Assembly: GCF_004342905.1 (NCBI RefSeq)
Contig: NZ_SMAN01000001.1
Coordinates: forward strand, 399,437 to 463,436
Reading direction: 5' to 3'
Length of the DNA stretch: 64,000 nt
Origin: Melghiribacillus thermohalophilus
Lineage (GTDB): Bacteria > Bacillota > Bacilli > Bacillales > Alkalibacillaceae
In this document: one piece after another, positions 1 through 64,000 of the stretch
How positions within the stretch are numbered: the first letter of the stretch is position 1
Layout of the letters: every line of letters begins with the position of its first letter
Translations under genes and position numbers: made by a program
Notes under the pieces: model-generated
What the model saw: only the letters and a program-made list of their open reading frames with translations
Database searches by the model: none
Told to the model about the DNA's origin: nothing

Positions 1-2199
1 CAGTTTGTAGGCTCAGAATTTAGCCCCATACGACAATCCTACCCCTGGATTCCTTCGCTAAATATCGTTTTTGATTTGCATCTGGATGGATTGAGTTTAT
101 TATTTAGCCTTCTCATAAGCGGAATAGGGACACTGGTTCTTTTGTATTCCATTTATTATCTGGATCAATCTGAGAAGCTGGCCCATTTTTACATCTACTT
201 GATGATTTTTATGTCCGCCATGCTCGGTGTCGTCCTGTCGGATAACGTATTCGTACTTTATACTTTCTGGGAATTCACATCTCTTTCTTCTTTCCTGTTA
301 ATCGGTTACTGGCATCACCGGGAGCGCTCACGCTATGGCGCACTAAAATCGATGCTTATAACGGTTTTTGGTGGCCTTAGCTTACTTGGTGGCGTCATCC
401 TGCTTACTACCACAGCCGGGACAGCCAGCATACAGGAAATGATTGATCAAAAAGATGTGATTATCAACAGTTCCTACTTTCCGCTCATTTTAGTCTTTAT
501 TTTTCTCGGTGCTTTTACCAAATCGGCCCAATTTCCTTTTCACATCTGGCTGCCCGATGCAATGGAAGCACCAACACCTGTAAGTGCGTATCTGCACTCG
601 GCAACCATGGTCAAAGCCGGTTTATATTTAATCGCCCGCCTTTCCCCAATTCTTGCAGGTGAACCGTGGTTTTTCATAGCGGTAAGCGGGATTGGAATGG
701 TTACGTTATGCTGGGGTTCCTTTATGGCTGTCCGCCAGACAGATTTAAAAGGAATTCTTGCTTTTTCCACGATCAGCCAGCTTGGTATGATTATGACCAT
801 GCTCGGATTTGGTACGAAAGCAGCAGTGTTTGCTGCCGTTTTTCATATCCTGAACCATGCCACTTTTAAAGGAAGTCTATTTATGGTAGCGGGTATTGTT
901 GATCATGAAACCGGGACAAGGGACATCCGTAAACTAGGCGGACTGATGACACTCATGCCCGTTTCCGCAACCCTTGCTCTGTTTGCAACCTTTTCCATGG
1001 CGGGTGTGCCATTGCCATTATTAAATGGATTTTACAGCAAAGAGCTATTTTTCAGCTCCAGTCTGGAACTGAGCACATCAGGAGCCGCATTGATGAATAC
1101 ACTCGCTTTGGTGATGCCATATCTGGCTGTTTTGGGCAGTATATTTACTTTCGTATATTCCATGTATTTCTTCTCTGGAACATTTCGTGGAAACTTACAG
1201 GCGGATGTTCTTCCGAAAAAACCCCATGAAGCTCCCTGGGGCATGCTGATTTCTCCGATTGTGCTCGTATCCGGGGTCATTCTGATCGGCCTGTTTCCAA
1301 ATATGGTCAATGAACCATTGCTTGCGAAGACAGCAGAAGCCGTTTATGGAGAAGCTGTTCAGAAAGAAATATACTTCTGGCATGGTTTTGAAACACCATT
1401 TTACATGAGTATGGCTGTCGTGGGCCTCGGAACACTGCTGGCCTTTACCCAGAAAAGGTGGGCCCGGGTATATCAAGTGATTCCGGGAAAATGGAGCTTC
1501 AATGTACTATATGATTTAATCGTATCCGGCATTTACCGTGTCTCTGAAACGGTGACTGAAAGTTATATGAACGGTTCGTTAAGAAGATATATCCGTCTCA
1601 TTTTGCTGGCTATGCTGATTGCCGGGTTTGGATTTATGATGACAACCGATGGATTTATGTTCAGCAATGCGGATGTTGCTCCGATCTCACTCACGGAAGT
1701 ATTAATTGCGGTCACCATGGCTGTGGCTGCTTTTGCAACGATCTATACTTCTAACCGTATCGCTGCAATTTTAATACTCGGCGTGGTTGGATATGGCCTG
1801 TCTCTTTTGTTTGTCATCTATCGGGCACCCGACCTGGCTCTCACCCAATTAATCGTTGAAACGGTAACAGTAGCCCTTTTCCTTCTGGCCTTTTACCATC
1901 TGCCGGAACTCAGAAAAATCGATGATGATAAAAAAGAGCGGGGCATAAATGTCATTGTGGCCGGCCTTTTCGGTCTACTAATGGCTGCTGTTGGTATCAG
2001 TGCTCACAGCAGTAAATGGTTTGAACCGATCTCCGATTATTTTCTTGAAACCTCTAAAACACTTGGAGGAGGAAAAAATGTTGTCAATGTCATTTTAGTA
2101 GACATGCGGGGATTGGATACGTTATTCGAAATCACTGTACTTGGGATCGCCGCCCTAGCTATATATGGCCTAATAAAAATCCGACGTACCAGGGAGTGA
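1..2199 (+). CDS. mrpA: Na+/H+ antiporter subunit A (MrpA), 5' end cut by window edge
   Basis: Largest membrane subunit of the Mrp (Mnh) cation/proton antiporter; with MrpD it forms the complex-I-like proton-translocating core. The frame is open from base 1, so the start and roughly the first 60-70 residues lie outside; the TTG at 76 is internal. Seen: the family block DGLSLLFSLLISGIG near the left end, the antiporter core with FTKSAQFPFHIWLPDAMEAP (about residues 170-190 from the window start) and LHSATMVKAGLYL, many membrane helices, then the C-terminal MbhD-like segment (YRAPDLALTQLIVE) and MbhE-like tail ending in VDMRGLDTLFEITVLGIAAL. No MnhB-type domain follows in the same frame. First visible gene of an operon running to 5132. 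Confidence 0.95.
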   Translation, partial: QFVGSEFSPIRQSYPWIPSLNIVFDLHLDGLSLLFSLLISGIGTLVLLYSIYYLDQSEKLAHFYIYLMIFMSAMLGVVLSDNVFVLYTFWEFTSLSSFLLIGYWHHRERSRYGALKSMLITVFGGLSLLGGVILLTTTAGTASIQEMIDQKDVIINSSYFPLILVFIFLGAFTKSAQFPFHIWLPDAMEAPTPVSAYLHSATMVKAGLYLIARLSPILAGEPWFFIAVSGIGMVTLCWGSFMAVRQTDLKGILAFSTISQLGMIMTMLGFGTKAAVFAAVFHILNHATFKGSLFMVAGIVDHETGTRDIRKLGGLMTLMPVSATLALFATFSMAGVPLPLLNGFYSKELFFSSSLELSTSGAALMNTLALVMPYLAVLGSIFTFVYSMYFFSGTFRGNLQADVLPKKPHEAPWGMLISPIVLVSGVILIGLFPNMVNEPLLAKTAEAVYGEAVQKEIYFWHGFETPFYMSMAVVGLGTLLAFTQKRWARVYQVIPGKWSFNVLYDLIVSGIYRVSETVTESYMNGSLRRYIRLILLAMLIAGFGFMMTTDGFMFSNADVAPISLTEVLIAVTMAVAAFATIYTSNRIAAILILGVVGYGLSLLFVIYRAPDLALTQLIVETVTVALFLLAFYHLPELRKIDDDKKERGINVIVAGLFGLLMAAVGISAHSSKWFEPISDYFLETSKTLGGGKNVVNVILVDMRGLDTLFEITVLGIAALAIYGLIKIRRTRE

Positions 2200-2206
2200 T
2201 GAATCC

Positions 2207-2548
2207 GTGGAAATCTTAATGTCCATACTGGCCGGTATCTTGTTCGCTACAGGTCTGTATAACCTTATGCAAAAACAAATTCTTCGTATCGTCATCGGAA
2301 CCGGCCTGATATCCCATGGAGCCCATCTGTTTATTTTGACCATGGGCAAGCTAAAAAGAGGTGCGCCTCCGATTCTGGATGAGGGAGTAGGAAACTATGT
2401 GGATCCTCTGCCCCAGGCGCTGATTTTAACATCCATCGTTATCAGTTTCGGAGTGACCAGCTTTTTACTCGCACTGTCCTATCGCACGTATGTATTAAAC
2501 AAAACAGATAATATGGAAATGTTGAGGGGTAATGAAAATGATCAGTAA
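2207..2548 (+). CDS. mrpC: Na+/H+ antiporter subunit C (MrpC)
   Basis: NuoK-like small membrane subunit of the Mrp antiporter, 113 residues, three predicted membrane helices and the typical IGTGLISHGAHLFILTMG and DPLPQALILTSIVISFGV segments. The start is GTG at 2207, placed by AGGGAGTGA at 2191-2199, which overlaps the mrpA stop. Only seven bases separate it from mrpA, so the mrpB gene usually found between A and C is absent. Its 3' end overlaps the start of mrpD by 17 bases, pointing to coupled translation. Confidence 0.93.
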   Translation: MEILMSILAGILFATGLYNLMQKQILRIVIGTGLISHGAHLFILTMGKLKRGAPPILDEGVGNYVDPLPQALILTSIVISFGVTSFLLALSYRTYVLNKTDNMEMLRGNENDQ

Positions 2549-4016
2549 TCTGGCTGTACTTCCGATTGTCATACCGCTTCTGTCGGGAATTATTGCTGCA
2601 TTTTTTCACAAAAAAATCATACTCGTCAGGTTTTTCTCAAAATTTATGATTATATTTAATTTACTCGCGTCCGTCTGGATCGGGTTTTACATTATGGAAA
2701 ACGGATCGGTAATTCTGGAAACGGGAGACTGGAAAGCACCTTACGGAATTATCCTGGTGGCGGATCAGCTATCTATCATTCTGGTTATCACAACAAACGT
2801 GATTGCTTCTTTAGCTGTTTTTTACGCCAGATCCGTATTAAGCGAACGAAAGGAACATTACTACTTTTATACGTTTTTTTTCCTATTGATTTCCGGTGTA
2901 TCGGGAGCCTTTTTAACCGGAGACTTGTTCAACCTGTTTGTCTTTTATGAGGTATTCTTAATGGCTTCCTATGCACTAATCGTCCTGGGAGGGGAAAAAA
3001 TTCAGCTCAGGGAATCCTTTAAATATGTCATTTTAAACTTATTTTCATCGATGCTGTTTGTCACCACGGTTGCCTTCCTCTATTCGGTCGTGGGCACGGT
3101 CAATCTGGCACAAATAGCTGAACGGGTACAGGATGTGGAGCAAAAGGGAATTTTGACTACGATTGGCATATTACTATTCTTTGTCTTTGCATCAAAGGCT
3201 GCTATTTTCCCTTTGTACTACTGGATGCCCAAATCCTATATCGTTCCGAACCCGGTTGTTTCAGCACTGTTTGGTGCCCTGTTGACAAAGGTCGGAATTT
3301 ATTCCATCCTGAGAGTCTTTTCTCTGATCTTTGTCCACGAACCGATGGTTCAGCAGCTGTTTTTATGGCTCGCAGGGCTCTCTATGATCTTCGGTGTGAT
3401 CGGAGCTTTATCCACTTATAATGTGAAACTGATCATTGTATATAACATCATCCCTGCCGTGGGCTTCATGCTTATGGGCATCGGACTTTTGTCCGAAACG
3501 GGATATGCGGGTGCTGTCTATTATCTCGTTCACGACATGATTATTAAAGCTGCCCTGTTTATGCTCATTGGCCTGATTGTATATCGGGCGGGAACATCTG
3601 ATTTAAGAAAAATGGGCGGGCTGCTTCATCGATACCCCCTGCTGGGCTGGACCTTTTTTATATCTTCGCTTGTACTCGCAGGAATTCCGCCATTTAGCGG
3701 GTTTATCGGAAAACTTCTCCTCCTGCAGGCAGGTTTTGAAAAGGATCAAATCATGCTCGTCCTCATTGGACTTGGATCCAGTCTGCTGATCCTCCTGTCC
3801 ATGATCCGTATTTTCATTCATGCCTTCTGGGGGGAAGAACAGGAAGTCGCTGCTGTTTCGAATAAACCAGCTCCTTCCCTTGCTCCGTCTGTCATTCTTG
3901 TATTGATATCGGTTATTCTGGGGGCTGGAGCCGAGTGGTTTTATCCCTTTGTTGAAGATGTTTCGAACATGCTCGCGGATCGTGACATGTATATTAACTC
4001 TGTATTAAAGGAGTAA
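2532..4016 (+). CDS. mrpD: Na+/H+ antiporter subunit D (MrpD)
   Basis: NuoN/NuoM-like proton-conducting subunit of the Mrp complex, 494 residues with about 14 membrane helices. Diagnostic blocks are TGDLFNLFVFYEVFLMASYAL near residue 130, SKAAIFPLYYWMPKSY near 220 and LTKVGIYSILRVF after it; the lysines and the glutamate in these helices are the family's proton-path residues. GAGGGG at 2524-2529 serves either ATG 2532 or ATG 2538 (better spacing). The gene overlaps mrpC and is followed six bases later by mrpE. Confidence 0.94.
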   Translation: MKMISNLAVLPIVIPLLSGIIAAFFHKKIILVRFFSKFMIIFNLLASVWIGFYIMENGSVILETGDWKAPYGIILVADQLSIILVITTNVIASLAVFYARSVLSERKEHYYFYTFFFLLISGVSGAFLTGDLFNLFVFYEVFLMASYALIVLGGEKIQLRESFKYVILNLFSSMLFVTTVAFLYSVVGTVNLAQIAERVQDVEQKGILTTIGILLFFVFASKAAIFPLYYWMPKSYIVPNPVVSALFGALLTKVGIYSILRVFSLIFVHEPMVQQLFLWLAGLSMIFGVIGALSTYNVKLIIVYNIIPAVGFMLMGIGLLSETGYAGAVYYLVHDMIIKAALFMLIGLIVYRAGTSDLRKMGGLLHRYPLLGWTFFISSLVLAGIPPFSGFIGKLLLLQAGFEKDQIMLVLIGLGSSLLILLSMIRIFIHAFWGEEQEVAAVSNKPAPSLAPSVILVLISVILGAGAEWFYPFVEDVSNMLADRDMYINSVLKE

Positions 4017-4022
4017 ACGATC

Positions 4023-4499
4023 ATGGCTTTACAAATTCTTTTAAATCTCATTATTGCATTTATGTGGATGTTTTTGCAGGAATCCTATACTTTTTCTTCT
4101 TTCTTTGCCGGGTACCTCATTGGGATTTTTTTGCTTTTCATGCTGCAGCGTTTTATTCCCGATACCTTTTACATGCGAAGAATATGGCGTTTTGTTCGGC
4201 TGATTTTACTATTTATAAAGGAATTGATTTTATCTAATATCAGCATCGTTAAACTTGTCTATAAGCCGAATCTGGATATTCAGCCGGGCATCTTTGCATT
4301 GCCTACAGATTTGACCAAAAATTGGGAAGTGACGCTGCTTGCCAATCTCATTTCACTGACACCCGGCACGCTGTCCATTGCCGTTTCGGATGATCAATCA
4401 ACCATTTACATTCATGCACTGGATATCCCGGATGTGGAAAAAGAAATTCAGTCGATTAAAGAAACGTTTGAAAAAGCCATTATGGAGGTGACACGTTGA
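4023..4499 (+). CDS. mrpE: Na+/H+ antiporter subunit E (MrpE)
   Basis: Accessory membrane subunit of the Mrp complex, 158 residues, the normal family length. N-terminal helices (ALQILLNLIIAFMWMFLQ, with SFFAGYLIGIFLL) are followed by a soluble C-terminal part containing the family signature NLISLTPGTLSIAVSDD and HALDIPD. The TGA stop at 4497-4499 overlaps the ATG of mrpF at 4499 (TGATG), a translational coupling junction. Needed for full antiporter activity in characterised Bacillus systems. Confidence 0.92.
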   Translation: MALQILLNLIIAFMWMFLQESYTFSSFFAGYLIGIFLLFMLQRFIPDTFYMRRIWRFVRLILLFIKELILSNISIVKLVYKPNLDIQPGIFALPTDLTKNWEVTLLANLISLTPGTLSIAVSDDQSTIYIHALDIPDVEKEIQSIKETFEKAIMEVTR

Positions 4500-4801
4500 T
4501 GAAAGACTTTGGGGTAAACCTTTTAGATATTGTCACGCTGATCAGCCTGATCGCTATTTCTATATCCATCCTAATGCTTTTATACCGTGTGGTAAAAGGT
4601 CCGACAAACCCCGACCGGGCTGTTGCCCTTGATACTATAGGTGTCAACTTAATGGCATTAGCAGGTGTTCTCGCCATCCATCTGGTTACAACGAAATTAA
4701 ATGACATTATTCTGTTAATTGGCATCCTGCTTTTTATTGGTACGATTGCACTCGCAAAATTTTTAGAAAAGGGTGTTATCATTGATCGAGATCATCATTA
4801 G
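4499..4801 (+). CDS. mrpF: Na+/H+ antiporter subunit F (MrpF)
   Basis: Small membrane subunit of the Mrp complex, 100 residues, three helices, with the family block RVVKGPTNPDRAVALDTIG near residue 30. ATG 4499 is preferred over the in-frame TTG at 4496 because GGAGGTG at 4484-4490 sits at the usual distance. Overlaps the mrpE stop, and its own last 29 bases overlap the start of mrpG. Confidence 0.92.
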   Translation: MKDFGVNLLDIVTLISLIAISISILMLLYRVVKGPTNPDRAVALDTIGVNLMALAGVLAIHLVTTKLNDIILLIGILLFIGTIALAKFLEKGVIIDRDHH

Positions 4802-5132
4802 TCTTCTGTTGATTATTGGAACTTTTTTTATCCTTTCCAGCTCAATTGGCGTTTTGCGGTTTCCAGATGTCTACACCCGCTTACATGCTGCTACAAAATC
4901 AGCTACTTTAGGTGTAGCCAGTATCATGATTGCTGCGTTTTTGTTTATGCTGTTTGATGCCAATATTGTGAGCGGTAAATTAATTCTTGGAATCCTATTT
5001 GTTCTGTTAACTTCTCCGGTGTCCGGCCATATGATCTCCAGAGCAGCCCACCACAGCGGAGTCAAGCTATGGGAAAAAAGCATCAAAGATGACTATGAAA
5101 CAAAGCTGGAGTCCATAAAAAAGAAGACCTGA
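4773..5132 (+). CDS. mrpG: Na+/H+ antiporter subunit G (MrpG)
   Basis: Last subunit of the Mrp antiporter, 119 residues, three membrane helices, with the family motif GVLRFPDVYTRLHAATKSATLG near residue 28 and a charged C-terminal tail. GTG 4773 gives a full-length helix 1; TTG 4782 is the alternative start. There is no strong ribosome binding site, fitting coupling from the overlapping mrpF. A strong hairpin terminator lies two bases after the stop. Confidence 0.9.
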   Translation: MLSLIEIIISLLLIIGTFFILSSSIGVLRFPDVYTRLHAATKSATLGVASIMIAAFLFMLFDANIVSGKLILGILFVLLTSPVSGHMISRAAHHSGVKLWEKSIKDDYETKLESIKKKT

Positions 5133-5133
5133 G

Positions 5134-5168
5134 TAAAACAGCCGCCTCATCATGCGGCTGTTTTCCTT
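5134..5168 (+). terminator. Intrinsic terminator of the mrp operon
   Basis: Stem AACAGCCGC / GCGGCTGTT with loop CTCATCAT, followed by TTTTCCTTTTT. It directly follows the mrpG stop. Confidence 0.9.
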
Positions 5169-5238
5169 TTTGAAAGTCTTATTTATTTCGCATTACTGGA
5201 CAAACTAATCTGTAAAGACTTACGGAGGTGAAACAACC

Positions 5239-6318
5239 ATGGAAATAGCGATTATAGGTGCAGGGGTTTCAGGCCTTAGCTGCGCCATTAAGCTAAAGCA
5301 GCATGGAATTCAGGCCGATGTATTTGAAAAAAGAGCCATCGCGGGAGACCGGTTTGTTACAGCTGAAGTCTTTTTAAACCTGTTAGACTACCCATTTTAT
5401 GATTCGATCAGATATTTATCCGAAGAACATGATCTTTTGATTAAACCGACATCAAATATTAAAAAAATGTTTATTCATGGCCCGAATGTATCATCCTGTT
5501 TAGAAGGACATCTGGGGTATTCGAATTTGCGGGGCAAACATGATGAGGCCCTTGAGAAACAGCTGCAAAGCCAATATGAAGGAAATATTTATTTTGAGAA
5601 CAAGGTCGACTATCAGGAAATCGCAAAAGAATACTCTCATATTGTTCTGGCGACAGGTGATCCTCTGGATACACAGCAAATTCAAATGTTTGAAGAGGCA
5701 TTCAGAGCTTCTTTTAAGGGAGGCATTGTTACCGGTGAATTTACTCCAAATGAAGTTCATGCCTGGTTCAATAACGAACTTGCTCCTAAAGGGATGTGCT
5801 ATCTCATTCCCCATTCCCATTCAGAAGCGAGCCTCGTTCTCGTATACCCGCAGTATAAAGAAAACCAGCATGTAGACAAAGAAGCGTTGTTTCAAAAATT
5901 TCATGAGGAAGCCCAGAGAAAATTAAACCAGACGCTGAATCTAGTAAGCCATTTTTCCATTAACGATTATAGGATAGGCATTTCCTCTTACCCTCGTATT
6001 GGCAACACCTATTTTGCTGGAAACTGTTTTGGCGCTATTACACCCTTTTTAGGGTTCGGACAATTTACCTCCATTTTAACCGGTATATACAGTGCCATGG
6101 ACATTATGGGCAAAGGAAATTATGATGAGCTGACAAAACCGCTGTATCAAAACTTCTACGATTCACTGGCTTTGCGAAGGGGGATCGAAAAGCTGGACAA
6201 TTCCAAATTAGATCTGGTGATGAAAAGCATCCATACGAAAATCTTGGAGACCATGCTGACCAGACGGAAAGTCAATCTCCTTAAAATAGCCAGTAAAGCA
6301 TTAAAACCGTTTCTGTAA
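5239..6318 (+). CDS. FAD/NAD(P)-dependent oxidoreductase, geranylgeranyl-reductase-like
   Basis: Flavoprotein of unknown substrate, 359 residues. The N-terminus carries a Rossmann dinucleotide-binding motif GAGVSG (residues 7-12) ending in an acidic residue of strand 2 (VFEKR). The C-terminal block [15 protein letters not shown] (near residue 260) resembles the second FAD-binding motif of the geranylgeranyl reductase / lycopene cyclase group. The start is ATG 5239 behind GGAGGTG at 5224-5230. It stands alone between the mrp terminator and sigK, on the same strand as sigK; a sporulation link is possible but rests only on position. I cannot assign a substrate. Confidence 0.7.
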
Positions 6319-6344
6319 TTTTGGAGAAACCTATTCAAGACAGG

Positions 6345-6373
6345 CACAGTTTGACACCTTCGCACATAAGGTA
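6345..6373 (+). promoter_or_regulatory. Possible sigma-K-type promoter of sigK
   Basis: CACA at 6345-6348, 16 bases, then CATA-AGG-TA at 6365-6373, matching the mother-cell sigma-K pattern (AC ... CATAnnnTA) as I know it. It lies 45-50 bases ahead of the sigK start; sigK autoregulation is known in B. subtilis. The motif is short, so chance is not excluded. Confidence 0.4.
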
Positions 6374-6416
6374 CACATATAGGCTTTCACCTAATGTCAG
6401 GGCGGAGGTGTATGTG

Positions 6417-7121
6417 TTGTTTAGTGTACTCCAATCGATTGCCTATTTTATTAAGGAAGCCTTTTTTTTCGTCTCCTATGTCAAGAACAATGCCTTTCCG
6501 CAACCTTTGCCGCCTGAGGAAGAGGCAAAGTACCTAAAAAAAATGCAGGAAGGTGATGAGGCAGCAAGAAACAAGCTAATCGAGCACAACTTAAGGCTGG
6601 TAGCCCATATTGTAAAAAAATATGAAAACACAAATGAAGACCAGGAAGATTTAATATCGATTGGGACAATTGGATTGATTAAGGGAATTGAAAGCTATTC
6701 TCCCGACCGGGGAACAAAACTGGCTACTTATGCAGCCAGGTGTATTGAAAACGAAATTTTAATGTTTCTCCGTTCCCAGAAAAAATCGAAAAAAGATGTT
6801 TCCCTTCAGGACCCGATCGGTCAGGATAAAGAGGGAAATGAAATTTGTTTAATGGATATCCTTAAAGCAGATCATCCGGACATTGTAGAACGTATTCAGA
6901 CCAGCATGGAAATTGAAAAGATTCATCAATACTTAAACGTCCTGGATGAGCGGGAAAAAGAGGTGATTATTAAACGATATGGCCTACAGTCCGATCGGGA
7001 ATGCACGCAGAGAGAGATTGCGAAACAGCTGGGGATATCGAGAAGTTATGTTTCCCGAATTGAAAAGCGGGCATTGATGAAAATTCTTCATGCATTTTAT
7101 AAGCGGGAAAAAGAAAAATAG
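6417..7121 (+). CDS. sigK: RNA polymerase sporulation sigma factor SigK
   Basis: Late mother-cell sigma factor, about 234 residues. The N-terminal pro-sequence-like hydrophobic stretch ([30 protein letters not shown]) is followed by region 2 ([29 protein letters not shown]) and region 4 with a helix-turn-helix ([22 protein letters not shown]). In known SigK the pro-sequence is removed by SpoIVFB. The start is TTG 6417 or GTG 6414 behind GGAGGTG at 6404-6410; the open frame further upstream is not coding. The gene is continuous, with no skin-like insertion. BofC, encoded at 57.2 kb, acts in the same signalling pathway. Confidence 0.95.
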
Positions 7122-7192
7122 GTACTTATCCTGTACACCTCACCTATAGATGCATATCTTAATACAAAGTGCAAAAAGTGAGGTGAATGACC

Positions 7193-7315
7193 TTGTCCTT
7201 TGTAGGTTATCCATACTATTTCCCGGCATATGGATATGGAGGATTTGGGTTCGGGTTACTGATTGTCTTACTTGTCCTTTTACTCGTTCTTGGTGGTTTT
7301 TATTATTTCACCTGA
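7193..7315 (+). CDS. YjcZ-family sporulation peptide (small gene)
   Basis: A 40-residue peptide: a Tyr/Gly/Pro-rich head (YPYYFPAYGYGGFGFG) followed by a single very hydrophobic helix (LLIVLLVLLLVLGG) and a short FYYFT tail. This is the layout of the YjcZ family of tiny sporulation-associated membrane peptides. TTG 7193 has GAGGTG at 7180-7185 at good spacing; ATG 7187, in frame, is too close. It lies 71 bases downstream of sigK on the same strand and ends just before a hairpin. Expression by SigE or SigK is an inference from its family and position. Confidence 0.75.
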   Translation: MSFVGYPYYFPAYGYGGFGFGLLIVLLVLLLVLGGFYYFT

Positions 7316-7336
7316 CACTTTCAAAATGGATCTGAC

Positions 7337-7365
7337 ATTTCCCGCCCCGTCAAGAGGCGGGAAAT
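7337..7365 (+). terminator. Terminator-like hairpin after the YjcZ peptide
   Basis: Perfect 10-bp stem ATTTCCCGCC / GGCGGGAAAT with a nine-base loop, between the convergent small peptide gene and mtnN. A U-tract is weak on both sides, so termination efficiency is uncertain. Confidence 0.5.
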
Positions 7366-7391
7366 ATGGTTTGATGTGATGGAGCTTTCAC

Positions 7392-8087
7392 TTAAATATC
7401 CTTCAACATTTCCATAATTAACTGAGCGGAATGTTGTGCAGCCTGACTTAAATATTTTTCAAAGGAAATGTGCGATTCTTTTCCTGCAATATCCGACAGA
7501 GAACGGACAATCACAAACGGCGTCCCATATTGATAGCAAACCTGGGCAATAGCTGCCGCTTCCATTTCCGCAGCCTGCATGTCTGGAAATTGTTTTCGAA
7601 TGAACTCAATCCTTCCTTCCTCATTCATAAACGAATCCCCGGTGGCGATTAAACCTTTTACAGCTTGAATACCTTTTATACTTCCTGCCGCTGATATTGC
7701 CAGGGAAATAAGTCTTTCATCAGCTTCATAATGAGGCGGCATCCCGGGGACCTGTCCATACGCATAGTTGAATACCGTGACATCGACATCATGGTGCAGG
7801 ACCCTGTCAGAAATAATGAGATCACCCACTTCCAGTTCCGCTGAAAAACCCCCGGCCGACCCAGTATTAATGACATAATCGGGATGATACCTCTCATGCA
7901 ATATCGTTGTAGACATGGCAGCATTGACTTTGCCAATCCCTGACTTTAACAGGATTACTGCCTTTCCTTTCAGGGTCCCTTCAAAAAATTGACATCCTCC
8001 TTTGGTTATCTCACGCTGAATATCCATTGATTGTTTAAGCAGTTCCACTTCTTCGTCCATTGCTCCAATAATTCCAATTGTCATCAT
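7392..8087 (-). CDS. mtnN: 5'-methylthioadenosine/S-adenosylhomocysteine nucleosidase
   Basis: Hydrolyses MTA and SAH to adenine plus the methylthio- or homocysteinyl-ribose, in methionine salvage and the activated methyl cycle. 231 residues, normal length. Seen: GAMDEEVELL at the N-terminus with the catalytic glutamate, NTGSAGGF in the middle, and VRSLSDIAG near the C-terminus with the catalytic aspartate. Starts as ATGATG; the first ATG overlaps the true end of yrrS (ATGA), so the two genes were built for coupled translation. In B. subtilis, as I recall, mtnN follows yrrS/yrrT; a yrrT-like methyltransferase gene is not present here. Confidence 0.95.
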   Translation of the reverse strand: MMTIGIIGAMDEEVELLKQSMDIQREITKGGCQFFEGTLKGKAVILLKSGIGKVNAAMSTTILHERYHPDYVINTGSAGGFSAELEVGDLIISDRVLHHDVDVTVFNYAYGQVPGMPPHYEADERLISLAISAAGSIKGIQAVKGLIATGDSFMNEEGRIEFIRKQFPDMQAAEMEAAAIAQVCYQYGTPFVIVRSLSDIAGKESHISFEKYLSQAAQHSAQLIMEMLKDI

Positions 8088-8823
8088 TCTTCCTCGCTTT
8101 CACCATTTGATTCAAACCGATATTTTTGATCATTTTCCTTGAGCACTTCTACTTTAACCGGCATCCAACCTTCTTCCGTCACCCATTCCACATAAACCCT
8201 ATAAATTTGATTCTGGGCGTTATTGGTTACCGTTGCTTTGACTTTTTGTGGACCCCCTCCATTTTCAACCCACCAGGAATCATGTCCCCTTCCTGTAAAC
8301 CGGTGGCATAACGAATCGCCTTAAGCATTTCCTGCCAGTCCAGGGAATTTTTATCATAAGTCGTAACATGGGGCTCTTCCTGTTCTGTGCCAACAGGTTC
8401 CCAGTCTTTAACGATGACTTCCTGTACATTATCATCCGGATGTTCATCCCTCGTCATCTCTTCACCGGATTGATCCTCATCGGACGAATCAGGCCTGTCC
8501 AGATCCATCTCATCATCATTTTCTGTTAACTGATTATCCGTTTCGTCTTCAGAGGAGTCTGGAAGTGAATCATTTTGTTCTTCGTTTTCTCCTTGATCGC
8601 TCTGGCTTTCACCAGACTGACTTTCCTCTTCTACAACAGGGTCATCTGACTTGCTGGCAGTTTCCGTGTCCTCATCCTCATTAAAGATAAAGAAAGAAAT
8701 GAGTAAAACTGCGAGAATCCCACTGACCCACAATAGCCGGTTTATATTTTTCGTCTGTTTCCTTCGCTTTTCATAGCGTTCGATTCTGGATTCTTCATCA
8801 TGGAAAAAATCATCCGGTGACAT
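8084..8823 (-). pseudogene. yrrS: yrrS-type DUF1510 membrane protein gene with a -1 base frameshift
   Basis: YrrS-like protein, co-located with pbpI and mtnN as in B. subtilis. Frame one (start ATG 8823 behind GGGAGGAG) gives a cytoplasmic basic head, one membrane helix (LLWVSGILAVLLISFFIF), a long Asp/Glu/Ser-rich stretch and the beginning of the conserved domain (DWQEMLKAIRYATGLQEGDM), then runs out of frame at 8227. The rest of the domain continues in another frame: WWVENGGGP, VKATVTNN, IYRVYVEWV, EEGWMPVKVEVLKEND, ending at a TGA at 8084-8086. One missing base near 8276-8283 explains the break; repaired, the protein would be about 246 residues. It may be a real mutation or a sequence error. 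Confidence 0.85.
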
Positions 8824-8847
8824 GGAACTCCTCCCTTTTTTCTTTTT

Positions 8848-8876
8848 ATTATACTATGGGACAGGACAGGAACCAA
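8848..8876 (-). promoter_or_regulatory. Sigma-A-type promoter of yrrS-mtnN
   Basis: On the minus strand TTGGTT (8871-8876), 17-base spacer, TATAAT (8848-8853), about 25 bases upstream of the yrrS start. The -10 is perfect, the -35 matches four of six. Confidence 0.55.
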
Positions 8877-9032
8877 TGTCTAACCATAGCTTTTTCTCCC
8901 CGTGAATCCGGCATGCATCTGTCGATTCCATATTTCTTTTGTCTAAACTTTTCTTGTTTTGACATAGTTGAAGGACTACAGCCATAGATATCTAATAAAG
9001 TATCCCAGAAAAAAAGAAAATGAGGTGATCCA

Positions 9033-9272
9033 ATGAAGTATACGACATTTGACGCGCAGAAATGGAATCTCACCACCTTTAAAAAGATCGGCTATGACCG
9101 GGAAAAAAAGAATTTATATATTTATTTTTATACGGGGAATATCCTTGAGTTCATAAATGTAAACGAAAAAGATGTGTTCCAGCTTGTAATCAGTACGGAA
9201 AAAGAAAGATATATCCAGGAAATGAAATCAACGTATGACTTCATCCATCATCCGCGATCATCCCTTGCCTGA
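9033..9272 (+). CDS. KTSC-domain-like small protein
   Basis: 79 residues. The layout FKKIGYDREKKNLYIYFYTGNILEF...VFQLVISTEKERYIQEMKSTYDFI resembles the KTSC fold family (beta strands with a conserved G-Y-D and a C-terminal helix); the function is unknown. ATG 9033 has GAGGTGAT ten bases upstream. It is the only plus-strand gene inside a long minus-strand block, and its last 25 bases overlap the 3' end of pbpI on the opposite strand. It separates pbpI from yrrS, which are adjacent in B. subtilis as I remember it. Confidence 0.65.
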   Translation: MKYTTFDAQKWNLTTFKKIGYDREKKNLYIYFYTGNILEFINVNEKDVFQLVISTEKERYIQEMKSTYDFIHHPRSSLA

Positions 9273-10978
9273 AGAAACTTTACCATTTCTTCATAGATCC
9301 GGAGCACCTGCGGCTGTTTTTTCTGATTTAGCCCGACTACAACGAGGGCATATTTGGGCTCTTCATAGGGAAAAAAACCGGCCATCCAGTGGTGGGTAAG
9401 ATCCTCCTTCCCTGTTTCAGCTGTTCCTGTTTTTCCTGCCACCGGGAGACTGTTCAGGGATCTGGCGGTGCCTTTTTCGACAACCGATCGAAGCAGAGAG
9501 GTCATTTTCTTCACAGTTTCCCTTTTTAAGCCTCTATCTTTAATCTGTTCCTCAAAGGAGTGCATCGTGGTTCCATTTTTATATACTATTTTTCTGGCTG
9601 CAAGTACCTCCTTCTGGATTCCGTGATCGGCAATGGTGGCCATCATATTCGCTACCGCCAGAGGAGTTGCCCGGACTTCCTTTTGCCCAATAGCCGTTTG
9701 ATGGATTGCCTTTTCCGCCAGCCGGTCATATGGATCTCCCCATATGTTTCCCGTTTGTTCTGCCGGGAAATGTTGAAAATGTTTAATCCTGAACAGATCC
9801 CCTGTCCAGCCTGCAGGTCCAAGTATGCCAAGTCTTTCCGCGTATTGATCAAGGATTTTCTCATCTTCCTTCATCAGTTCCTCTGCTAATTCCGCAAATG
9901 TGCGGTTACAGCTAAAGGTGAAGCTCTCTTCAAAGTTCAATTTCCCCAGCTTGCGTTCTGAATCCCCATCGCCGTAAACATTTTGGTCGCAATTGAATGT
10001 CCGTTCAAATACATCATCCATATTCTCGATTGCCGCTGCAGCTACGACTGTTTTAAAAACGGAGCCAGGAAAGTGGGCTATAAGAGCCTGATTTTTGATA
10101 CTCCCATCCTGATAAGGATGATGTTCGTTGATCTGAGGGCGGCTGACCATCACAAGTACTTCTCTTGATTTTACATCCAGTAAAACGAGTGCCCCATTTC
10201 CAATCGAATAATCATCCATTAACTGTTCAGCTTTTTTTTGTAGGGTTAAATCCAGAGTGGATTGCACATTGACCGGAAAAAAAGAATCTGATTGTCGGGC
10301 GTATCGATAATTGTAGCCGAACAAAGGAGTCCCTCTGGCATCGACATGAAACAAAACTTTTTCATCGCCCTTTGAAAGCAAAAAGGAGTCAAAAGCACGC
10401 TGAAGCCCTGAAATGCCTACTTTTTTCTCTTCGCTTTCTGAACGGTTACTTCCATAACGTTTCTGATAAAGGTCCGGATTTTCCCGGACAAGACCGACAA
10501 AATGTTTTCCAACCAGCGGGTCTCTGGAATTTTTGATTTCAACAGGGACGAAAAAGGGGATATTTACCTGACGGAGAGCCTGAAACTGTTCTTTATCCAT
10601 ATCCACCTGAATTTTTTCTGATAAAAAATATGGTTTTTTAGTCGATTCAGATAGAAACGCTAACTTTTCCGGAGAAATATTGATGATCCGGGCAATCTTT
10701 TCTACAGACCACGTATAGCTATCTGAAAAAGGAAATACAATGACGTCGTATGTTTTGCGATTTGTAATTGGCTCCCCATGACGGTCTAGAATCGTACCCC
10801 TCCCCGAAAAAAGCTGAAGTTCATATGCCCGCTGTTTTACACTCTCTTCGAGCAAATTCACCCGGTTCGGTCCAAATGAAGTCACCGAAAACAACTGGAT
10901 ATCCCCTAAACGGTACAAAAGAACCCCAAAAAGTAACGTTAGTGCAATTGTTAATATATAAACACGTCTTACTTTCAT
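9248..10978 (-). CDS. pbpI: Peptidoglycan D,D-transpeptidase, class B PBP (PbpI/PBP4b type)
   Basis: Cross-links peptidoglycan peptides outside the membrane. 576 residues: N-terminal membrane anchor (VYILTIALTLLFGVLLY), dimerisation domain starting at GRGTILDRHGEPIT, then the transpeptidase domain with all three active-site motifs: SVFK in FPGSVFKTVVAAA, SCN in TFSCNRTF, and KTG in VAGKTGTAETG. ATG 10978 is preferred (GGTGAG seven bases upstream); ATG 10993 would add five residues. In B. subtilis the orthologue yrrR/pbpI is forespore-expressed; that is family knowledge, not visible here. Confidence 0.92.
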   Translation of the reverse strand: MKVRRVYILTIALTLLFGVLLYRLGDIQLFSVTSFGPNRVNLLEESVKQRAYELQLFSGRGTILDRHGEPITNRKTYDVIVFPFSDSYTWSVEKIARIINISPEKLAFLSESTKKPYFLSEKIQVDMDKEQFQALRQVNIPFFVPVEIKNSRDPLVGKHFVGLVRENPDLYQKRYGSNRSESEEKKVGISGLQRAFDSFLLSKGDEKVLFHVDARGTPLFGYNYRYARQSDSFFPVNVQSTLDLTLQKKAEQLMDDYSIGNGALVLLDVKSREVLVMVSRPQINEHHPYQDGSIKNQALIAHFPGSVFKTVVAAAAIENMDDVFERTFNCDQNVYGDGDSERKLGKLNFEESFTFSCNRTFAELAEELMKEDEKILDQYAERLGILGPAGWTGDLFRIKHFQHFPAEQTGNIWGDPYDRLAEKAIHQTAIGQKEVRATPLAVANMMATIADHGIQKEVLAARKIVYKNGTTMHSFEEQIKDRGLKRETVKKMTSLLRSVVEKGTARSLNSLPVAGKTGTAETGKEDLTHHWMAGFFPYEEPKYALVVVGLNQKKQPQVLRIYEEMVKFLQARDDRG

Positions 10979-11269
10979 GATCTTCTCACCCATTATCCAT
11001 TTTCGCCGTTCTCATGTTTTTTAAACAATCCAACAGGGAAATGAGCAATTCGTATGCTTTTACCCCTGAACGGGTGAGAAGCCTTTCATGCAGCAAGAGC
11101 ATGTTTGAATCTGAACCGGCATGATTTAAACAAGAAAAAAAAAGCGCCCCCGCCCCCTTAGCCTCGAGCCGCCGAAGACTATACAGAAGCTGTCCGTGTC
11201 ACCGGGTGGCCGAAGCGGCTCAATAGGAAGAACGCTGAAGCTGGGTCAATACAAGTGGTCCTCATCCCT
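10979..11269 (-). other. Intergenic region with a protein-like open frame upstream of pbpI
   Basis: About 290 bases between pbpI and the greA terminator. On the minus strand one frame is open from about 11204 to the stop at 10986-10988 (about 70 codons) and reads like protein (GQLLYSLRRLEAKGAGALFF, then LHERLLTRSGVKAYELLISL), but its only start codons are ATG 11102 (38 codons left) and later ones, with no ribosome binding site. A poly-C/poly-A stretch (11139-11159) and a 7-bp inverted repeat GAGCCGC/GCGGCTC also occur. It could be a decayed gene, a repeat relic or noise. Confidence 0.3.
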
Positions 11270-11310
11270 AAACAAAAAACTCGTATGACATTCCGGAATG
11301 CCATACGAGC
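11270..11310 (-). terminator. Intrinsic terminator of greA
   Basis: Minus strand stem CTCGTATGG-CATTCC / GGAATGTCATACGAG followed by TTTTTTGTTT, ten bases after the greA stop. Confidence 0.85.
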
Positions 11311-11318
11311 ATAACTTC

Positions 11319-11795
11319 TTATTCCACTTTTAGGATTTTTACATTCATTTCTCCACCAGGGGTATCCACTGTGACTTCTTCACCCACTGATCGTCCAAGA
11401 AGGCTTTTGGCCATCGGTGAATCATTGGATATTTTCCCTTCAAACGGATCAGCTTCAGCGCTTCCGACGATCGTATACGTTTCTTCTTCTCCATCCGGCA
11501 GCTCCTGGAAGGTAACGGATTTTCCAAGCTGTACCACACCCTGATTTTCCGAATCATTTTCAATGATTACTGCATTACGAATCATTTTTTCAATTTGAGC
11601 AATTCGTGATTCAACAAAAGCCTGTTCGTCCTTTGCTGCATCGTATTCGGAGTTTTCGGAGAGATCTCCAAAGCCTCTTGCAATCTTTATGCGTTCCACC
11701 ACTTCCGGACGTTTTTCTGTTTTTAAATAATGCAGTTCTTTTTCTAATTTTTCTTTCCCTTCCTGGGTCATAAAATATTCTTTTTCCTGAGCCAT
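11319..11795 (-). CDS. greA: Transcription elongation factor GreA
   Basis: Stimulates RNA cleavage by backtracked RNA polymerase. 158 residues: N-terminal antiparallel coiled coil ([41 protein letters not shown] with the acidic tip residues D and E) and a C-terminal FKBP-like domain ([20 protein letters not shown]). ATG 11795 gives the family length; upstream in-frame starts add only about nine residues. Ends the udk side of the yrr block. Confidence 0.94.
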
Positions 11796-11933
11796 TATGG
11801 CAACACTCTCCTTCACAACCAATTGTCCGCGTTTCTGAGCATGACCGTATATGGATATATAATGATCAGATCATGATTCTATAACTACTATCCATTACTA
11901 TGGCAGATTTTTTCAATGATTTCAATACCCTTT

Positions 11934-12575
11934 TTAGCTCATGGCAGTCGACCGTTCAGCCAGAATACTTTTGATTTTTGTTGTCATCAGGTCAATAGCG
12001 ACGTGATTTTCTCCGCCCTCAGGAATAATGATGTCAGCATACCGTTTCGTCGGTTCTACAAACTGAAGATGCATCGGTCTGACTACATGAATGTATTGCT
12101 GAATAACCGACTCCAGACTCCGTCCCCTTTCTTTGATGTCCCTCATGATTCTCCGGGTAATTCGAATATCCGCATCTGTATCCACAAACACTTTAATATC
12201 CATTAAGTTGCGCAATCGCTCATCTTCTAATACAAGAATTCCCTCAAGAATAATGACATCTTTCGGTTCCACATAGATCACTTCATCTGAACGGGTATGG
12301 AGCTGATAATCATATACCGGTTTTTCAACCGGTTCCCGGTTTAACAGTTTCTTCAAGTGTTCAATCAGCAAATCATTGTCAAAAGCAAGGGGGTGGTCGT
12401 AATTAGTTGTTAGACGTTCCTCAAAGGGCAAATGACTTTGATCTTTGTAATAAAAATCCTGCTCTATCATTAATATCGACTGATCCCCGAAATTTTTACA
12501 GATCGAACGGGTTACAGAAGTTTTCCCTGAACCCGTACCTCCTGCTACCCCAATGACAACTGGCCTGTCTTTCAT
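11934..12575 (-). CDS. udk: Uridine kinase
   Basis: Phosphorylates uridine and cytidine in pyrimidine salvage. 213 residues, P-loop [13 protein letters not shown] near the N-terminus, EQDFYYKD and NYDHPLAFD substrate-side blocks, and [13 protein letters not shown] in the lid region. ATG 12575 overlaps the trhP2 stop (ATGA), with GGAGCTC upstream, so translation is coupled with the U32 protein genes. Confidence 0.95.
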
Positions 12576-13852
12576 TGCCACTTGAGCTCCTTTCGCATCA
12601 TGTTGTAAGGAAAGACTTGCTGGTCCACTTTCATTTTGACAATCTGAAGGGGATGCCGGGCAGCATCTATTTCATTGCCGCTATCATCCCAGATCGTTCC
12701 TGCTGTCTGGGAAAATCCTTGAATATCGGGACCGAAAAATTCGATTTTGTCACCCGGCTTAAAATGATTCCGCTGCTGTATGGTTGCGATCCCGGTTTGT
12801 GTGTCATAATCCAGAACAAGCCCTGCAAAGACATAATTGGTTTTTTTGCTGTGATTGCCATACATTTGTTCCTGATAGCCTGGAGTCCCTTCATAGAAGG
12901 CAGGGGCGGTATCACGGTTTGCGCATTTGTCAAGTTCATCAATCCATTCTTTTTTCACTTCAAAGTGATCCGGATCTTCGCAATAAGCATCAATGACTTT
13001 ACGATAAACACTGACCACCGTCGCCACATAGTGAATGGACTTCATCCGTCCTTCAATTTTTAGACAATCAATGCCGATGTCAATCATTTTCGGGATGGAT
13101 AAAATCAGGTTTAAATCTTTCGGACTCATGGCAAATGGCGCATCCTGTTCCGAAAACATCGGGATGTCAGGATAATTTGCATCATCAGTCTGTTTCATCA
13201 AATCATAATCCCAGCGGCAAGACTGGCAGCAGCCACCCCTGTTGGAATCACGGGCAGTCATGTGATTGCTGAGCACACAGCGGCCGGAGTAGGAAATACA
13301 CATGGCACCATGAATAAAAGATTCAATTTCCACATCAACATGTTCTTTTATCTGCTTGATTTCTTCATGGCTCGTCTCCCGTGCCAGTACGACACGATCA
13401 AGTCCCTCTTCTTTCCAGAACTGGACCGCTTTCCAGTTGGTGACCGACTGCTGGGTACTCAGGTGAACTTCCAGTCTGGGGGCAACCCGCTTGCATGTCT
13501 CAATAATCAGAGGATCAGCCACAATAATACCGGTAACTCCAGCATCTTCAATGGCCTGCAGATATTCTTCTAGTCCATCCATGTTTTCATTATGGGCATA
13601 AATGTTGGTGGTGACATAAATCTTTGCCCCGTACTGACGGGCAAACTCCACTCCTTCTCTCATCTCTTCGATGGAGAAATTATCTGCATTGGACCGGAGC
13701 CCAAATTCCTGGCCTCCAATATATACAGCATCCGCACCATAACGTACCGCAATCTTCAATTTTTCTAAATTACCGGCCGGAGCTAACAGTTCAGGTTTTT
13801 TAACGATGACTCTTTTTCCGTCTTTGACCGTTGAGATATTTTCAATAGCCAT
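12572..13852 (-). CDS. trhP2: U32-family tRNA uridine-34 hydroxylation protein (YrrO/TrhP2)
   Basis: Peptidase-U32-type protein, 426 residues. Family members YrrN/YrrO (TrhP1/TrhP2) are required for prephenate-dependent 5-hydroxyuridine formation at tRNA position 34. Seen: [20 protein letters not shown] at the N-terminus, the U32 signature [20 protein letters not shown], and conserved cysteines ([12 protein letters not shown]) likely binding an iron-sulfur cluster together with [20 protein letters not shown] precedes ATG 13852. It sits 14 bases after trhP1. Confidence 0.88.
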
Positions 13853-13866
13853 ACGGAATCCCTCCT

Positions 13867-14796
13867 TTAGTAGACCGTTTCTTTAAAGAAAAACCCGGTG
13901 TCCAGCTTTCGGTTTTTGGGCTGAATCGCTTCGATTTCCGCATATAAATTATCTTTGATGTTAAAATATTCATCAGGGTTTTCTGTGTATACATCAATCG
14001 CCTTGCGATACAGTGAAACCACCTTCTCATTATAATCGGGGGATTTTAAAATCCCCTCGATTTTAACGGAATCGATTTCGGCATCGAGCAGTTCATCCAG
14101 TTCATCAATCATACAAATGTCATTCGGACTCATAATATGGGTTCCATTTACATCTTCAAAAATCGGATATCGGTTGTCCCTCTCCGGATCATATAAGTAC
14201 AGGGCTTCTTCTTTGCCATGTCGTTCTATTTTCAAATTTTTCCCCTGATATCGATAATAGTTTCCGATGAGCATCCTTTTGGACTGGAACATACTGGTCA
14301 TGCCATGGATTTGAACCTCGATTTCCACTTCTGCATGTTCCTTTGTTTCCAGTACAGCGTCTAAGTTGATTTCCCTTGCCAGAACAGCCCGCTTTGCACC
14401 TTTTCGTCCCCAGTAATTGCACGTATACCAGTTCGTTGCTGTTGTTTCTGTGTTCCAGTGAAGCTTCATATTCGGAGCCACTTCCTTTACCGTCATTAGC
14501 ACAGCAGGATCTCCAAATACAATGGCATCCGCTTCTACTAGCTGTAAAAATGCAATATAATCAGCCAGATCCTCGACCCGGTCATTATGATAAAGGGCAT
14601 TCATCGCGACATACACCTTTTTATTTTTGGCATGAGCAATTTTGATCGACTCTTTTACATCTTCCCGTTTAAATTCTCCTGCCAGCCTTAAGCCAAAATG
14701 TTCTTCCCCAACTAAAAAGGCATCAGCCCCGGCCTCTGACAGGCGCTCTATGTCATCAACACTGGAAGGTGTCACTAACAGTTCAGGTTTCTTCAT
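13867..14796 (-). CDS. trhP1: U32-family tRNA uridine-34 hydroxylation protein (YrrN/TrhP1)
   Basis: Partner of TrhP2, 309 residues, exactly the length I recall for B. subtilis YrrN. It shares the barrel start (PELLVTPSSVDDIERLSEAGADAF) and the IHGMTSMFQSKRMLIGNYY block at the U32 signature position, but lacks the cysteine cluster of TrhP2. ATG 14796 has AGAGGTG nine bases upstream; the GTG at 14805 would overlap yrrM. The pair trhP1-trhP2 plus udk forms a coupled run. Confidence 0.85.
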   Translation of the reverse strand: MKKPELLVTPSSVDDIERLSEAGADAFLVGEEHFGLRLAGEFKREDVKESIKIAHAKNKKVYVAMNALYHNDRVEDLADYIAFLQLVEADAIVFGDPAVLMTVKEVAPNMKLHWNTETTATNWYTCNYWGRKGAKRAVLAREINLDAVLETKEHAEVEIEVQIHGMTSMFQSKRMLIGNYYRYQGKNLKIERHGKEEALYLYDPERDNRYPIFEDVNGTHIMSPNDICMIDELDELLDAEIDSVKIEGILKSPDYNEKVVSLYRKAIDVYTENPDEYFNIKDNLYAEIEAIQPKNRKLDTGFFFKETVY

Positions 14797-14801
14797 CTCA
14801 A

Positions 14802-15437
14802 TCACCTCTTTACGGATATTGCAACTCCATCCCCAACCGGCACAATGGTTGTAAAAAATTCAGGAAGACTTACAAGCCACTCATTGTAGTGGCGAATCTT
14901 TTCCCCGATTTTCTCAAGGCGTTTATTTCCTTCCGCCTCCCCTGACACATATCCCTTAAATAATACATTGTCAGAGACAATGGTTCCAGAGGAGGAAAGA
15001 TAGTTCGAATACATGTCAAAAAACTGCTGATATTGACCCTTTGCGGCATCTATAAAAATTAAATCAAAGGGAGCAAACTTTGCCACCGTCCCTTCAACCT
15101 CCACAGCATCGCCAACGATCAGATCGATTCGATCGGCAAGTTGGGCCAGTTTTATGTTTTCTATGGCTTCTTGAGCTCTGTTCTCGTCCCGTTCAATGGT
15201 TACCACATGGGCGTTGTCATAACTCCGGGCCATTCGAATGGCCGAATAGCCGATCGCTGTCCCAATTTCCAGAATACGGTCAGGCTTTTGGATCCGGATG
15301 ATCTGCAAGAGGAGTTCAATTCCGATCGGATCCATGATGGGTACAAAATTTTCGTTTGCATATCTTTCCAGCTTTTGAATGAATGGGTCCTTCGGCTGGA
15401 TGGTGCTTAATAAATAACGGGTTAATGATTCATTCAT
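14802..15437 (-). CDS. trmR: Class I SAM-dependent O-methyltransferase (YrrM; TrmR-like)
   Basis: Methyltransferase of the caffeoyl-CoA OMT fold, 211 residues. YrrM was identified as TrmR, which methylates 5-hydroxyuridine to 5-methoxyuridine in tRNA, the step after TrhP; the adjacent trhP1-trhP2 genes fit that. Seen: SAM motif ILEIGTAIGYSAIRMA, DLIVGDAVEVE, and the metal/catalytic block DLIFIDAAKGQYQQFF. ATG 15437 is chosen because GGGAG lies eight bases upstream; the longer frame upstream runs into the mltG terminator. Confidence 0.87.
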   Translation of the reverse strand: MNESLTRYLLSTIQPKDPFIQKLERYANENFVPIMDPIGIELLLQIIRIQKPDRILEIGTAIGYSAIRMARSYDNAHVVTIERDENRAQEAIENIKLAQLADRIDLIVGDAVEVEGTVAKFAPFDLIFIDAAKGQYQQFFDMYSNYLSSSGTIVSDNVLFKGYVSGEAEGNKRLEKIGEKIRHYNEWLVSLPEFFTTIVPVGDGVAISVKR

Positions 15438-15489
15438 ATTCATCACTCCCATACATTCATTGTACCCTTGCAACCTTTTTATTTTAACA

Positions 15490-15529
15490 TAAAAAAAGCA
15501 AGGAATGCGATTGACAAACCGCATTCCCT
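15490..15529 (-). terminator. Intrinsic terminator after mltG
   Basis: Minus strand GGGAATGCGG / CGCATTCC stem followed by TTGCTTTTTTTA, starting a few bases after the mltG stop and upstream of trmR. Confidence 0.85.
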
Positions 15530-15534
15530 GAAAT

Positions 15535-16653
15535 TTAATTCCGATATTTTTCCTTTAAGCGCAAATGTTCCTCATAGGTTTCCGCATAGTAAATGTCACC
15601 TTCATAGGAGGCCACAAAATATAGATAATCGGTTTCCTCAGGTTGGGCTATCGCCTGCAGGGAATTTTCGGCAAAGTTTGAAATCGGACCGATCGGAATC
15701 CCTGCATATTTATAAGTATTATATGGAGAGTCTACCTCAAGATCTTCATACAATACCCGATCCTTATGTTCGCCAAGGGCATACAGGACAGTCGGGTCGG
15801 TCTGCAGAGGCATATTCTGGTCCAGACGATTATAAAAGACACCTGCTATGATTTGACGATCCTCAAAATTACGGGCTTCATTTTCGACAAGGGAAGCCAT
15901 TGTAACCGCCTCGTGAACGGTTAGTCCAAGCTGGTCGATTTCATCGAGATAAGGGATGACGACCTCTTCGGTTTTGGAAAGCATCCTTTCAACAACTTCT
16001 TCAACCGACGGGTTTTCCTCATAAAAATCATAGGTTGCAGCAAATAAATAGCCTTCAAGTGGTGTGCGAATTTGTGGATCCAGCACAACATCGCTTAAAA
16101 TGGTCGGGTATCGGTCGATTAACTGTCCAATATAGTCTGGATCATTTACCTTGTCCAGGAATTCTTCTTTTGTAAAACTCGTATGATTGGCATAAATATT
16201 GGCGATCTCTTCAATTGTTTTCCCCTCAGGGATCGTTACCGTTAAAACCGCTTCTTTCATCACTTTACCCGTTTTTAATGATGATACGATCTCATCAAGG
16301 GTCATGGACGGTGAAAATGTATAATTTCCGGCCTGAAACCCGGATTCGTTTTTAAATTTCACATAATACTTGAATATCGTACCGTTTTTAATAATTCCGT
16401 TTTCCTCAAGAATTTCCCCGATCGTGGAAACCGATGAACCTAATGGAATTTCAATCTCCTTTTGAGCCTCACTATCGGAATCTTTTGGTTCAAGGGCTGA
16501 TTTCACATATAGATAGCCTGTCGTTCCACCCGCTATCATTAAAATGATTAATACCGATATTACGGCTACAACAATTCGCCTGACCATCCTGGCCTCCTGA
16601 TACCGCTCCAAGTCCTTTTCTGTATAATCAACGTCTTTATCTGACGGAGACAT
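15535..16653 (-). CDS. mltG: Endolytic murein transglycosylase MltG (YrrL)
   Basis: Cleaves nascent glycan strands at the outer membrane face and is thought to end peptidoglycan polymerisation. 372 residues: about 35 cytoplasmic residues, one membrane helix (IVVAVISVLIILMIAGGTTG), a LysM-like segment (IPLGSSVSTIGEILEENGII) and the YceG domain with the catalytic glutamate in MASLVENEARNFEDR and the family block QTDPTVLYALGEH. ATG 16653 has GGGGGAAAG upstream; the open frame before it is not needed. Confidence 0.93.
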   Translation of the reverse strand: MSPSDKDVDYTEKDLERYQEARMVRRIVVAVISVLIILMIAGGTTGYLYVKSALEPKDSDSEAQKEIEIPLGSSVSTIGEILEENGIIKNGTIFKYYVKFKNESGFQAGNYTFSPSMTLDEIVSSLKTGKVMKEAVLTVTIPEGKTIEEIANIYANHTSFTKEEFLDKVNDPDYIGQLIDRYPTILSDVVLDPQIRTPLEGYLFAATYDFYEENPSVEEVVERMLSKTEEVVIPYLDEIDQLGLTVHEAVTMASLVENEARNFEDRQIIAGVFYNRLDQNMPLQTDPTVLYALGEHKDRVLYEDLEVDSPYNTYKYAGIPIGPISNFAENSLQAIAQPEETDYLYFVASYEGDIYYAETYEEHLRLKEKYRN

Positions 16654-16760
16654 AATCTTTCCCCCTTTCATCCGCTTTATTATACAATAAAATACAATAT
16701 TTTTTCTATGCCTGAACAAAAATAGGATTGTCAGCATTGCGGTTTATCAGGGGAAAACGA

Positions 16761-16801
16761 CAAACAAAGGGTGCTCCGGACTTACGGAAGCACCCTTTGT
16801 T
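16761..16801 (-). terminator. Intrinsic terminator after the DUF1292 gene
   Basis: Minus strand ACAAAGGGTGCTTCC / GGAGCACCCTTTGT with a short loop, then TTTGTCGTTTT. Directly follows the yrzB-like gene. Confidence 0.85.
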
Positions 16802-16806
16802 CGCCG

Positions 16807-17091
16807 TTATTGATCTTCTTCAGCTGTAAATGTGTTTAGCATCTCTTCGACCATATCCCATTCTTCGTCTGTTTCTAACTGGTAGAGAGCGAGATCATCC
16901 TGATTATCATCATCCTCTTCATACCGGAAGGCAAATACTTCCACTTCATCTGCCTCAGCCTGTTCAGCGGGAACCACCACCATATATGAGTTCCCGGTTT
17001 CATCCACATCAAAAGTAAACAAAACTTCAAACAGATGTTCCTCGCCACTTTCGTCGGGTATAATAATACGCTCTTTTTCTTCTAAAGACAT
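16807..17091 (-). CDS. yrzB: DUF1292 family protein (YrzB)
   Basis: 94 residues, strongly acidic, with the family pattern IIIPDESGEEHLFEVLFTFDVDETGNSYMVV and FRYEEDDD...LYQLETDEEWDMVEEMLNTF. The function is unknown; the conserved neighbourhood ireB-yrrK-yrzB-mltG is typical of Bacilli. GGAGGATG lies upstream of ATG 17091, 12 bases after yrrK, so it belongs to the same transcript. Confidence 0.9.
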   Translation of the reverse strand: MSLEEKERIIIPDESGEEHLFEVLFTFDVDETGNSYMVVVPAEQAEADEVEVFAFRYEEDDDNQDDLALYQLETDEEWDMVEEMLNTFTAEEDQ

Positions 17092-17103
17092 TCCACATCC
17101 TCC

Positions 17104-17517
17104 TTAGCTTTTGGCATCTAAATAGCTTTGCAAAATGATGACGGCTGCCATTTTATCGATAACTTTTTTTCTCTTGGCCCGGCTCATATCCGCGGAAAGC
17201 AACACCCGTTCAGCTGCCATCGTGGTCAGCCGCTCATCCCACAATTCAACTTTGATATTAAATGTGTCCTGGAGCTTTGCGGCAAACTGCTGGCAGGCTG
17301 TCCCTCGCTCCCCAATGGTTCCATTCATATTTTTCGGAAGACCGACCACAATTTTTTCGATCTGATACTCATGGATGAGGTTTTTTAGCTCATCCTCCAC
17401 AGTTTTAAACATTCCATCCCATTTAATGGTTTTAATACCCTGGGCAGTCCAGCCGAATGCATCGCTTACAGCTACACCTATGGTTTTTTCCCCGACATCT
17501 AGTCCTAATATTTTCAT
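17104..17517 (-). CDS. yrrK: Pre-16S rRNA nuclease / Holliday-junction resolvase-like protein (YqgF, RuvX; YrrK)
   Basis: RNase H-like fold nuclease, 137 residues. Seen: [18 protein letters not shown] with the catalytic aspartate, [28 protein letters not shown] with the conserved acidic residue, and [14 protein letters not shown] at the C-terminus with the last aspartate. Family members act in 16S rRNA 5'-end processing; resolvase activity is debated. It overlaps ireB by four bases. Confidence 0.93.
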
Positions 17518-17786
17518 TCTCTTGCCTCTTTATTCTCCGTTAAATAAAATTTTACAAGTTCCTCGATCAGCTCGTCCCTCTCCAATTTGCGAATTAAGTT
17601 GCGTGCACCGTTGTGACGAGGAATGTAAGCCGGGTCTCCGGAGAGCAGATATCCAACTATTTGATTAATCGGGTTATACCCTTTGTCCTGAAGCGCCTGA
17701 TGTACTGTCAATAATATTTCTTTTACGTTATGTTTGTAAGGTTCCTCAGAAAAATTAAACTTCATTGTTCGATCATTAGCGCTCAT
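17514..17786 (-). CDS. ireB: IreB family regulatory phosphoprotein (DUF965; YrzL)
   Basis: 90 residues. IreB is a small phosphorylation target of the Ser/Thr kinase IreK in Enterococcus; the Bacillus role is less clear. Seen: the family blocks [39 protein letters not shown] and [20 protein letters not shown]; a threonine near the N-terminus (DRTMKF) matches the usual phosphosite region. First gene of the ireB-yrrK-yrzB transcript downstream of alaS. Confidence 0.93.
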
Positions 17787-17888
17787 TGAAACACCCTTTC
17801 TAAAAGGACAGTCCCGTTATACAGGCCTTCCAGGGATTCATATCCTCTGAGGCCTTTTGCTTTATTGTTATTATAACCTTTTCTTGCA

Positions 17889-20528
17889 TCAAGTGGAAAC
17901 GGTTTGAACATATTCTTTAACAAATTTTAATGCCTCTGGCAGCTGATCTGGATTTTTCCCTCCGGCCTGAGCCATGTCCGGACGGCCTCCTCCGCCACCG
18001 CCGCATCGGCTGGCAGCTTCTTGAATTAACTTTCCTGCGTGGAATCCCCGCTCAATTAAATCTTTTGAGATTCCTGCGGCCAGTTGTACTTTTCCGTTGT
18101 TCACAGCTCCAAGAAGGATAATTCCTGAACCCAGCTTCTGTTTTAAATCGTCCACCATATTCCTCAAAGCGTTCATATCAGAAACATCGACTCTTGTGGA
18201 AAGGACTTTGACTCCTGCGATTTCTTCTGCCTCTTCAACAATATTTCCGGCCTCTAGACTGGAAATTTTAGAGCGCAACGATTCATTTTCCCGCTCCAAC
18301 TGTTTCATATCATCAAAAACGGAATCAATCCTCTCCGGAATATGTTGCTTTCTTGTTTTTAATTTTTCGGCTGCCCGATCAAGAATGGATTCGCGTTCGA
18401 ATATCCACTGGTAGACAGCTTTTCCGGTAATAGCCTCAATTCTCCGGGTACCGGCGCCTATGCCCGATTCGGATACGATTTTAAATATACCGATTTCTGA
18501 AGTGTTTTGAACGTGACATCCGCCGCATAATTCGATGCTGTAATCATCCACAAAAACGACCCGGACTTGATCGCCATATTTTTCATCAAACAGGGCCATG
18601 GCACCCTTTTTCTTTGCCTCGTTCAATGACATATGCCTGACTTGAACATCGATCCGATCCCAGATTTTTTCATTGACAATCTGTTCAATTCTGGCAAGTT
18701 CCTCATCGGTTACCGCACCGAAGTGGGTAAAGTCAAACCGGAGGCGATCCGGAGCTACAAGGGACCCTGCCTGGTTAACATGTTCACCGAGCACATCCTT
18801 TAATGCCCGATGAAGAAGATGGGTAGCCGTATGGTTTTTCACAATATGGTTGCGGGAATCATGGTTCACTGTTGCCTGAACCCGGTCCCCTTTTCGAACA
18901 GTACCTGCTTCCACAGTGGCCCTGTGCATATGCTGGCCGTTCGGTGCTTTTTGTACGTCTTCCACTTTCAGGACGGCCTGACCCGTTTTGATCTCTCCCT
19001 TATCCGCAATTTGTCCTCCGCTTTCGGCATAGAATGGTGTTCTGTCGAGGAAAACATAAACCTCTTCACCTTCAGAAGCTTCACTGGCAAAATCTTTGTC
19101 TTTTACCATTTCCACGATAGCTGCTTCCGCTTCTAATTGATCATATCCCACAAACTCACTTTTTACGGTGATGTCACGAAGTACTCCTTCCTGTACCTGC
19201 ATGGAGTCGACCTTTTGTCTTGCCTTGCGGGCACGTTCCCTCTGGTTGGCCATCTCCTTTTCAAAGCCTTCTTCATCAAGGGTAAAGCCGGCTTCTTCCA
19301 CGTATTCTTCTGTCAGTTCCTTTGGAAAACCATAGGTATCATACAGGCGGAAGACTTCATCTCCCGGAAACACATTGCTTCCCTTCTTTTTTTCCCGATC
19401 AAGCACGTCTTTTAAAATCGTCAGTCCTTCATTTAAGGTTTCGTGGAAGCGTTCTTCTTCAGTCTGAATAACTGAGGAAATAAACTCCTGTTTATCCTTT
19501 ACTTCCGGATAGAACCCTTTCATGATTTCGCCGACATCTTCCACAAGCTTATACATGAAAGGTTGATCAATGCCGATCTTCTTGGCATAGCGGACCGCCC
19601 TCCTTAACAGGCGTCTTAACACATAGCCTCTTCCTTCATTCGAAGGAAGCGCTCCATCACCAATGGCAAAGGCAACGGTCCGGATATGGTCGGCAATGAC
19701 TTTGAAGGCCACATCCTTTTCTGAAACCTTTCCGTATTCCTGACCTGAAATTTTTTCCGTATGGCGAATGATTGGCATAAATAAGTCAGTTTCAAAGTTG
19801 GTCGGTACGTCCTGAATGACGGATACCATCCGCTCTAAACCCATCCCTGTATCAATATTCTTTTTCGGAAGCGGAGTATAGGTGTCATCCGGGTTATGGT
19901 TGAACTGGGAAAACACCAGATTCCAGATCTCCAGATACCGTTCGTTTTCACCGCCCGGATATAGTTCCGGATCATTCGGGTCATTGCCGTATTTTTCTCC
20001 ACGATCATAGAAAATTTCCGTATTCGGTCCACTCGGTCCTTCGCCGATATCCCAGAAATTCTCTTCCAGGCGAATGATCCTTTCTTCCGGAAGCCCGATT
20101 TTATCCTTCCAGATGTTATATGCTTCATGATCCTCGGGATGAACGGTAACGGATAACCGATCGGGGTCAAAACCGATCCACTCAGGGCTGGTTAAAAATT
20201 CCCATGCCCACTCAATGGCTTCTTCTTTAAAATAGTCCCCAATGGAAAAGTTGCCCAGCATCTCAAAAAACGTATGGTGGCGGGCTGTTTTCCCTACATT
20301 TTCAATATCATTGGTGCGGATGGATTTCTGAGCATTACAGATTCTCGGGTTTTCCGGCACCACACGTCCATCAAAATATTTTTTCAGGGTTGCAACCCCG
20401 CTGTTAATCCATAACAGGCTCGGATCATCCTTTGGAACTAATGATGCACTTGGTTCCACACTGTGTCCCTTTTCTTTGAAGAAATCGAGAAACATCTGAC
20501 GTACCTGTTGTGAGGTTAAATGTTTCAT
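17889..20528 (-). CDS. alaS: Alanine--tRNA ligase
   Basis: Charges tRNA-Ala. 879 residues, full length. Seen: the class II aminoacylation core at the N-terminus ([33 protein letters not shown]), the editing domain zinc site HTATHLLH (near residue 565) with CGGCH about 100 residues later, a coiled-coil region, and the glycine-rich C-Ala segment [21 protein letters not shown]-box leader with consensus promoter lies directly upstream, so expression should respond to uncharged tRNA-Ala. Confidence 0.97.
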
Positions 20529-20597
20529 GAAATCATCCTCCTCTTTGATTTTCCGTGAACATACTGATCAACATCGCCTTAACATTTCCAGTGCCTG

Positions 20598-20866
20598 GAA
20601 AATAAAAAACCCCCGTCCTGCACATGGCAGGGACGGGAGAATTCCGCGGTACCACCCTGATTATGGATACGAACCATCCATCACCTCTAAAAGCTGTAAC
20701 GGCGCTTAACCGGCGGGGATTAACCGCACTCCAGACTAGCGTTCCATGGCCCTTCATCTGGAATTTCTCTCAGCCTGTGGAAATTCCTCTCTTATAGATG
20801 GACTGCCATGTACTCGGGTCCTTCAGCGTGTTCAACCTGATCAATCGTGCGAAACATCTTTTTATG
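20598..20866 (-). ncRNA. T-box riboswitch leader of alaS
   Basis: Minus strand contains the T-box core AGGGTGGTACCGCGG (20644-20658), which pairs with the tRNA acceptor end, followed by a GC-rich terminator stem (CCCGTCC / GGACGGG) and TTTTTTATTTT (about 20598-20640). About 200 bases of stem I structure lie upstream, beginning just after the promoter. I could not place the specifier codon with confidence; alanine is inferred from the downstream gene. Confidence 0.92.
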
Positions 20867-20871
20867 CGGTT

Positions 20872-20900
20872 ATTATAGAAAACATCCATTCCCTTGTCAA
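20872..20900 (-). promoter_or_regulatory. Consensus sigma-A promoter of the alaS T-box leader
   Basis: Minus strand TTGACA (20895-20900), 17-base spacer, TATAAT (20872-20877): a perfect match at both hexamers and in spacing. Confidence 0.85.
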
Positions 20901-20916
20901 TCAAAACTGCAAAGAT

Positions 20917-21993
20917 TTATGTTTTTTTCCATCCCGCTTTCAGTCTTTTCATCACCGGAGTTTGTTCTGCAAACACTTTCAGAACAGTAAGAACTGGAAC
21001 AGCAAAGATGAGGCCAACAATCCCAAACCATTCTCCACCTATCAGGAGGGCGATAATAATAATGACGGGATGGATATGCAATGATCTCCCCACAATGTAT
21101 GGGGACAGTAAATTTCCCTCAATGATTTGCACCACAAACACAACCCCGATGACCATCAATGCTTTTTTTACCGAAATGGTTACAGCAACAATAACAGCCG
21201 GAATGGCACCGAGAATCGGGCCAAAATAAGGAATGATGTTGGTTAAGCCCATGAACAGCCCAAGAAGCAGCGGGTATTTCATCTGAATCAGCCACAGAAG
21301 CAAGATGGATAACAGGGCAACAAATAAACAGACGAGCAGTTGCCCCCGCAAATATCCTCCTAAATTTTTATCGATTTTTTTGATATGTTGATTAAAGCTT
21401 TTTCTTTTTTCCTCCGGCAGGGCATTTAAAACAGCCTGCTTTAACCGAGCAAAATCCTTCAGCATATAAAAAACTAAAATAGGAATGACAGCAGCGATAA
21501 TCAGTACATCTGTGATTCCTGTGAGGGAATAAGCCAGTTGTGTTAAAGCATCAATGCTCATCGTTTCAAGTTCCTGGAAAGCTTCATCCATTTGATCATG
21601 AACTTCCTCCGGCAAATTCGAAGTATTGATATAAAGCTGAAAAATCCACTTCTGATAGGTGTCCATTAATTCAGGTAAGTTTTTTGTCAATTCCCTTAGC
21701 TGTTGTACAAATAGCGGGTAGGCTTGATATATCCCATAGCCAGCCCCTGCAAAAATGAGGAAAAAAATACTTAAAATTGATAGCCATCCTGGTATGTATT
21801 TTGAAAGCCATTCCACAATAGGATGCAGCAAATAGGCGAATAGTGCAGCAATCATAAAAGGAATTAGAATTTTAAACATAAACCGGGCAACTGTTGAAAT
21901 CAGCGGGAACGTTTTTTCCAGCAAAAATAATAAGAGGGAAACGAGCAGGGCTACTGCAAGCCAGTATAAAAGGGATTTTTCGCGGCGATCCAT
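20917..21993 (-). CDS. AI-2E family transporter (YrrI type)
   Basis: Polytopic membrane protein, 358 residues, about eight helices, with the family signature GLTNIIPYFGPILGAIPAVIVA and a long cytosolic/extracellular loop around residues 100-190. Family members include Na+(Li+)/H+ antiporters and exporters of unknown cargo; the AI-2 name is historical, so the substrate is open. ATG 21993 has GGAGGAC upstream; the longer frame is spurious. It sits directly upstream of the alaS promoter on the same strand, as yrrI does in B. subtilis. The -35 of alaS lies 17 bases beyond its stop. Confidence 0.88.
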   Translation of the reverse strand: MDRREKSLLYWLAVALLVSLLLFLLEKTFPLISTVARFMFKILIPFMIAALFAYLLHPIVEWLSKYIPGWLSILSIFFLIFAGAGYGIYQAYPLFVQQLRELTKNLPELMDTYQKWIFQLYINTSNLPEEVHDQMDEAFQELETMSIDALTQLAYSLTGITDVLIIAAVIPILVFYMLKDFARLKQAVLNALPEEKRKSFNQHIKKIDKNLGGYLRGQLLVCLFVALLSILLLWLIQMKYPLLLGLFMGLTNIIPYFGPILGAIPAVIVAVTISVKKALMVIGVVFVVQIIEGNLLSPYIVGRSLHIHPVIIIIALLIGGEWFGIVGLIFAVPVLTVLKVFAEQTPVMKRLKAGWKKT

Positions 21994-22174
21994 ATTTGTC
22001 CTCCTAGTAAGAAAAACATAGGCTTCATCATAGTTGTCTCCAAACCGCAAGTGATTTGCCCGAGCCTTTATGCAGGGAGGAACCGAAAGTTTCATCAGTC
22101 ACAGGAAAAATGGTACCGGATTTCAAAAAGTTTATGACGAAAATCCATGCCTCCACATCCGCCATTATGTCGGA

Positions 22175-22207
22175 AAAACCCTTGCTTTGATCGGCAAGGG
22201 TTTTTCG
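22175..22207 (-). terminator. Bidirectional-looking terminator after the recD2 operon
   Basis: AAAAACCCTTGC / GCAAGGGTTTTT perfect 12-bp stem with an eight-base loop; U-runs on both strands. It lies 14 bases past the stop of the small basic protein gene. Confidence 0.88.
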
Positions 22208-22220
22208 GAAGCTTTCAAGT

Positions 22221-22385
22221 CTAAAAGTGGCGGTCAAAAGTATAACCCACGCCCGTCCAGGGTCTCCGGTAATTTTTTCTCAGCAGGTTTCTTAATTTTT
22301 TTAAGTTTTTCCGTGATCTCACGGAGCCCTTTGCCTGTGTAAAATGGCGGGGGTTAGAATCAATGGCTGGAACTGATTCGATCAA
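22221..22385 (-). CDS. Small basic protein of unknown function
   Basis: 54 codons from TTG 22385, behind GGGTGGTGAT, to a TAG at 22221. The product is strongly basic in the middle (VRSRKNLKKLRNLLRKNYRR) with an aromatic tail (GVGYTFDRHF). I do not recognise the family. Support: a ribosome binding site at good spacing, position 27 bases after the zinc-ribbon gene on the same strand, and an intrinsic terminator 14 bases after its stop. It could still be a chance frame. Confidence 0.45.
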   Translation of the reverse strand: MIESVPAIDSNPRHFTQAKGSVRSRKNLKKLRNLLRKNYRRPWTGVGYTFDRHF

Positions 22386-22412
22386 CGTATCACCACCCGA
22401 TTCTTTAAGAAT

Positions 22413-22598
22413 TCATTGGGCGGTCCGTTCATCCTCGCTGAACAGGTCATCCAGTGAGGATAGGGTGCCATCTTCCTCTACTTCATGAACGTGAATGGTT
22501 CCGTTCTGAATGGTCAGTTCGATGAAGCAATTCCAGCAATAATATTGTTGATGACCGATTTTGCCGAGATTGGTTCCATGACAGTTTGGACAATGCAT
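22413..22598 (-). CDS. Small zinc-ribbon protein
   Basis: 61 residues from ATG 22598. Two cysteine pairs, CPNC at residues 3-6 and CWNC about 17 residues later, form a zinc ribbon; the C-terminal half is acidic (EVEEDGTLSSLDDLFSEDE). The function is unknown; the size and layout suggest a regulatory or adaptor role. The AAGGAG ribosome binding site at 22608-22613 lies inside a perfect inverted repeat (separate entry). Follows recD2 after 117 bases. Confidence 0.72.
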   Translation of the reverse strand: MHCPNCHGTNLGKIGHQQYYCWNCFIELTIQNGTIHVHEVEEDGTLSSLDDLFSEDERTAQ

Positions 22599-22600
22599 AA

Positions 22601-22653
22601 CGGGCAACTCCTTCTGAAAAATTCTAAAGCTAGTATTTCCAGAGAGTTGCCCG
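22601..22653 (-). promoter_or_regulatory. Hairpin that sequesters the zinc-ribbon gene's Shine-Dalgarno
   Basis: Perfect 10-bp arms CGGGCAACTC (22644-22653 read on minus) and GAGTTGCCCG (22601-22610 on minus), extended by TCTG/CAGA near the loop. The AAGGAG ribosome binding site overlaps the 3' arm, so the folded RNA should block initiation. No U-tract follows, so it is not a plain terminator. Confidence 0.6.
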
Positions 22654-22715
22654 CTTATACTGCATCCGCCCAATGTTCTGTTCAAGAGCTCCTGAACATT
22701 CTTAGTCTGTCTCAT

Positions 22716-25010
22716 CTACATAAAATCATAAGGTGAAAGTTCTTCCTGATCTTCCTCATTCTTATCAAACATTTCTTTCATTCGTGTTTGTAATGTTGTA
22801 TTTCTCTGTCTGTCATTTTCTCTCATAACCCCTGACAAAAATTCCTCCCTGTCCCCACAAATGATCAGTGATTGCTGGCATCTCGTCACGGCCGTGTACA
22901 ACAGATTTTTCCTTAACATTTTCCGATATTCCTTTAATACCGGCATGATCACAATAGGAAACTCGCTGCCCTGGGATTTGTGAATGGATATACAATAAGC
23001 ATGTTTAAGCTGGATCAATTCCTGCCTTGTATACACCACTTCACGCCCGTCATACAGCACCACAATCTGTTCCGTTTTTTCTTCCGTTTCATTTTGTTTT
23101 AAAATAGCCGTGATTTCTCCTATGTCCCCGTTGAAAACCCCTTTTTCAGGCTGATTGACGAGCTGAATGACTTTATCTCCTGTTCTATATACTTTATCAT
23201 CCAAAAAGATTTCCCGCTTTTGAGCACTTTTTGGGTTAAGCATCGCCTGCAGGGTTTGATTTAATTGATCAATACCGGTATTCGTTTTGTACATGGGAGC
23301 CAGAACTTGAATGTCTTTCGGGTGATAGCCCCGATCTATCGCGCGCTGAACTAGCTCCTCAATAAGTGAACCCATCTGGTCATCCCGGCATGGGATAAAA
23401 ACAAAATCATCCCCCTGCTCTAACGATCTTGGTGTACAAGAGTCATTTTTAATATCATGCGCGAGCTGGATAATCCGTGATCCTTCTTTTTGCCGGTAAA
23501 CCTCTTTCAGGCGGGAGATCTTTATCATTCCGGACTCTAAAAGATCAGTCAACACCTGTCCCGGCCCGACTGAAGGCAACTGATCTTCATCCCCCACAAT
23601 AATCACTTGCATTTGGTCAGGGATTGCCTTTAACAGTTGATTGGCAAGCCAGATATCCACCATGGAAAATTCATCAATAATAATCATTTTGCCAGAAAGT
23701 TTTTGATATGGACCGAACTCAAATTCATCTTCTCCCGACCACCCCAGCAACCGATGGATGGTCTGTGCCTTTAGTCCGGTTGCTTCGGCCATTCGTTTGG
23801 CTGCCCTTCCCGTAGGCGCCGCCAGCAAAAACTCTTTTTTCCGTGCTTCCTGGTCGATGTTGTTTAGGAGACAATAGGCATCAATGATTCCTTTAATGAC
23901 CGTTGTTTTTCCTGTCCCAGGTCCACCGGTCAGGATCATTACCTTTGCATGAAGAGCTTCTTTTATGGCTTCATATTGTTCTTCTCCATAACTTAACCCT
24001 TCTTGTTCTTCGATTTGCCCAATCACTTTTAGTATTTCTGCTTCCTGGAAAGTTGTTTCCGGACTGTTCCCGGAAATCCGTTTGATCTGTGACGCAACCC
24101 CCTCCTCTGCAAAATAAAGAGAAGGCATGTAAACCCGGCTTTCTTCAATCACCAGGAAATTTTCTTCGGAAAGTTCTGTAATAATCTGACTGATTTCATC
24201 AAAACGAATGGATTCCTCCCGCTCATTTAAGAGCAGCTGCAACTCCTGTCTGAGTTGTTCCAGGGGCGCATAAACATGTCCGTCCTGGGCCCATTTATGT
24301 AACACATATAGACAGCCGGCCCGGATCCGCATCGGATGATTCCGTGGAAGGTTCAGCATGCTTCCGATTTCATCAGCCCGCCTGAAGCCAAACCCTTCAA
24401 TATCAAACACAAACTGATAAGGGTCTTCTTCCAGCTTTTGTACGGTTTCTTCATGGTATAAACGATACATCTTCTGAGCCAGCTTTAGGCCGATTCCATA
24501 TTTTGAAAGGTTGACGACAGTCTGTTCAAATCCTTGATTTTCTCGCAAAGCCTGAACAAAGGACTGAATTTTTTTATCTGGAAATCCCGGAATTTGATCG
24601 AGCACAGACGGATCCGACAAAATCCGTTCAATGGCGTTTTCCCCCAGGTGGTTGACGATTTTTTCCGCCGTCCTTTTTCCGATCCCCTGAAAAAGATCGC
24701 TGGATAAAAAACGAATGAGGCTGTCCTTTGTCTTCGGCAGCTCCTTTTTATATGTAAATACGTCGTATTGTATGCCGAACCTTGGATGGATACGCAGTTG
24801 CCCAAAGAAAGTAAATCGATCCCCCGGTTCTAACGGACGAAAATAGCCTTTAACCACGATTTCCTTTTCCTCCAGCTTTTCCGTCGTCTCAATGACCCGA
24901 ATTAAGGCAATGGAAAAACTCTCGGACGGATTGTGGTAGATCATCCGAATACATTCACCCAAAATATAATTTCTATTTTGTTCCTGAATACCCGCATGTT
25001 CCATTGCCAT
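22716..25010 (-). CDS. recD2: ATP-dependent DNA helicase RecD2 (YrrC)
   Basis: 5'-3' SF1B helicase acting in replication fork maintenance and repair without RecBC. 764 residues: N-terminal OB-like and helix-hairpin-helix regions (FQGIGKRTAEKIVNHLGENAIERI), Walker A GGPGTGKTTVIKG near residue 360, Walker B IIDEFSMVD, and the C-terminal UvrD-like motif HAYCISIHKSQGSEFPIVI. Start ATG 25010 or 25004 behind AAAGGGG. It follows the TPR gene after 16 bases. Confidence 0.95.
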   Translation of the reverse strand: MAMEHAGIQEQNRNYILGECIRMIYHNPSESFSIALIRVIETTEKLEEKEIVVKGYFRPLEPGDRFTFFGQLRIHPRFGIQYDVFTYKKELPKTKDSLIRFLSSDLFQGIGKRTAEKIVNHLGENAIERILSDPSVLDQIPGFPDKKIQSFVQALRENQGFEQTVVNLSKYGIGLKLAQKMYRLYHEETVQKLEEDPYQFVFDIEGFGFRRADEIGSMLNLPRNHPMRIRAGCLYVLHKWAQDGHVYAPLEQLRQELQLLLNEREESIRFDEISQIITELSEENFLVIEESRVYMPSLYFAEEGVASQIKRISGNSPETTFQEAEILKVIGQIEEQEGLSYGEEQYEAIKEALHAKVMILTGGPGTGKTTVIKGIIDAYCLLNNIDQEARKKEFLLAAPTGRAAKRMAEATGLKAQTIHRLLGWSGEDEFEFGPYQKLSGKMIIIDEFSMVDIWLANQLLKAIPDQMQVIIVGDEDQLPSVGPGQVLTDLLESGMIKISRLKEVYRQKEGSRIIQLAHDIKNDSCTPRSLEQGDDFVFIPCRDDQMGSLIEELVQRAIDRGYHPKDIQVLAPMYKTNTGIDQLNQTLQAMLNPKSAQKREIFLDDKVYRTGDKVIQLVNQPEKGVFNGDIGEITAILKQNETEEKTEQIVVLYDGREVVYTRQELIQLKHAYCISIHKSQGSEFPIVIMPVLKEYRKMLRKNLLYTAVTRCQQSLIICGDREEFLSGVMRENDRQRNTTLQTRMKEMFDKNEEDQEELSPYDFM

Positions 25011-25026
25011 CTGAGCTGCCCCTTTA

Positions 25027-25707
25027 TCATCTGTTATCTTTCTTATCCTCTTCTTTCAACATTTCCTCAACTTTTCCCTTCCCGTGGCCAGCTAAAATAT
25101 GATCAGGCTGAATTTCTAGCGCCCGTTCAAAATGAGCAAGGGCTTTTTGGGGATCATCATGGTAAAGACAGACAACACCGAGGTTATAATGGGCATCACT
25201 ATGATCCTCTTTCAATTCCAGTACCTTCTTAAAAACATCGTGAGCCAGATCCACCTGACCAATCTGTGCCAGTGCAAGACCGTACTGAAAACGAGCATCT
25301 ACATCTTCCGGTTCAAGCTCAGCTGCCCGCTGGAGGTAAGGCAGGGCTAATTTCGGCTGTTCCTGACGATACAGGCACATACCAATCATAAAAAATACAT
25401 CTCCCGACTGGAGACCCTTTTGATGCGCCGTTTCAAAGAATCCCTGCGCCTTTGAAAACATTCCCTTTTCATAAAAAACACTTCCAAGCCCATAATAAGC
25501 GGTTGCTGCAGTTTCATCGAGTTTTACTGCTTTCTCAAAAAATCGCTCTGCACGATCAAATTCGTTCATTTTAAGCAATAGATTCCCAAAGTTAATATAA
25601 GCTAAAGGCTCTTCTGGATGTTTGTCAATCGCTTCGGTTAAATATTTAGCTGCCTCATCCAATTTTTGTTCCTTCATTGCCTGAATTCCTTTTTGGAGTA
25701 AATTCAT
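25027..25707 (-). CDS. TPR repeat protein (YrrB type)
   Basis: 226 residues built almost wholly of tetratricopeptide repeats, about six (for example PLAYINFGNLLLKMNEFDRA, AAYYGLGSVFYEKGMFSKA, AHYNLGVVCLYHDDPQKA), giving a right-handed helical scaffold for protein binding. ATG 25707 has GGGAGGTC upstream. The ligand is unknown; the place between mnmA and recD2 matches yrrB in B. subtilis. Confidence 0.9.
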   Translation of the reverse strand: MNLLQKGIQAMKEQKLDEAAKYLTEAIDKHPEEPLAYINFGNLLLKMNEFDRAERFFEKAVKLDETAATAYYGLGSVFYEKGMFSKAQGFFETAHQKGLQSGDVFFMIGMCLYRQEQPKLALPYLQRAAELEPEDVDARFQYGLALAQIGQVDLAHDVFKKVLELKEDHSDAHYNLGVVCLYHDDPQKALAHFERALEIQPDHILAGHGKGKVEEMLKEEDKKDNR

Positions 25708-25748
25708 GTGGTGACCTCCCTGTTTCCACTCAGGTCCAGTTAGGACTA

Positions 25749-25806
25749 CAGGCGCCCATTTCAACCGAAATCAATCTGCAATGCTCAAATGGGCATCGGG
25801 CGCCTG
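25749..25806 (-). repeat. GC-rich inverted repeat between mnmA and the TPR gene
   Basis: Perfect 9-bp arms CAGGCGCCC (25749-25757) and GGGCGCCTG (25798-25806) with a 40-base loop that itself holds a shorter repeat (ATTTCGGTTGAAAT-like). No U-tract, so it is not a normal terminator. It may be an mRNA processing or stabilising structure, or a dispersed repeat. Confidence 0.5.
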
Positions 25807-25828
25807 ATATTCTTTGTCTCCCCTTTTT

Positions 25829-28100
<2,272 letters not shown>

Positions 28101-28117
28101 GGCAATCACCTTCTCCA

Positions 28118-28534
28118 TTAAATATAAAACATAAATCCATCCTGTGTGTTTTGGTCATATTTCGCAAGATCTTCGAGAGTTGTTGTATCGAGCACTTCCT
28201 TAATCGCTTGCCCGATTCGTATCCAGAGCTCTTTTTTGGCCGGATCCTCATCTTCAAGGGCCTCAACAGGACGAATAGGACCCTCCAGAACCCGAATCAC
28301 ATCACCTGCTGATATTTCGTGGGGTTCTTTTGCCAGCAAGTAGCCCCCGTGTGCCCCACGGACACTTCTGACAAGACCGGCATTGCGAAGCGGAGCAATC
28401 AGCTGCTCCAGATAGTTTTCCGATAAATCATTCTCATTGGCAATAGTTTTTAAAGAAACGGGCACATGATTATGTTTTCTGGCAAGGGAAATCATAATCG
28501 TTAACCCATAACGTCCTTTAGTTGAGATTTTCAT
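28118..28534 (-). CDS. cymR: Rrf2-family cysteine metabolism repressor CymR
   Basis: Winged-helix repressor of cysteine and sulfur genes; in B. subtilis it works in a complex with CysK. 138 residues. Seen: MKISTKGRYGLTIMISLA, recognition-helix region NDLSENYLEQLIAPLRNAGLV, the wing VRGAHGGYLLAKEP, and a C-terminus ending MFYI as in B. subtilis CymR. No iron-sulfur cysteines occur, unlike IscR. It overlaps the membrane protein gene upstream by about 20 bases. Confidence 0.94.
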   Translation of the reverse strand: MKISTKGRYGLTIMISLARKHNHVPVSLKTIANENDLSENYLEQLIAPLRNAGLVRSVRGAHGGYLLAKEPHEISAGDVIRVLEGPIRPVEALEDEDPAKKELWIRIGQAIKEVLDTTTLEDLAKYDQNTQDGFMFYI

Positions 28535-29213
28535 CATTTATCCCCCTTTTCATCAAGCTATTCATCCACCTTTTCGATTGCGGCAGTGAATAACCGACAA
28601 TCGTCCCTAAGAAAAAAGCAATGATTATGGTTCCAATGCCAACAGGACCACCTAACAGCCACCCTAACAGCAAAACGGTGATTTCTATGCCTATTCTCAC
28701 CCATTGAACTTTCCATCCCGTTTTATCCGTAATATATAGCATCAGTCCGTCCCTGGGTCCTGCACCTAAATCAGGAGCTACGTATATCCCGATGCCATAT
28801 CCAAGCACCATAATACCAAGGATAAAGACGACCATTTTCAGCCATAATGATTCCGGATCTGGAAGGATATACAAAAAAATATCAATAAACATGCCGACAA
28901 GCAACATGTTTAAGACTGTTCCGATTTTTGGCCATGATTTTGTAGCCAAAGAAGTGAAGAGGACAATAGCCAGTCCGGCTATGATACTCCAGGACCCTAT
29001 TGTGAGTCCAAACTGCAAATACAACCCGTAATGAAAAACATCCCATGGCCCAATTCCAAGAACTTTTCCTTTAATCGTCAGGGCTATTCCAAGGGCTAAA
29101 ATAATGAGACCGCCAATAAAAAAGCTCCAGCGGATCAATTGCTCTCTCACAGGATGCTTTCTGTCATATGTGTACGAATGGGGAAGTGACTTTGCTTCAT
29201 TCATGTATGCCAT
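28518..29213 (-). CDS. YczE/YyaS/YitT-type integral membrane protein
   Basis: 231 residues, about five membrane helices, with the family blocks ALTIKGKVLGIGPWDVFHYGL and GIYVAPDLGAGPRDGLMLYI. The function is unknown; YczE in B. subtilis influences lipopeptide production. Its 3' end overlaps the start of cymR, so it is likely transcribed with cymR. I do not recall this gene at this place in B. subtilis, so it may be a lineage insertion. Confidence 0.85.
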   Translation of the reverse strand: MAYMNEAKSLPHSYTYDRKHPVREQLIRWSFFIGGLIILALGIALTIKGKVLGIGPWDVFHYGLYLQFGLTIGSWSIIAGLAIVLFTSLATKSWPKIGTVLNMLLVGMFIDIFLYILPDPESLWLKMVVFILGIMVLGYGIGIYVAPDLGAGPRDGLMLYITDKTGWKVQWVRIGIEITVLLLGWLLGGPVGIGTIIIAFFLGTIVGYSLPQSKRWMNSLMKRGINDENLN

Positions 29214-29492
29214 TTCCTTTCGTTTATCCGATTGTGCAGCAGATACACGAAAATATACAGATTCCTGCTATATGATGGATTTACATATCGAAGAAATACC
29301 CTTTATTATAAACATTAGCTATTATAGCATGAATGTAAACGATCTTGCATTTTCAAAAAAAGAAACTTACCATTATAGAAAACTACTGGAACCTGGAAAA
29401 ATAGCAAAATCTATGCACCATCACAGTCTTTACTGAATCGTGTAGTGCGCTACAGCGAAATGGAACTAGCAATAAAAAGGAGAGAGTCCACG

Positions 29493-30770
29493 ATGGAATA
29501 CAGACCCCTTGCCTACAGAATGCGCCCTGAAAATATGGATGACATCATTGGTCAAGAACATTTAGTCGGCCCGGGAAAAATGTTGAGGAGAATGGTGGAG
29601 GCCAGCCGGCTATCTTCTATGATCCTATTTGGACCGCCCGGCACCGGAAAAACCTCCCTGGCTATGGCTCTGGCGAAAACCCTTCACATTCCCTTTAAAA
29701 TGTTGAATGCAGTGGTCAATAAAAAAAAGGATATGGAAATCGCAATCGAAGAAGCAAAAATTTCCGGACATCTCGTGCTTATTCTTGACGAGGTTCACCG
29801 GCTTGACAAAGGAAAACAGGATTTCTTGCTCCCCCATTTAGAAAGCAATTTGATTACTTTAATTGGATGTACGACAAGTAATCCCTATCATTCCATCAAT
29901 CCGGCGATTCGAAGCCGATGCCATTTGTTTGAATTGCATAAACTGACCCAACAGGACATCAAAACCGCTTTAAAACGGGCACTGGAAGATGAAAAACAGG
30001 GCCTTGGAATGAAACAGGTTCAAATCACAGAAGAAGCTTTAGATCATTTTGCCTTCTCTAGCGGCGGCGATCTGCGGGCGGCCTTAAACGGACTTGAACT
30101 TGCTGTTTATTCCTCAAAACCAGACTCAGATGGAATTATTTTCATCGATCTGTCTATTGCCGAAGAATGTATGCAGAAAAAAAGTTTTTCCCATGATAAG
30201 GATGGAGACGCCCATTATGATGTTCTATCCGCTTTTCAAAAATCGATACGGGGAAGTGATGTGAACGCCGCATTACATTATTTGGGGAGACTGATCGAAG
30301 CGGGAGATTTGGAAAGCATTGCCAGACGTTTGATCGTGTGTGCCTACGAAGATATTGGGCTGGCCAATCCCCAGGCAGGGCCTCGTGCGCTGGCAGCTGT
30401 TGAGGCTGCTGAACGGGTCGGGTTTCCTGAAGCAAGAATTCCTCTGGCTGTGGCGGTTGTTGAGCTCTGTCTCTCTCCGAAGTCAAATTCTGCTTATCAG
30501 GCATTGGACAAAGCGCTTGAAGACATCCGAAATGGCAAAAGCGGAGAAGTTCCCCCCCACCTCAAAGATGCCCATTATAAAGGCGCTAAAAACTTAGGCA
30601 GGGGGACCGGCTACCAGTATCCCCATAACTTTGAACAGGGCTGGGTTGATCAGCAATATTTGCCTGATTCTATTAAAGACAGGATCTACTATGAACCTAA
30701 AGATACCGGAAAATTTGAATCAGCATTAAAACGAGTTTATGAAAAAATTATGAGAAACAAAAAGAAATAA
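29493..30770 (+). CDS. rarA: Replication-associated recombination protein RarA (YrvN)
   Basis: AAA+ clamp-loader-like ATPase (MgsA/WRNIP1 family) acting at stalled forks. 425 residues. Seen: RPENMDDIIGQEHLVGPGKM, Walker A FGPPGTGKTSLAMA, Walker B HLVLILDEVHRL, sensor TTSNPYHSINPAIRSRCHLFEL, and the C-terminal tetramerisation region YEDIGLANPQAG. ATG 29493 has AAAAGGAGAGAG upstream. Starts divergently from the YczE-type gene. Confidence 0.95.
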   Translation: MEYRPLAYRMRPENMDDIIGQEHLVGPGKMLRRMVEASRLSSMILFGPPGTGKTSLAMALAKTLHIPFKMLNAVVNKKKDMEIAIEEAKISGHLVLILDEVHRLDKGKQDFLLPHLESNLITLIGCTTSNPYHSINPAIRSRCHLFELHKLTQQDIKTALKRALEDEKQGLGMKQVQITEEALDHFAFSSGGDLRAALNGLELAVYSSKPDSDGIIFIDLSIAEECMQKKSFSHDKDGDAHYDVLSAFQKSIRGSDVNAALHYLGRLIEAGDLESIARRLIVCAYEDIGLANPQAGPRALAAVEAAERVGFPEARIPLAVAVVELCLSPKSNSAYQALDKALEDIRNGKSGEVPPHLKDAHYKGAKNLGRGTGYQYPHNFEQGWVDQQYLPDSIKDRIYYEPKDTGKFESALKRVYEKIMRNKKK

Positions 30771-30979
30771 AGTATAAACTCCTCTTTTCTTGAACAAAAT
30801 AAAAAATAAACGAGCAAAGTTCCGATTCATACATTCCATAAATGGTCCCAAATAAAGAACTTAAGACGATTTATGGGATTATGTTAACAAAAAAACTATT
30901 AAAATTTGTCAAAGTCTTTCAGTGTATGGTGGCAGATTAAAAAACAAATCAAGAAAATAAGGAAAGAGGAGTGAAGAAT

Positions 30980-31624
30980 ATGCCAAAAGTAAGACAGGAT
31001 GCATGGTCTCATGAAGATGACCTGCTACTGGCAGAAACCGTACTAAGACATATACGGGAGGGCAGCACACAACTTAAGGCTTTTGAAGAAGTGGGCGATA
31101 AACTGAATCGAACAGCTGCTGCCTGCGGTTTCAGATGGAATGCTGAAGTACGGAAACGCTATGAAAAAGCCATTGACCTTGCTAAAAGACAGCGGAAAGA
31201 GAAAAAACGGGAAATGGCTCAAAAACAAAAGGTCAAAAAAGATGCTCAAACTCAGTTTCAGCATTCCGTTTCATCTAAGAGGGTTCCAACAGATGAAACT
31301 TCATCAGATTCTATCAGTTCACTTGACCAGGTTATTGAATTTCTAACTTCAATTAAAAAGGATTATGAGTCTTCCTATCATTCGAAAATGGAGATGGAAG
31401 AGCTTGAGCAGGAAAACCATAAGCTGAAAGAAGAAAAGGAGATGCTCGAGAAAAAACTTTCCAGACTTGAAAAAGAATATGAAACCTTACAGGAAGATTA
31501 TCAAGTATTCATGGAGATTATGGACCGGGCACGCAAAATGGTTGTTCTCGATGATCAGGAACAGGCTTCTGTAAAATCTTTCCGAATGGATAAAAACGGA
31601 AACCTGGAAAAAGTCGCACGATAA
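30980..31624 (+). CDS. rsfA: RsfA-family prespore-type transcriptional regulator
   Basis: 214 residues. The N-terminal Myb/SANT-like DNA-binding domain ([42 protein letters not shown]) is followed by a basic linker and a long C-terminal coiled coil ([21 protein letters not shown]). This matches RsfA/YlbO-type regulators that tune SigF-dependent forespore genes. ATG 30980 has AAAGAGGAG upstream; the GTG at 30971 is the longer option. Which member of the family it is cannot be settled by eye. Confidence 0.78.
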
Positions 31625-31945
31625 CAAGAAACGCAAAGGAGGACCCGCCTAGCACAAAGCTACCCTGAGGAGATGCGAGGATGCTACCCGCTGCTCTGAA
31701 GACCGAAGCAGCTTATAGAGATAGGCATCAGATCCATATTTAAAAGCTTATGGAAGTCTAACGCAGTCTCCTGGAAAACGTGGATGGGACATCAAGACTT
31801 GAACAAGTGAAACAAAAAACATGGTCTAAGATTAACGACGGCAAATGGTGAAAACTCCTGTGGGAAAAGCACGAGCCGCCACCCCTAAACACTGAGCTGC
31901 CTAAGGAAACCTTAAGGTGTTCCGTGAAAATTGCGGTGACGAAAA
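31625..31945. repeat. Intergenic region with decayed repeat sequence, no gene
   Basis: About 320 bases after rsfA without a convincing gene on either strand. It contains fragments such as ACTCCTGTGGGAAAAGCACGAG (31855-31876 region) that resemble the GC-rich dispersed intergenic repeats of Bacillaceae, and TAAGGAAACCTTAAGG, whose CCTTAAGG palindrome recurs in the 6S RNA terminator. The repeat identity is from memory of such elements, not from a search. Confidence 0.35.
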
Positions 31946-31948
31946 ACG

Positions 31949-32003
31949 TAAAAAATATCCGAACAAATTCATGTAACAATTTGAGTTTGTTCGGATATTT
32001 TAT
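31949..32003. terminator. Bidirectional terminator between rsfA and tcdA
   Basis: AAAATATCCGAACAAA / TTTGTTCGGATATTTT perfect 16-bp stem, with A and T runs on both sides. It serves the convergent rsfA (+) and tcdA (-) transcripts. Confidence 0.88.
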
Positions 32004-32037
32004 GATTTTACCCGTTTTTTCCATCCTCGTTGTCCAT

Positions 32038-32793
32038 TTATACTCTCTCAATTGATATTGGTTTTAATATATTGTTTACTACATATGCGGCCATAATCAG
32101 CCCCGAAACGGATGGGACATATGCATTGGATGAAGGAGGCATTTTTACCTTGCGAATGTCCGCATCATCAGGTGCGATTTTAGCCCTCACTTCTTCCTTA
32201 ATTTTCACGGGCCGCTCTTTTGAATAAACAACCGGGATGCCTTTTGTATATCCGTCCTTTCTCAATTTTGAGCGAATGACTCGGGCAATTGGATCATAGC
32301 TTGTCTCAAAAATATCAGCAACTTCAAATTTTGTCGGATCCATTTTATTCGCTGCGCCCATGCTGGATATAATAGGTATGTCCCGGTCGATGCACTGTTT
32401 AATAATATGAACCTTATAGGTAATGGTATCACTTGCGTCGATGACATAGTCAAGATCATATTGAAACAATTGTTCATAGGTTTCCTCAGTATAAAACATT
32501 TCCAGTGGAATCACTTCACAGTCAGGATGAATATCTTTAATCCTCTCTTTCATTAATTGAACCTTTGACTTTCCTACCGTTGATAACAGGGCATGAATCT
32601 GACGGTTTACATTTGTGATATCCACTACATCTTTATCAATCAAGATCAAGCGTCCCACTCCGGAACGGGCCAGGGCTTCCGCGCTAAAAGAACCGACTCC
32701 CCCAATCCCAAGTATGGCTACCGTTGACTCTTTCAGTAAATTTATGCCATCTTCCCCGATGGCAAGTTCATTTCTGGAAAATTGATGCAGCAT
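32038..32793 (-). CDS. tcdA: tRNA threonylcarbamoyladenosine dehydratase TcdA (YrvM)
   Basis: E1-like enzyme that cyclises t6A to ct6A at tRNA position 37. 251 residues. Seen: ATP-binding LGIGGVGSFSAEALARSGVGRLILIDKDVVDITNVNRQ (read in parts), DYVIDASDTITYKVHIIKQC and the family block VADIFETSYDPIARVIRSKLRK. It is a stand-alone gene followed by the shared terminator; the 6S RNA gene lies just upstream on the same strand. Confidence 0.94.
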   Translation of the reverse strand: MLHQFSRNELAIGEDGINLLKESTVAILGIGGVGSFSAEALARSGVGRLILIDKDVVDITNVNRQIHALLSTVGKSKVQLMKERIKDIHPDCEVIPLEMFYTEETYEQLFQYDLDYVIDASDTITYKVHIIKQCIDRDIPIISSMGAANKMDPTKFEVADIFETSYDPIARVIRSKLRKDGYTKGIPVVYSKERPVKIKEEVRAKIAPDDADIRKVKMPPSSNAYVPSVSGLIMAAYVVNNILKPISIERV

Positions 32794-32856
32794 ATGTTTC
32801 GCTCCTTTTCTAAAGTGACAAAGGGTTGTTTTCTATTCGTTTTCTTTACATTACAT

Positions 32857-33116
32857 GAAAAAACCTTAAGGTGTAAAGCAACCTTAAGGTTTTTGAACAG
32901 TCACTATTCATAATAATCCCAATTGTGCCGTCATCCCTGTCGTTTTGAACCCGCTCCTGGCAGGTGGGTGCCCTGTCCCATGCTTTATGCTTCCTCTCAC
33001 TATGGAAAGGAGGCATGCATTCCACACAGAAACTCAGGCTCCCGTAAGTATAAGTGTTCGGTCAAAACTTTGTGGCAATGACGTACACATCAGGATTGAT
33101 GTGATCCTTTGCTGTA
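32857..33116 (-). ncRNA. bsrA: 6S RNA (bsrA type)
   Basis: Regulatory RNA that mimics an open promoter and binds sigma-A RNA polymerase. The minus strand carries the pieces I associate with Bacillus 6S-1 RNA in the right order: TCCTGATGTG, AAGTTTTGACCGAACA, GGGAGCCTGAGTTTCT, GGGCACCCACCT, GGTTCAAAACGACAG; the 5' and 3' parts pair (GTTTTGACC / GGTTCAAAAC) around a large central bulge. A consensus promoter lies just upstream and an intrinsic terminator (CCTTAAGG stem, TTTTTT) ends it at 32857-32894. It lies between aspS and tcdA, where bsrA sits in B. subtilis as I recall. Confidence 0.88.
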
Positions 33117-33121
33117 TCTAA

Positions 33122-33150
33122 ATTATAGTATATTTCCGTAAAGCTTTCAA
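33122..33150 (-). promoter_or_regulatory. Consensus sigma-A promoter of the 6S RNA
   Basis: Minus strand TTGAAA (33145-33150), 17-base spacer, TATAAT (33122-33127). It lies between the aspS stop and the 6S RNA. Confidence 0.82.
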
Positions 33151-33188
33151 CCGGGTATCCCTTGAAGAAATGTAACTTTATTCTTTTT

Positions 33189-34979
33189 TTAAACCTCTGC
33201 TTTCTCTTCATTTATCAGCTGTTCTACCAGTTTCAGTTTCAGCTCTTTGAGTTGATTTTCACTTACCCTGGAAGGAGCCTCCGTTAACAAACAGGAAGCA
33301 GAAGCTGTTTTTGGGAAGAGAATCGTATCTCTTAAGTTGGAGCGGCCTGCCAGCAACATGACAAAACGGTCAAATCCGAGGGCAATTCCTCCATGGGGTG
33401 GAGCACCGTACTCCAGAGCCTCCATTAAAAAGCCAAACTGGTTCATGGCCTCTTCCTGCGAAAAGCCCAGAGTTTTAAACATTTGATCCTGAATATCTTT
33501 TTTGTGAATACGCAGACTTCCACCACCTAATTCATAGCCATTTAAGACAAGGTCATAGGCTTCTGCCCGGACATCTTCAGGATGGTCAGCCAGCTTATGA
33601 AGATCTTCTTCAACGGGCATCGTAAATGGATGATGAGCCGCCACATACCGGTTCAGCTCTTCATCATATTCGAGAAGTGGCCAGTCTGTTACCCACAGAA
33701 AATTAAATTTAGACGAATCGATCAGATTTAATTCTTTTCCTAGTTTCAGCCGAAGGGCACCAAGGCTTTCCTGAACTATTTTTGTTTGATCAGCTACAAA
33801 TAAGAGTAAATCTCGATCTTCTGTATGAAGTTTTTCCTTTAGGCCAGAGATTTCCTCATCAGAAAGGAATTTCTGAATAGGTCCCTTTATTTCTCCGTCC
33901 TCTACCTTCAGCCAGGCCAGCCCCTTTGCTCCGTATATTTTTACGAATTCTGTTAATTGATCAAGATCTTTACGGGAAAATTCCATTGCCCCGCCTTTTA
34001 CATTAATGGCAGACACCGTTCCGCCGGACTGAACGGCCCCACTGAAAACGTTAAACCCGGATTCCCTTACAACACTTGAAACATCAACAAGTTCCATGCC
34101 AAATCGGGTATCTGGCTTATCTGTTCCATAGCGTGCCATTGCGTCGTCATATTTGATCCGGGGGAACGGAGTTTCAATGTCTATTCCCTTGATTTCTTTC
34201 ATCACTTGTTTCATCATCCGTTCCGTCAATTCCATAATTTCTTCTCTTGACATGAAAGAAGTTTCAATATCAATCTGAGTAAATTCTGGCTGACGGTCGG
34301 CCCGAAGGTCTTCATCCCGGAAACAGCGAGCAATCTGATAATATTTTTCAAAACCTGAGATCATTAACAGCTGTTTAAATAGTTGTGGCGATTGAGGCAG
34401 TGCATAAAAATCCCCTGGATGCACCCGGCTTGGCACCAGATAGTCCCTTGCTCCTTCCGGGGTGCTTTTTGTCAGCATCGGCGTTTCCATCTCCAGGAAC
34501 CCTTCATCGTTCAAAAAACTTCGAATCACTTGGGTGGTTTGATGGCGCAGTTTAAAGGTTTCCTGCATCGATTTTCTTCTTAAATCCAAATAACGATATT
34601 TTAAACGGATTTCCTCCGTAGTATCCGTTTCATCCTGAATGAGGAACGGAGGATTTTTGGCTTTATTTAAAATTTTGATTTCACGGGCAAGGACTTCTAT
34701 GGAACCCGTTTCCATCCTCTCATTGACCGTATTTGCATCCCTGGCAACCACTTCGCCTTTAATTTCAAGGACATATTCACTTCTTGCCTTATCGGCAATC
34801 TCAAGGGACTCTTTGCTGACGGACGGGTTAAACACAACCTGAACAATCCCAGAACGGTCTCTGAGATCAATAAAAATTAATCCCCCTAAGTCACGCCGTT
34901 TGTGTACCCATCCTTTCAGTACCACTTCCTGTCCTATATGCTCTTTGCCAAGTGTTCCGCAATGGAACCGTTTACCCAT
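33189..34979 (-). CDS. aspS: Aspartate--tRNA ligase
   Basis: Charges tRNA-Asp. 596 residues, bacterial-type AspRS: N-terminal OB anticodon-binding fold ([26 protein letters not shown]), class II motif 2 with [16 protein letters not shown], the bacterial GAD insertion in the middle, and motif 3 [16 protein letters not shown]. It overlaps the hisS stop by eight bases, so both are read from the T-box-controlled transcript. Confidence 0.97.
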
Positions 34980-36258
34980 GCTGTCTTCCTCCCTGCATTA
35001 TTTCTTTTAAATAAAATACTACTTTCTCCAGTGAATGCATCTTCTGTTCTCCGGTTTGCATATTTTTTACGGTGATCTTGCCTTCGTTTAATTCATCTTC
35101 CCCTAATACAAGTACAAATTTGGCTTTGTAACGGTCTGCTGCTTTAAACTGACCTTTCATTTTTTTGTCCATATAATCCTTATCTGCTCTAATGCCGGCT
35201 CTCCTTAAGTCATATACCACCCTGGCGGCTTCTTTTTTTGCTTCATCCCCCATGGATACGACATAGCAATCCAGCTCATCCTCAAGGGGGAGATCAATTC
35301 CTTCGGCTTTAAGGGCCATAATTAGTCGTTCAATACTAAAGGCAAAACCAATCCCTGGGGTTTCCGGTCCACCAAGTTCCTGAACCAGACCGTTGTAACG
35401 GCCGCCTCCGGACAGTGTCGTAATGGCTCCAAAACCTTCTGCATCACTCATAATTTCAAACACGGTATGATGATAGTAATCCAATCCTCTCACCATCGTC
35501 GGGTCAATGTCATACGCAATGTCCATTTTTTCGAGATACGAACGTAGTTCTTCAAAATATAGCTGAGACTCCTCATTTAAATAGTCGAGAATAGACGGGG
35601 CAGCTTTCATGGACGGGTGCTCCCGGTCTCTTTTACAATCCAGAATCCGAAGCGGATTTTGTTCCAGCCTCAGCTGGCAATCCCCGCATAGTTCGTCCTT
35701 ATAGGGTGTAAAATGATCCATTAGCGCCTGTCGGTGATTTTTGCGGCTTTCCAGATCCCCGAGACTATTGATCACTAGACGTAGGGACTGTAGTCCAAGT
35801 GACCTGTAGCAGTCCATGGCAAAAGCAATTACTTCTGCATCAATGGCGGGATCGGCACTTCCAAGAGCTTCGATGCCGAACTGGGTAAATTGCCGCATTC
35901 TTCCTTTCTGCGGACGTTCATAACGGAAATACGGACCCATATAGTACAGTTTTACGGGCTGATTCGGAAAGCCGTGCATTTTATGTTCCACATATGACCG
36001 GACAACAGATGCAGTGCCTTCTGGCCTTAAGGTTAAGCTTCTGCCCCCTCTGTCCTCAAAAGTATACATTTCTTTCTGAACAATATCGGTTGTATCCCCA
36101 ACTCCCCGCTGAAACAGTTCTGTGCGTTCAAAGATAGGCGTACGGATTTCTTTATAATTATAGGTTTTTGCGATTTCATGCAATTTGTTTTCAATATGAT
36201 GCCACAGCTCTACCTTCTCCGGTAATACATCTTCTGTTCCCCTGGGTACTTTAATCAT
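34972..36258 (-). CDS. hisS: Histidine--tRNA ligase
   Basis: Charges tRNA-His. 428 residues. Seen: [18 protein letters not shown] at the N-terminus, motif 2 [24 protein letters not shown], the histidine-specific block [14 protein letters not shown], motif 3 [15 protein letters not shown] and a C-terminal anticodon-binding domain. First gene of the hisS-aspS operon, preceded by a T-box leader. Confidence 0.97.
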
Positions 36259-36351
36259 GCTTATATTCCTCCTTGCGATTTCTTACGACTCGTCAGCAAA
36301 AAAGCCGGACTAACAGCATGCTCTTCGCTCTCTTCTTTTATTCTTAGAGTA

Positions 36352-36652
36352 TAAAAAAACCCGTCCCTTCAAAAATCGAAGGGACGGGATAATTCCCGCG
36401 TTGCCACCCTAATTGAAGCCTCTTAAAGCTTCCTCTCTTCCATATAACGCACTGATTGCGTCCACTATCTACCGGGCCGGGCCTTTCGATAGGGAACCTC
36501 AGGAATGTCTTTCGTTAAGTCATCACAGAGAAATGCTCTCAGCCGCTGGCATTTCTTCTCTGTCTGTGTGGGGCCTAACTACTTTTTCCGTCACAGGTTT
36601 TGCTCGATATACAATTTCTACTTTTGTTTAAGGCTTTATTTCAATAAAGTTG
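36352..36652 (-). ncRNA. T-box riboswitch leader of hisS-aspS
   Basis: Minus strand carries the T-box core AGGGTGGCAACGCGGG (36394-36410), then a strong terminator stem (CCCGTCCCTTC / GAAGGGACGGG, 36360-36388) and a T-run. About 240 bases of stem I-III structure precede it. The stretch GAAAGACATT in the stem I region offers GAC or CAT as specifier, so aspartate or histidine sensing cannot be told apart by eye. Confidence 0.92.
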
Positions 36653-36658
36653 GTTATA

Positions 36659-36687
36659 ATCATAATGTTGAATGAGAAAAATGTCAA
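36659..36687 (-). promoter_or_regulatory. Sigma-A promoter of the hisS-aspS leader
   Basis: Minus strand TTGACA (36682-36687), 17-base spacer, TATGAT (36659-36664). The -35 overlaps the stop codon of the upstream small gene. Confidence 0.75.
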
Positions 36688-36860
36688 GAACGTTTTAACT
36701 GTTCTTTTAATTTTTTTACATCCTTTAAGGAAATGCCAAATTCCTGTGCCAGTTCCATTGGTGTACGTTCCTGTTCTAAAACCATAAATTGATGGAAATC
36801 CATATTAAAAATATCATGGAATGCTATTGATTGTAAATGCCTGCGGTCACTGATCTTCAT
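36684..36860 (-). CDS. Small helix-turn-helix-like protein between hisS and the amidase gene
   Basis: 58 residues from ATG 36860, which has AGGAGGCATC upstream. The C-terminal half ELAQEFGISLKDVKKLKEQLKRS looks like a helix-turn-helix; the N-terminal half is HLQSIAFHDIFNMDFHQFMV. I recall a small gene (yrzK) at this place in B. subtilis, but I cannot confirm orthology. The function is unknown. The hisS -35 box sits on its last codons. Confidence 0.68.
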   Translation of the reverse strand: MKISDRRHLQSIAFHDIFNMDFHQFMVLEQERTPMELAQEFGISLKDVKKLKEQLKRS

Positions 36861-36977
36861 GATGATGCCTCCTGTTATTTTAGGGTTAGCCCTGTGATTA
36901 AGATCTTTCATTTAAAAAAGGATTCTTAAAGTTGAAGTCGAAGTAAATTTTTAGACTTGAAAAATGGGGGAATTGCT

Positions 36978-38483
36978 TTGACGAAAAAATGCAAAAATAC
37001 GATCGTGATCACATCAATCATTTTGTCCTTTCTGGCTTTATATATTCCCCGCAGTTTTGCCGATCGGGCGATTGTCAGTGTGGAAACGTTGAATGTCCGA
37101 AGTGGGCCCGGGCTTAATTATGAAATAACCGGTCAGGTTCATCATCAGGAAAGACTGACGATTATGGAAGAAAAGGAGAACTGGTTAAAAATCAAGTCTG
37201 ATGATGCTGAAGGGTGGGTGGCAGAATGGATGGTAACCAGAACTGAATTTGAACCTGAGTCCCGGACAAAAATGGAAAGTCTAAAGACAGTAGAAGTCAC
37301 GGGAGAAACCCTGCGGATCCGATCAGGACCAGGAACCGATTTTGATGTAATTGAACATGCCGATCAAGGAGAAATATATCCGTATTTGTCAACGAATACA
37401 GACTGGGTTCAAATACAGCTGAACGAGGACCGAACAGGGTGGGTTCATTCAGATTATATTGTAATAAAGGACAGAAGGAGTCAAGAAGGGGCCACTGAAA
37501 ACCAGCATATTGGACAGATTACGGCGAATACGGAAGTGATCAGCGTCAGAGACCAGCATTCTTTTAACGGGAACATTATCGGGGAAATTTATGAAAATGA
37601 GCAATATCCTGTTTACAAGGAAGAAAAGTCATGGTATCAAATTCAATTGCCTTCAGGGGAGCTGGGCTGGGTTGCCAAATGGCTTGTCGCTTTTACTGAA
37701 TCCTACAATGGGGGATCTGATACCGTTACCTTGCTATATAACGATACACACTTTCGGAACGGGCCATCAACAGACTATCCTATTACGGGAACGGGACAGA
37801 AAGGGAATACTTTTGAAATGGTCAACAAACATGAAAACTGGTACGAAATCAGGACGGACAGCGGCCCTGCATTTGTACCTGAATGGGCTGTCTCTCTGGA
37901 GAAACATCCAGTTGATTCATTGGGTGTAACAAATAACCATCTAAAAAATAAAATCATCATCATCGACGCCGGTCATGGCGGTCGTGACACAGGTGCGGTT
38001 TCGGCAGCCGGTGATTATGAAAAGAATATCACAATCAAAACCTCACTGGACCTGGCCAGAAAGTTAGAACTGCTCGGTGCTGTTCCGATACTGACCCGGA
38101 CCAGTGATACGTATCTATCTCTCGGCTCCCGGGTAGCCATTGCTTATACTCAGCAAGCAGATGCATTCCTCAGTATTCACTATAATAACGCACCAGACTA
38201 TCCTGAGGCGAATGGAATCAGTACGTTTTACTATCATCCGAGAGATCGTGAACTGGCAACCATTCTTCACAGGGAAATGATGAATGCTACTCAATTAAAT
38301 GACCGGAATGTTAAATTCGGCAATTATCATGTCATCAGAGAAAACAGACGACCTTCCGTTCTACTTGAACTGGGGTTTGTTTCCAATCCCAAAGAAGAAC
38401 AGCTGATTAAAACCCGGAGATATCAAGAAATAGTAACCCGAGCCATCGTAAGGGGATTAAATGATTATTTTGCAAATGAATAG
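36978..38483 (+). CDS. N-acetylmuramoyl-L-alanine amidase with four SH3 domains (YrvJ type)
   Basis: Secreted cell wall hydrolase, 501 residues. Signal peptide (TIVITSIILSFLALYIPRSFA), then four bacterial SH3 repeats for wall binding (ETLNVRSGPGLNYE, ETLRIRSGPGTDFD, EVISVRDQHSFNGN, TLLYNDTHFRNGPSTDY) and a C-terminal Amidase_3 domain with the zinc ligands in IDAGHGGRDTGAV, ADAFLSIHYNN and the glutamate in VLLELGFVSNPKEE. TTG 36978 fits GGGGGA seven bases upstream; the in-frame TTG 36957 lacks a site. A lone plus-strand gene, as yrvJ is near hisS in B. subtilis. Confidence 0.9.
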   Translation: MTKKCKNTIVITSIILSFLALYIPRSFADRAIVSVETLNVRSGPGLNYEITGQVHHQERLTIMEEKENWLKIKSDDAEGWVAEWMVTRTEFEPESRTKMESLKTVEVTGETLRIRSGPGTDFDVIEHADQGEIYPYLSTNTDWVQIQLNEDRTGWVHSDYIVIKDRRSQEGATENQHIGQITANTEVISVRDQHSFNGNIIGEIYENEQYPVYKEEKSWYQIQLPSGELGWVAKWLVAFTESYNGGSDTVTLLYNDTHFRNGPSTDYPITGTGQKGNTFEMVNKHENWYEIRTDSGPAFVPEWAVSLEKHPVDSLGVTNNHLKNKIIIIDAGHGGRDTGAVSAAGDYEKNITIKTSLDLARKLELLGAVPILTRTSDTYLSLGSRVAIAYTQQADAFLSIHYNNAPDYPEANGISTFYYHPRDRELATILHREMMNATQLNDRNVKFGNYHVIRENRRPSVLLELGFVSNPKEEQLIKTRRYQEIVTRAIVRGLNDYFANE

Positions 38484-38611
38484 ACTATTACGATTTTTTA
38501 CCGGGAAAGGTGGTCCGTATGCATTCAAATTGATTGGACCATTGAAAATGAGGTGCGATTTTTTCTGTTATGACATTGCCGATGCTGTCATGACCTTTTC
38601 TCCTCTTCTAC

Positions 38612-38654
38612 GATAAAAAATAGTAGCACAGACCTGGGCCAGGTCTGTGCTACT
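38612..38654 (-). terminator. Strong hairpin terminator downstream of dtd
   Basis: Perfect 14-bp stem AGTAGCACAGACCT / AGGTCTGTGCTACT with a five-base loop; on the minus strand followed by ATTTTTTATCG. It lies 120 bases past the dtd stop. The remaining 290-base gap holds no gene I can see. Confidence 0.82.
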
Positions 38655-38774
38655 GATCTTCATAGGTTTCTGTTCTTCCTATTCTCTAGATCTTGCCCGA
38701 TGTGTGTTTGCTTTTTCTCCGGTATAATACAGAAAAAGGCCCCTTTTTAGGGACTCTTTTCTGGAAACAAACGA

Positions 38775-39230
38775 TTACCTTTTCTTTTGTTCATCGCTGT
38801 CAATGATAAGTGTAACTGGCCCATCATTGACCAGGGATACGTCCATCATCGCTCCGAATTCCCCTGTCTGTACCGGCACACCCTGATCTTTAACAAATTG
38901 ATTAAAGGCTTTATACAATTTTTCAGCGGGTTCTGGTTTTGCTGCATCCATGAAATTAGGCCGCCTTCCCTTACGGCAGTCTCCGTAAAGGGTAAACTGG
39001 GATACAGATAATACCGAACCGCCCACATCTTTAACAGAAAGATTCATTCTCTCTGCTTCATCTTCAAAAATCCGTAAGTTGGCTACTTTTTCCGCCAGAA
39101 ACGCCGCATCTTTCTCCGTATCGTCATGGGTAACACCTACCAGTACGACGAGTCCGTGTTCAATTTTTCCTTTTATTTCTCCATTGACGGTAACCTTCGC
39201 CTGTCTGGAACGCTGTACAACCACTTTCAT
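38775..39230 (-). CDS. dtd: D-aminoacyl-tRNA deacylase
   Basis: Removes D-amino acids (and glycine from tRNA-Ala) wrongly attached to tRNA. 151 residues. Seen: [37 protein letters not shown] with the conserved Ser-Gln, and the Gly-cisPro motif in [13 protein letters not shown]. It starts 16 bases after rel, as in most Bacilli. Confidence 0.96.
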
Positions 39231-39245
39231 AGAAGAACCGCTCCC

Positions 39246-41444
39246 TTATTGAATCATTCTCCGTACCGTATAGACATCGGGTATTTGTTTAATTCGGTCC
39301 ACAATTTTTCTGAGATGATGTAGATTGTGAATTAAAATCGTAATATGAATGGTTGCCATATGATTTTGATTGGCTTTTCCTGTCACTGCTGTTATATGTG
39401 TTTTGGTTTCATTAATGGCTTGAAGGACTTCATTTAATAGTCCGTGCCGGTCATAACCAGAAATTTCAATGTCCACGTTATATTGTTTATCCTGATTCCC
39501 TGTATTTTCCCATTCAACCGGAATCAGACGTCCCTGCACCTCGTTTCGCGCCACATTCGGGCAATCCTTGCGGTGAACGGAAACGCCCCTTCCTTTCGTG
39601 ATATATCCAACAATTTCATCACCCGGAACCGGGTTACAACACCGGGACAGACGTACAAGTAAATTGTCCACCCCTTTTACTTTCACCCCGGACTCTGTCC
39701 GTTTGGTTTTCCGAGTCCCCACTTCCTGTTTGACTTCTTCCAGAACATCTTCAAAATCCTGGGTTTTGCCTTTCGGACGTACGAGTTCAGCCAGACGATT
39801 GGCAACCTGCTGAGCGGTAATTCCCTGATAGCCTACCGCCGCATACATATCCTCATCGCCAGTAAATCGGAACTTTTCCGCCACTTTATTGAGATTTTCC
39901 TGTGTCATCACCTCTTTGGGCTCCAGGTCAAGGTTGCGGATTTCTTTTTCTACCAGTTCCCTTCCCTTAGAAATATTCTCTTCCCTTCTTTGTTTCTTAA
40001 AAAATTGTTTAATTTTATTTTTAGCCTGGGATGTCTTTGTGATTTTGAGCCAGTCCTTAGATGGCCCGTAAGAATGCTTAGAAGTCATAATTTCCACGAT
40101 ATCCCCGGTTTTAAGCTGGTAATCTAGTGGTTCCATTTTGCCGTTAATTTTAGCACCAATCGTCTGATTACCCACCTCGGTGTGAATCCGGTAGGCAAAA
40201 TCAATCGGCACGGAACCGGCAGGAAGTTCAATGACATCCCCTTTAGGGGTAAAGACATAAACCATGTCTGAAAACAAATCCATTTTTAAGGATTCCATGA
40301 ACTCTTCTGCATCATGGGCTTCATTCTGCCATTCAAGGATTTCCCTGAACCATGTAAGTTTATCTTCAAAAGTCTGCTTGTGCTTATTTAATTGTTTGCC
40401 CTCTTTATAAGCCCAGTGAGCCGCAATTCCGTATTCAGCGATTTCATGCATCTCATGGGTTCTGATCTGTACTTCCAGCGGATCGCCCTTTGGTCCGATA
40501 ACCGTTGTATGGAGGGACTGATAAAGGTTCGGCTTCGGCATCGCGATATAGTCCTTGAACCGTCCGGGCATCGGTTTCCAGCATGTATGAATAATTCCCA
40601 GGACAGCATAGCAGTCCTTAATGCTGTTGACAATAACACGAACTGCAAGTAAATCGTAAATTTCATTAAATTGTTTATTTTGCATGACCATTTTTCGGTA
40701 TATGCTGTACAGATGTTTGGGACGACCGGAAATCTCTGCATCAATCTTGACTTCCTTTAGACGCTCATCGATTTCTTGAATCACCTCATCAATGTAATAC
40801 TCTCGTTCTGCCCGCTTTTGCTTCATGAGATTGACAATCCGGTAATATTGCTGTGGGTTTAAAAAGCGCAGAGCAGTATCTTCCAGTTCCCATTTAATTG
40901 TTGAAATTCCCAGACGATGGGCAAGGGGAGCAAAAATTTCCAGGGTTTCATTCGCAATTCGCCGCTGTTTTTCAGGCGGTAAATGTTTAAGGGTCCGCAT
41001 ATTGTGGAGACGGTCAGCGAGTTTGATCAAAATGACACGAATATCCCTGGCCATTGCCACAAACATTTTACGATGGTTTTCAGCCTGCTGCGCTTCCCGG
41101 GATTTATATTTGATTTTCCCCAGTTTTGTGACTCCATCTACCAGCATGGCTACTTCAACGTTAAACGTTTCTTTTAAGTCCTCAAGGGTTACATCCGTAT
41201 CCTCAACCACATCATGAAGAAAGCCACCGGCAACTGTTGCTGGATCCATTTCAAGATCAACAAGAATGCCGGCAACTTGAACCGGGTGATGAATATATGG
41301 TTCTCCCGATTTTCGAAACTGGTTTTTATGTGCCTCTTTCGCATATTCATAGGCTTTACGAATAAAAGCCGTATCTTTCCCGGAAAGATAGCGGCTTGCT
41401 TTGTTTATCACTTCTTCCGCTGTCAACACTTTTTCTTTAGCCAT
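39246..41444 (-). CDS. relA: Bifunctional (p)ppGpp synthetase/hydrolase Rel
   Basis: Long RSH enzyme of the stringent response, 732 residues, usual length. Seen: the HD hydrolase domain with intact metal site (HPVQVAGILVDLEMD, GGFLHDVVEDT, KLADRLHNMRTL), the synthetase domain (GRPKHLYSIYRKM, YDLLAVRVIV, YQSLHTTVIGP), TGS (DVIELPAGSVPIDFAYRIHTEVG), a zinc-finger-like CCNPVPGDEIVGYI and a C-terminal ACT domain. Both catalytic sites look complete. It sits in the apt-rel-dtd order typical of Bacilli. Confidence 0.97.
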   Translation of the reverse strand: MAKEKVLTAEEVINKASRYLSGKDTAFIRKAYEYAKEAHKNQFRKSGEPYIHHPVQVAGILVDLEMDPATVAGGFLHDVVEDTDVTLEDLKETFNVEVAMLVDGVTKLGKIKYKSREAQQAENHRKMFVAMARDIRVILIKLADRLHNMRTLKHLPPEKQRRIANETLEIFAPLAHRLGISTIKWELEDTALRFLNPQQYYRIVNLMKQKRAEREYYIDEVIQEIDERLKEVKIDAEISGRPKHLYSIYRKMVMQNKQFNEIYDLLAVRVIVNSIKDCYAVLGIIHTCWKPMPGRFKDYIAMPKPNLYQSLHTTVIGPKGDPLEVQIRTHEMHEIAEYGIAAHWAYKEGKQLNKHKQTFEDKLTWFREILEWQNEAHDAEEFMESLKMDLFSDMVYVFTPKGDVIELPAGSVPIDFAYRIHTEVGNQTIGAKINGKMEPLDYQLKTGDIVEIMTSKHSYGPSKDWLKITKTSQAKNKIKQFFKKQRREENISKGRELVEKEIRNLDLEPKEVMTQENLNKVAEKFRFTGDEDMYAAVGYQGITAQQVANRLAELVRPKGKTQDFEDVLEEVKQEVGTRKTKRTESGVKVKGVDNLLVRLSRCCNPVPGDEIVGYITKGRGVSVHRKDCPNVARNEVQGRLIPVEWENTGNQDKQYNVDIEISGYDRHGLLNEVLQAINETKTHITAVTGKANQNHMATIHITILIHNLHHLRKIVDRIKQIPDVYTVRRMIQ

Positions 41445-41618
41445 GGAATCACCTTATCATATCAGACATTCTGTTATTTTCGCTATTATTTTTTCATTAT
41501 TCACAAAATAAGCCAAAATGTAAAGGGAAATAGACCGATTTTTAATGAAACAAATCATTTTCACCAGATAGCACGTGTTTTTTATCCATTATCAATCGGG
41601 ACAATGTGGTTTGAGTAT

Positions 41619-41653
41619 AAACAAAGAGCACTCTTTTTCAGGCAAGAGTACTC
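41619..41653 (-). terminator. Terminator of recJ-apt
   Basis: Minus strand GAGTACTCTT / AAGAGTGCTC stem (one G-U) followed by TTTGTTTA, ten bases past the apt stop. Confidence 0.65.
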
Positions 41654-41663
41654 CATTTGCTCA

Positions 41664-42179
41664 TTAATCATATTGCATTAGTGTCAGCACATCATAGCCT
41701 TTTAATTTTTCTCTTCCATTTAAATAGGATAATTCGATTAAAAATGCGCAGCCAGCCACAACTCCACCCAGTTCCTCAACGAGTTGGATGGTTGCTTCGA
41801 TCGTTCCTCCTGTTGCTAAAAGGTCGTCAGTAATTAAAACCCGCTGCCCGGGCTTAATGGCATCCTTATGCATGGTTAAAATATCTTTGCCATACTCCAG
41901 CCCATAATCCACCTTGATCACTTCTCTGGGTAGCTTTCCATCTTTTCGTACCGGAGCAAAGCCTACCTCAAGAGCATAGGCGACCGGGCATCCGACAATA
42001 AATCCCCGGGCCTCAGGGCCAACTACAATATCAATTTCCTTTTCTTTTGCATATTCCACAATTTCATCAATAGCGGATTTAAACACATCGCCTTTGTCCA
42101 TTAAAGTGGTAATATCCTTAAAACGAATTCCTTTTTCAGGCCAATCGGGTACAACGGTAATATATTTTTTATAATCCAT
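41664..42179 (-). CDS. apt: Adenine phosphoribosyltransferase
   Basis: Makes AMP from adenine and PRPP; it would recycle the adenine released by MtnN (7.4 kb). 171 residues. Seen: [26 protein letters not shown], the PRPP loop [17 protein letters not shown] and [22 protein letters not shown] 42179 has AAGGAGGAAA upstream and overlaps the end of recJ by 11 bases; the longer frame is not needed. Confidence 0.96.
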
Positions 42180-44523
42180 AAACGATTTCCTCCTTAGCAT
42201 TCCGCACATCATTCATTTGTTGGTCAAACCATTCTCTTAAATCTTTATAAGATGAATAAAATAATGTTTTTTCAACTTCAATTTGCCTTAATTTTTCCCT
42301 GTAAACCTCCGCCTCATTTAAATCCTTTTTAGCAGGTGATGGAAGGATGGATAAAACTCCATCGTCCATTGTAACAAATTCAAGCTCCAAAAACACCTTT
42401 ATCATAAATTCAATCCAGTCCGTTGTCCACCCTTTTATCCGTCTGATTTGTTGAAGTCCCTCTGGAATCGGCACACGCTTCTTTTTTAACAGAAAAGCAT
42501 ACAGCCATTTAAAGTCGTTACGGTCAGGAAGACGGGAAAAGAAATGTTGACCTGTTGACTGGAAGCAGGCAAAAATCTTTTTGGGTTTCACATGCCGGAA
42601 AACCTGTGACAGTTCGTTCAGACTGGAAGGCAGATCGAGTAATAATAACCCGTCGGGCCAATCATAGACATGACCTGACATAGCAATGAACTCACTGGCA
42701 TCTTTAACCGGAAAACATTCCTCTACCCAGTCCAAACCGGGGGGGACCGATTCAAAGATAAGCGCATAAATATCTTCATTTTCAAGACCATCAAGCATTC
42801 TGGAAAGATGCTTGACTCCCCGATAGTCGAAAAGCTGCCACTGATCGACTTTCAAATCTTTTAGAACCACCTGCATTTTTTTATGGCCGTTCCATTCATT
42901 AATATCCAGTTCTCCCACAACGGAGATCGGTGCCCGGGAAGACAGGTGGGGAAATAGGTCACCCATGCCAAATCCGACGGCATCCAGCTGTTTATCTCCT
43001 TTTTGAAAATGAATTTTCAGGTGACTGGAATTGGACCCGATCTGGCGGATTTCCCCCGGCATCATATCATTCATTTGAAAGACCGGCCTGGGATTTCCTA
43101 CTCCAAATGGAGCAAGACGGTTGATTTCTTCAATGGCTTCAAAGTTCAAATCCTCTATGTCAATGATAAATTCCGGGTATAAAACAGGCTTAAAATCATC
43201 TTCTGTCAGTTTTTGTTTTGCCAGGCGGTTTAAGGAAGACCGCAAAGATTCGATTTTTTCAACTGCAACAGTCATCCCTGCAGCCTGGGCATGACCTCCA
43301 AAATTAATAAAGACATCCTTAATTTCCATGCAGTTTTCAAATAAATCAAAGGCATCAATGCTTCGTGCCGAACCTTTGGCCTCCCTGGCTTCCGGATCAA
43401 TGCCGAGTAGAACGGTCGGTCGATTATACTCCTGGGTCAGTCTGGATGCCACGATTCCTAAAACGCCTGTATTCCACCCTTCTTTTGCAAGCACAAGTAC
43501 GTAGTCATCCTCAAAATTTTCGTCTGTAATCATTTGTTTTGCTTCATGAGTCATTTGTGTAACCATTTGCTGCCGTTTTTGGTTTAATTCCTGAACCTTT
43601 TCAGCCATTTCCAGAGCTAGAGACGGGTCTTCTTCCAGCAACAGCTCAACGGCCAGGGAAGCATCCTGCAGACGTCCGACTGCGTTAATCCTTGGCCCTA
43701 AAGCAAAACCAATATGAACTTCATTGATGTTCTCTTTTATCCCGCAGACCTGCTTCAATGCCTGAATACCAGGTTTTTTAGAATAGGTTAACGATTTTAA
43801 ACCGTGATAAACAAGAATTCGGTTTTCATCCTGGAGAGGAACTAGATCCGCTACTGTTCCGATGGCTACATATTCCAGAAGATGGGCAGGAAGCTCCCCG
43901 TATAAGGCATGAGCAAGTTTGAAGGCCACCCCTGCCCCAGAGAGTTCCGGGAAGGGATAACGGGCTGACCGTTTTGGATGAATAATGGCAAAGGCGTCAG
44001 GAATCGTTTCCTGGGCTTCATGGTGATCGGTAATGATCAGATCCATGCCTAACTGCTTTGCAAGTTTAGCCTCTGTAACAGCAGCAATCCCTGTATCGAC
44101 AGTAATAATTAATGAAAAACCCTGTTTTTTCGCATGATAAAACGCCTCTTGATTTGGGCCATAACCCTCTGTAAAGCGATTCGGTATGTAAAAATCTGCA
44201 TGGGCTCCCAGATCCGTTAAGGTTTCCATCAGAATGGACGTAGCCGTCACCCCATCAGCATCATAATCGCCAAAGATTAATATGTTCTCTTCCTGCCTGA
44301 TGGCCTGATGTATCCGGTTCACCGCCTGATTCATATCCTCAAATTCAAAAGGATCGTGTAGATCTTCAAGGGAAGGAGACAGAAACTTTCTAGCCGATTC
44401 CGGATCCTTAATTCCTCTCTGGACTAAAAGTTTTTTTGTAATATCGGATACAGACAAATCAAAATCTATTTGATGAATAGGATTGTGATCTTTTAAAATC
44501 CATTTCGATTTACTCTTTAACAT
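42169..44523 (-). CDS. recJ: Single-stranded-DNA-specific exonuclease RecJ
   Basis: 5'-3' ssDNA exonuclease of recombination and mismatch repair, 784 residues, about 200 longer than E. coli RecJ because of the C-terminal extension normal in Bacilli. Seen: DHH-family motifs [67 protein letters not shown] (in parts) and the DHHA1 block [14 protein letters not shown] sigma-A promoter lies just upstream. Confidence 0.95.
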
Positions 44524-44544
44524 AGCTTCACCCCTGACGCACTC

Positions 44545-44573
44545 ATTATACTAGAGCTTGATTGGGGTGGCAA
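44545..44573 (-). promoter_or_regulatory. Sigma-A promoter of recJ-apt
   Basis: Minus strand TTGCCA (44568-44573), 17-base spacer, TATAAT (44545-44550), about 20 bases ahead of the recJ start codon. Confidence 0.7.
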
Positions 44574-44724
44574 ATGAATCAGGTGATTTAGATTTTTCAT
44601 CGGGTGAAGGTGGTTTTCCAGTTCGCCGGGCACCTCCTGGGAACATTCAATGTGATTGACAGCCTTGTTTTATCCTTTCACAGGTGATGGATGTCATGGA
44701 AAATTGGATATTGATTGGACTATG

Positions 44725-44764
44725 AAAAAAAAGGATGAAAAGAAGCAACCTTCTTTTCATCCTT
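44725..44764 (-). terminator. Terminator of secDF
   Basis: Minus strand GGATGAAAAGAAGG / CTTCTTTTCATCC stem followed by TTTTTTTTC, right after the secDF stop. Confidence 0.88.
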
Positions 44765-44771
44765 CTCAAGA

Positions 44772-47027
44772 TTAAACCTGTGGCCCGCCTTTTGGTTTCT
44801 TTCGTTCGAAAACAATTGGCTTTTTATCAAGCATTCTTCCTCTCCAGACCAGCCACAGCTGTGCAGCAATAAACAGGGAGGAATAAGTACCTGCCAGCAA
44901 TCCTACAATCAGTGCAAACGAGAAGTTTGTAATAGCCTCTGCTCCAAACATAAAGAGCATGAAAGCAGCAAAAATCACGGTCAATACCGTGTTTATGCTT
45001 CGGGCCAGTGTTTCCATTAAACTTTTGTTGACGACAGCCGCCAGTTCTTTATAGCTTTTAACCCTTTTCTTGAACCTCAAGTTTTCCCTGATTCGGTCAA
45101 AGGTAACAATTGTATCATTCACCGAATAACCGACAATGGTTAAAATGGCAGCTATGATGGTAATGTCAAACTCTAGCTGGGTCAAACTAAACAGGGCAAG
45201 AATAAAGAATGCATCATGTAAAAGGGCAAGAATCGCTGTAACAGCAAAGAAGATTTCAAAACGGAATGCAACGTAAATAATAATCCCAATCGATGCATAG
45301 AGCACAGCCTGAACCGCATTGAACGCAAGCTCCCGTCCAACCTTCGGGGTCACCGTACTCACACTCGGCTCATTGCCATATTGAGCCGAAAAATGTTCAC
45401 CAATCTCTGCAATTTCCTCCTGGTTCAAAACCCGGTCAAACCGAGCGATAGCGAGTTCCCCCTGATCACCGGCTGAAACAATTTCAACCGGGTTCAGTCC
45501 GAGAGATTCATAGCCATCCCGCACTTCTTCGATATCAAGGGTATTGTCCGCCATAACCTGTACCCTTGATCCGCTCGTAAAATCGATTCCTAGATTAAGC
45601 TGGAGCGTAAATAACGAAACTATTCCTGCTGCAATCAAAACAGCGGAGATCGCAAAAAATTTTTTGCTGTGTTTGACGAAATTAAAGGTTTTGCCAAAAA
45701 AAGTCGCCTCGACTTCTTCACCCTTTGTAATATCTTTTATCGCTTCTTTTTTCACGCCGAAATATCCTGGTTTGTGATTTAACAAACCACTTTTCACCCA
45801 CAGTCCCATAAGCAGCCTTGTTCCATAGACTGCAGTAATAAAGCTGACCAGGATACTGACAATTAACATCGTTGCAAAACCTTTTACCGAGCTCGTGCCA
45901 AAAATAAACAGAACAACTGCAGCCAGTATGGTGGTGATGTTCGCATCGAGGATTGTAGCCAGCGACCGTTTATTGCCTGCCCGATAGGCAGAAAGTACGG
46001 TTTTTCCGGCTTTCAGTTCCTCTTTTATCCGCTCATAGGTGATGATATTGGCATCGACGGCCATACCGACCCCGAGCACAAGTGCTGCAATTCCTGGCAA
46101 CGTAAGAACGCCATTCATCAAGTTAAATACAAGTAAAATGACATATACATATACACTTAACGTTATGGAGGCGATGAGCCCCGGCAAGCGGTAATAGATG
46201 ATCATATAAATGAAAATCAGCGCAATCCCAATGATTCCCGCAAAAACAGTCTGATCAAGGGCTTTCTCACCAAACTGCGCACCTACAGATATGGAGTAAA
46301 TCTCTGTCAGTTTGACAGGCAAGGAACCTGCATTTAATATATCAGCCAGACGTTTGGCGGAATCAACGGTAAACGGAGGGCCGGTGATCATCACATTGGA
46401 ACGAATCGTTTCATTGACAGCCGGTGCGGAAATATACTTCGGATTTTCTTTTAGCCTTTCTTCTTTATAGGAATCTCCCTCTTCATAATCAAGCCAGATG
46501 ACAAGAACATTTTCCGGCTCGGGAAAGTTTTTAATCGTGCTGGTTACTTCTGCAAATTTATCCGGATCTTTTAGCCTGAGGGTCACAACCGGTTCTCCTG
46601 TCCGGGGATGAAAATCCTGTTTTGCGCTTCCTTCAACAATGTCCGAACCATCCAGATAAAGCTTGTCGTTGACATCCCGAAAAGAAAGGGTGGCGGTTGT
46701 GGAGAGTAAGTCCCTCGCTTCTTTCTGATCCTGAATGCCTGCAAGCTGAACACGGATCCGGTTATCCCCTTCGATCTGAATATTTGTTTCATTGATTCCC
46801 AGAATATCTACCCGTTCCCTTAAACTTTGAACGGTAGCGTCCATCGCTTCATCATTGATTTCCTGATCATCATCCAGGGGCTCCACTTCATAGAGGATCT
46901 CAAAGCCCCCCTGCAAATCCAGTCCCAGCGGGATTCCTTTAGTCACTGATTCAGTTGTTGTGCCGATGATTCCTGCAAATAAAAGTACAAGCAAGAAAAA
47001 AGCAATCATTCTCCCTCTCTTTACCAT
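44772..47027 (-). CDS. secDF: Protein translocase subunit SecDF (fused SecD-SecF)
   Basis: Proton-driven accessory pump of the Sec pathway. 751 residues, 12 membrane helices. Seen: SecD part GIPLGLDLQGGFEILYEVEP, ATLSFRDVN, GGSL-like NAGSLPVKLTEIYSISVGAQFG, GVGMAVDANIITYERIKEEL; SecF part LGIDFTSGSRVQV, TIVGYSVNDTIVTFDRIREN and MLFMFGAEAITNFSFALIVG. The fused form is usual in Bacillaceae. yajC at 52 kb encodes its partner. Confidence 0.97.
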   Translation of the reverse strand: MVKRGRMIAFFLLVLLFAGIIGTTTESVTKGIPLGLDLQGGFEILYEVEPLDDDQEINDEAMDATVQSLRERVDILGINETNIQIEGDNRIRVQLAGIQDQKEARDLLSTTATLSFRDVNDKLYLDGSDIVEGSAKQDFHPRTGEPVVTLRLKDPDKFAEVTSTIKNFPEPENVLVIWLDYEEGDSYKEERLKENPKYISAPAVNETIRSNVMITGPPFTVDSAKRLADILNAGSLPVKLTEIYSISVGAQFGEKALDQTVFAGIIGIALIFIYMIIYYRLPGLIASITLSVYVYVILLVFNLMNGVLTLPGIAALVLGVGMAVDANIITYERIKEELKAGKTVLSAYRAGNKRSLATILDANITTILAAVVLFIFGTSSVKGFATMLIVSILVSFITAVYGTRLLMGLWVKSGLLNHKPGYFGVKKEAIKDITKGEEVEATFFGKTFNFVKHSKKFFAISAVLIAAGIVSLFTLQLNLGIDFTSGSRVQVMADNTLDIEEVRDGYESLGLNPVEIVSAGDQGELAIARFDRVLNQEEIAEIGEHFSAQYGNEPSVSTVTPKVGRELAFNAVQAVLYASIGIIIYVAFRFEIFFAVTAILALLHDAFFILALFSLTQLEFDITIIAAILTIVGYSVNDTIVTFDRIRENLRFKKRVKSYKELAAVVNKSLMETLARSINTVLTVIFAAFMLFMFGAEAITNFSFALIVGLLAGTYSSLFIAAQLWLVWRGRMLDKKPIVFERKKPKGGPQV

Positions 47028-47062
47028 GATGAGTAGTTCCTCCTTTAATCTGACTCATTAAG

Positions 47063-47102
47063 AAAAAGGGGAGTCAGCCTCAGCCGTTCAAGTTGACTCC
47101 CG
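47063..47102 (-). terminator. Terminator between comN and secDF
   Basis: Minus strand CGGGAGTCA / TGACTCCCC stem with a 17-base loop that contains a smaller hairpin, then CTTTTTCTT. It lies only 36 bases upstream of the secDF start, so secDF either has a compact promoter here or depends on read-through. Confidence 0.7.
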
Positions 47103-47147
47103 AAATTAATCCTTCCGAAAAATCGTCCCGGTCTTTCATGCCGATGA

Positions 47148-47270
47148 TCAGTTTGGGTCGACCTGCACTCTAGCCTGGTGATTCGCTCGGACATGAGGAC
47201 CATCCATCAGCTGAATACCGTTTCCCGATCTGTTCTTAAGAGTGTCATAAACCCTGTCATGTCTGATCAT
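47148..47270 (-). CDS. Possible 40-residue small protein after comN
   Basis: Open frame ATG 47270 to TGA 47148 on the minus strand, overlapping the last 14 bases of comN in another frame. The product is hydrophilic (DRVYDTLKNRSGNGIQ, PHVRANHQARVQVDPN). There is no strong ribosome binding site; coupling to comN would be needed. A frame of this length is expected by chance, so this is a weak call. Confidence 0.22.
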   Translation of the reverse strand: MIRHDRVYDTLKNRSGNGIQLMDGPHVRANHQARVQVDPN

Positions 47271-47556
47271 TTTCCATTTCTTTCAGGGCGTTGATTTGTG
47301 CAAGTAAGTCCTGTTCCTGATAGACCTGAGCAGTCATATAGTTCATATACGTTCCCGGATTGAGATGCAAGATGTCCTGAACGACTTCATAAAGCCGCTT
47401 TTCACAGTCTTTTTTCCAGACCTTTTTCATCAAACAGTCCCACACCTCTTCTTCGGTTGCCTTTTCATATCCGAGCATATGTAATTCATCAACTTTGCTT
47501 TTTACAGCAGGAGTCAAATACGGTTTCCAACCTGAAACTTTCCTGTATACTTCCAT
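47257..47556 (-). CDS. comN: Post-transcriptional regulator ComN
   Basis: 99 residues from ATG 47556, which has GGGAGGTAAGG upstream. The layout EVYRKVSGWKPYLTPAVKSKVDELHMLGYEKATEEEVWDCLMKKVWK matches ComN (YrzD), which in B. subtilis acts post-transcriptionally on comE and binds DivIVA. The neighbourhood secDF-comN-spoVB agrees. Frames that start further upstream overlap the spoVB leader and are not supported. Confidence 0.88.
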   Translation of the reverse strand: MEVYRKVSGWKPYLTPAVKSKVDELHMLGYEKATEEEVWDCLMKKVWKKDCEKRLYEVVQDILHLNPGTYMNYMTAQVYQEQDLLAQINALKEMENDQT

Positions 47557-47666
47557 CCCCTTACCTCCCGGAAACTCCAATCGTTTAAACCACTGACTCA
47601 ATAGAAGTGTTAGTATACGGTCTGAAACTTTCTGAAACAGCTTCTATAGGAAATAACCAGTGCTTG

Positions 47667-47696
47667 TCATGCTTGCCTCACCTTCGTGCATATACA
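47667..47696 (+). promoter_or_regulatory. Possible sigma-E promoter of spoVB
   Basis: TCATGCT (47667-47673), 15-base spacer, CATATACA (47689-47696), against the sigma-E pattern KMATATT / CATACAAT. It lies 46 bases ahead of spoVB, which is SigE-controlled in B. subtilis. The match is partial. Confidence 0.4.
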
Positions 47697-47741
47697 TTTA
47701 TTGTATATGATTTTCACACTTTTGAGAAGGCAGGTAAAACG

Positions 47742-49286
47742 ATGTCCAGACAAACTTTTATCCAGGGAACCCTCATTTTAGTAGCGGCAGGAATGATCAC
47801 ACGGTTTTTAGGTTTTATTAACCGGATCGTGGTTGCCAGAATTATGGGCGAAGAAGGGGTCGGCCTTTACATGATGGCCCTTCCCACCCTGTTTTTAATG
47901 ATTACCCTGACCCAGTTTGGACTTCCAGTTGCCATATCCAAGCGGGTGGCTGAGGCTGATGCAAAAGGAGACCGAAAAAAAATCAAAAACATTTTGATCG
48001 TTTCTTTCACGATTACGCTCACACTCAGCATTATTTTTACGGCCGGATTCATCATTCTGTCTCCCATCATTGCCACTTATTTGCTTACCGATGAACGAGC
48101 TTTGTATCCGATCCTGGCCATCAGTCCCATCGTTCCAATCGTTGCCGTCTCAGCTGTTATCCGCGGCTATTTTCAGGGATTGCAAAACATGAAACCACAG
48201 GCCGTTTCACAGATCATTGAACAATTAGTCCGTATCACGCTGGTCGCTGTTCTAACTAAGGCCCTGCTGCCCTATGGAGTTGAATTTGCTGCCAGTGGTG
48301 CGATGATTTCCGTTGTCATCGGCGAATGTTGTGCCCTGATTTATATCGTGCATCATTTTAAAATCAAAAAGTCATTTAAACTGCTTAAAAACATATCCCG
48401 ATCAATAAAAAAAGGAAAACAAACGCTTCAGGAACTGTTATCCATTGCCGTGCCCACAACCGGCAGCAGACTCGTTGGCTCGGTCACTTTTTTCCTTGAG
48501 CCGATCCTTGTGTCCCAGAGTCTCGCGATTGCAGGATTTTCCGTGGCAGCAAGCACGAAGTTATATGGTGAGTTAACGGGATTTGTCATGCCGTTACTTC
48601 TTTTGCCGACGTTTATCACCCACTCCCTTTCAACGGCTTTAATCCCGTCCATCAGTGAAGCAGAAGCGAAAAAACAACATAAACTGATCCATTTCCGGAT
48701 TCATCAGGCTATACGCTTTTCATTTGCCTCCGGTGCACTTGCTACCGTAATCTTCTATTTGTTTGCAGAACCGATTTTAAAATTTATGTACAACGATACA
48801 GACGCAGCCTATTTTGTCACATTTATGGCCCCCTTTTTCTTAATGTTATATTTTCAGGCTCCGCTTCAGGCAGCACTGCAATCGCTGGACCTTGCCAGAC
48901 AGGCGATGTATAACAGCATTATCGGTTCCATTGTCAAATTTATCGTGTTAATCGTTCTGGCTTCACAACCCCAGTTCGGAATAGCCGGAGTAGCGATTTC
49001 CATCGTTACTGGTGTCGTATTGGTGACCGTCCTTCACTTCGCGGTTTTATGGAAAGAAATTTCTCTCAGAATCCCCTGGAGGGACGCAGGAAGAATGATA
49101 GCATTATCGATTCTAATATTAACCTGTGGAAAGTACCTGTATAAGTTGCTGCCTCAAGCTTCAGACAGTTTGATTGTCTTAGGCCTGGTCATGCTGCTTC
49201 TTGGAGCTGTCTATGTGATTCTTTTAATGGCATTAAAATTTGTCACAAGAGATGAATTGGCCCAGCTTCCATTTATCAACAGATAA
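47742..49286 (+). CDS. spoVB: Stage V sporulation protein B (SpoVB)
   Basis: MOP/MATE-type flippase needed for spore cortex peptidoglycan precursors. 514 residues, about 14 helices. Seen: TLILVAAGMITRFLGFINRIVVARIMGEEGVGLYMMALPTLF (read in parts), VSAVIRGYFQGLQNMKPQAVSQIIEQLVRI and TTGSRLVGSVTFFLEPILVSQSL. ATG 47742 has GAAGGCAGG upstream. Transcribed divergently from comN and convergent with yrbG. Confidence 0.94.
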   Translation: MSRQTFIQGTLILVAAGMITRFLGFINRIVVARIMGEEGVGLYMMALPTLFLMITLTQFGLPVAISKRVAEADAKGDRKKIKNILIVSFTITLTLSIIFTAGFIILSPIIATYLLTDERALYPILAISPIVPIVAVSAVIRGYFQGLQNMKPQAVSQIIEQLVRITLVAVLTKALLPYGVEFAASGAMISVVIGECCALIYIVHHFKIKKSFKLLKNISRSIKKGKQTLQELLSIAVPTTGSRLVGSVTFFLEPILVSQSLAIAGFSVAASTKLYGELTGFVMPLLLLPTFITHSLSTALIPSISEAEAKKQHKLIHFRIHQAIRFSFASGALATVIFYLFAEPILKFMYNDTDAAYFVTFMAPFFLMLYFQAPLQAALQSLDLARQAMYNSIIGSIVKFIVLIVLASQPQFGIAGVAISIVTGVVLVTVLHFAVLWKEISLRIPWRDAGRMIALSILILTCGKYLYKLLPQASDSLIVLGLVMLLLGAVYVILLMALKFVTRDELAQLPFINR

Positions 49287-49298
49287 TCTGAAGCACGC

Positions 49299-49349
49299 AA
49301 AAAGCTGATCCACATAACAGGTATCAGAACGATTTATGGATCAGCTTTT
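49299..49349. terminator. Bidirectional terminator between spoVB and yrbG
   Basis: AAAAGCTGATCCACATAA / TTATGGATCAGCTTTT stem, A/T-rich ends on both sides. It overlaps the last codons of yrbG. Confidence 0.85.
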
Positions 49350-50003
49350 CTCTTCCGTTTCTTTTAAATCCACATAAAGGGATCCGTCATCATTTACTGT
49401 ACAGTAGGATATTTGATCCATGTTCACATACCCGGACTGTTTCAGTTTCTCTTTTAGCCATTGCTTATCCTTTCCCAGTTCATGAAGGGCGTCGTCAATA
49501 ATCTTACCATCTTCTATCAGCGGATCGATTGGAATAATTGGTTTTGACTTTTTTTCAAAAACAGATAACTTTCCATTGGCTTCGAGCACCGCAAGGTCAA
49601 CGTCCTGAATTTTTTGAACCCCTTTATCCCTCAGCTGCATCAAGAGATCATCAATGTTGTATCGCTGACTTTTCATTTCTTTTTCATCGATTTTTCCATC
49701 ATGAATGATAATGGAAGGTTTGCCATCAATCCACCTTCTGATCTTTAAATTTTTCAGGGATATAAATGCAGTAAAACGCTGAATCATCAACAGTACAATC
49801 ATCGGTACAATGGCATACAGAAAATGTTTTTCTGGCTTTTCAATCGAAAAAACAGCCATTTCAGCAAGCATAATAAAGATGACGAGATCAAATATACCCA
49901 GTTCACCGACTTCTCTCTTCCCCATAAGCCGAAAAATGAGTAATAGAATGATATACGCTAAAACGGTTCGGTAAATCAGCCCCCAAATCACAATCGCATC
50001 CAT
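49341..50003 (-). CDS. DUF421 (YetF/YrbG) family membrane protein
   Basis: 220 residues: three N-terminal helices (YRTVLAYIILLLIFRLMGKREVGELGIFDLVIFIMLAEMAV, read in parts) and a soluble C-terminal domain with the family block KPSIIIHDGKIDEKEMKSQRYNIDDLLMQLRDKGVQKIQDV. B. subtilis members such as YetF contribute to spore germination; the role of this YrbG-type copy is unknown. The position next to spoVB is conserved. Confidence 0.88.
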   Translation of the reverse strand: MDAIVIWGLIYRTVLAYIILLLIFRLMGKREVGELGIFDLVIFIMLAEMAVFSIEKPEKHFLYAIVPMIVLLMIQRFTAFISLKNLKIRRWIDGKPSIIIHDGKIDEKEMKSQRYNIDDLLMQLRDKGVQKIQDVDLAVLEANGKLSVFEKKSKPIIPIDPLIEDGKIIDDALHELGKDKQWLKEKLKQSGYVNMDQISYCTVNDDGSLYVDLKETEEKS

Positions 50004-50062
50004 GATTGTTTTACATCTCCTCTAAGGACATCATATCAATGATGTAGTTTGTACATCTTTTC

Positions 50063-51376
50063 TTAAAAATATGCTCTGGTAAGGGAGCCGGAAAATGGGA
50101 TCAAATACCTAAAAATAATGTAGATCGTTGAAATAAAAAGGGATAAAATGACGACTGAAAAACCATATTTTAAAAATTTCATGAATGAAATCCCCTCTCC
50201 TTTACTTGCGGCAATTCCAGCCACAACTACATTGGCGGAAGCACCGAGGAGTGTCCCGTTTCCCCCGAGGCATGCTCCGAGGGCCAGAGACCACCAGAGG
50301 GGATCTAAATTTAGCATCCCAAAATCTTGAAATTCTCGGATAACAGGTATCATGGCTGCTACAAAGGGAATGTTGTCCACAAGCCCGGAAGCAATTCCTG
50401 AAACCCATAAAATCATGATAGCTGTTTTCGGCAAGTCTCCTTCTGTCAGCCATATGATTCCCTTTGCAATCTCATCAATGACTCCCGTTGTTTCCAGCCC
50501 TCCGACAAGAATAAATAGCCCCATAAAGAAGAATAATGTCAGCCATTCCACTTCTCGAAAAATTTCTTCCGTATCCAGATCCTTATCTGAAAGGAGAAGC
50601 AAAAGAAGTGCCCCGGAGACAGCAATGGTGGTCAAATCCACATGCAGAACCGGATGAAGCAGAAATCCAGTGATGGTCAGACACAAAATCGTCATGGACT
50701 TATATAAGAGCGGGGTTTTTTTTAAGTTATACCCTTCGCTTAAGTTTTCCCAGTTGATATCCATGCGGTTTGCTGACTGAAACCTGGACCGGAACAGGAA
50801 CAGCATCAGAGCAAGATTCACTGCAAATATTAAGATGACAACGGGTCCTAAATGGATGATAAACGATAGAAATGTAAAATGTTCAACGGCCTGGCCAATC
50901 ATAATATTTGGAGGGTCGCCAATTAGCGTAGCTGTCCCTCCAATATTGCAACTAAATATAACACCGAGTAAATATGGAAAAGCCGGAAGAGAGAGCATTC
51001 TGGTTATATTCAGGAGAACAGGAACAAACAGCAGTACAGATGTGACATTATCTAACAGGGCAGAACTGACAGCAGTCAAGCAGGAAATCGTAATGAACAG
51101 GCGGACAGGTTCGCCCCTTACATTTTCCGCCATCTTGAAGGCTATATACTCAAAAAAGCCTGTCCGCTGTGTAATGGAAACAAGCAGCATCATGGAAAAC
51201 AATAATGTGATGGTATGCCAGTCAATAAACGAATAAAAAGCATCATTCCAGTCGTAAATTCCCGTGATGAGCATCAGCACACCACCTGTCAGGGCAACCA
51301 GCGCACGATTGACTTTTTCCAGCATAATGAACAGGTAGCTGATCAAAAATATGAAAATGGATAGTAGCGCCTCCAT
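50063..51376 (-). CDS. ArsB/NhaD-type ion transporter
   Basis: 437 residues, about 12 helices, ion-transporter superfamily. Seen: SALLDNVTSVLLFVPV and CNIGGTATLIGDPPNIMIGQA, and in the second half the matching repeat ASGLVDNIPFVAAMIPV and LGACLGGNGTLLGASANVV; these paired N/D-P motifs form the transport core. The substrate could be Na+, arsenite or an organic anion; no ars genes lie nearby, so Na+/H+ exchange is a reasonable guess. AAAGGAG precedes ATGATG at 51379. I do not recall it between yrbG and yrzE in B. subtilis. Confidence 0.82.
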   Translation of the reverse strand: MEALLSIFIFLISYLFIMLEKVNRALVALTGGVLMLITGIYDWNDAFYSFIDWHTITLLFSMMLLVSITQRTGFFEYIAFKMAENVRGEPVRLFITISCLTAVSSALLDNVTSVLLFVPVLLNITRMLSLPAFPYLLGVIFSCNIGGTATLIGDPPNIMIGQAVEHFTFLSFIIHLGPVVILIFAVNLALMLFLFRSRFQSANRMDINWENLSEGYNLKKTPLLYKSMTILCLTITGFLLHPVLHVDLTTIAVSGALLLLLLSDKDLDTEEIFREVEWLTLFFFMGLFILVGGLETTGVIDEIAKGIIWLTEGDLPKTAIMILWVSGIASGLVDNIPFVAAMIPVIREFQDFGMLNLDPLWWSLALGACLGGNGTLLGASANVVVAGIAASKGEGISFMKFLKYGFSVVILSLFISTIYIIFRYLIPFSGSLTRAYF

Positions 51377-51506
51377 CATTTCTTCTCCTTTTGTCCACTT
51401 ATTACTACCCACTATATTCAGGAACAGCCCCAAAATATTTTGATTCTATTTTTATTTTTCCTGAATATAATGAGGTAAAAATTGGACAAACAAGGAGGAG
51501 AAATAA

Positions 51507-51887
51507 GTGGTGGGTAATAAAGTGACAGCTCTTCTGTATGGATGGGTAACGATTTTTGTACTAATGATTGCCACAAGCCTGATTATGGCACTTCTGATGA
51601 GATTTACCACAATGGACGAGAGCACGCTGAACTGGCTGACCGGCGGACTGGCCATTCTGTATCTATTTTTCGGAGGATTTTTTTCAGGGGCAAAAGGAAA
51701 AGAAAAAGGATGGATGCTCGGGGCTTTAACAGGAATCGGATACAGCTTATTTGTCTTTCTCTATCAGTTCCTGGCTTTTGATCAATTATTTACTACAAAC
51801 CAGTGGATGTATCATGGACTGTTTCTTCTTTCAGCCATAATAGGAGGCATTTTAGGTGTTAACCTGTTCGGAAAACAACAGGCATAA
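51507..51887 (+). CDS. yrzE: TIGR04086 family membrane protein (YrzE)
   Basis: 126 residues, four membrane helices, about 30 residues each (LLYGWVTIFVLMIATSLIMALLM, GGLAILYLFFGGFFSG, GYSLFVFLYQFLAF, FLLSAIIGGILGVNLFG; some read in parts). The function is unknown. GTG 51507 (or GTG 51510) has AAGGAGGAG upstream. It is divergent from the ion transporter gene and convergent with yajC. Confidence 0.82.
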   Translation: MVGNKVTALLYGWVTIFVLMIATSLIMALLMRFTTMDESTLNWLTGGLAILYLFFGGFFSGAKGKEKGWMLGALTGIGYSLFVFLYQFLAFDQLFTTNQWMYHGLFLLSAIIGGILGVNLFGKQQA

Positions 51888-51943
51888 AGACTAAACCCCC
51901 TGGCTACTGTTAAGAGCGAGGGGGGATGTATGCATGATCTAGA

Positions 51944-52207
51944 TTATGAATCACTTACAACTTCACGCACCGCAGAACGGTCGTATGTAAGTTTGGTACC
52001 ATCCTCAACACGAAGAACGACTTTATTTTCATCCAGAGCATGGACTTCAGCGTGAAGACCTCCAATGGTGATGATTTTATCACCCTTCTGCAAATTGTTT
52101 TGCATCTCCTGAACCTGTTTTTGCCTTTTTTGCTGAGGGCGAATCAGAATAAAGTAAAAAATCACAAAAAACAAAATAATCGGTGATAATTGTATCAGCA
52201 AATCCAT
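51944..52207 (-). CDS. yajC: Preprotein translocase subunit YajC
   Basis: Small partner of SecDF in the Sec holocomplex. 87 residues: one membrane helix (PIILFFVIFYFILIRPQQKRQKQ) and a short cytosolic domain with MQNNLQKGDKIITIGGLHAEV. Follows tgt after 18 bases, an order conserved across bacteria. Confidence 0.95.
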   Translation of the reverse strand: MDLLIQLSPIILFFVIFYFILIRPQQKRQKQVQEMQNNLQKGDKIITIGGLHAEVHALDENKVVLRVEDGTKLTYDRSAVREVVSDS

Positions 52208-52225
52208 TCGATGAACCCCCTTTCT

Positions 52226-54420
<2,195 letters not shown>

Positions 54421-54442
54421 CCTACATTTCTGCTCCTTTTCT

Positions 54443-54643
54443 TTATCTAAATCGGCTGATGAAATAAAAAATCAGGGAAAGCACAATGCTGATAACGATC
54501 GACGTCATAATGGGAAAATAAAACGTAACATTTCCTTTTTTAAATACAAAGTCACCCGGGAGTTTGCCGATCAAACTCCAGACTAGTCCAATTACGATAA
54601 AAACAATCCCTAAAAGGATAAACAGCTTGCCGAACTCCATCAA
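54443..54643 (-). CDS. DUF2905 family small membrane protein (YrzS type)
   Basis: 66 residues, two membrane helices ([21 protein letters not shown] and [19 protein letters not shown]) joined by the family loop [18 protein letters not shown]. The function is unknown. Its start overlaps the ruvB stop by four bases, so it is translationally coupled in the ruvAB-queA operon. Confidence 0.88.
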
Positions 54644-55644
54644 GATTCCGGAACCTCCCGATTAAAATGCTGATAGGCCGGAGGGGTCACCACGCGTCCC
54701 CTGGGGGTCCGCTGAATATAACCGATTTGCAACAAAAAAGGCTCGTAAACATCCTCAATGGTCTGCGGCTCTTCCCCGATGGTAGCGGCAATCGTATCCA
54801 GCCCAACCGGCCCCCCATTGAACTTATCGATAATACCAAGGATATATTTATGATCAACATGATCCAGTCCCTGCTGATCAACCTGTAGCATCTCTAATGC
54901 CTTACGTGTCGTTTTCAGGGAGATCACCCTTTCCCCATGCACCTGAGCAATATCTCTTACCCGTTTAAACAGACGGTTGGCTATTCTTGGAGTTCCTCTG
55001 GACCTCCGGGCAATTTCCATGGCAGCATCCTCAGAAATATCCACCTCAAAAATGGCTGCTGTACGCTTGACTATGGAGCACAGGGCATCTGAATCGTAAA
55101 AATCAAGCCTGCTTAACACCCCAAAACGATCCCTCAGGGGAGCCGACAGAAGACCGGCTCTGGTCGTTGCACCTACCAGGGTAAACGGGGGAAGGTCAAG
55201 CCTTACCGAACGGGCACTGGAGCCTGATCCAATGACGATGTCCAGGAAAAAATCTTCCATCGCTGGATAAAGAACCTCCTCAACTGAACGGGGAAGGCGG
55301 TGAATTTCATCGATAAACAGAACATCCCCTGGTTCCAGTGAAGATAAAATCGCTGCAAGATCTCCAGCCCGCTCAATTGCTGGACCGGATGTCGCCCGGA
55401 ACTGTACGCCCATTTCGTTGGCAATTATAGCGGCAAGAGTCGTTTTGCCGAGACCCGGCGGCCCATATAATAATACATGGTCTAAAGGCTCTTCGCGCAT
55501 TCTGGCTGCTTCAATAAAGATAGCTAAATTTTCTTTGGCTTTATTCTGACCAATATATTCATTCAGTGATGAGGGGCGCAAACCTGTTTCAATTGTAATA
55601 TCCTCTTCCTGCATTTCTCCAGAAACCATGCGTTCTTCCATCAT
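54640..55644 (-). CDS. ruvB: Holliday junction branch migration helicase RuvB
   Basis: AAA+ motor that drives branch migration with RuvA. 334 residues. Seen: [19 protein letters not shown], Walker [15 protein letters not shown], Walker [18 protein letters not shown], sensor [19 protein letters not shown] and the C-terminal winged helix ([18 protein letters not shown]). The start is one of the paired ATGs at 55644/55641 behind AGAGGGGAAG. No ruvC is expected in this lineage; recU is used elsewhere. Confidence 0.97.
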
Positions 55645-55659
55645 TTCTTCCCCTCTTTT

Positions 55660-56274
55660 CTATTTAGAATTCATCATAAAAGACAACCCTTTTCGGACAT
55701 AGTCATCTACTGACTGAGCCTCCAGTTTCCGCAGTTCTGGCATGATCTTCTGAACTTCGCGCTGTGTATAGCCGAGAGCCATCAGAGCTTCGAGTGCTTG
55801 ATCCATCATCTGTTCCTTTTGTTCATATTGTGCGGCATGGCCTTTGCCTGTTACCTGGGTGCCTTCATCCAGCCAGTTCGAAACCTTCCCTTTTAAATCT
55901 AATATCATTTGTCTTGCGGTTTTTTTGCCGACACCCGGAAAACGGGTCAAGTATTTTTCATCTTCACGTTCAATGGCCGCGGCAATTTCCTGTACCCCGG
56001 ATGCAGAAAGAATATTTAGTGCTCCCTTTGGGCCAATTCCAGATACATTCAGGAGTTTCGCAAACAGTTCTTTTTCTTCGCGGCTTTTGAAGCCATACAG
56101 AACCTGAGCATCCTCCCGGACATAGTGATATGTATATATTCGCACATGCTGGTTCATTTGTTGTTGAAACTGATAAGGATTGGCACAAACAATTTCATAG
56201 CCAACTCCCTGTACCGATACGAGCACGCTTTCATCTTCTATTCTTACAATTTTCCCCTCAATAAATGCAATCAT
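55660..56274 (-). CDS. ruvA: Holliday junction DNA helicase subunit RuvA
   Basis: Junction-binding partner of RuvB. 204 residues. Seen: OB fold start MIAFIEGKIVRIEDESVLVSVQGVGYEI (read in parts), two helix-hairpin-helix motifs (LLNVSGIGPKGALNIL, LTRFPGVGKKTARQMILDL) and the C-terminal RuvB-contact domain (DQALEALMALGYTQREV). ATG 56274 opens the ruvA-ruvB-DUF2905-queA-tgt-yajC run. Confidence 0.96.
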   Translation of the reverse strand: MIAFIEGKIVRIEDESVLVSVQGVGYEIVCANPYQFQQQMNQHVRIYTYHYVREDAQVLYGFKSREEKELFAKLLNVSGIGPKGALNILSASGVQEIAAAIEREDEKYLTRFPGVGKKTARQMILDLKGKVSNWLDEGTQVTGKGHAAQYEQKEQMMDQALEALMALGYTQREVQKIMPELRKLEAQSVDDYVRKGLSFMMNSK

Positions 56275-56527
56275 TTCCGGCTTCCTTCCTGAATGAGTAA
56301 CTATATGTCATCCTTTATCATTTTAACATATTCTCCATCATCATTTTCAATTATATCACGCCCTATCCCTCCTTTTTTCGCATACTTCTGGCCAATCCTT
56401 TGCTGGTGCGGGAAAAGACAAATCGGTGTTGCTGACAGATGGATTGATTCTTTAGATGATTTTGTCATGAAACATTTTCCGATGGGACTCGTAAACCATT
56501 AGTAAGTATTGGATGGGAGGAGAAATG

Positions 56528-57061
56528 ATGATTTTAGGGAAGTCTGTCTATTTAAGACCTATCGAGAAGGAAGATATGAAAAGCTATCATCAGGCCATAC
56601 ATAATGAGGATATTCGATTTTTGACAGGCACCAGGAACACCATTACTCTGGAACAGGCCTATGAATATTATGAACGAATCACCAGTGATGAAACCAGACA
56701 TGATTTTGCTATTTGTTTGAAAGATCAACATACCATAATTGGAGACTTAACTATTCTTGATATTGATAACATAAACCGTAAAGGGGGATTCCGAATAGCC
56801 ATCCATCACCCGGATTACTTTAATAAAGGTTACGGGACGGAAGCGGTTCGTCTGGCCTTGAAATATTCTTTTGAGGATCTGTCTCTTAACCGGCTGCAAT
56901 TGGAAGTATATTCCCATAATCCACGTGGAATTCGGGCGTATGAAAAAGCCGGATTTAAACAGGAAGGTGTTATTAGAGAATCTCTTTTCCTTAACGGACG
57001 ATATTTTGACGAAATAATCATGGGGATCTTGAGAAAGGAATATGAGCAGCTATATCAATAA
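56528..57061 (+). CDS. GNAT family N-acetyltransferase
   Basis: 177 residues, RimJ/RimL/SpeG-like acetyltransferase. Seen: YLRPIEKEDMKSYHQAIHNEDIRFLTGTR at the N-terminus, the acetyl-CoA loop HPDYFNKGYGTEAVRLALKYSF and the C-terminal LNRLQLEVYSHNPRGIRAYEKAGFKQEGVIRES (read in parts). The substrate is unknown. ATG 56528 is preferred over 56525 for its spacing from GGGAGG. A plus-strand insertion between ruvA and bofC. Confidence 0.85.
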   Translation: MILGKSVYLRPIEKEDMKSYHQAIHNEDIRFLTGTRNTITLEQAYEYYERITSDETRHDFAICLKDQHTIIGDLTILDIDNINRKGGFRIAIHHPDYFNKGYGTEAVRLALKYSFEDLSLNRLQLEVYSHNPRGIRAYEKAGFKQEGVIRESLFLNGRYFDEIIMGILRKEYEQLYQ

Positions 57062-57107
57062 GAAGCTGCCATCTTTTTCTTTTTGCATCATCAAACCATC
57101 GGGGTAA

Positions 57108-57186
57108 GAGGCCGGGGCACTCATTCATGTGGTGATTGAATATCGTTCGGATATTTCATAACCTTTAGTGGTTTTGTCCCAGCCTC
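57108..57186 (-). repeat. GAGGCTGGGACAAAA-type inverted repeat, terminator-like
   Basis: The minus strand begins GAGGCTGGGACAAAA (57172-57186) and ends GTGCCCCGGCCTC (57108-57120), so the ends pair as a long hairpin; an inner palindrome GAATATC-GTTCG-GATATT lies at its centre. The GAGGCTGGGACAAAA motif is a dispersed intergenic element that I know from several Firmicutes. It stands between the convergent GNAT and bofC genes. Confidence 0.7.
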
Positions 57187-57226
57187 ATTTCATGACCTTT
57201 TCAGTTATGCTCAAGCTTTGACATTT

Positions 57227-57769
57227 TTATTGTCTGTGAACCTCTTTTGATGGAGCAAATTCTTTATAGGTCTGGATTACCTTTTTAAATTCTCCCTTAG
57301 ATCTGACTTTTATACCTTCACGGAGCTGTTTATAGTGAAAACTTTCCAATTTGCCTACATCAACCTGAAAAAAAGACTGAATGGCTTCCTCTTTCTCCGG
57401 TTTTCCTTTAAAAATTGTCAATATATTATCTTCATCCAGACCAAAATATCCATACTCTCTCACAATCGGAGAAAGTTCATCCATGTTTTTCAATAACACC
57501 ATTCGTTCCTCAGATTGATCGATCACCTTCCAGTCATCATACATAGACCAGAAATCCCTCATAGACCAGATGGTTTCCTGTTTAATTTTCTGCTCTTCAA
57601 ACCCATCTATATATTTTTTCTTCAGCACCACTTCAACTGTTACAGGTTCCCGCTCCCATGGCTTTTTATCACTGCTATCATGTTCCTGGTTTTCTGCAAA
57701 TACGTTGAATCCTGTAAGTGAGGCCATGGTAATCAAGGCTATAAGAAACATGGAAGACCGATTTTTCAT
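57227..57769 (-). CDS. bofC: Forespore regulator BofC
   Basis: Secreted to the intermembrane space of the sporangium, where it restrains SpoIVB and so delays pro-SigK cleavage. 180 residues: signal peptide (SSMFLIALITMASLTGFNVFA), then TVEVVLKKKYIDGFEEQKI, ETIWSMRDFWSMYDDWKVI and DELSPIVREYGYFGLDEDNILTIFKG, in the two-domain BofC layout. Its target pathway ends in SigK, encoded at 6.4 kb. Confidence 0.93.
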   Translation of the reverse strand: MKNRSSMFLIALITMASLTGFNVFAENQEHDSSDKKPWEREPVTVEVVLKKKYIDGFEEQKIKQETIWSMRDFWSMYDDWKVIDQSEERMVLLKNMDELSPIVREYGYFGLDEDNILTIFKGKPEKEEAIQSFFQVDVGKLESFHYKQLREGIKVRSKGEFKKVIQTYKEFAPSKEVHRQ

Positions 57770-57866
57770 ATGTGATCACCTTCCATTTGTCATGATTTCC
57801 TCCTGATCATTCATTCGTATTCTTGACCAACTATAAAGACTTCTCTATATGATGTCCATTAAAATG

Positions 57867-57906
57867 AAAACCCTCTATTTCCAGTTTTCCCGGAAATAGA
57901 AGGTTT
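57867..57906 (-). terminator. Terminator of yebC
   Basis: Minus strand AAAACCTTCTATTTCC / GGAAATAGAGGGTTTT stem with a short loop, followed by CATTTTAAT; starts ten bases past the yebC stop. Confidence 0.85.
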
Positions 57907-57915
57907 TATCCATTT

Positions 57916-58665
57916 TTATAGATTGCTCATGACTTCTTCATCGGCTTCCATGTTGTGATAGATATCCTGAACGTCATCATTGTCTTCCAGCATGTCAATC
58001 AGTTTCATCATTTTTTGGACATCTTCTTCTGAAATCTGTGAATATGTCTGTGGGATCATGGTAATCTCAGCAGTCTGGAAGGTATAGCCGCTCTTCTCCA
58101 GTGCATTCTTTACCTGCTCAAAAACTTCCGGCTCGGTAAATATCTCGTAGCTGTCATCTTCGGTCTCCATTTCTTCTGCTCCTGCTTCAATCACTTCCAG
58201 CATCAGTTCATCCTCATCCACGTCATGTTCATTGCGGTCGATGACTAGATATCCTTTGCGGTCAAACATATATGATACACAACCGCCTTCTCCAAGGTTT
58301 CCGCCATTTTTTGAAAAAGCATGGCGAACCTCCGAAGCTGTCCGGTTTTTGTTATCCGTAAGAGCTTTCACCATTACGGCAACGCCGCCAGGTCCATATC
58401 CTTCGTAGGTGATTTCATGATAGTCAATTTGTTCCAGATTTCCGGTAGCTTTCTTAATTGCACGTTCTATATTATCATTTGGCATATTGTTGGATTTTGC
58501 TTTGTCAATGGCTAATCGGAGTGTCGGGTTCGTATCCGGATCCCCGCCGCCCTGTTTGGCAGCAACATAAATTTCCTTTGCCAGCTTCATGAAAATTTTT
58601 CCCCGTTTGGCATCCTGTGCATTTTTTCTTCTTTTGATGTTATGCCACTTTGAATGACCAGCCAT
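57916..58665 (-). CDS. YebC/TACO1 family translation-associated regulator
   Basis: 249 residues. Seen: [42 protein letters not shown] (read in parts), [51 protein letters not shown], with the three-domain YebC layout. Some members act as transcription regulators, others relieve ribosome stalling at proline runs. ATG 58665 begins the conserved MAGHSKW; the longer start adds only seven residues. Confidence 0.93.
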
Positions 58666-58919
58666 AAGGATTCTCCTCTCTTTCACCCATCTGAAATAAG
58701 AAAAAACTCCTTTTTCAATATATCACAATCCCCGGGGACAAAAAAGTACCGAGAGCATAACTGGCATTATGTCTGTGACCAATAGCAGGGCTGCGAAAAG
58801 GAAAACCTGCCTTTGGAGATAAGAGGAGTTAGATTTCTACACATCCTTTCCCCGATAACAAAAGATTGATTCTGCGACGTTCAAAGAGAGCGCCTGATCC
58901 CTTTTTAATCTCAAAACAT

Positions 58920-59417
58920 TTACCGTGCACCCTGTCTGGCGTTTAAGCTTTTTAAACGATTAAAATAGATTTGATCCGTATAAACCACGACCTCTTTTTG
59001 CTTGATATCATCCCGTTCTGTCATATCTTCCACTACCTGCCGTACAATGGAAGCCGTATCCGTATCTGTTTCATAATTTTGTATGTCCAGTGCAACCATT
59101 ATTTTATCCTCTGTTACGACAGTCTGTGCACCGTTTACCCCGGGGACGGTTTCAACTCTGCTCCGGATAATTTCAGCAAGTGCAGCTAAATCTTTATCAC
59201 CGTAAGATGTTGCATTCAGGTTGTTTCCATCAAATAAGCGATCATTTAAGTCTTCAAGATCCGGCGTATCTTCCCCGGTAGTATTCTCTGGCTGTTCTTT
59301 CTGATATTCTAACGGCTGGGTGATATCAGGCTCTTTTTGCTGATCCAGGGAAGTATCCAGGCATCCTGATAATAATATCCCCATCACACCTGTCCATAGC
59401 ATAAAGGATTTTTTCAA
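58920..59417 (-). CDS. YhcN/YlaJ-family sporulation lipoprotein (CoxA type)
   Basis: 165 residues. A lipoprotein signal with lipobox LLSGC (Cys near residue 19), a Glu/Gln/Pro-rich linker, then the YhcN/YlaJ domain (LAALAEIIRSRVETVPGVNGAQTVVTEDKIMVALDI). Members sit in the spore inner membrane or cortex; B. subtilis coxA (yrbB) follows safA, which fits here. Start is TTG 59417; its AAGGAGGTG lies in one arm of a 17-bp hairpin (separate entry). Confidence 0.82.
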   Translation of the reverse strand: MKKSFMLWTGVMGILLSGCLDTSLDQQKEPDITQPLEYQKEQPENTTGEDTPDLEDLNDRLFDGNNLNATSYGDKDLAALAEIIRSRVETVPGVNGAQTVVTEDKIMVALDIQNYETDTDTASIVRQVVEDMTERDDIKQKEVVVYTDQIYFNRLKSLNARQGAR

Positions 59418-59419
59418 GG

Positions 59420-59464
59420 AAAAACACCTCCTTTTTACTTAGTTTGAAAAAAGGAGGTGTTTTT
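59420..59464 (-). promoter_or_regulatory. 17-bp hairpin between nadE and the lipoprotein gene, burying its ribosome binding site
   Basis: Perfect inverted repeat: arms AAAAACACCTCCTTTTT and AAAAAGGAGGTGTTTTT (59420-59436 and 59448-59464) with an 11-base loop. The 3' arm on the minus strand holds AAGGAGGTG, placed seven bases before TTG 59417. The hairpin plus TTTTT could also terminate nadE transcripts on either strand. Confidence 0.72.
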
Positions 59465-59480
59465 CATTCGGTACTTTTTA

Positions 59481-60227
59481 TCATTGATGAAAATCAGGAG
59501 GGGCAATAGCCAGCTGCCGTTTATGTTCTGTACGCTTATGCATTTGTTCGATGATCGCTCGGTCCCGGTCCGGTATGGATTCACCCCTCAAGTAACGATC
59601 AATCATATCATAGGTCGTACCCATTTCATTTTCATCGGTCTGACCCTCCCAGAGACCAGCACTTGGTGCTTTTTCAATAATGACATCTGGAACGCCGAGT
59701 TCTTTTGCCAGTTTACGAACCTCTCCTTTTGTGTAGTGCACCAGAGGCACTAAATCCACTCCACCATCACCGTACTTCGTAAAGTAACCGGTGTACCATT
59801 CTGCCGCATTATCTGTGCCGACTACTAAATATTTGTAATTTGCAGCAACGGTGTAAAGCGTGCTCATCCTGAGCCTTGCCCGCAAATTCGCATCACCCAG
59901 ACGTTCCTGTTCCCCGTTCCATTCACCTTTTTGCTTCAACTTTTTCTTGATTGTCTCAAACAACACCTGATGGGCTTCCGTCAAATCCACTTTGATACTG
60001 TCTATTCCTGAATGCTCCACAACTAACCGGGCATGTTCTTCATCTTTTGGATGACTTTTGCAGGGCATAATGACGCCCAGTGAACGTTCCGGCATGGCCC
60101 TTTTAATCAGATGGGCAACTACAGCTGAGTCTATTCCTCCACTGATACCTACCAATAACCCATTTGTCCCTGATTGCTGAACCTGCTGTTTTAACCACTC
60201 TGTCAGTTTCTCCACGTGTTCGTTCAT
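59481..60227 (-). CDS. nadE: NH3-dependent NAD+ synthetase
   Basis: Last step of NAD synthesis: deamido-NAD plus ammonia and ATP. 248 residues, shorter than the B. subtilis enzyme I know (272), with no glutaminase domain. Seen: PP-loop LLVGISGGIDSAVVAHL near residue 31, LGDANLRARLRMSTLYTVAAN, VGTDNAAEWYTGYFTKYGDGGVDLVPL (in parts) and PSAGLWEGQTDENEMG. ATG 60227 has AAAAGGGG upstream. It lies 33 bases after the coat kinase, inside the safA-coxA-type cluster, which is an unusual place. Confidence 0.92.
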   Translation of the reverse strand: MNEHVEKLTEWLKQQVQQSGTNGLLVGISGGIDSAVVAHLIKRAMPERSLGVIMPCKSHPKDEEHARLVVEHSGIDSIKVDLTEAHQVLFETIKKKLKQKGEWNGEQERLGDANLRARLRMSTLYTVAANYKYLVVGTDNAAEWYTGYFTKYGDGGVDLVPLVHYTKGEVRKLAKELGVPDVIIEKAPSAGLWEGQTDENEMGTTYDMIDRYLRGESIPDRDRAIIEQMHKRTEHKRQLAIAPPDFHQ

Positions 60228-60260
60228 CACTCGTATTCCCCTTTTATACATAATATATTA

Positions 60261-61229
60261 TCATATCACAGTCATAAGTTCTTTCACAAACCTTTCCCGC
60301 TTTGCCCAGTCTGTTTGCATTTGGTTTAGCATGTGTTCGACCCGCCGGGAAGCCGGCTTCCGATTCAAGAAAAAAATCCATTCCCTCAGTAAATCCCCGG
60401 GGAAGAGCAGTCCCCGCTGAAAATAGGGTGATTTCATATATTGACGCATGGTGAATGATTCATTCAGGCTATGGAAGCTCCACTGGCTGGCATATAGAAA
60501 TCGCTGGGCCAGCTGCAGCCACTCCAGAACATAGGGTGCCTGATGCATGAGGTCAAGATCAATGACATAAATGTCATCTCCCTGACGGATAAAATTGTGA
60601 GATGCGCAATCCCCATGAATCCAATGTCCATTGTTTTTTGACCGATCTTCAATTACATCCCAGTTTACTTGTTCCATCTGCCGAAAAGCATGAACACATA
60701 ACTGCTTTATCCTGCTGTACAGCGGATAATGGCCGTATTGGAAAAAAATTTCTCTTGTTTTCAGAAACTTTGCCAGTCTCTTTTCCATTCTGGTTAAGTA
60801 AGATGGCCGATTGACTTGCTGTGATACCTTCATCCCTTCTGTCACATCATGCAATTGATGAAGAGCAGAAACAGCAGCAAGCCTGTCCCGGGAGGAAGAA
60901 AATGTAAGTGATTCTCCTTCTATAAAAGGCATTAAACACCACCATTTCCCTTCGTTCTCAAGAACTTTGTCTCCGGAGGGGAATGGGACAAAAGGGGCTG
61001 TCAAAAAACCTTTCTGAGCATTCAGGACACTGGTTATTTCCCAGAGAAACCGAACTTTTTTCTTGTTACCATAGGATTTGACAATCCATTTTTTGGACGG
61101 TGTTGATATGTTATACACATTTGGTTTTATTCTCTCCAGATCCTGAACAGATAATCGGCCCTTTCTTACCAAAAAATAATAGAGACGATCCAGTGATGAA
61201 TCGTCCCTTATACTCCTTCTCCTGTTCAC
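60261..61229 (-). CDS. Spore-coat-type phosphotransferase (CotS/YutH-like)
   Basis: 322 residues, aminoglycoside-phosphotransferase/kinase fold. Seen: the phosphate-site lysine region KKWIVKSYGNKKKVRFLWEI, the catalytic loop HWIHGDCASHNF and the metal aspartate in IYVIDLDLMHQAPYVLEW. Spore coat proteins CotS, CotI and YutH share this architecture, and the gene overlaps safA by four bases, which supports a coat role. Whether it is an active kinase and on what is unknown. Confidence 0.78.
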   Translation of the reverse strand: MNRRRSIRDDSSLDRLYYFLVRKGRLSVQDLERIKPNVYNISTPSKKWIVKSYGNKKKVRFLWEITSVLNAQKGFLTAPFVPFPSGDKVLENEGKWWCLMPFIEGESLTFSSSRDRLAAVSALHQLHDVTEGMKVSQQVNRPSYLTRMEKRLAKFLKTREIFFQYGHYPLYSRIKQLCVHAFRQMEQVNWDVIEDRSKNNGHWIHGDCASHNFIRQGDDIYVIDLDLMHQAPYVLEWLQLAQRFLYASQWSFHSLNESFTMRQYMKSPYFQRGLLFPGDLLREWIFFLNRKPASRRVEHMLNQMQTDWAKRERFVKELMTVI

Positions 61230-62308
61230 TCTTTATCCCGGCCCTTATTCCAAGGCGCATTCCACTGATCGCTTTCAGAATAACCCTGGTGCGTTTTTTT
61301 ATTAAGGCCATCATACCTCCTTGGCATGCCCCCTCCATCACTTCCATATGCGCCCGGCATATAGGGGATACCCTGCCAGCCAGTTGTGCCTGTATGTCCT
61401 GGTATTCCATAAGGGGCAGTCGGACTATATGCTCCCGGTGTTCCATACGTACCGCCATAGTAAACGGGAGGAGATGATTGAGGATAAGTATAGCCTACTG
61501 GCTGCCCTCCCGGTCCATATCCCTGGCTGCCAGCATCAGGAAATGATCCATAGGACTGCATGCCCATGGGTGCAGGTTTAGAATAGGGAGTCCACTCCTG
61601 TCCTCCTGGATATGGTCCCGGTACATCAAAATCTGACGATTCATCGAAAGGCGATTCATACTGGCTGTTTCCATGCATGGATCCCTGTTCATAATCATAC
61701 ATGTATGGAGACATCGGTGCCTGGTGGTATGATGTCATCTGGGGATAGGCTGCTGGCTGATAAGCGTGATGAAAGCTATGGTGCATATGAGGATAATATC
61801 CCAATTGCGGTTGCTGGTAAGACATACACGGCTGATGCCACGAATAAGATGGCATTGGAATCTGAAACTGAGGCGGAGGCATCATTGGCTTTTCCTTTGA
61901 TTCTTCATGGGATTCCACTGATTCTTCCATATCAGGCATAGGAAATGGTGGCATTTGGGGTAGTTCATGTTCAGCTGGCATTTCCGGTTTTTTTTCGAAT
62001 GGTTTCATCGTCTTTTCTTTCAAAGGTTCTTCTTTGCCGTCATCTTCTTTCATAACAGGAATTGGTTTTGGTGAAACATCTTTATAGGGATGTTCAGCGG
62101 GATATTTTGTCTTTTCCGTTCTCACCTCTTGCTTTGCTTTTTTAACCGGTTTTGATTCAGAAGGAATTTTTATTTTCATGCCCTGAACAATTTTTTCCGG
62201 ATCGGATAAATGAGTGTTTAACTTTTTCAGTGCATCATATTCTACATTGTACTTTTTTGCAATTTTCCAGAGGGTGTCGCCCTTTTGTACAATATGAATT
62301 TTCACCAA
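61226..62308 (-). CDS. safA: Spore coat assembly protein SafA
   Basis: Organises the inner coat; its LysM domain anchors it to the cortex. 360 residues: LysM at residues 2-50 (VKIHIVQKGDTLWKIAKKYNVEYDALKKLN, QGMKIKIPS; in parts), a Lys/Glu/Pro linker, then a long Pro/Tyr/Gln/Gly/Met/His-rich tail (PPPQFQIPMPSYSWHQP, YPHMHHSFHHAYQP). Repetitive low-complexity tails are normal in SafA. B. subtilis SafA is also made as a short form from an internal start; candidate internal methionines exist in the tail but none can be singled out. Confidence 0.88.
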   Translation of the reverse strand: MVKIHIVQKGDTLWKIAKKYNVEYDALKKLNTHLSDPEKIVQGMKIKIPSESKPVKKAKQEVRTEKTKYPAEHPYKDVSPKPIPVMKEDDGKEEPLKEKTMKPFEKKPEMPAEHELPQMPPFPMPDMEESVESHEESKEKPMMPPPQFQIPMPSYSWHQPCMSYQQPQLGYYPHMHHSFHHAYQPAAYPQMTSYHQAPMSPYMYDYEQGSMHGNSQYESPFDESSDFDVPGPYPGGQEWTPYSKPAPMGMQSYGSFPDAGSQGYGPGGQPVGYTYPQSSPPVYYGGTYGTPGAYSPTAPYGIPGHTGTTGWQGIPYMPGAYGSDGGGMPRRYDGLNKKTHQGYSESDQWNAPWNKGRDKE

Positions 62309-62735
62309 AAATACTCCTTTCTATTTCAAAGTATTACAATTCATATCAATAACAAGATATGCAAAGAATTTTAAATGTTGAGGCATTCGTCTATATTTTT
62401 TCAAACAAATTCAGTAGAAAGATGAGGGGCCAACCTGTCTGGACGCAACAAAAGTCCATGTGCACTGCTTTATAAGGCATCATGAAGAAACGAGTCAAAC
62501 AGGCCTAAATTCCTTCTTGAATGAAGATTGATCTGTTATAGAGAAGAAAATCCTTCCCAGACATATAAAGGCATTCTAGGACACAAAACATGGTATCAGA
62601 TTATCAGATAAAGTGTCCAATTTAATTGATGTGAAAGGAGGATAGAAGAGAAAAACTTGCACAATATGTCCTTCATCCAGGCAATGCAAAAGACTTCACT
62701 TTCTTTTTCAGATAAGGAAATACCCATTTGCCAAT
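62309..62735. other. Intergenic region between safA and pheA, no gene seen
   Basis: About 430 bases with no convincing coding frame on either strand. A weak sigma-A-like pair TTGACT-18-TATAAA reads toward safA (minus strand, 62469-62498), and an isolated GGAGG on the plus strand (62637-62641) has no start codon at a usable distance. In B. subtilis, as I recall, the nadR-nifS-nadB-nadC-nadA genes fill this gap. Confidence 0.5.
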
Positions 62736-62776
62736 CAAAAAAACCCCCCTCCCAGTATCAAAAACTGGAAGGGGTA
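62736..62776 (-). terminator. Terminator of pheA
   Basis: Minus strand ACCCCTTCCAGT / ACTGGGAGGGGG stem followed by GTTTTTTTGATT, ten bases past the pheA stop. Confidence 0.88.
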
Positions 62777-62783
62777 AGCTGGT

Positions 62784-63674
62784 TTAAGATTTATGATCGC
62801 AAATGTTTTTTATGATCTCCTCACTCAGCAAAAATGATGGATACGTACCAAGCACTTTCATACTGCATCCAAGAGCCTCAAGTTCGGCCTGAACTCCTGG
62901 AAACAGCACCTGATCATACGTCTGGTCCACATCAATGATAAAAAAATAATTCCCAAGACCGGTTTTCATAGGTCTAGATTCGATTTTTGACAGGTTCATC
63001 TTTCTCCAGGAAAAAGCGGATAACACCTGGTGGAGAGCTCCAGCATAATCCCTCGGGAGGGTTACCATAATGGTTGTTTTATAATTTTGCGGCTGGAAGT
63101 CTTGCATGGGCAATCGCTTTTTTTCCTTTTGAATCACCGCAAAACGGGTATGGTTATTCGGATAATCATGGATTTCTTGCTTAAAAATCTTAAGGCCATA
63201 CTCCCCTGCGGCCAGTTCATTACCAATAGCGGCTATGTTTCCGCCTTTTTCACTGATCAATTGTGCGGCCTGCCCCGTAGATGAGGTGTAGGATATCCTT
63301 GAATCCTTCATATTTTTATGGATAAATTGATGACACTGTGCGATCGCATGGCTGTGTGAATAGATGATGTCAATGTCGCCTAAATCACCATCAAAGTCGG
63401 GATGAACAAGCAAATGCTGCTTTATGGGAACGATAATTTCCCCTATAATGGGCAGACTGACCTGATGAATTAAGTAATCGATCGTTAAGTGCACGGTCCC
63501 TTCAATTGCATTCTCTAACGGCACAACTCCCGCATCCACTTCTCCGTTTTCAACGGCATCCATGCATTCCGGTATGGTTTCATAACTTCTGGATTCATAG
63601 TCTTTAAAAAATCCGTCCACTGCCATTTTGGTAAATGTTCCTTTTGGTCCTAGATAGCCTACTTGATATGACAT
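62784..63674 (-). CDS. pheA: Prephenate dehydratase
   Basis: Makes phenylpyruvate from prephenate for phenylalanine. 296 residues, without a chorismate mutase domain. Seen: YLGPKGTFTKMAV at the N-terminus, VVPLENAIEGTVHLTID, the catalytic Thr region ISYTSSTGQAAQL and the C-terminal ACT domain with the phenylalanine-binding SKIESRPMKTGLGNYFFIID. It draws on the same prephenate that the TrhP pair (12.6-14.8 kb) uses. Confidence 0.96.
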   Translation of the reverse strand: MSYQVGYLGPKGTFTKMAVDGFFKDYESRSYETIPECMDAVENGEVDAGVVPLENAIEGTVHLTIDYLIHQVSLPIIGEIIVPIKQHLLVHPDFDGDLGDIDIIYSHSHAIAQCHQFIHKNMKDSRISYTSSTGQAAQLISEKGGNIAAIGNELAAGEYGLKIFKQEIHDYPNNHTRFAVIQKEKKRLPMQDFQPQNYKTTIMVTLPRDYAGALHQVLSAFSWRKMNLSKIESRPMKTGLGNYFFIIDVDQTYDQVLFPGVQAELEALGCSMKVLGTYPSFLLSEEIIKNICDHKS

Positions 63675-63695
63675 CCTTTGAAATCCTCCTGCCTT

Positions 63696-64000
63696 TTAAG
63701 CACCTGAGCTTAATATATCTACATGATCCACAAAATCCAGCCGTTTGAACTCCTGTATGAGCTCCTCAATATTTTTAGTCATCTTTGCCGTATTTAATGA
63801 CAATGTGACGTTCGCTTTACCCTGTAGGGGAATGGTCTGGTGGATGGTCAGTACATTACATCCTGCTTCGGCTACCGTCGACAGCAGCCTGGATAACGTT
63901 CCTGTACGATCTTCCAGGTGGAAAAACAATGTAATAATCTTTTCTTTTACAATAGCCTGAAAAGGAAAAACCGTATCTTTATACTTGTAAAACGCACTGC
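63696..64000 (-). CDS. pheB: ACT domain protein PheB, 5' end cut by window edge
   Basis: The frame is open to the right edge of the window: [20 protein letters not shown] precedes the ACT domain [36 protein letters not shown] (in parts). PheB proteins carry an N-terminal helical/HTH-like part that is mostly outside. The role is unproven; it is thought to regulate aromatic amino acid genes. It is coupled to pheA (21 bases) in the usual obg-pheB-pheA order. Confidence 0.9.

Follow-up and report, generated by a model that had tools for sequence, protein, structure and literature searches.

A one-base frame break in the yrrS (ragB) gene upstream of mtnN in Melghiribacillus thermohalophilus

The yrrS-mtnN locus

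The window, a stretch of 64,000 nucleotides from Melghiribacillus thermohalophilus, carries on its minus strand, in this order, genes of a class B penicillin-binding protein (PBP; 10993..9248), YrrS (8823..8227) and MtnN (8087..7392). The features of the locus are as follows:

9248..10993, minus strand: class B penicillin-binding protein gene, upstream of yrrS (PF00905, PF03717)
9033..9272, plus strand: small gene with a KTSC domain, located between yrrS and the class B PBP gene
8227..8823, minus strand: yrrS (ragB) as found, 198 aa, stop codon TAA at 8229-8227; it encodes a cytoplasmic SRIERYEKRRK stretch, one hydrophobic segment, an acidic low-complexity linker, the first half of DUF1510 and an out-of-frame tail
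8276..8280, minus strand: site of the one-base shortage in yrrS, from alignment with relatives
8084..8275, minus strand: yrrS remnant, second half of DUF1510, out of frame, ending in TGA 8086-8084
8092..8095, minus strand: Shine-Dalgarno-like GAGG of mtnN, 4 nt before the ATG at 8087 and 7 nt before the ATG at 8084
7392..8087, minus strand: mtnN, 5'-methylthioadenosine/S-adenosylhomocysteine nucleosidase, 231 aa, intact (TIGR01704, 321.8 bits, cut-off 73.8)
6321..7121, plus strand: sigK

The class B PBP gene, identified by its PF00905 and PF03717 matches, adjoins yrrS, as expected of the YrrS/RagB family, and occupies the position of pbpI (yrrR) in the B. subtilis gene order as given in the relevant part of PMC6335420. 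The yrrS gene is preceded by the Shine-Dalgarno-like sequence GGGAGGAG, and its region is single-copy in the genome of M. thermohalophilus. The motif, putative membrane segment and acidic linker of YrrS were spotted by eye in the translation and can be aligned with relatives. A KTSC gene is also present at the equivalent place in the sister genome (G001), with 56% identity. A small ORF (window positions 7187-7315, plus strand) between sigK and mtnN encodes a glycine/tyrosine-rich, hydrophobic peptide of 42 aa, which we take to resemble a small YjcZ-type spore protein.

The reading frame is broken within DUF1510

The initial annotation of this DNA had described a DUF1510 domain split across two frames, with one base missing near 8276-8283, and profile matching, also across the whole genome, bore this out: the yrrS ORF (8823..8227, minus strand) covers DUF1510 profile positions 3-60, the other frame (WWVENGGGP...YRVYVEWV...GWMPVKVE) covers positions 48-93, and each half alone clears the Pfam cut-off. 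Since both halves do so separately, and DUF1510 lies in a single frame in all 21 other genomes of the family, the break is not a chance feature. The YrrS/RagB family is defined by a DUF1510 in one frame; in M. thermohalophilus the domain is split over two, and the gene was therefore counted as a disrupted family copy rather than an intact member. DNA alignment with the sister genome contains one single-base gap, after ATGATT and directly before the TGG TGG codons, which places the shortage at 8276-8280; here M. thermohalophilus has five bases and the sister and intact relatives have six, the exact base being ambiguous. The shifted frame does end in a TGA (8086-8084) that overlaps the first mtnN ATG at 8087, and the actual stop codon TAA (8229-8227) lies 139 nt from this ATG, in agreement with the distance of about 140 bases given earlier.

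Both frames are open together for 94 nt (8320-8227), a stretch in which programmed -1 recoding could join them, and CAAAAAG at 8248, the most plausible of four A-site-only slip candidates, could slip weakly. However, no in-frame X_XXY_YYZ heptamer is present in 8320-8227, and CAAAAAG comes after the WWVENGGGP codons, which a slip at this site would leave misread. The two-frame arrangement was moreover found in 0/21 relatives of the family. Given the lack of a slippery heptamer where both frames are open, and the single-frame genes of the relatives, recoding is very unlikely to account for the arrangement. Restart of translation within the remnant was also considered and rejected, as none of the candidate start codons in its frame (GTG 8191, GTG 8182, ATG 8164, GTG 8146) is early enough to yield the missing half.

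To estimate what the truncation removes, DUF1510 of the sister was modelled from 54 sequences, drawn from 64 yrrS loci with near-duplicates and one broken gene (L038, see below) left out. The model (pLDDT 94.7, pTM 0.87) predicts a helix (residues 25-38) and four strands (45-52, 58-65, 71-79 and 83-92). The break falls after domain residue 46, where strand 1 has just begun, and essentially all four predicted strands are lost, so that the sheet would be unable to form and the extracellular C-terminal domain of the truncated protein, judged from this model, probably cannot fold. Searching the model with Foldseek gave no match at E values up to 0.001, and the best VIA-align hits (Z 6.8) were to designed sheet proteins of cystatin fold, with unrelated folds ranking next. 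Comparison of the DUF1510 sequence profile with solved structures likewise returned nothing relevant; the designed protein 8g8i scored 8.3e-12, with no stretch passing alone.

Occurrence of the break among relatives

A set of 80 named loci was fetched via their mtnN genes, and yrrS was found nearby in 43. By the test used, a break was apparent only in one of these (four of the 43 were without a match to the N-terminal half and were assessed solely by open frame and alignment). In this locus (L038:4561-5040), from the draft genome of Gracilibacillus boraciitolerans JCM 21714, yrrS apparently shifts frame near the end of DUF1510, at a different place, and the change appears to be either a second independent break or a draft error.

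At the level of the order, a DUF1510 match is present in 397/397 genomes. The best score of M. thermohalophilus (5.0e-17) is the weakest among the matches listed, the next being 5.4e-20. A full-span, single-frame domain was checked among the matches listed and in 41 re-examined genomes with at least two matches or weak scores, the remainder of the 397 having one match each. None of these 41 has the domain split side by side in two frames; their second matches are far apart or on other contigs. A literature search found no report of such a frameshift in yrrS.

DUF1510 also occurs at the C-terminus of LytR-CpsA-Psr (LCP) proteins of 480-550 aa, composed of LCP, acidic linker and DUF1510, in four genomes from two other families of the order (L134:2236-3828, L135:2218-3852, L136:2504-4144 and L137:2876-4324, all on the minus strand; Pfam-confirmed in two, read from the translation in the other two). 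Its presence on LCP proteins suggests that DUF1510 is a general extracellular wall-related domain.

Recent mutation or assembly error

Differences between M. thermohalophilus and the sister at codon positions 1/2/3 number 10/5/22 in the 46 codons before the break and 10/4/23 in the 55 codons after it, a pattern which points to both halves having been under purifying selection up to very recent times. Since the two distributions are alike, the break should be either recent or an assembly error, and a decayed pseudogene was rejected for the same reason; halves as short as 46 and 55 codons do not allow a moderately recent loss to be dated. Comparison with other members of the family agrees only loosely: over the C-terminal half, most of 20 relatives match M. 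thermohalophilus less well than they match the sister, with a shortfall of usually 1-3 residues out of 52-56. This small deficit, were it a sign of early relaxation, would count against a recent loss.

Alternatively, an error of sequencing or assembly could account for the missing base, in which case the organism carries an intact gene. The break is unique to M. thermohalophilus, being present in 0/21 relatives, the remnant appears fully constrained, the assembly is a draft of 46 contigs, and the second apparent break, elsewhere in DUF1510, was also met in a draft. On the other hand, 8276-8280 is not a long homopolymer, and genome completeness is 99.88% with a contamination of 0. Comparison of 179 kb with the sister contig, which took in shared ORFs of at least 80 aa with matches of at least 50 bits, gave three candidate breaks among 292 sister ORFs with matches, and yrrS was the only genuine one, the two others being antisense or tRNA-region shadow ORFs. 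The reverse comparison, of M. thermohalophilus ORFs against the sister, gave four candidates, none of them genuine (three were inspected; the fourth is a shadow-ORF region). With yrrS as the sole genuine frame break over the 179 kb examined, indels are not widespread in the assembly, and an error-ridden assembly is not supported. We rate a local error as somewhat less than an even chance, and lean slightly towards this strain having lost a single base from yrrS/ragB in a recent, isolated deletion, with the truncated product tolerated. Altogether, the break looks like an ordinary, recent frameshift at strain level or else one sequencing error, not a new mechanism.

Consequences for mtnN

It had further been proposed that termination ahead of mtnN could lower its translation. 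The geometry behind this proposal stands, as the shifted frame runs into the mtnN start, the actual stop lies 139 nt upstream, and in most relatives yrrS immediately precedes mtnN; lowered translation through lost coupling, however, finds no support in conservation. The mtnN gene has its own GAGG (8095-8092), and a second ATG, at 8084, follows the first at 8087. When a script placed each mtnN start at the closest start codon, only 2/64 loci holding yrrS (L010 and L014) had an overlap of the two genes; the distance between them is 27 nt in the sister genome, and for 10 of the 43 named loci it amounts to 354-1143 nt. The mtnN start region folds no better than shuffled sequences (z -0.09), and promoter-like sites are no more frequent than expected by chance, which is uninformative either way on a separate mtnN promoter. 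A strong cut in mtnN expression through broken translational coupling is therefore improbable. Loss of coupling is possible, but judging from gene spacing in the relatives, it would not be a conserved feature for the frameshift to destroy; little effect on mtnN is expected, and a mild effect on its translation is possible.

RagB function and tolerance of the truncation

YrrS has been renamed RagB; in the part of PMC12457691 that concerns it, the protein is described as an interaction partner and booster of the SEDS polymerase RodA in B. subtilis, and as required once PBP1 is absent. The same part reports that deletion of ragB by itself leaves B. subtilis with wild-type appearance and normal growth, that RagB 15-120, without the C-terminal domain, substitutes for full-length RagB, and that the membrane segment and disordered linker suffice, the C-terminal domain being dispensable. 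The GpsB-binding motifs of B. subtilis YrrS are SRYENR and NRDKRR according to the pertinent section of PMC6335420, and the portion of a double-CRISPRi study that deals with yrrS (PMC12716459) ties the gene to division via ezrA and GpsB. SRIERYEKRRK of M. thermohalophilus YrrS resembles these motifs, and the genome contains three transglycosylase (class A PBP), four SEDS and two DivIVA/GpsB genes.

If the deletion is real, translation would yield a 198-aa protein with a GpsB-binding-like N-terminus, a membrane segment and a disordered linker. Loss of the C-terminal domain would presumably be tolerated, since the retained parts suffice in B. subtilis and class A PBPs are kept; RagB function would be reduced or unchanged, with a mild phenotype, and mtnN would still be translated from its own ribosome-binding site, with an at most mild effect. 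The conservation of DUF1510 across the order stands against a tolerated loss: its presence in 397/397 genomes argues that the C-terminal domain matters in nature, though dispensable in the laboratory. The idea that a strain in nature gets by on a truncated, working RagB, reduced to N-terminus, membrane segment and disordered linker, is tentative and rather doubtful. If true, it would mean that the conserved DUF1510 can be lost outside the laboratory without losing RodA boosting.

The yrrS gene will be annotated as a pseudogene, though the part sufficient in B. subtilis remains encoded. The chief use of the break may be as a natural test of RagB truncation, matching an engineered one; if the deletion is real, it would bear on why DUF1510 persists throughout the order despite being dispensable in the laboratory.

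Comparison with known systems

Like YrrS/RagB of B. subtilis (DUF1510, PF07423), the locus has DUF1510 and an adjoining class B PBP gene, and its product has a short N-terminus, on the cytoplasmic side, that carries an SRxxR-type motif, along with a putative single membrane segment and a putative disordered linker. It differs in that the C-terminal domain is broken by a one-base frameshift, mtnN comes directly after yrrS, and the PBP gene and yrrS are separated by a KTSC gene on the opposite strand. With the engineered RagB 15-120, as presented in the corresponding part of PMC12457691, the M. thermohalophilus product has in common that the membrane segment and linker are kept and that no foldable C-terminal domain is present. 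In contrast to the engineered protein, however, the predicted natural product retains the cytoplasmic N-terminus, and adds a DUF1510 fragment and an out-of-frame tail.
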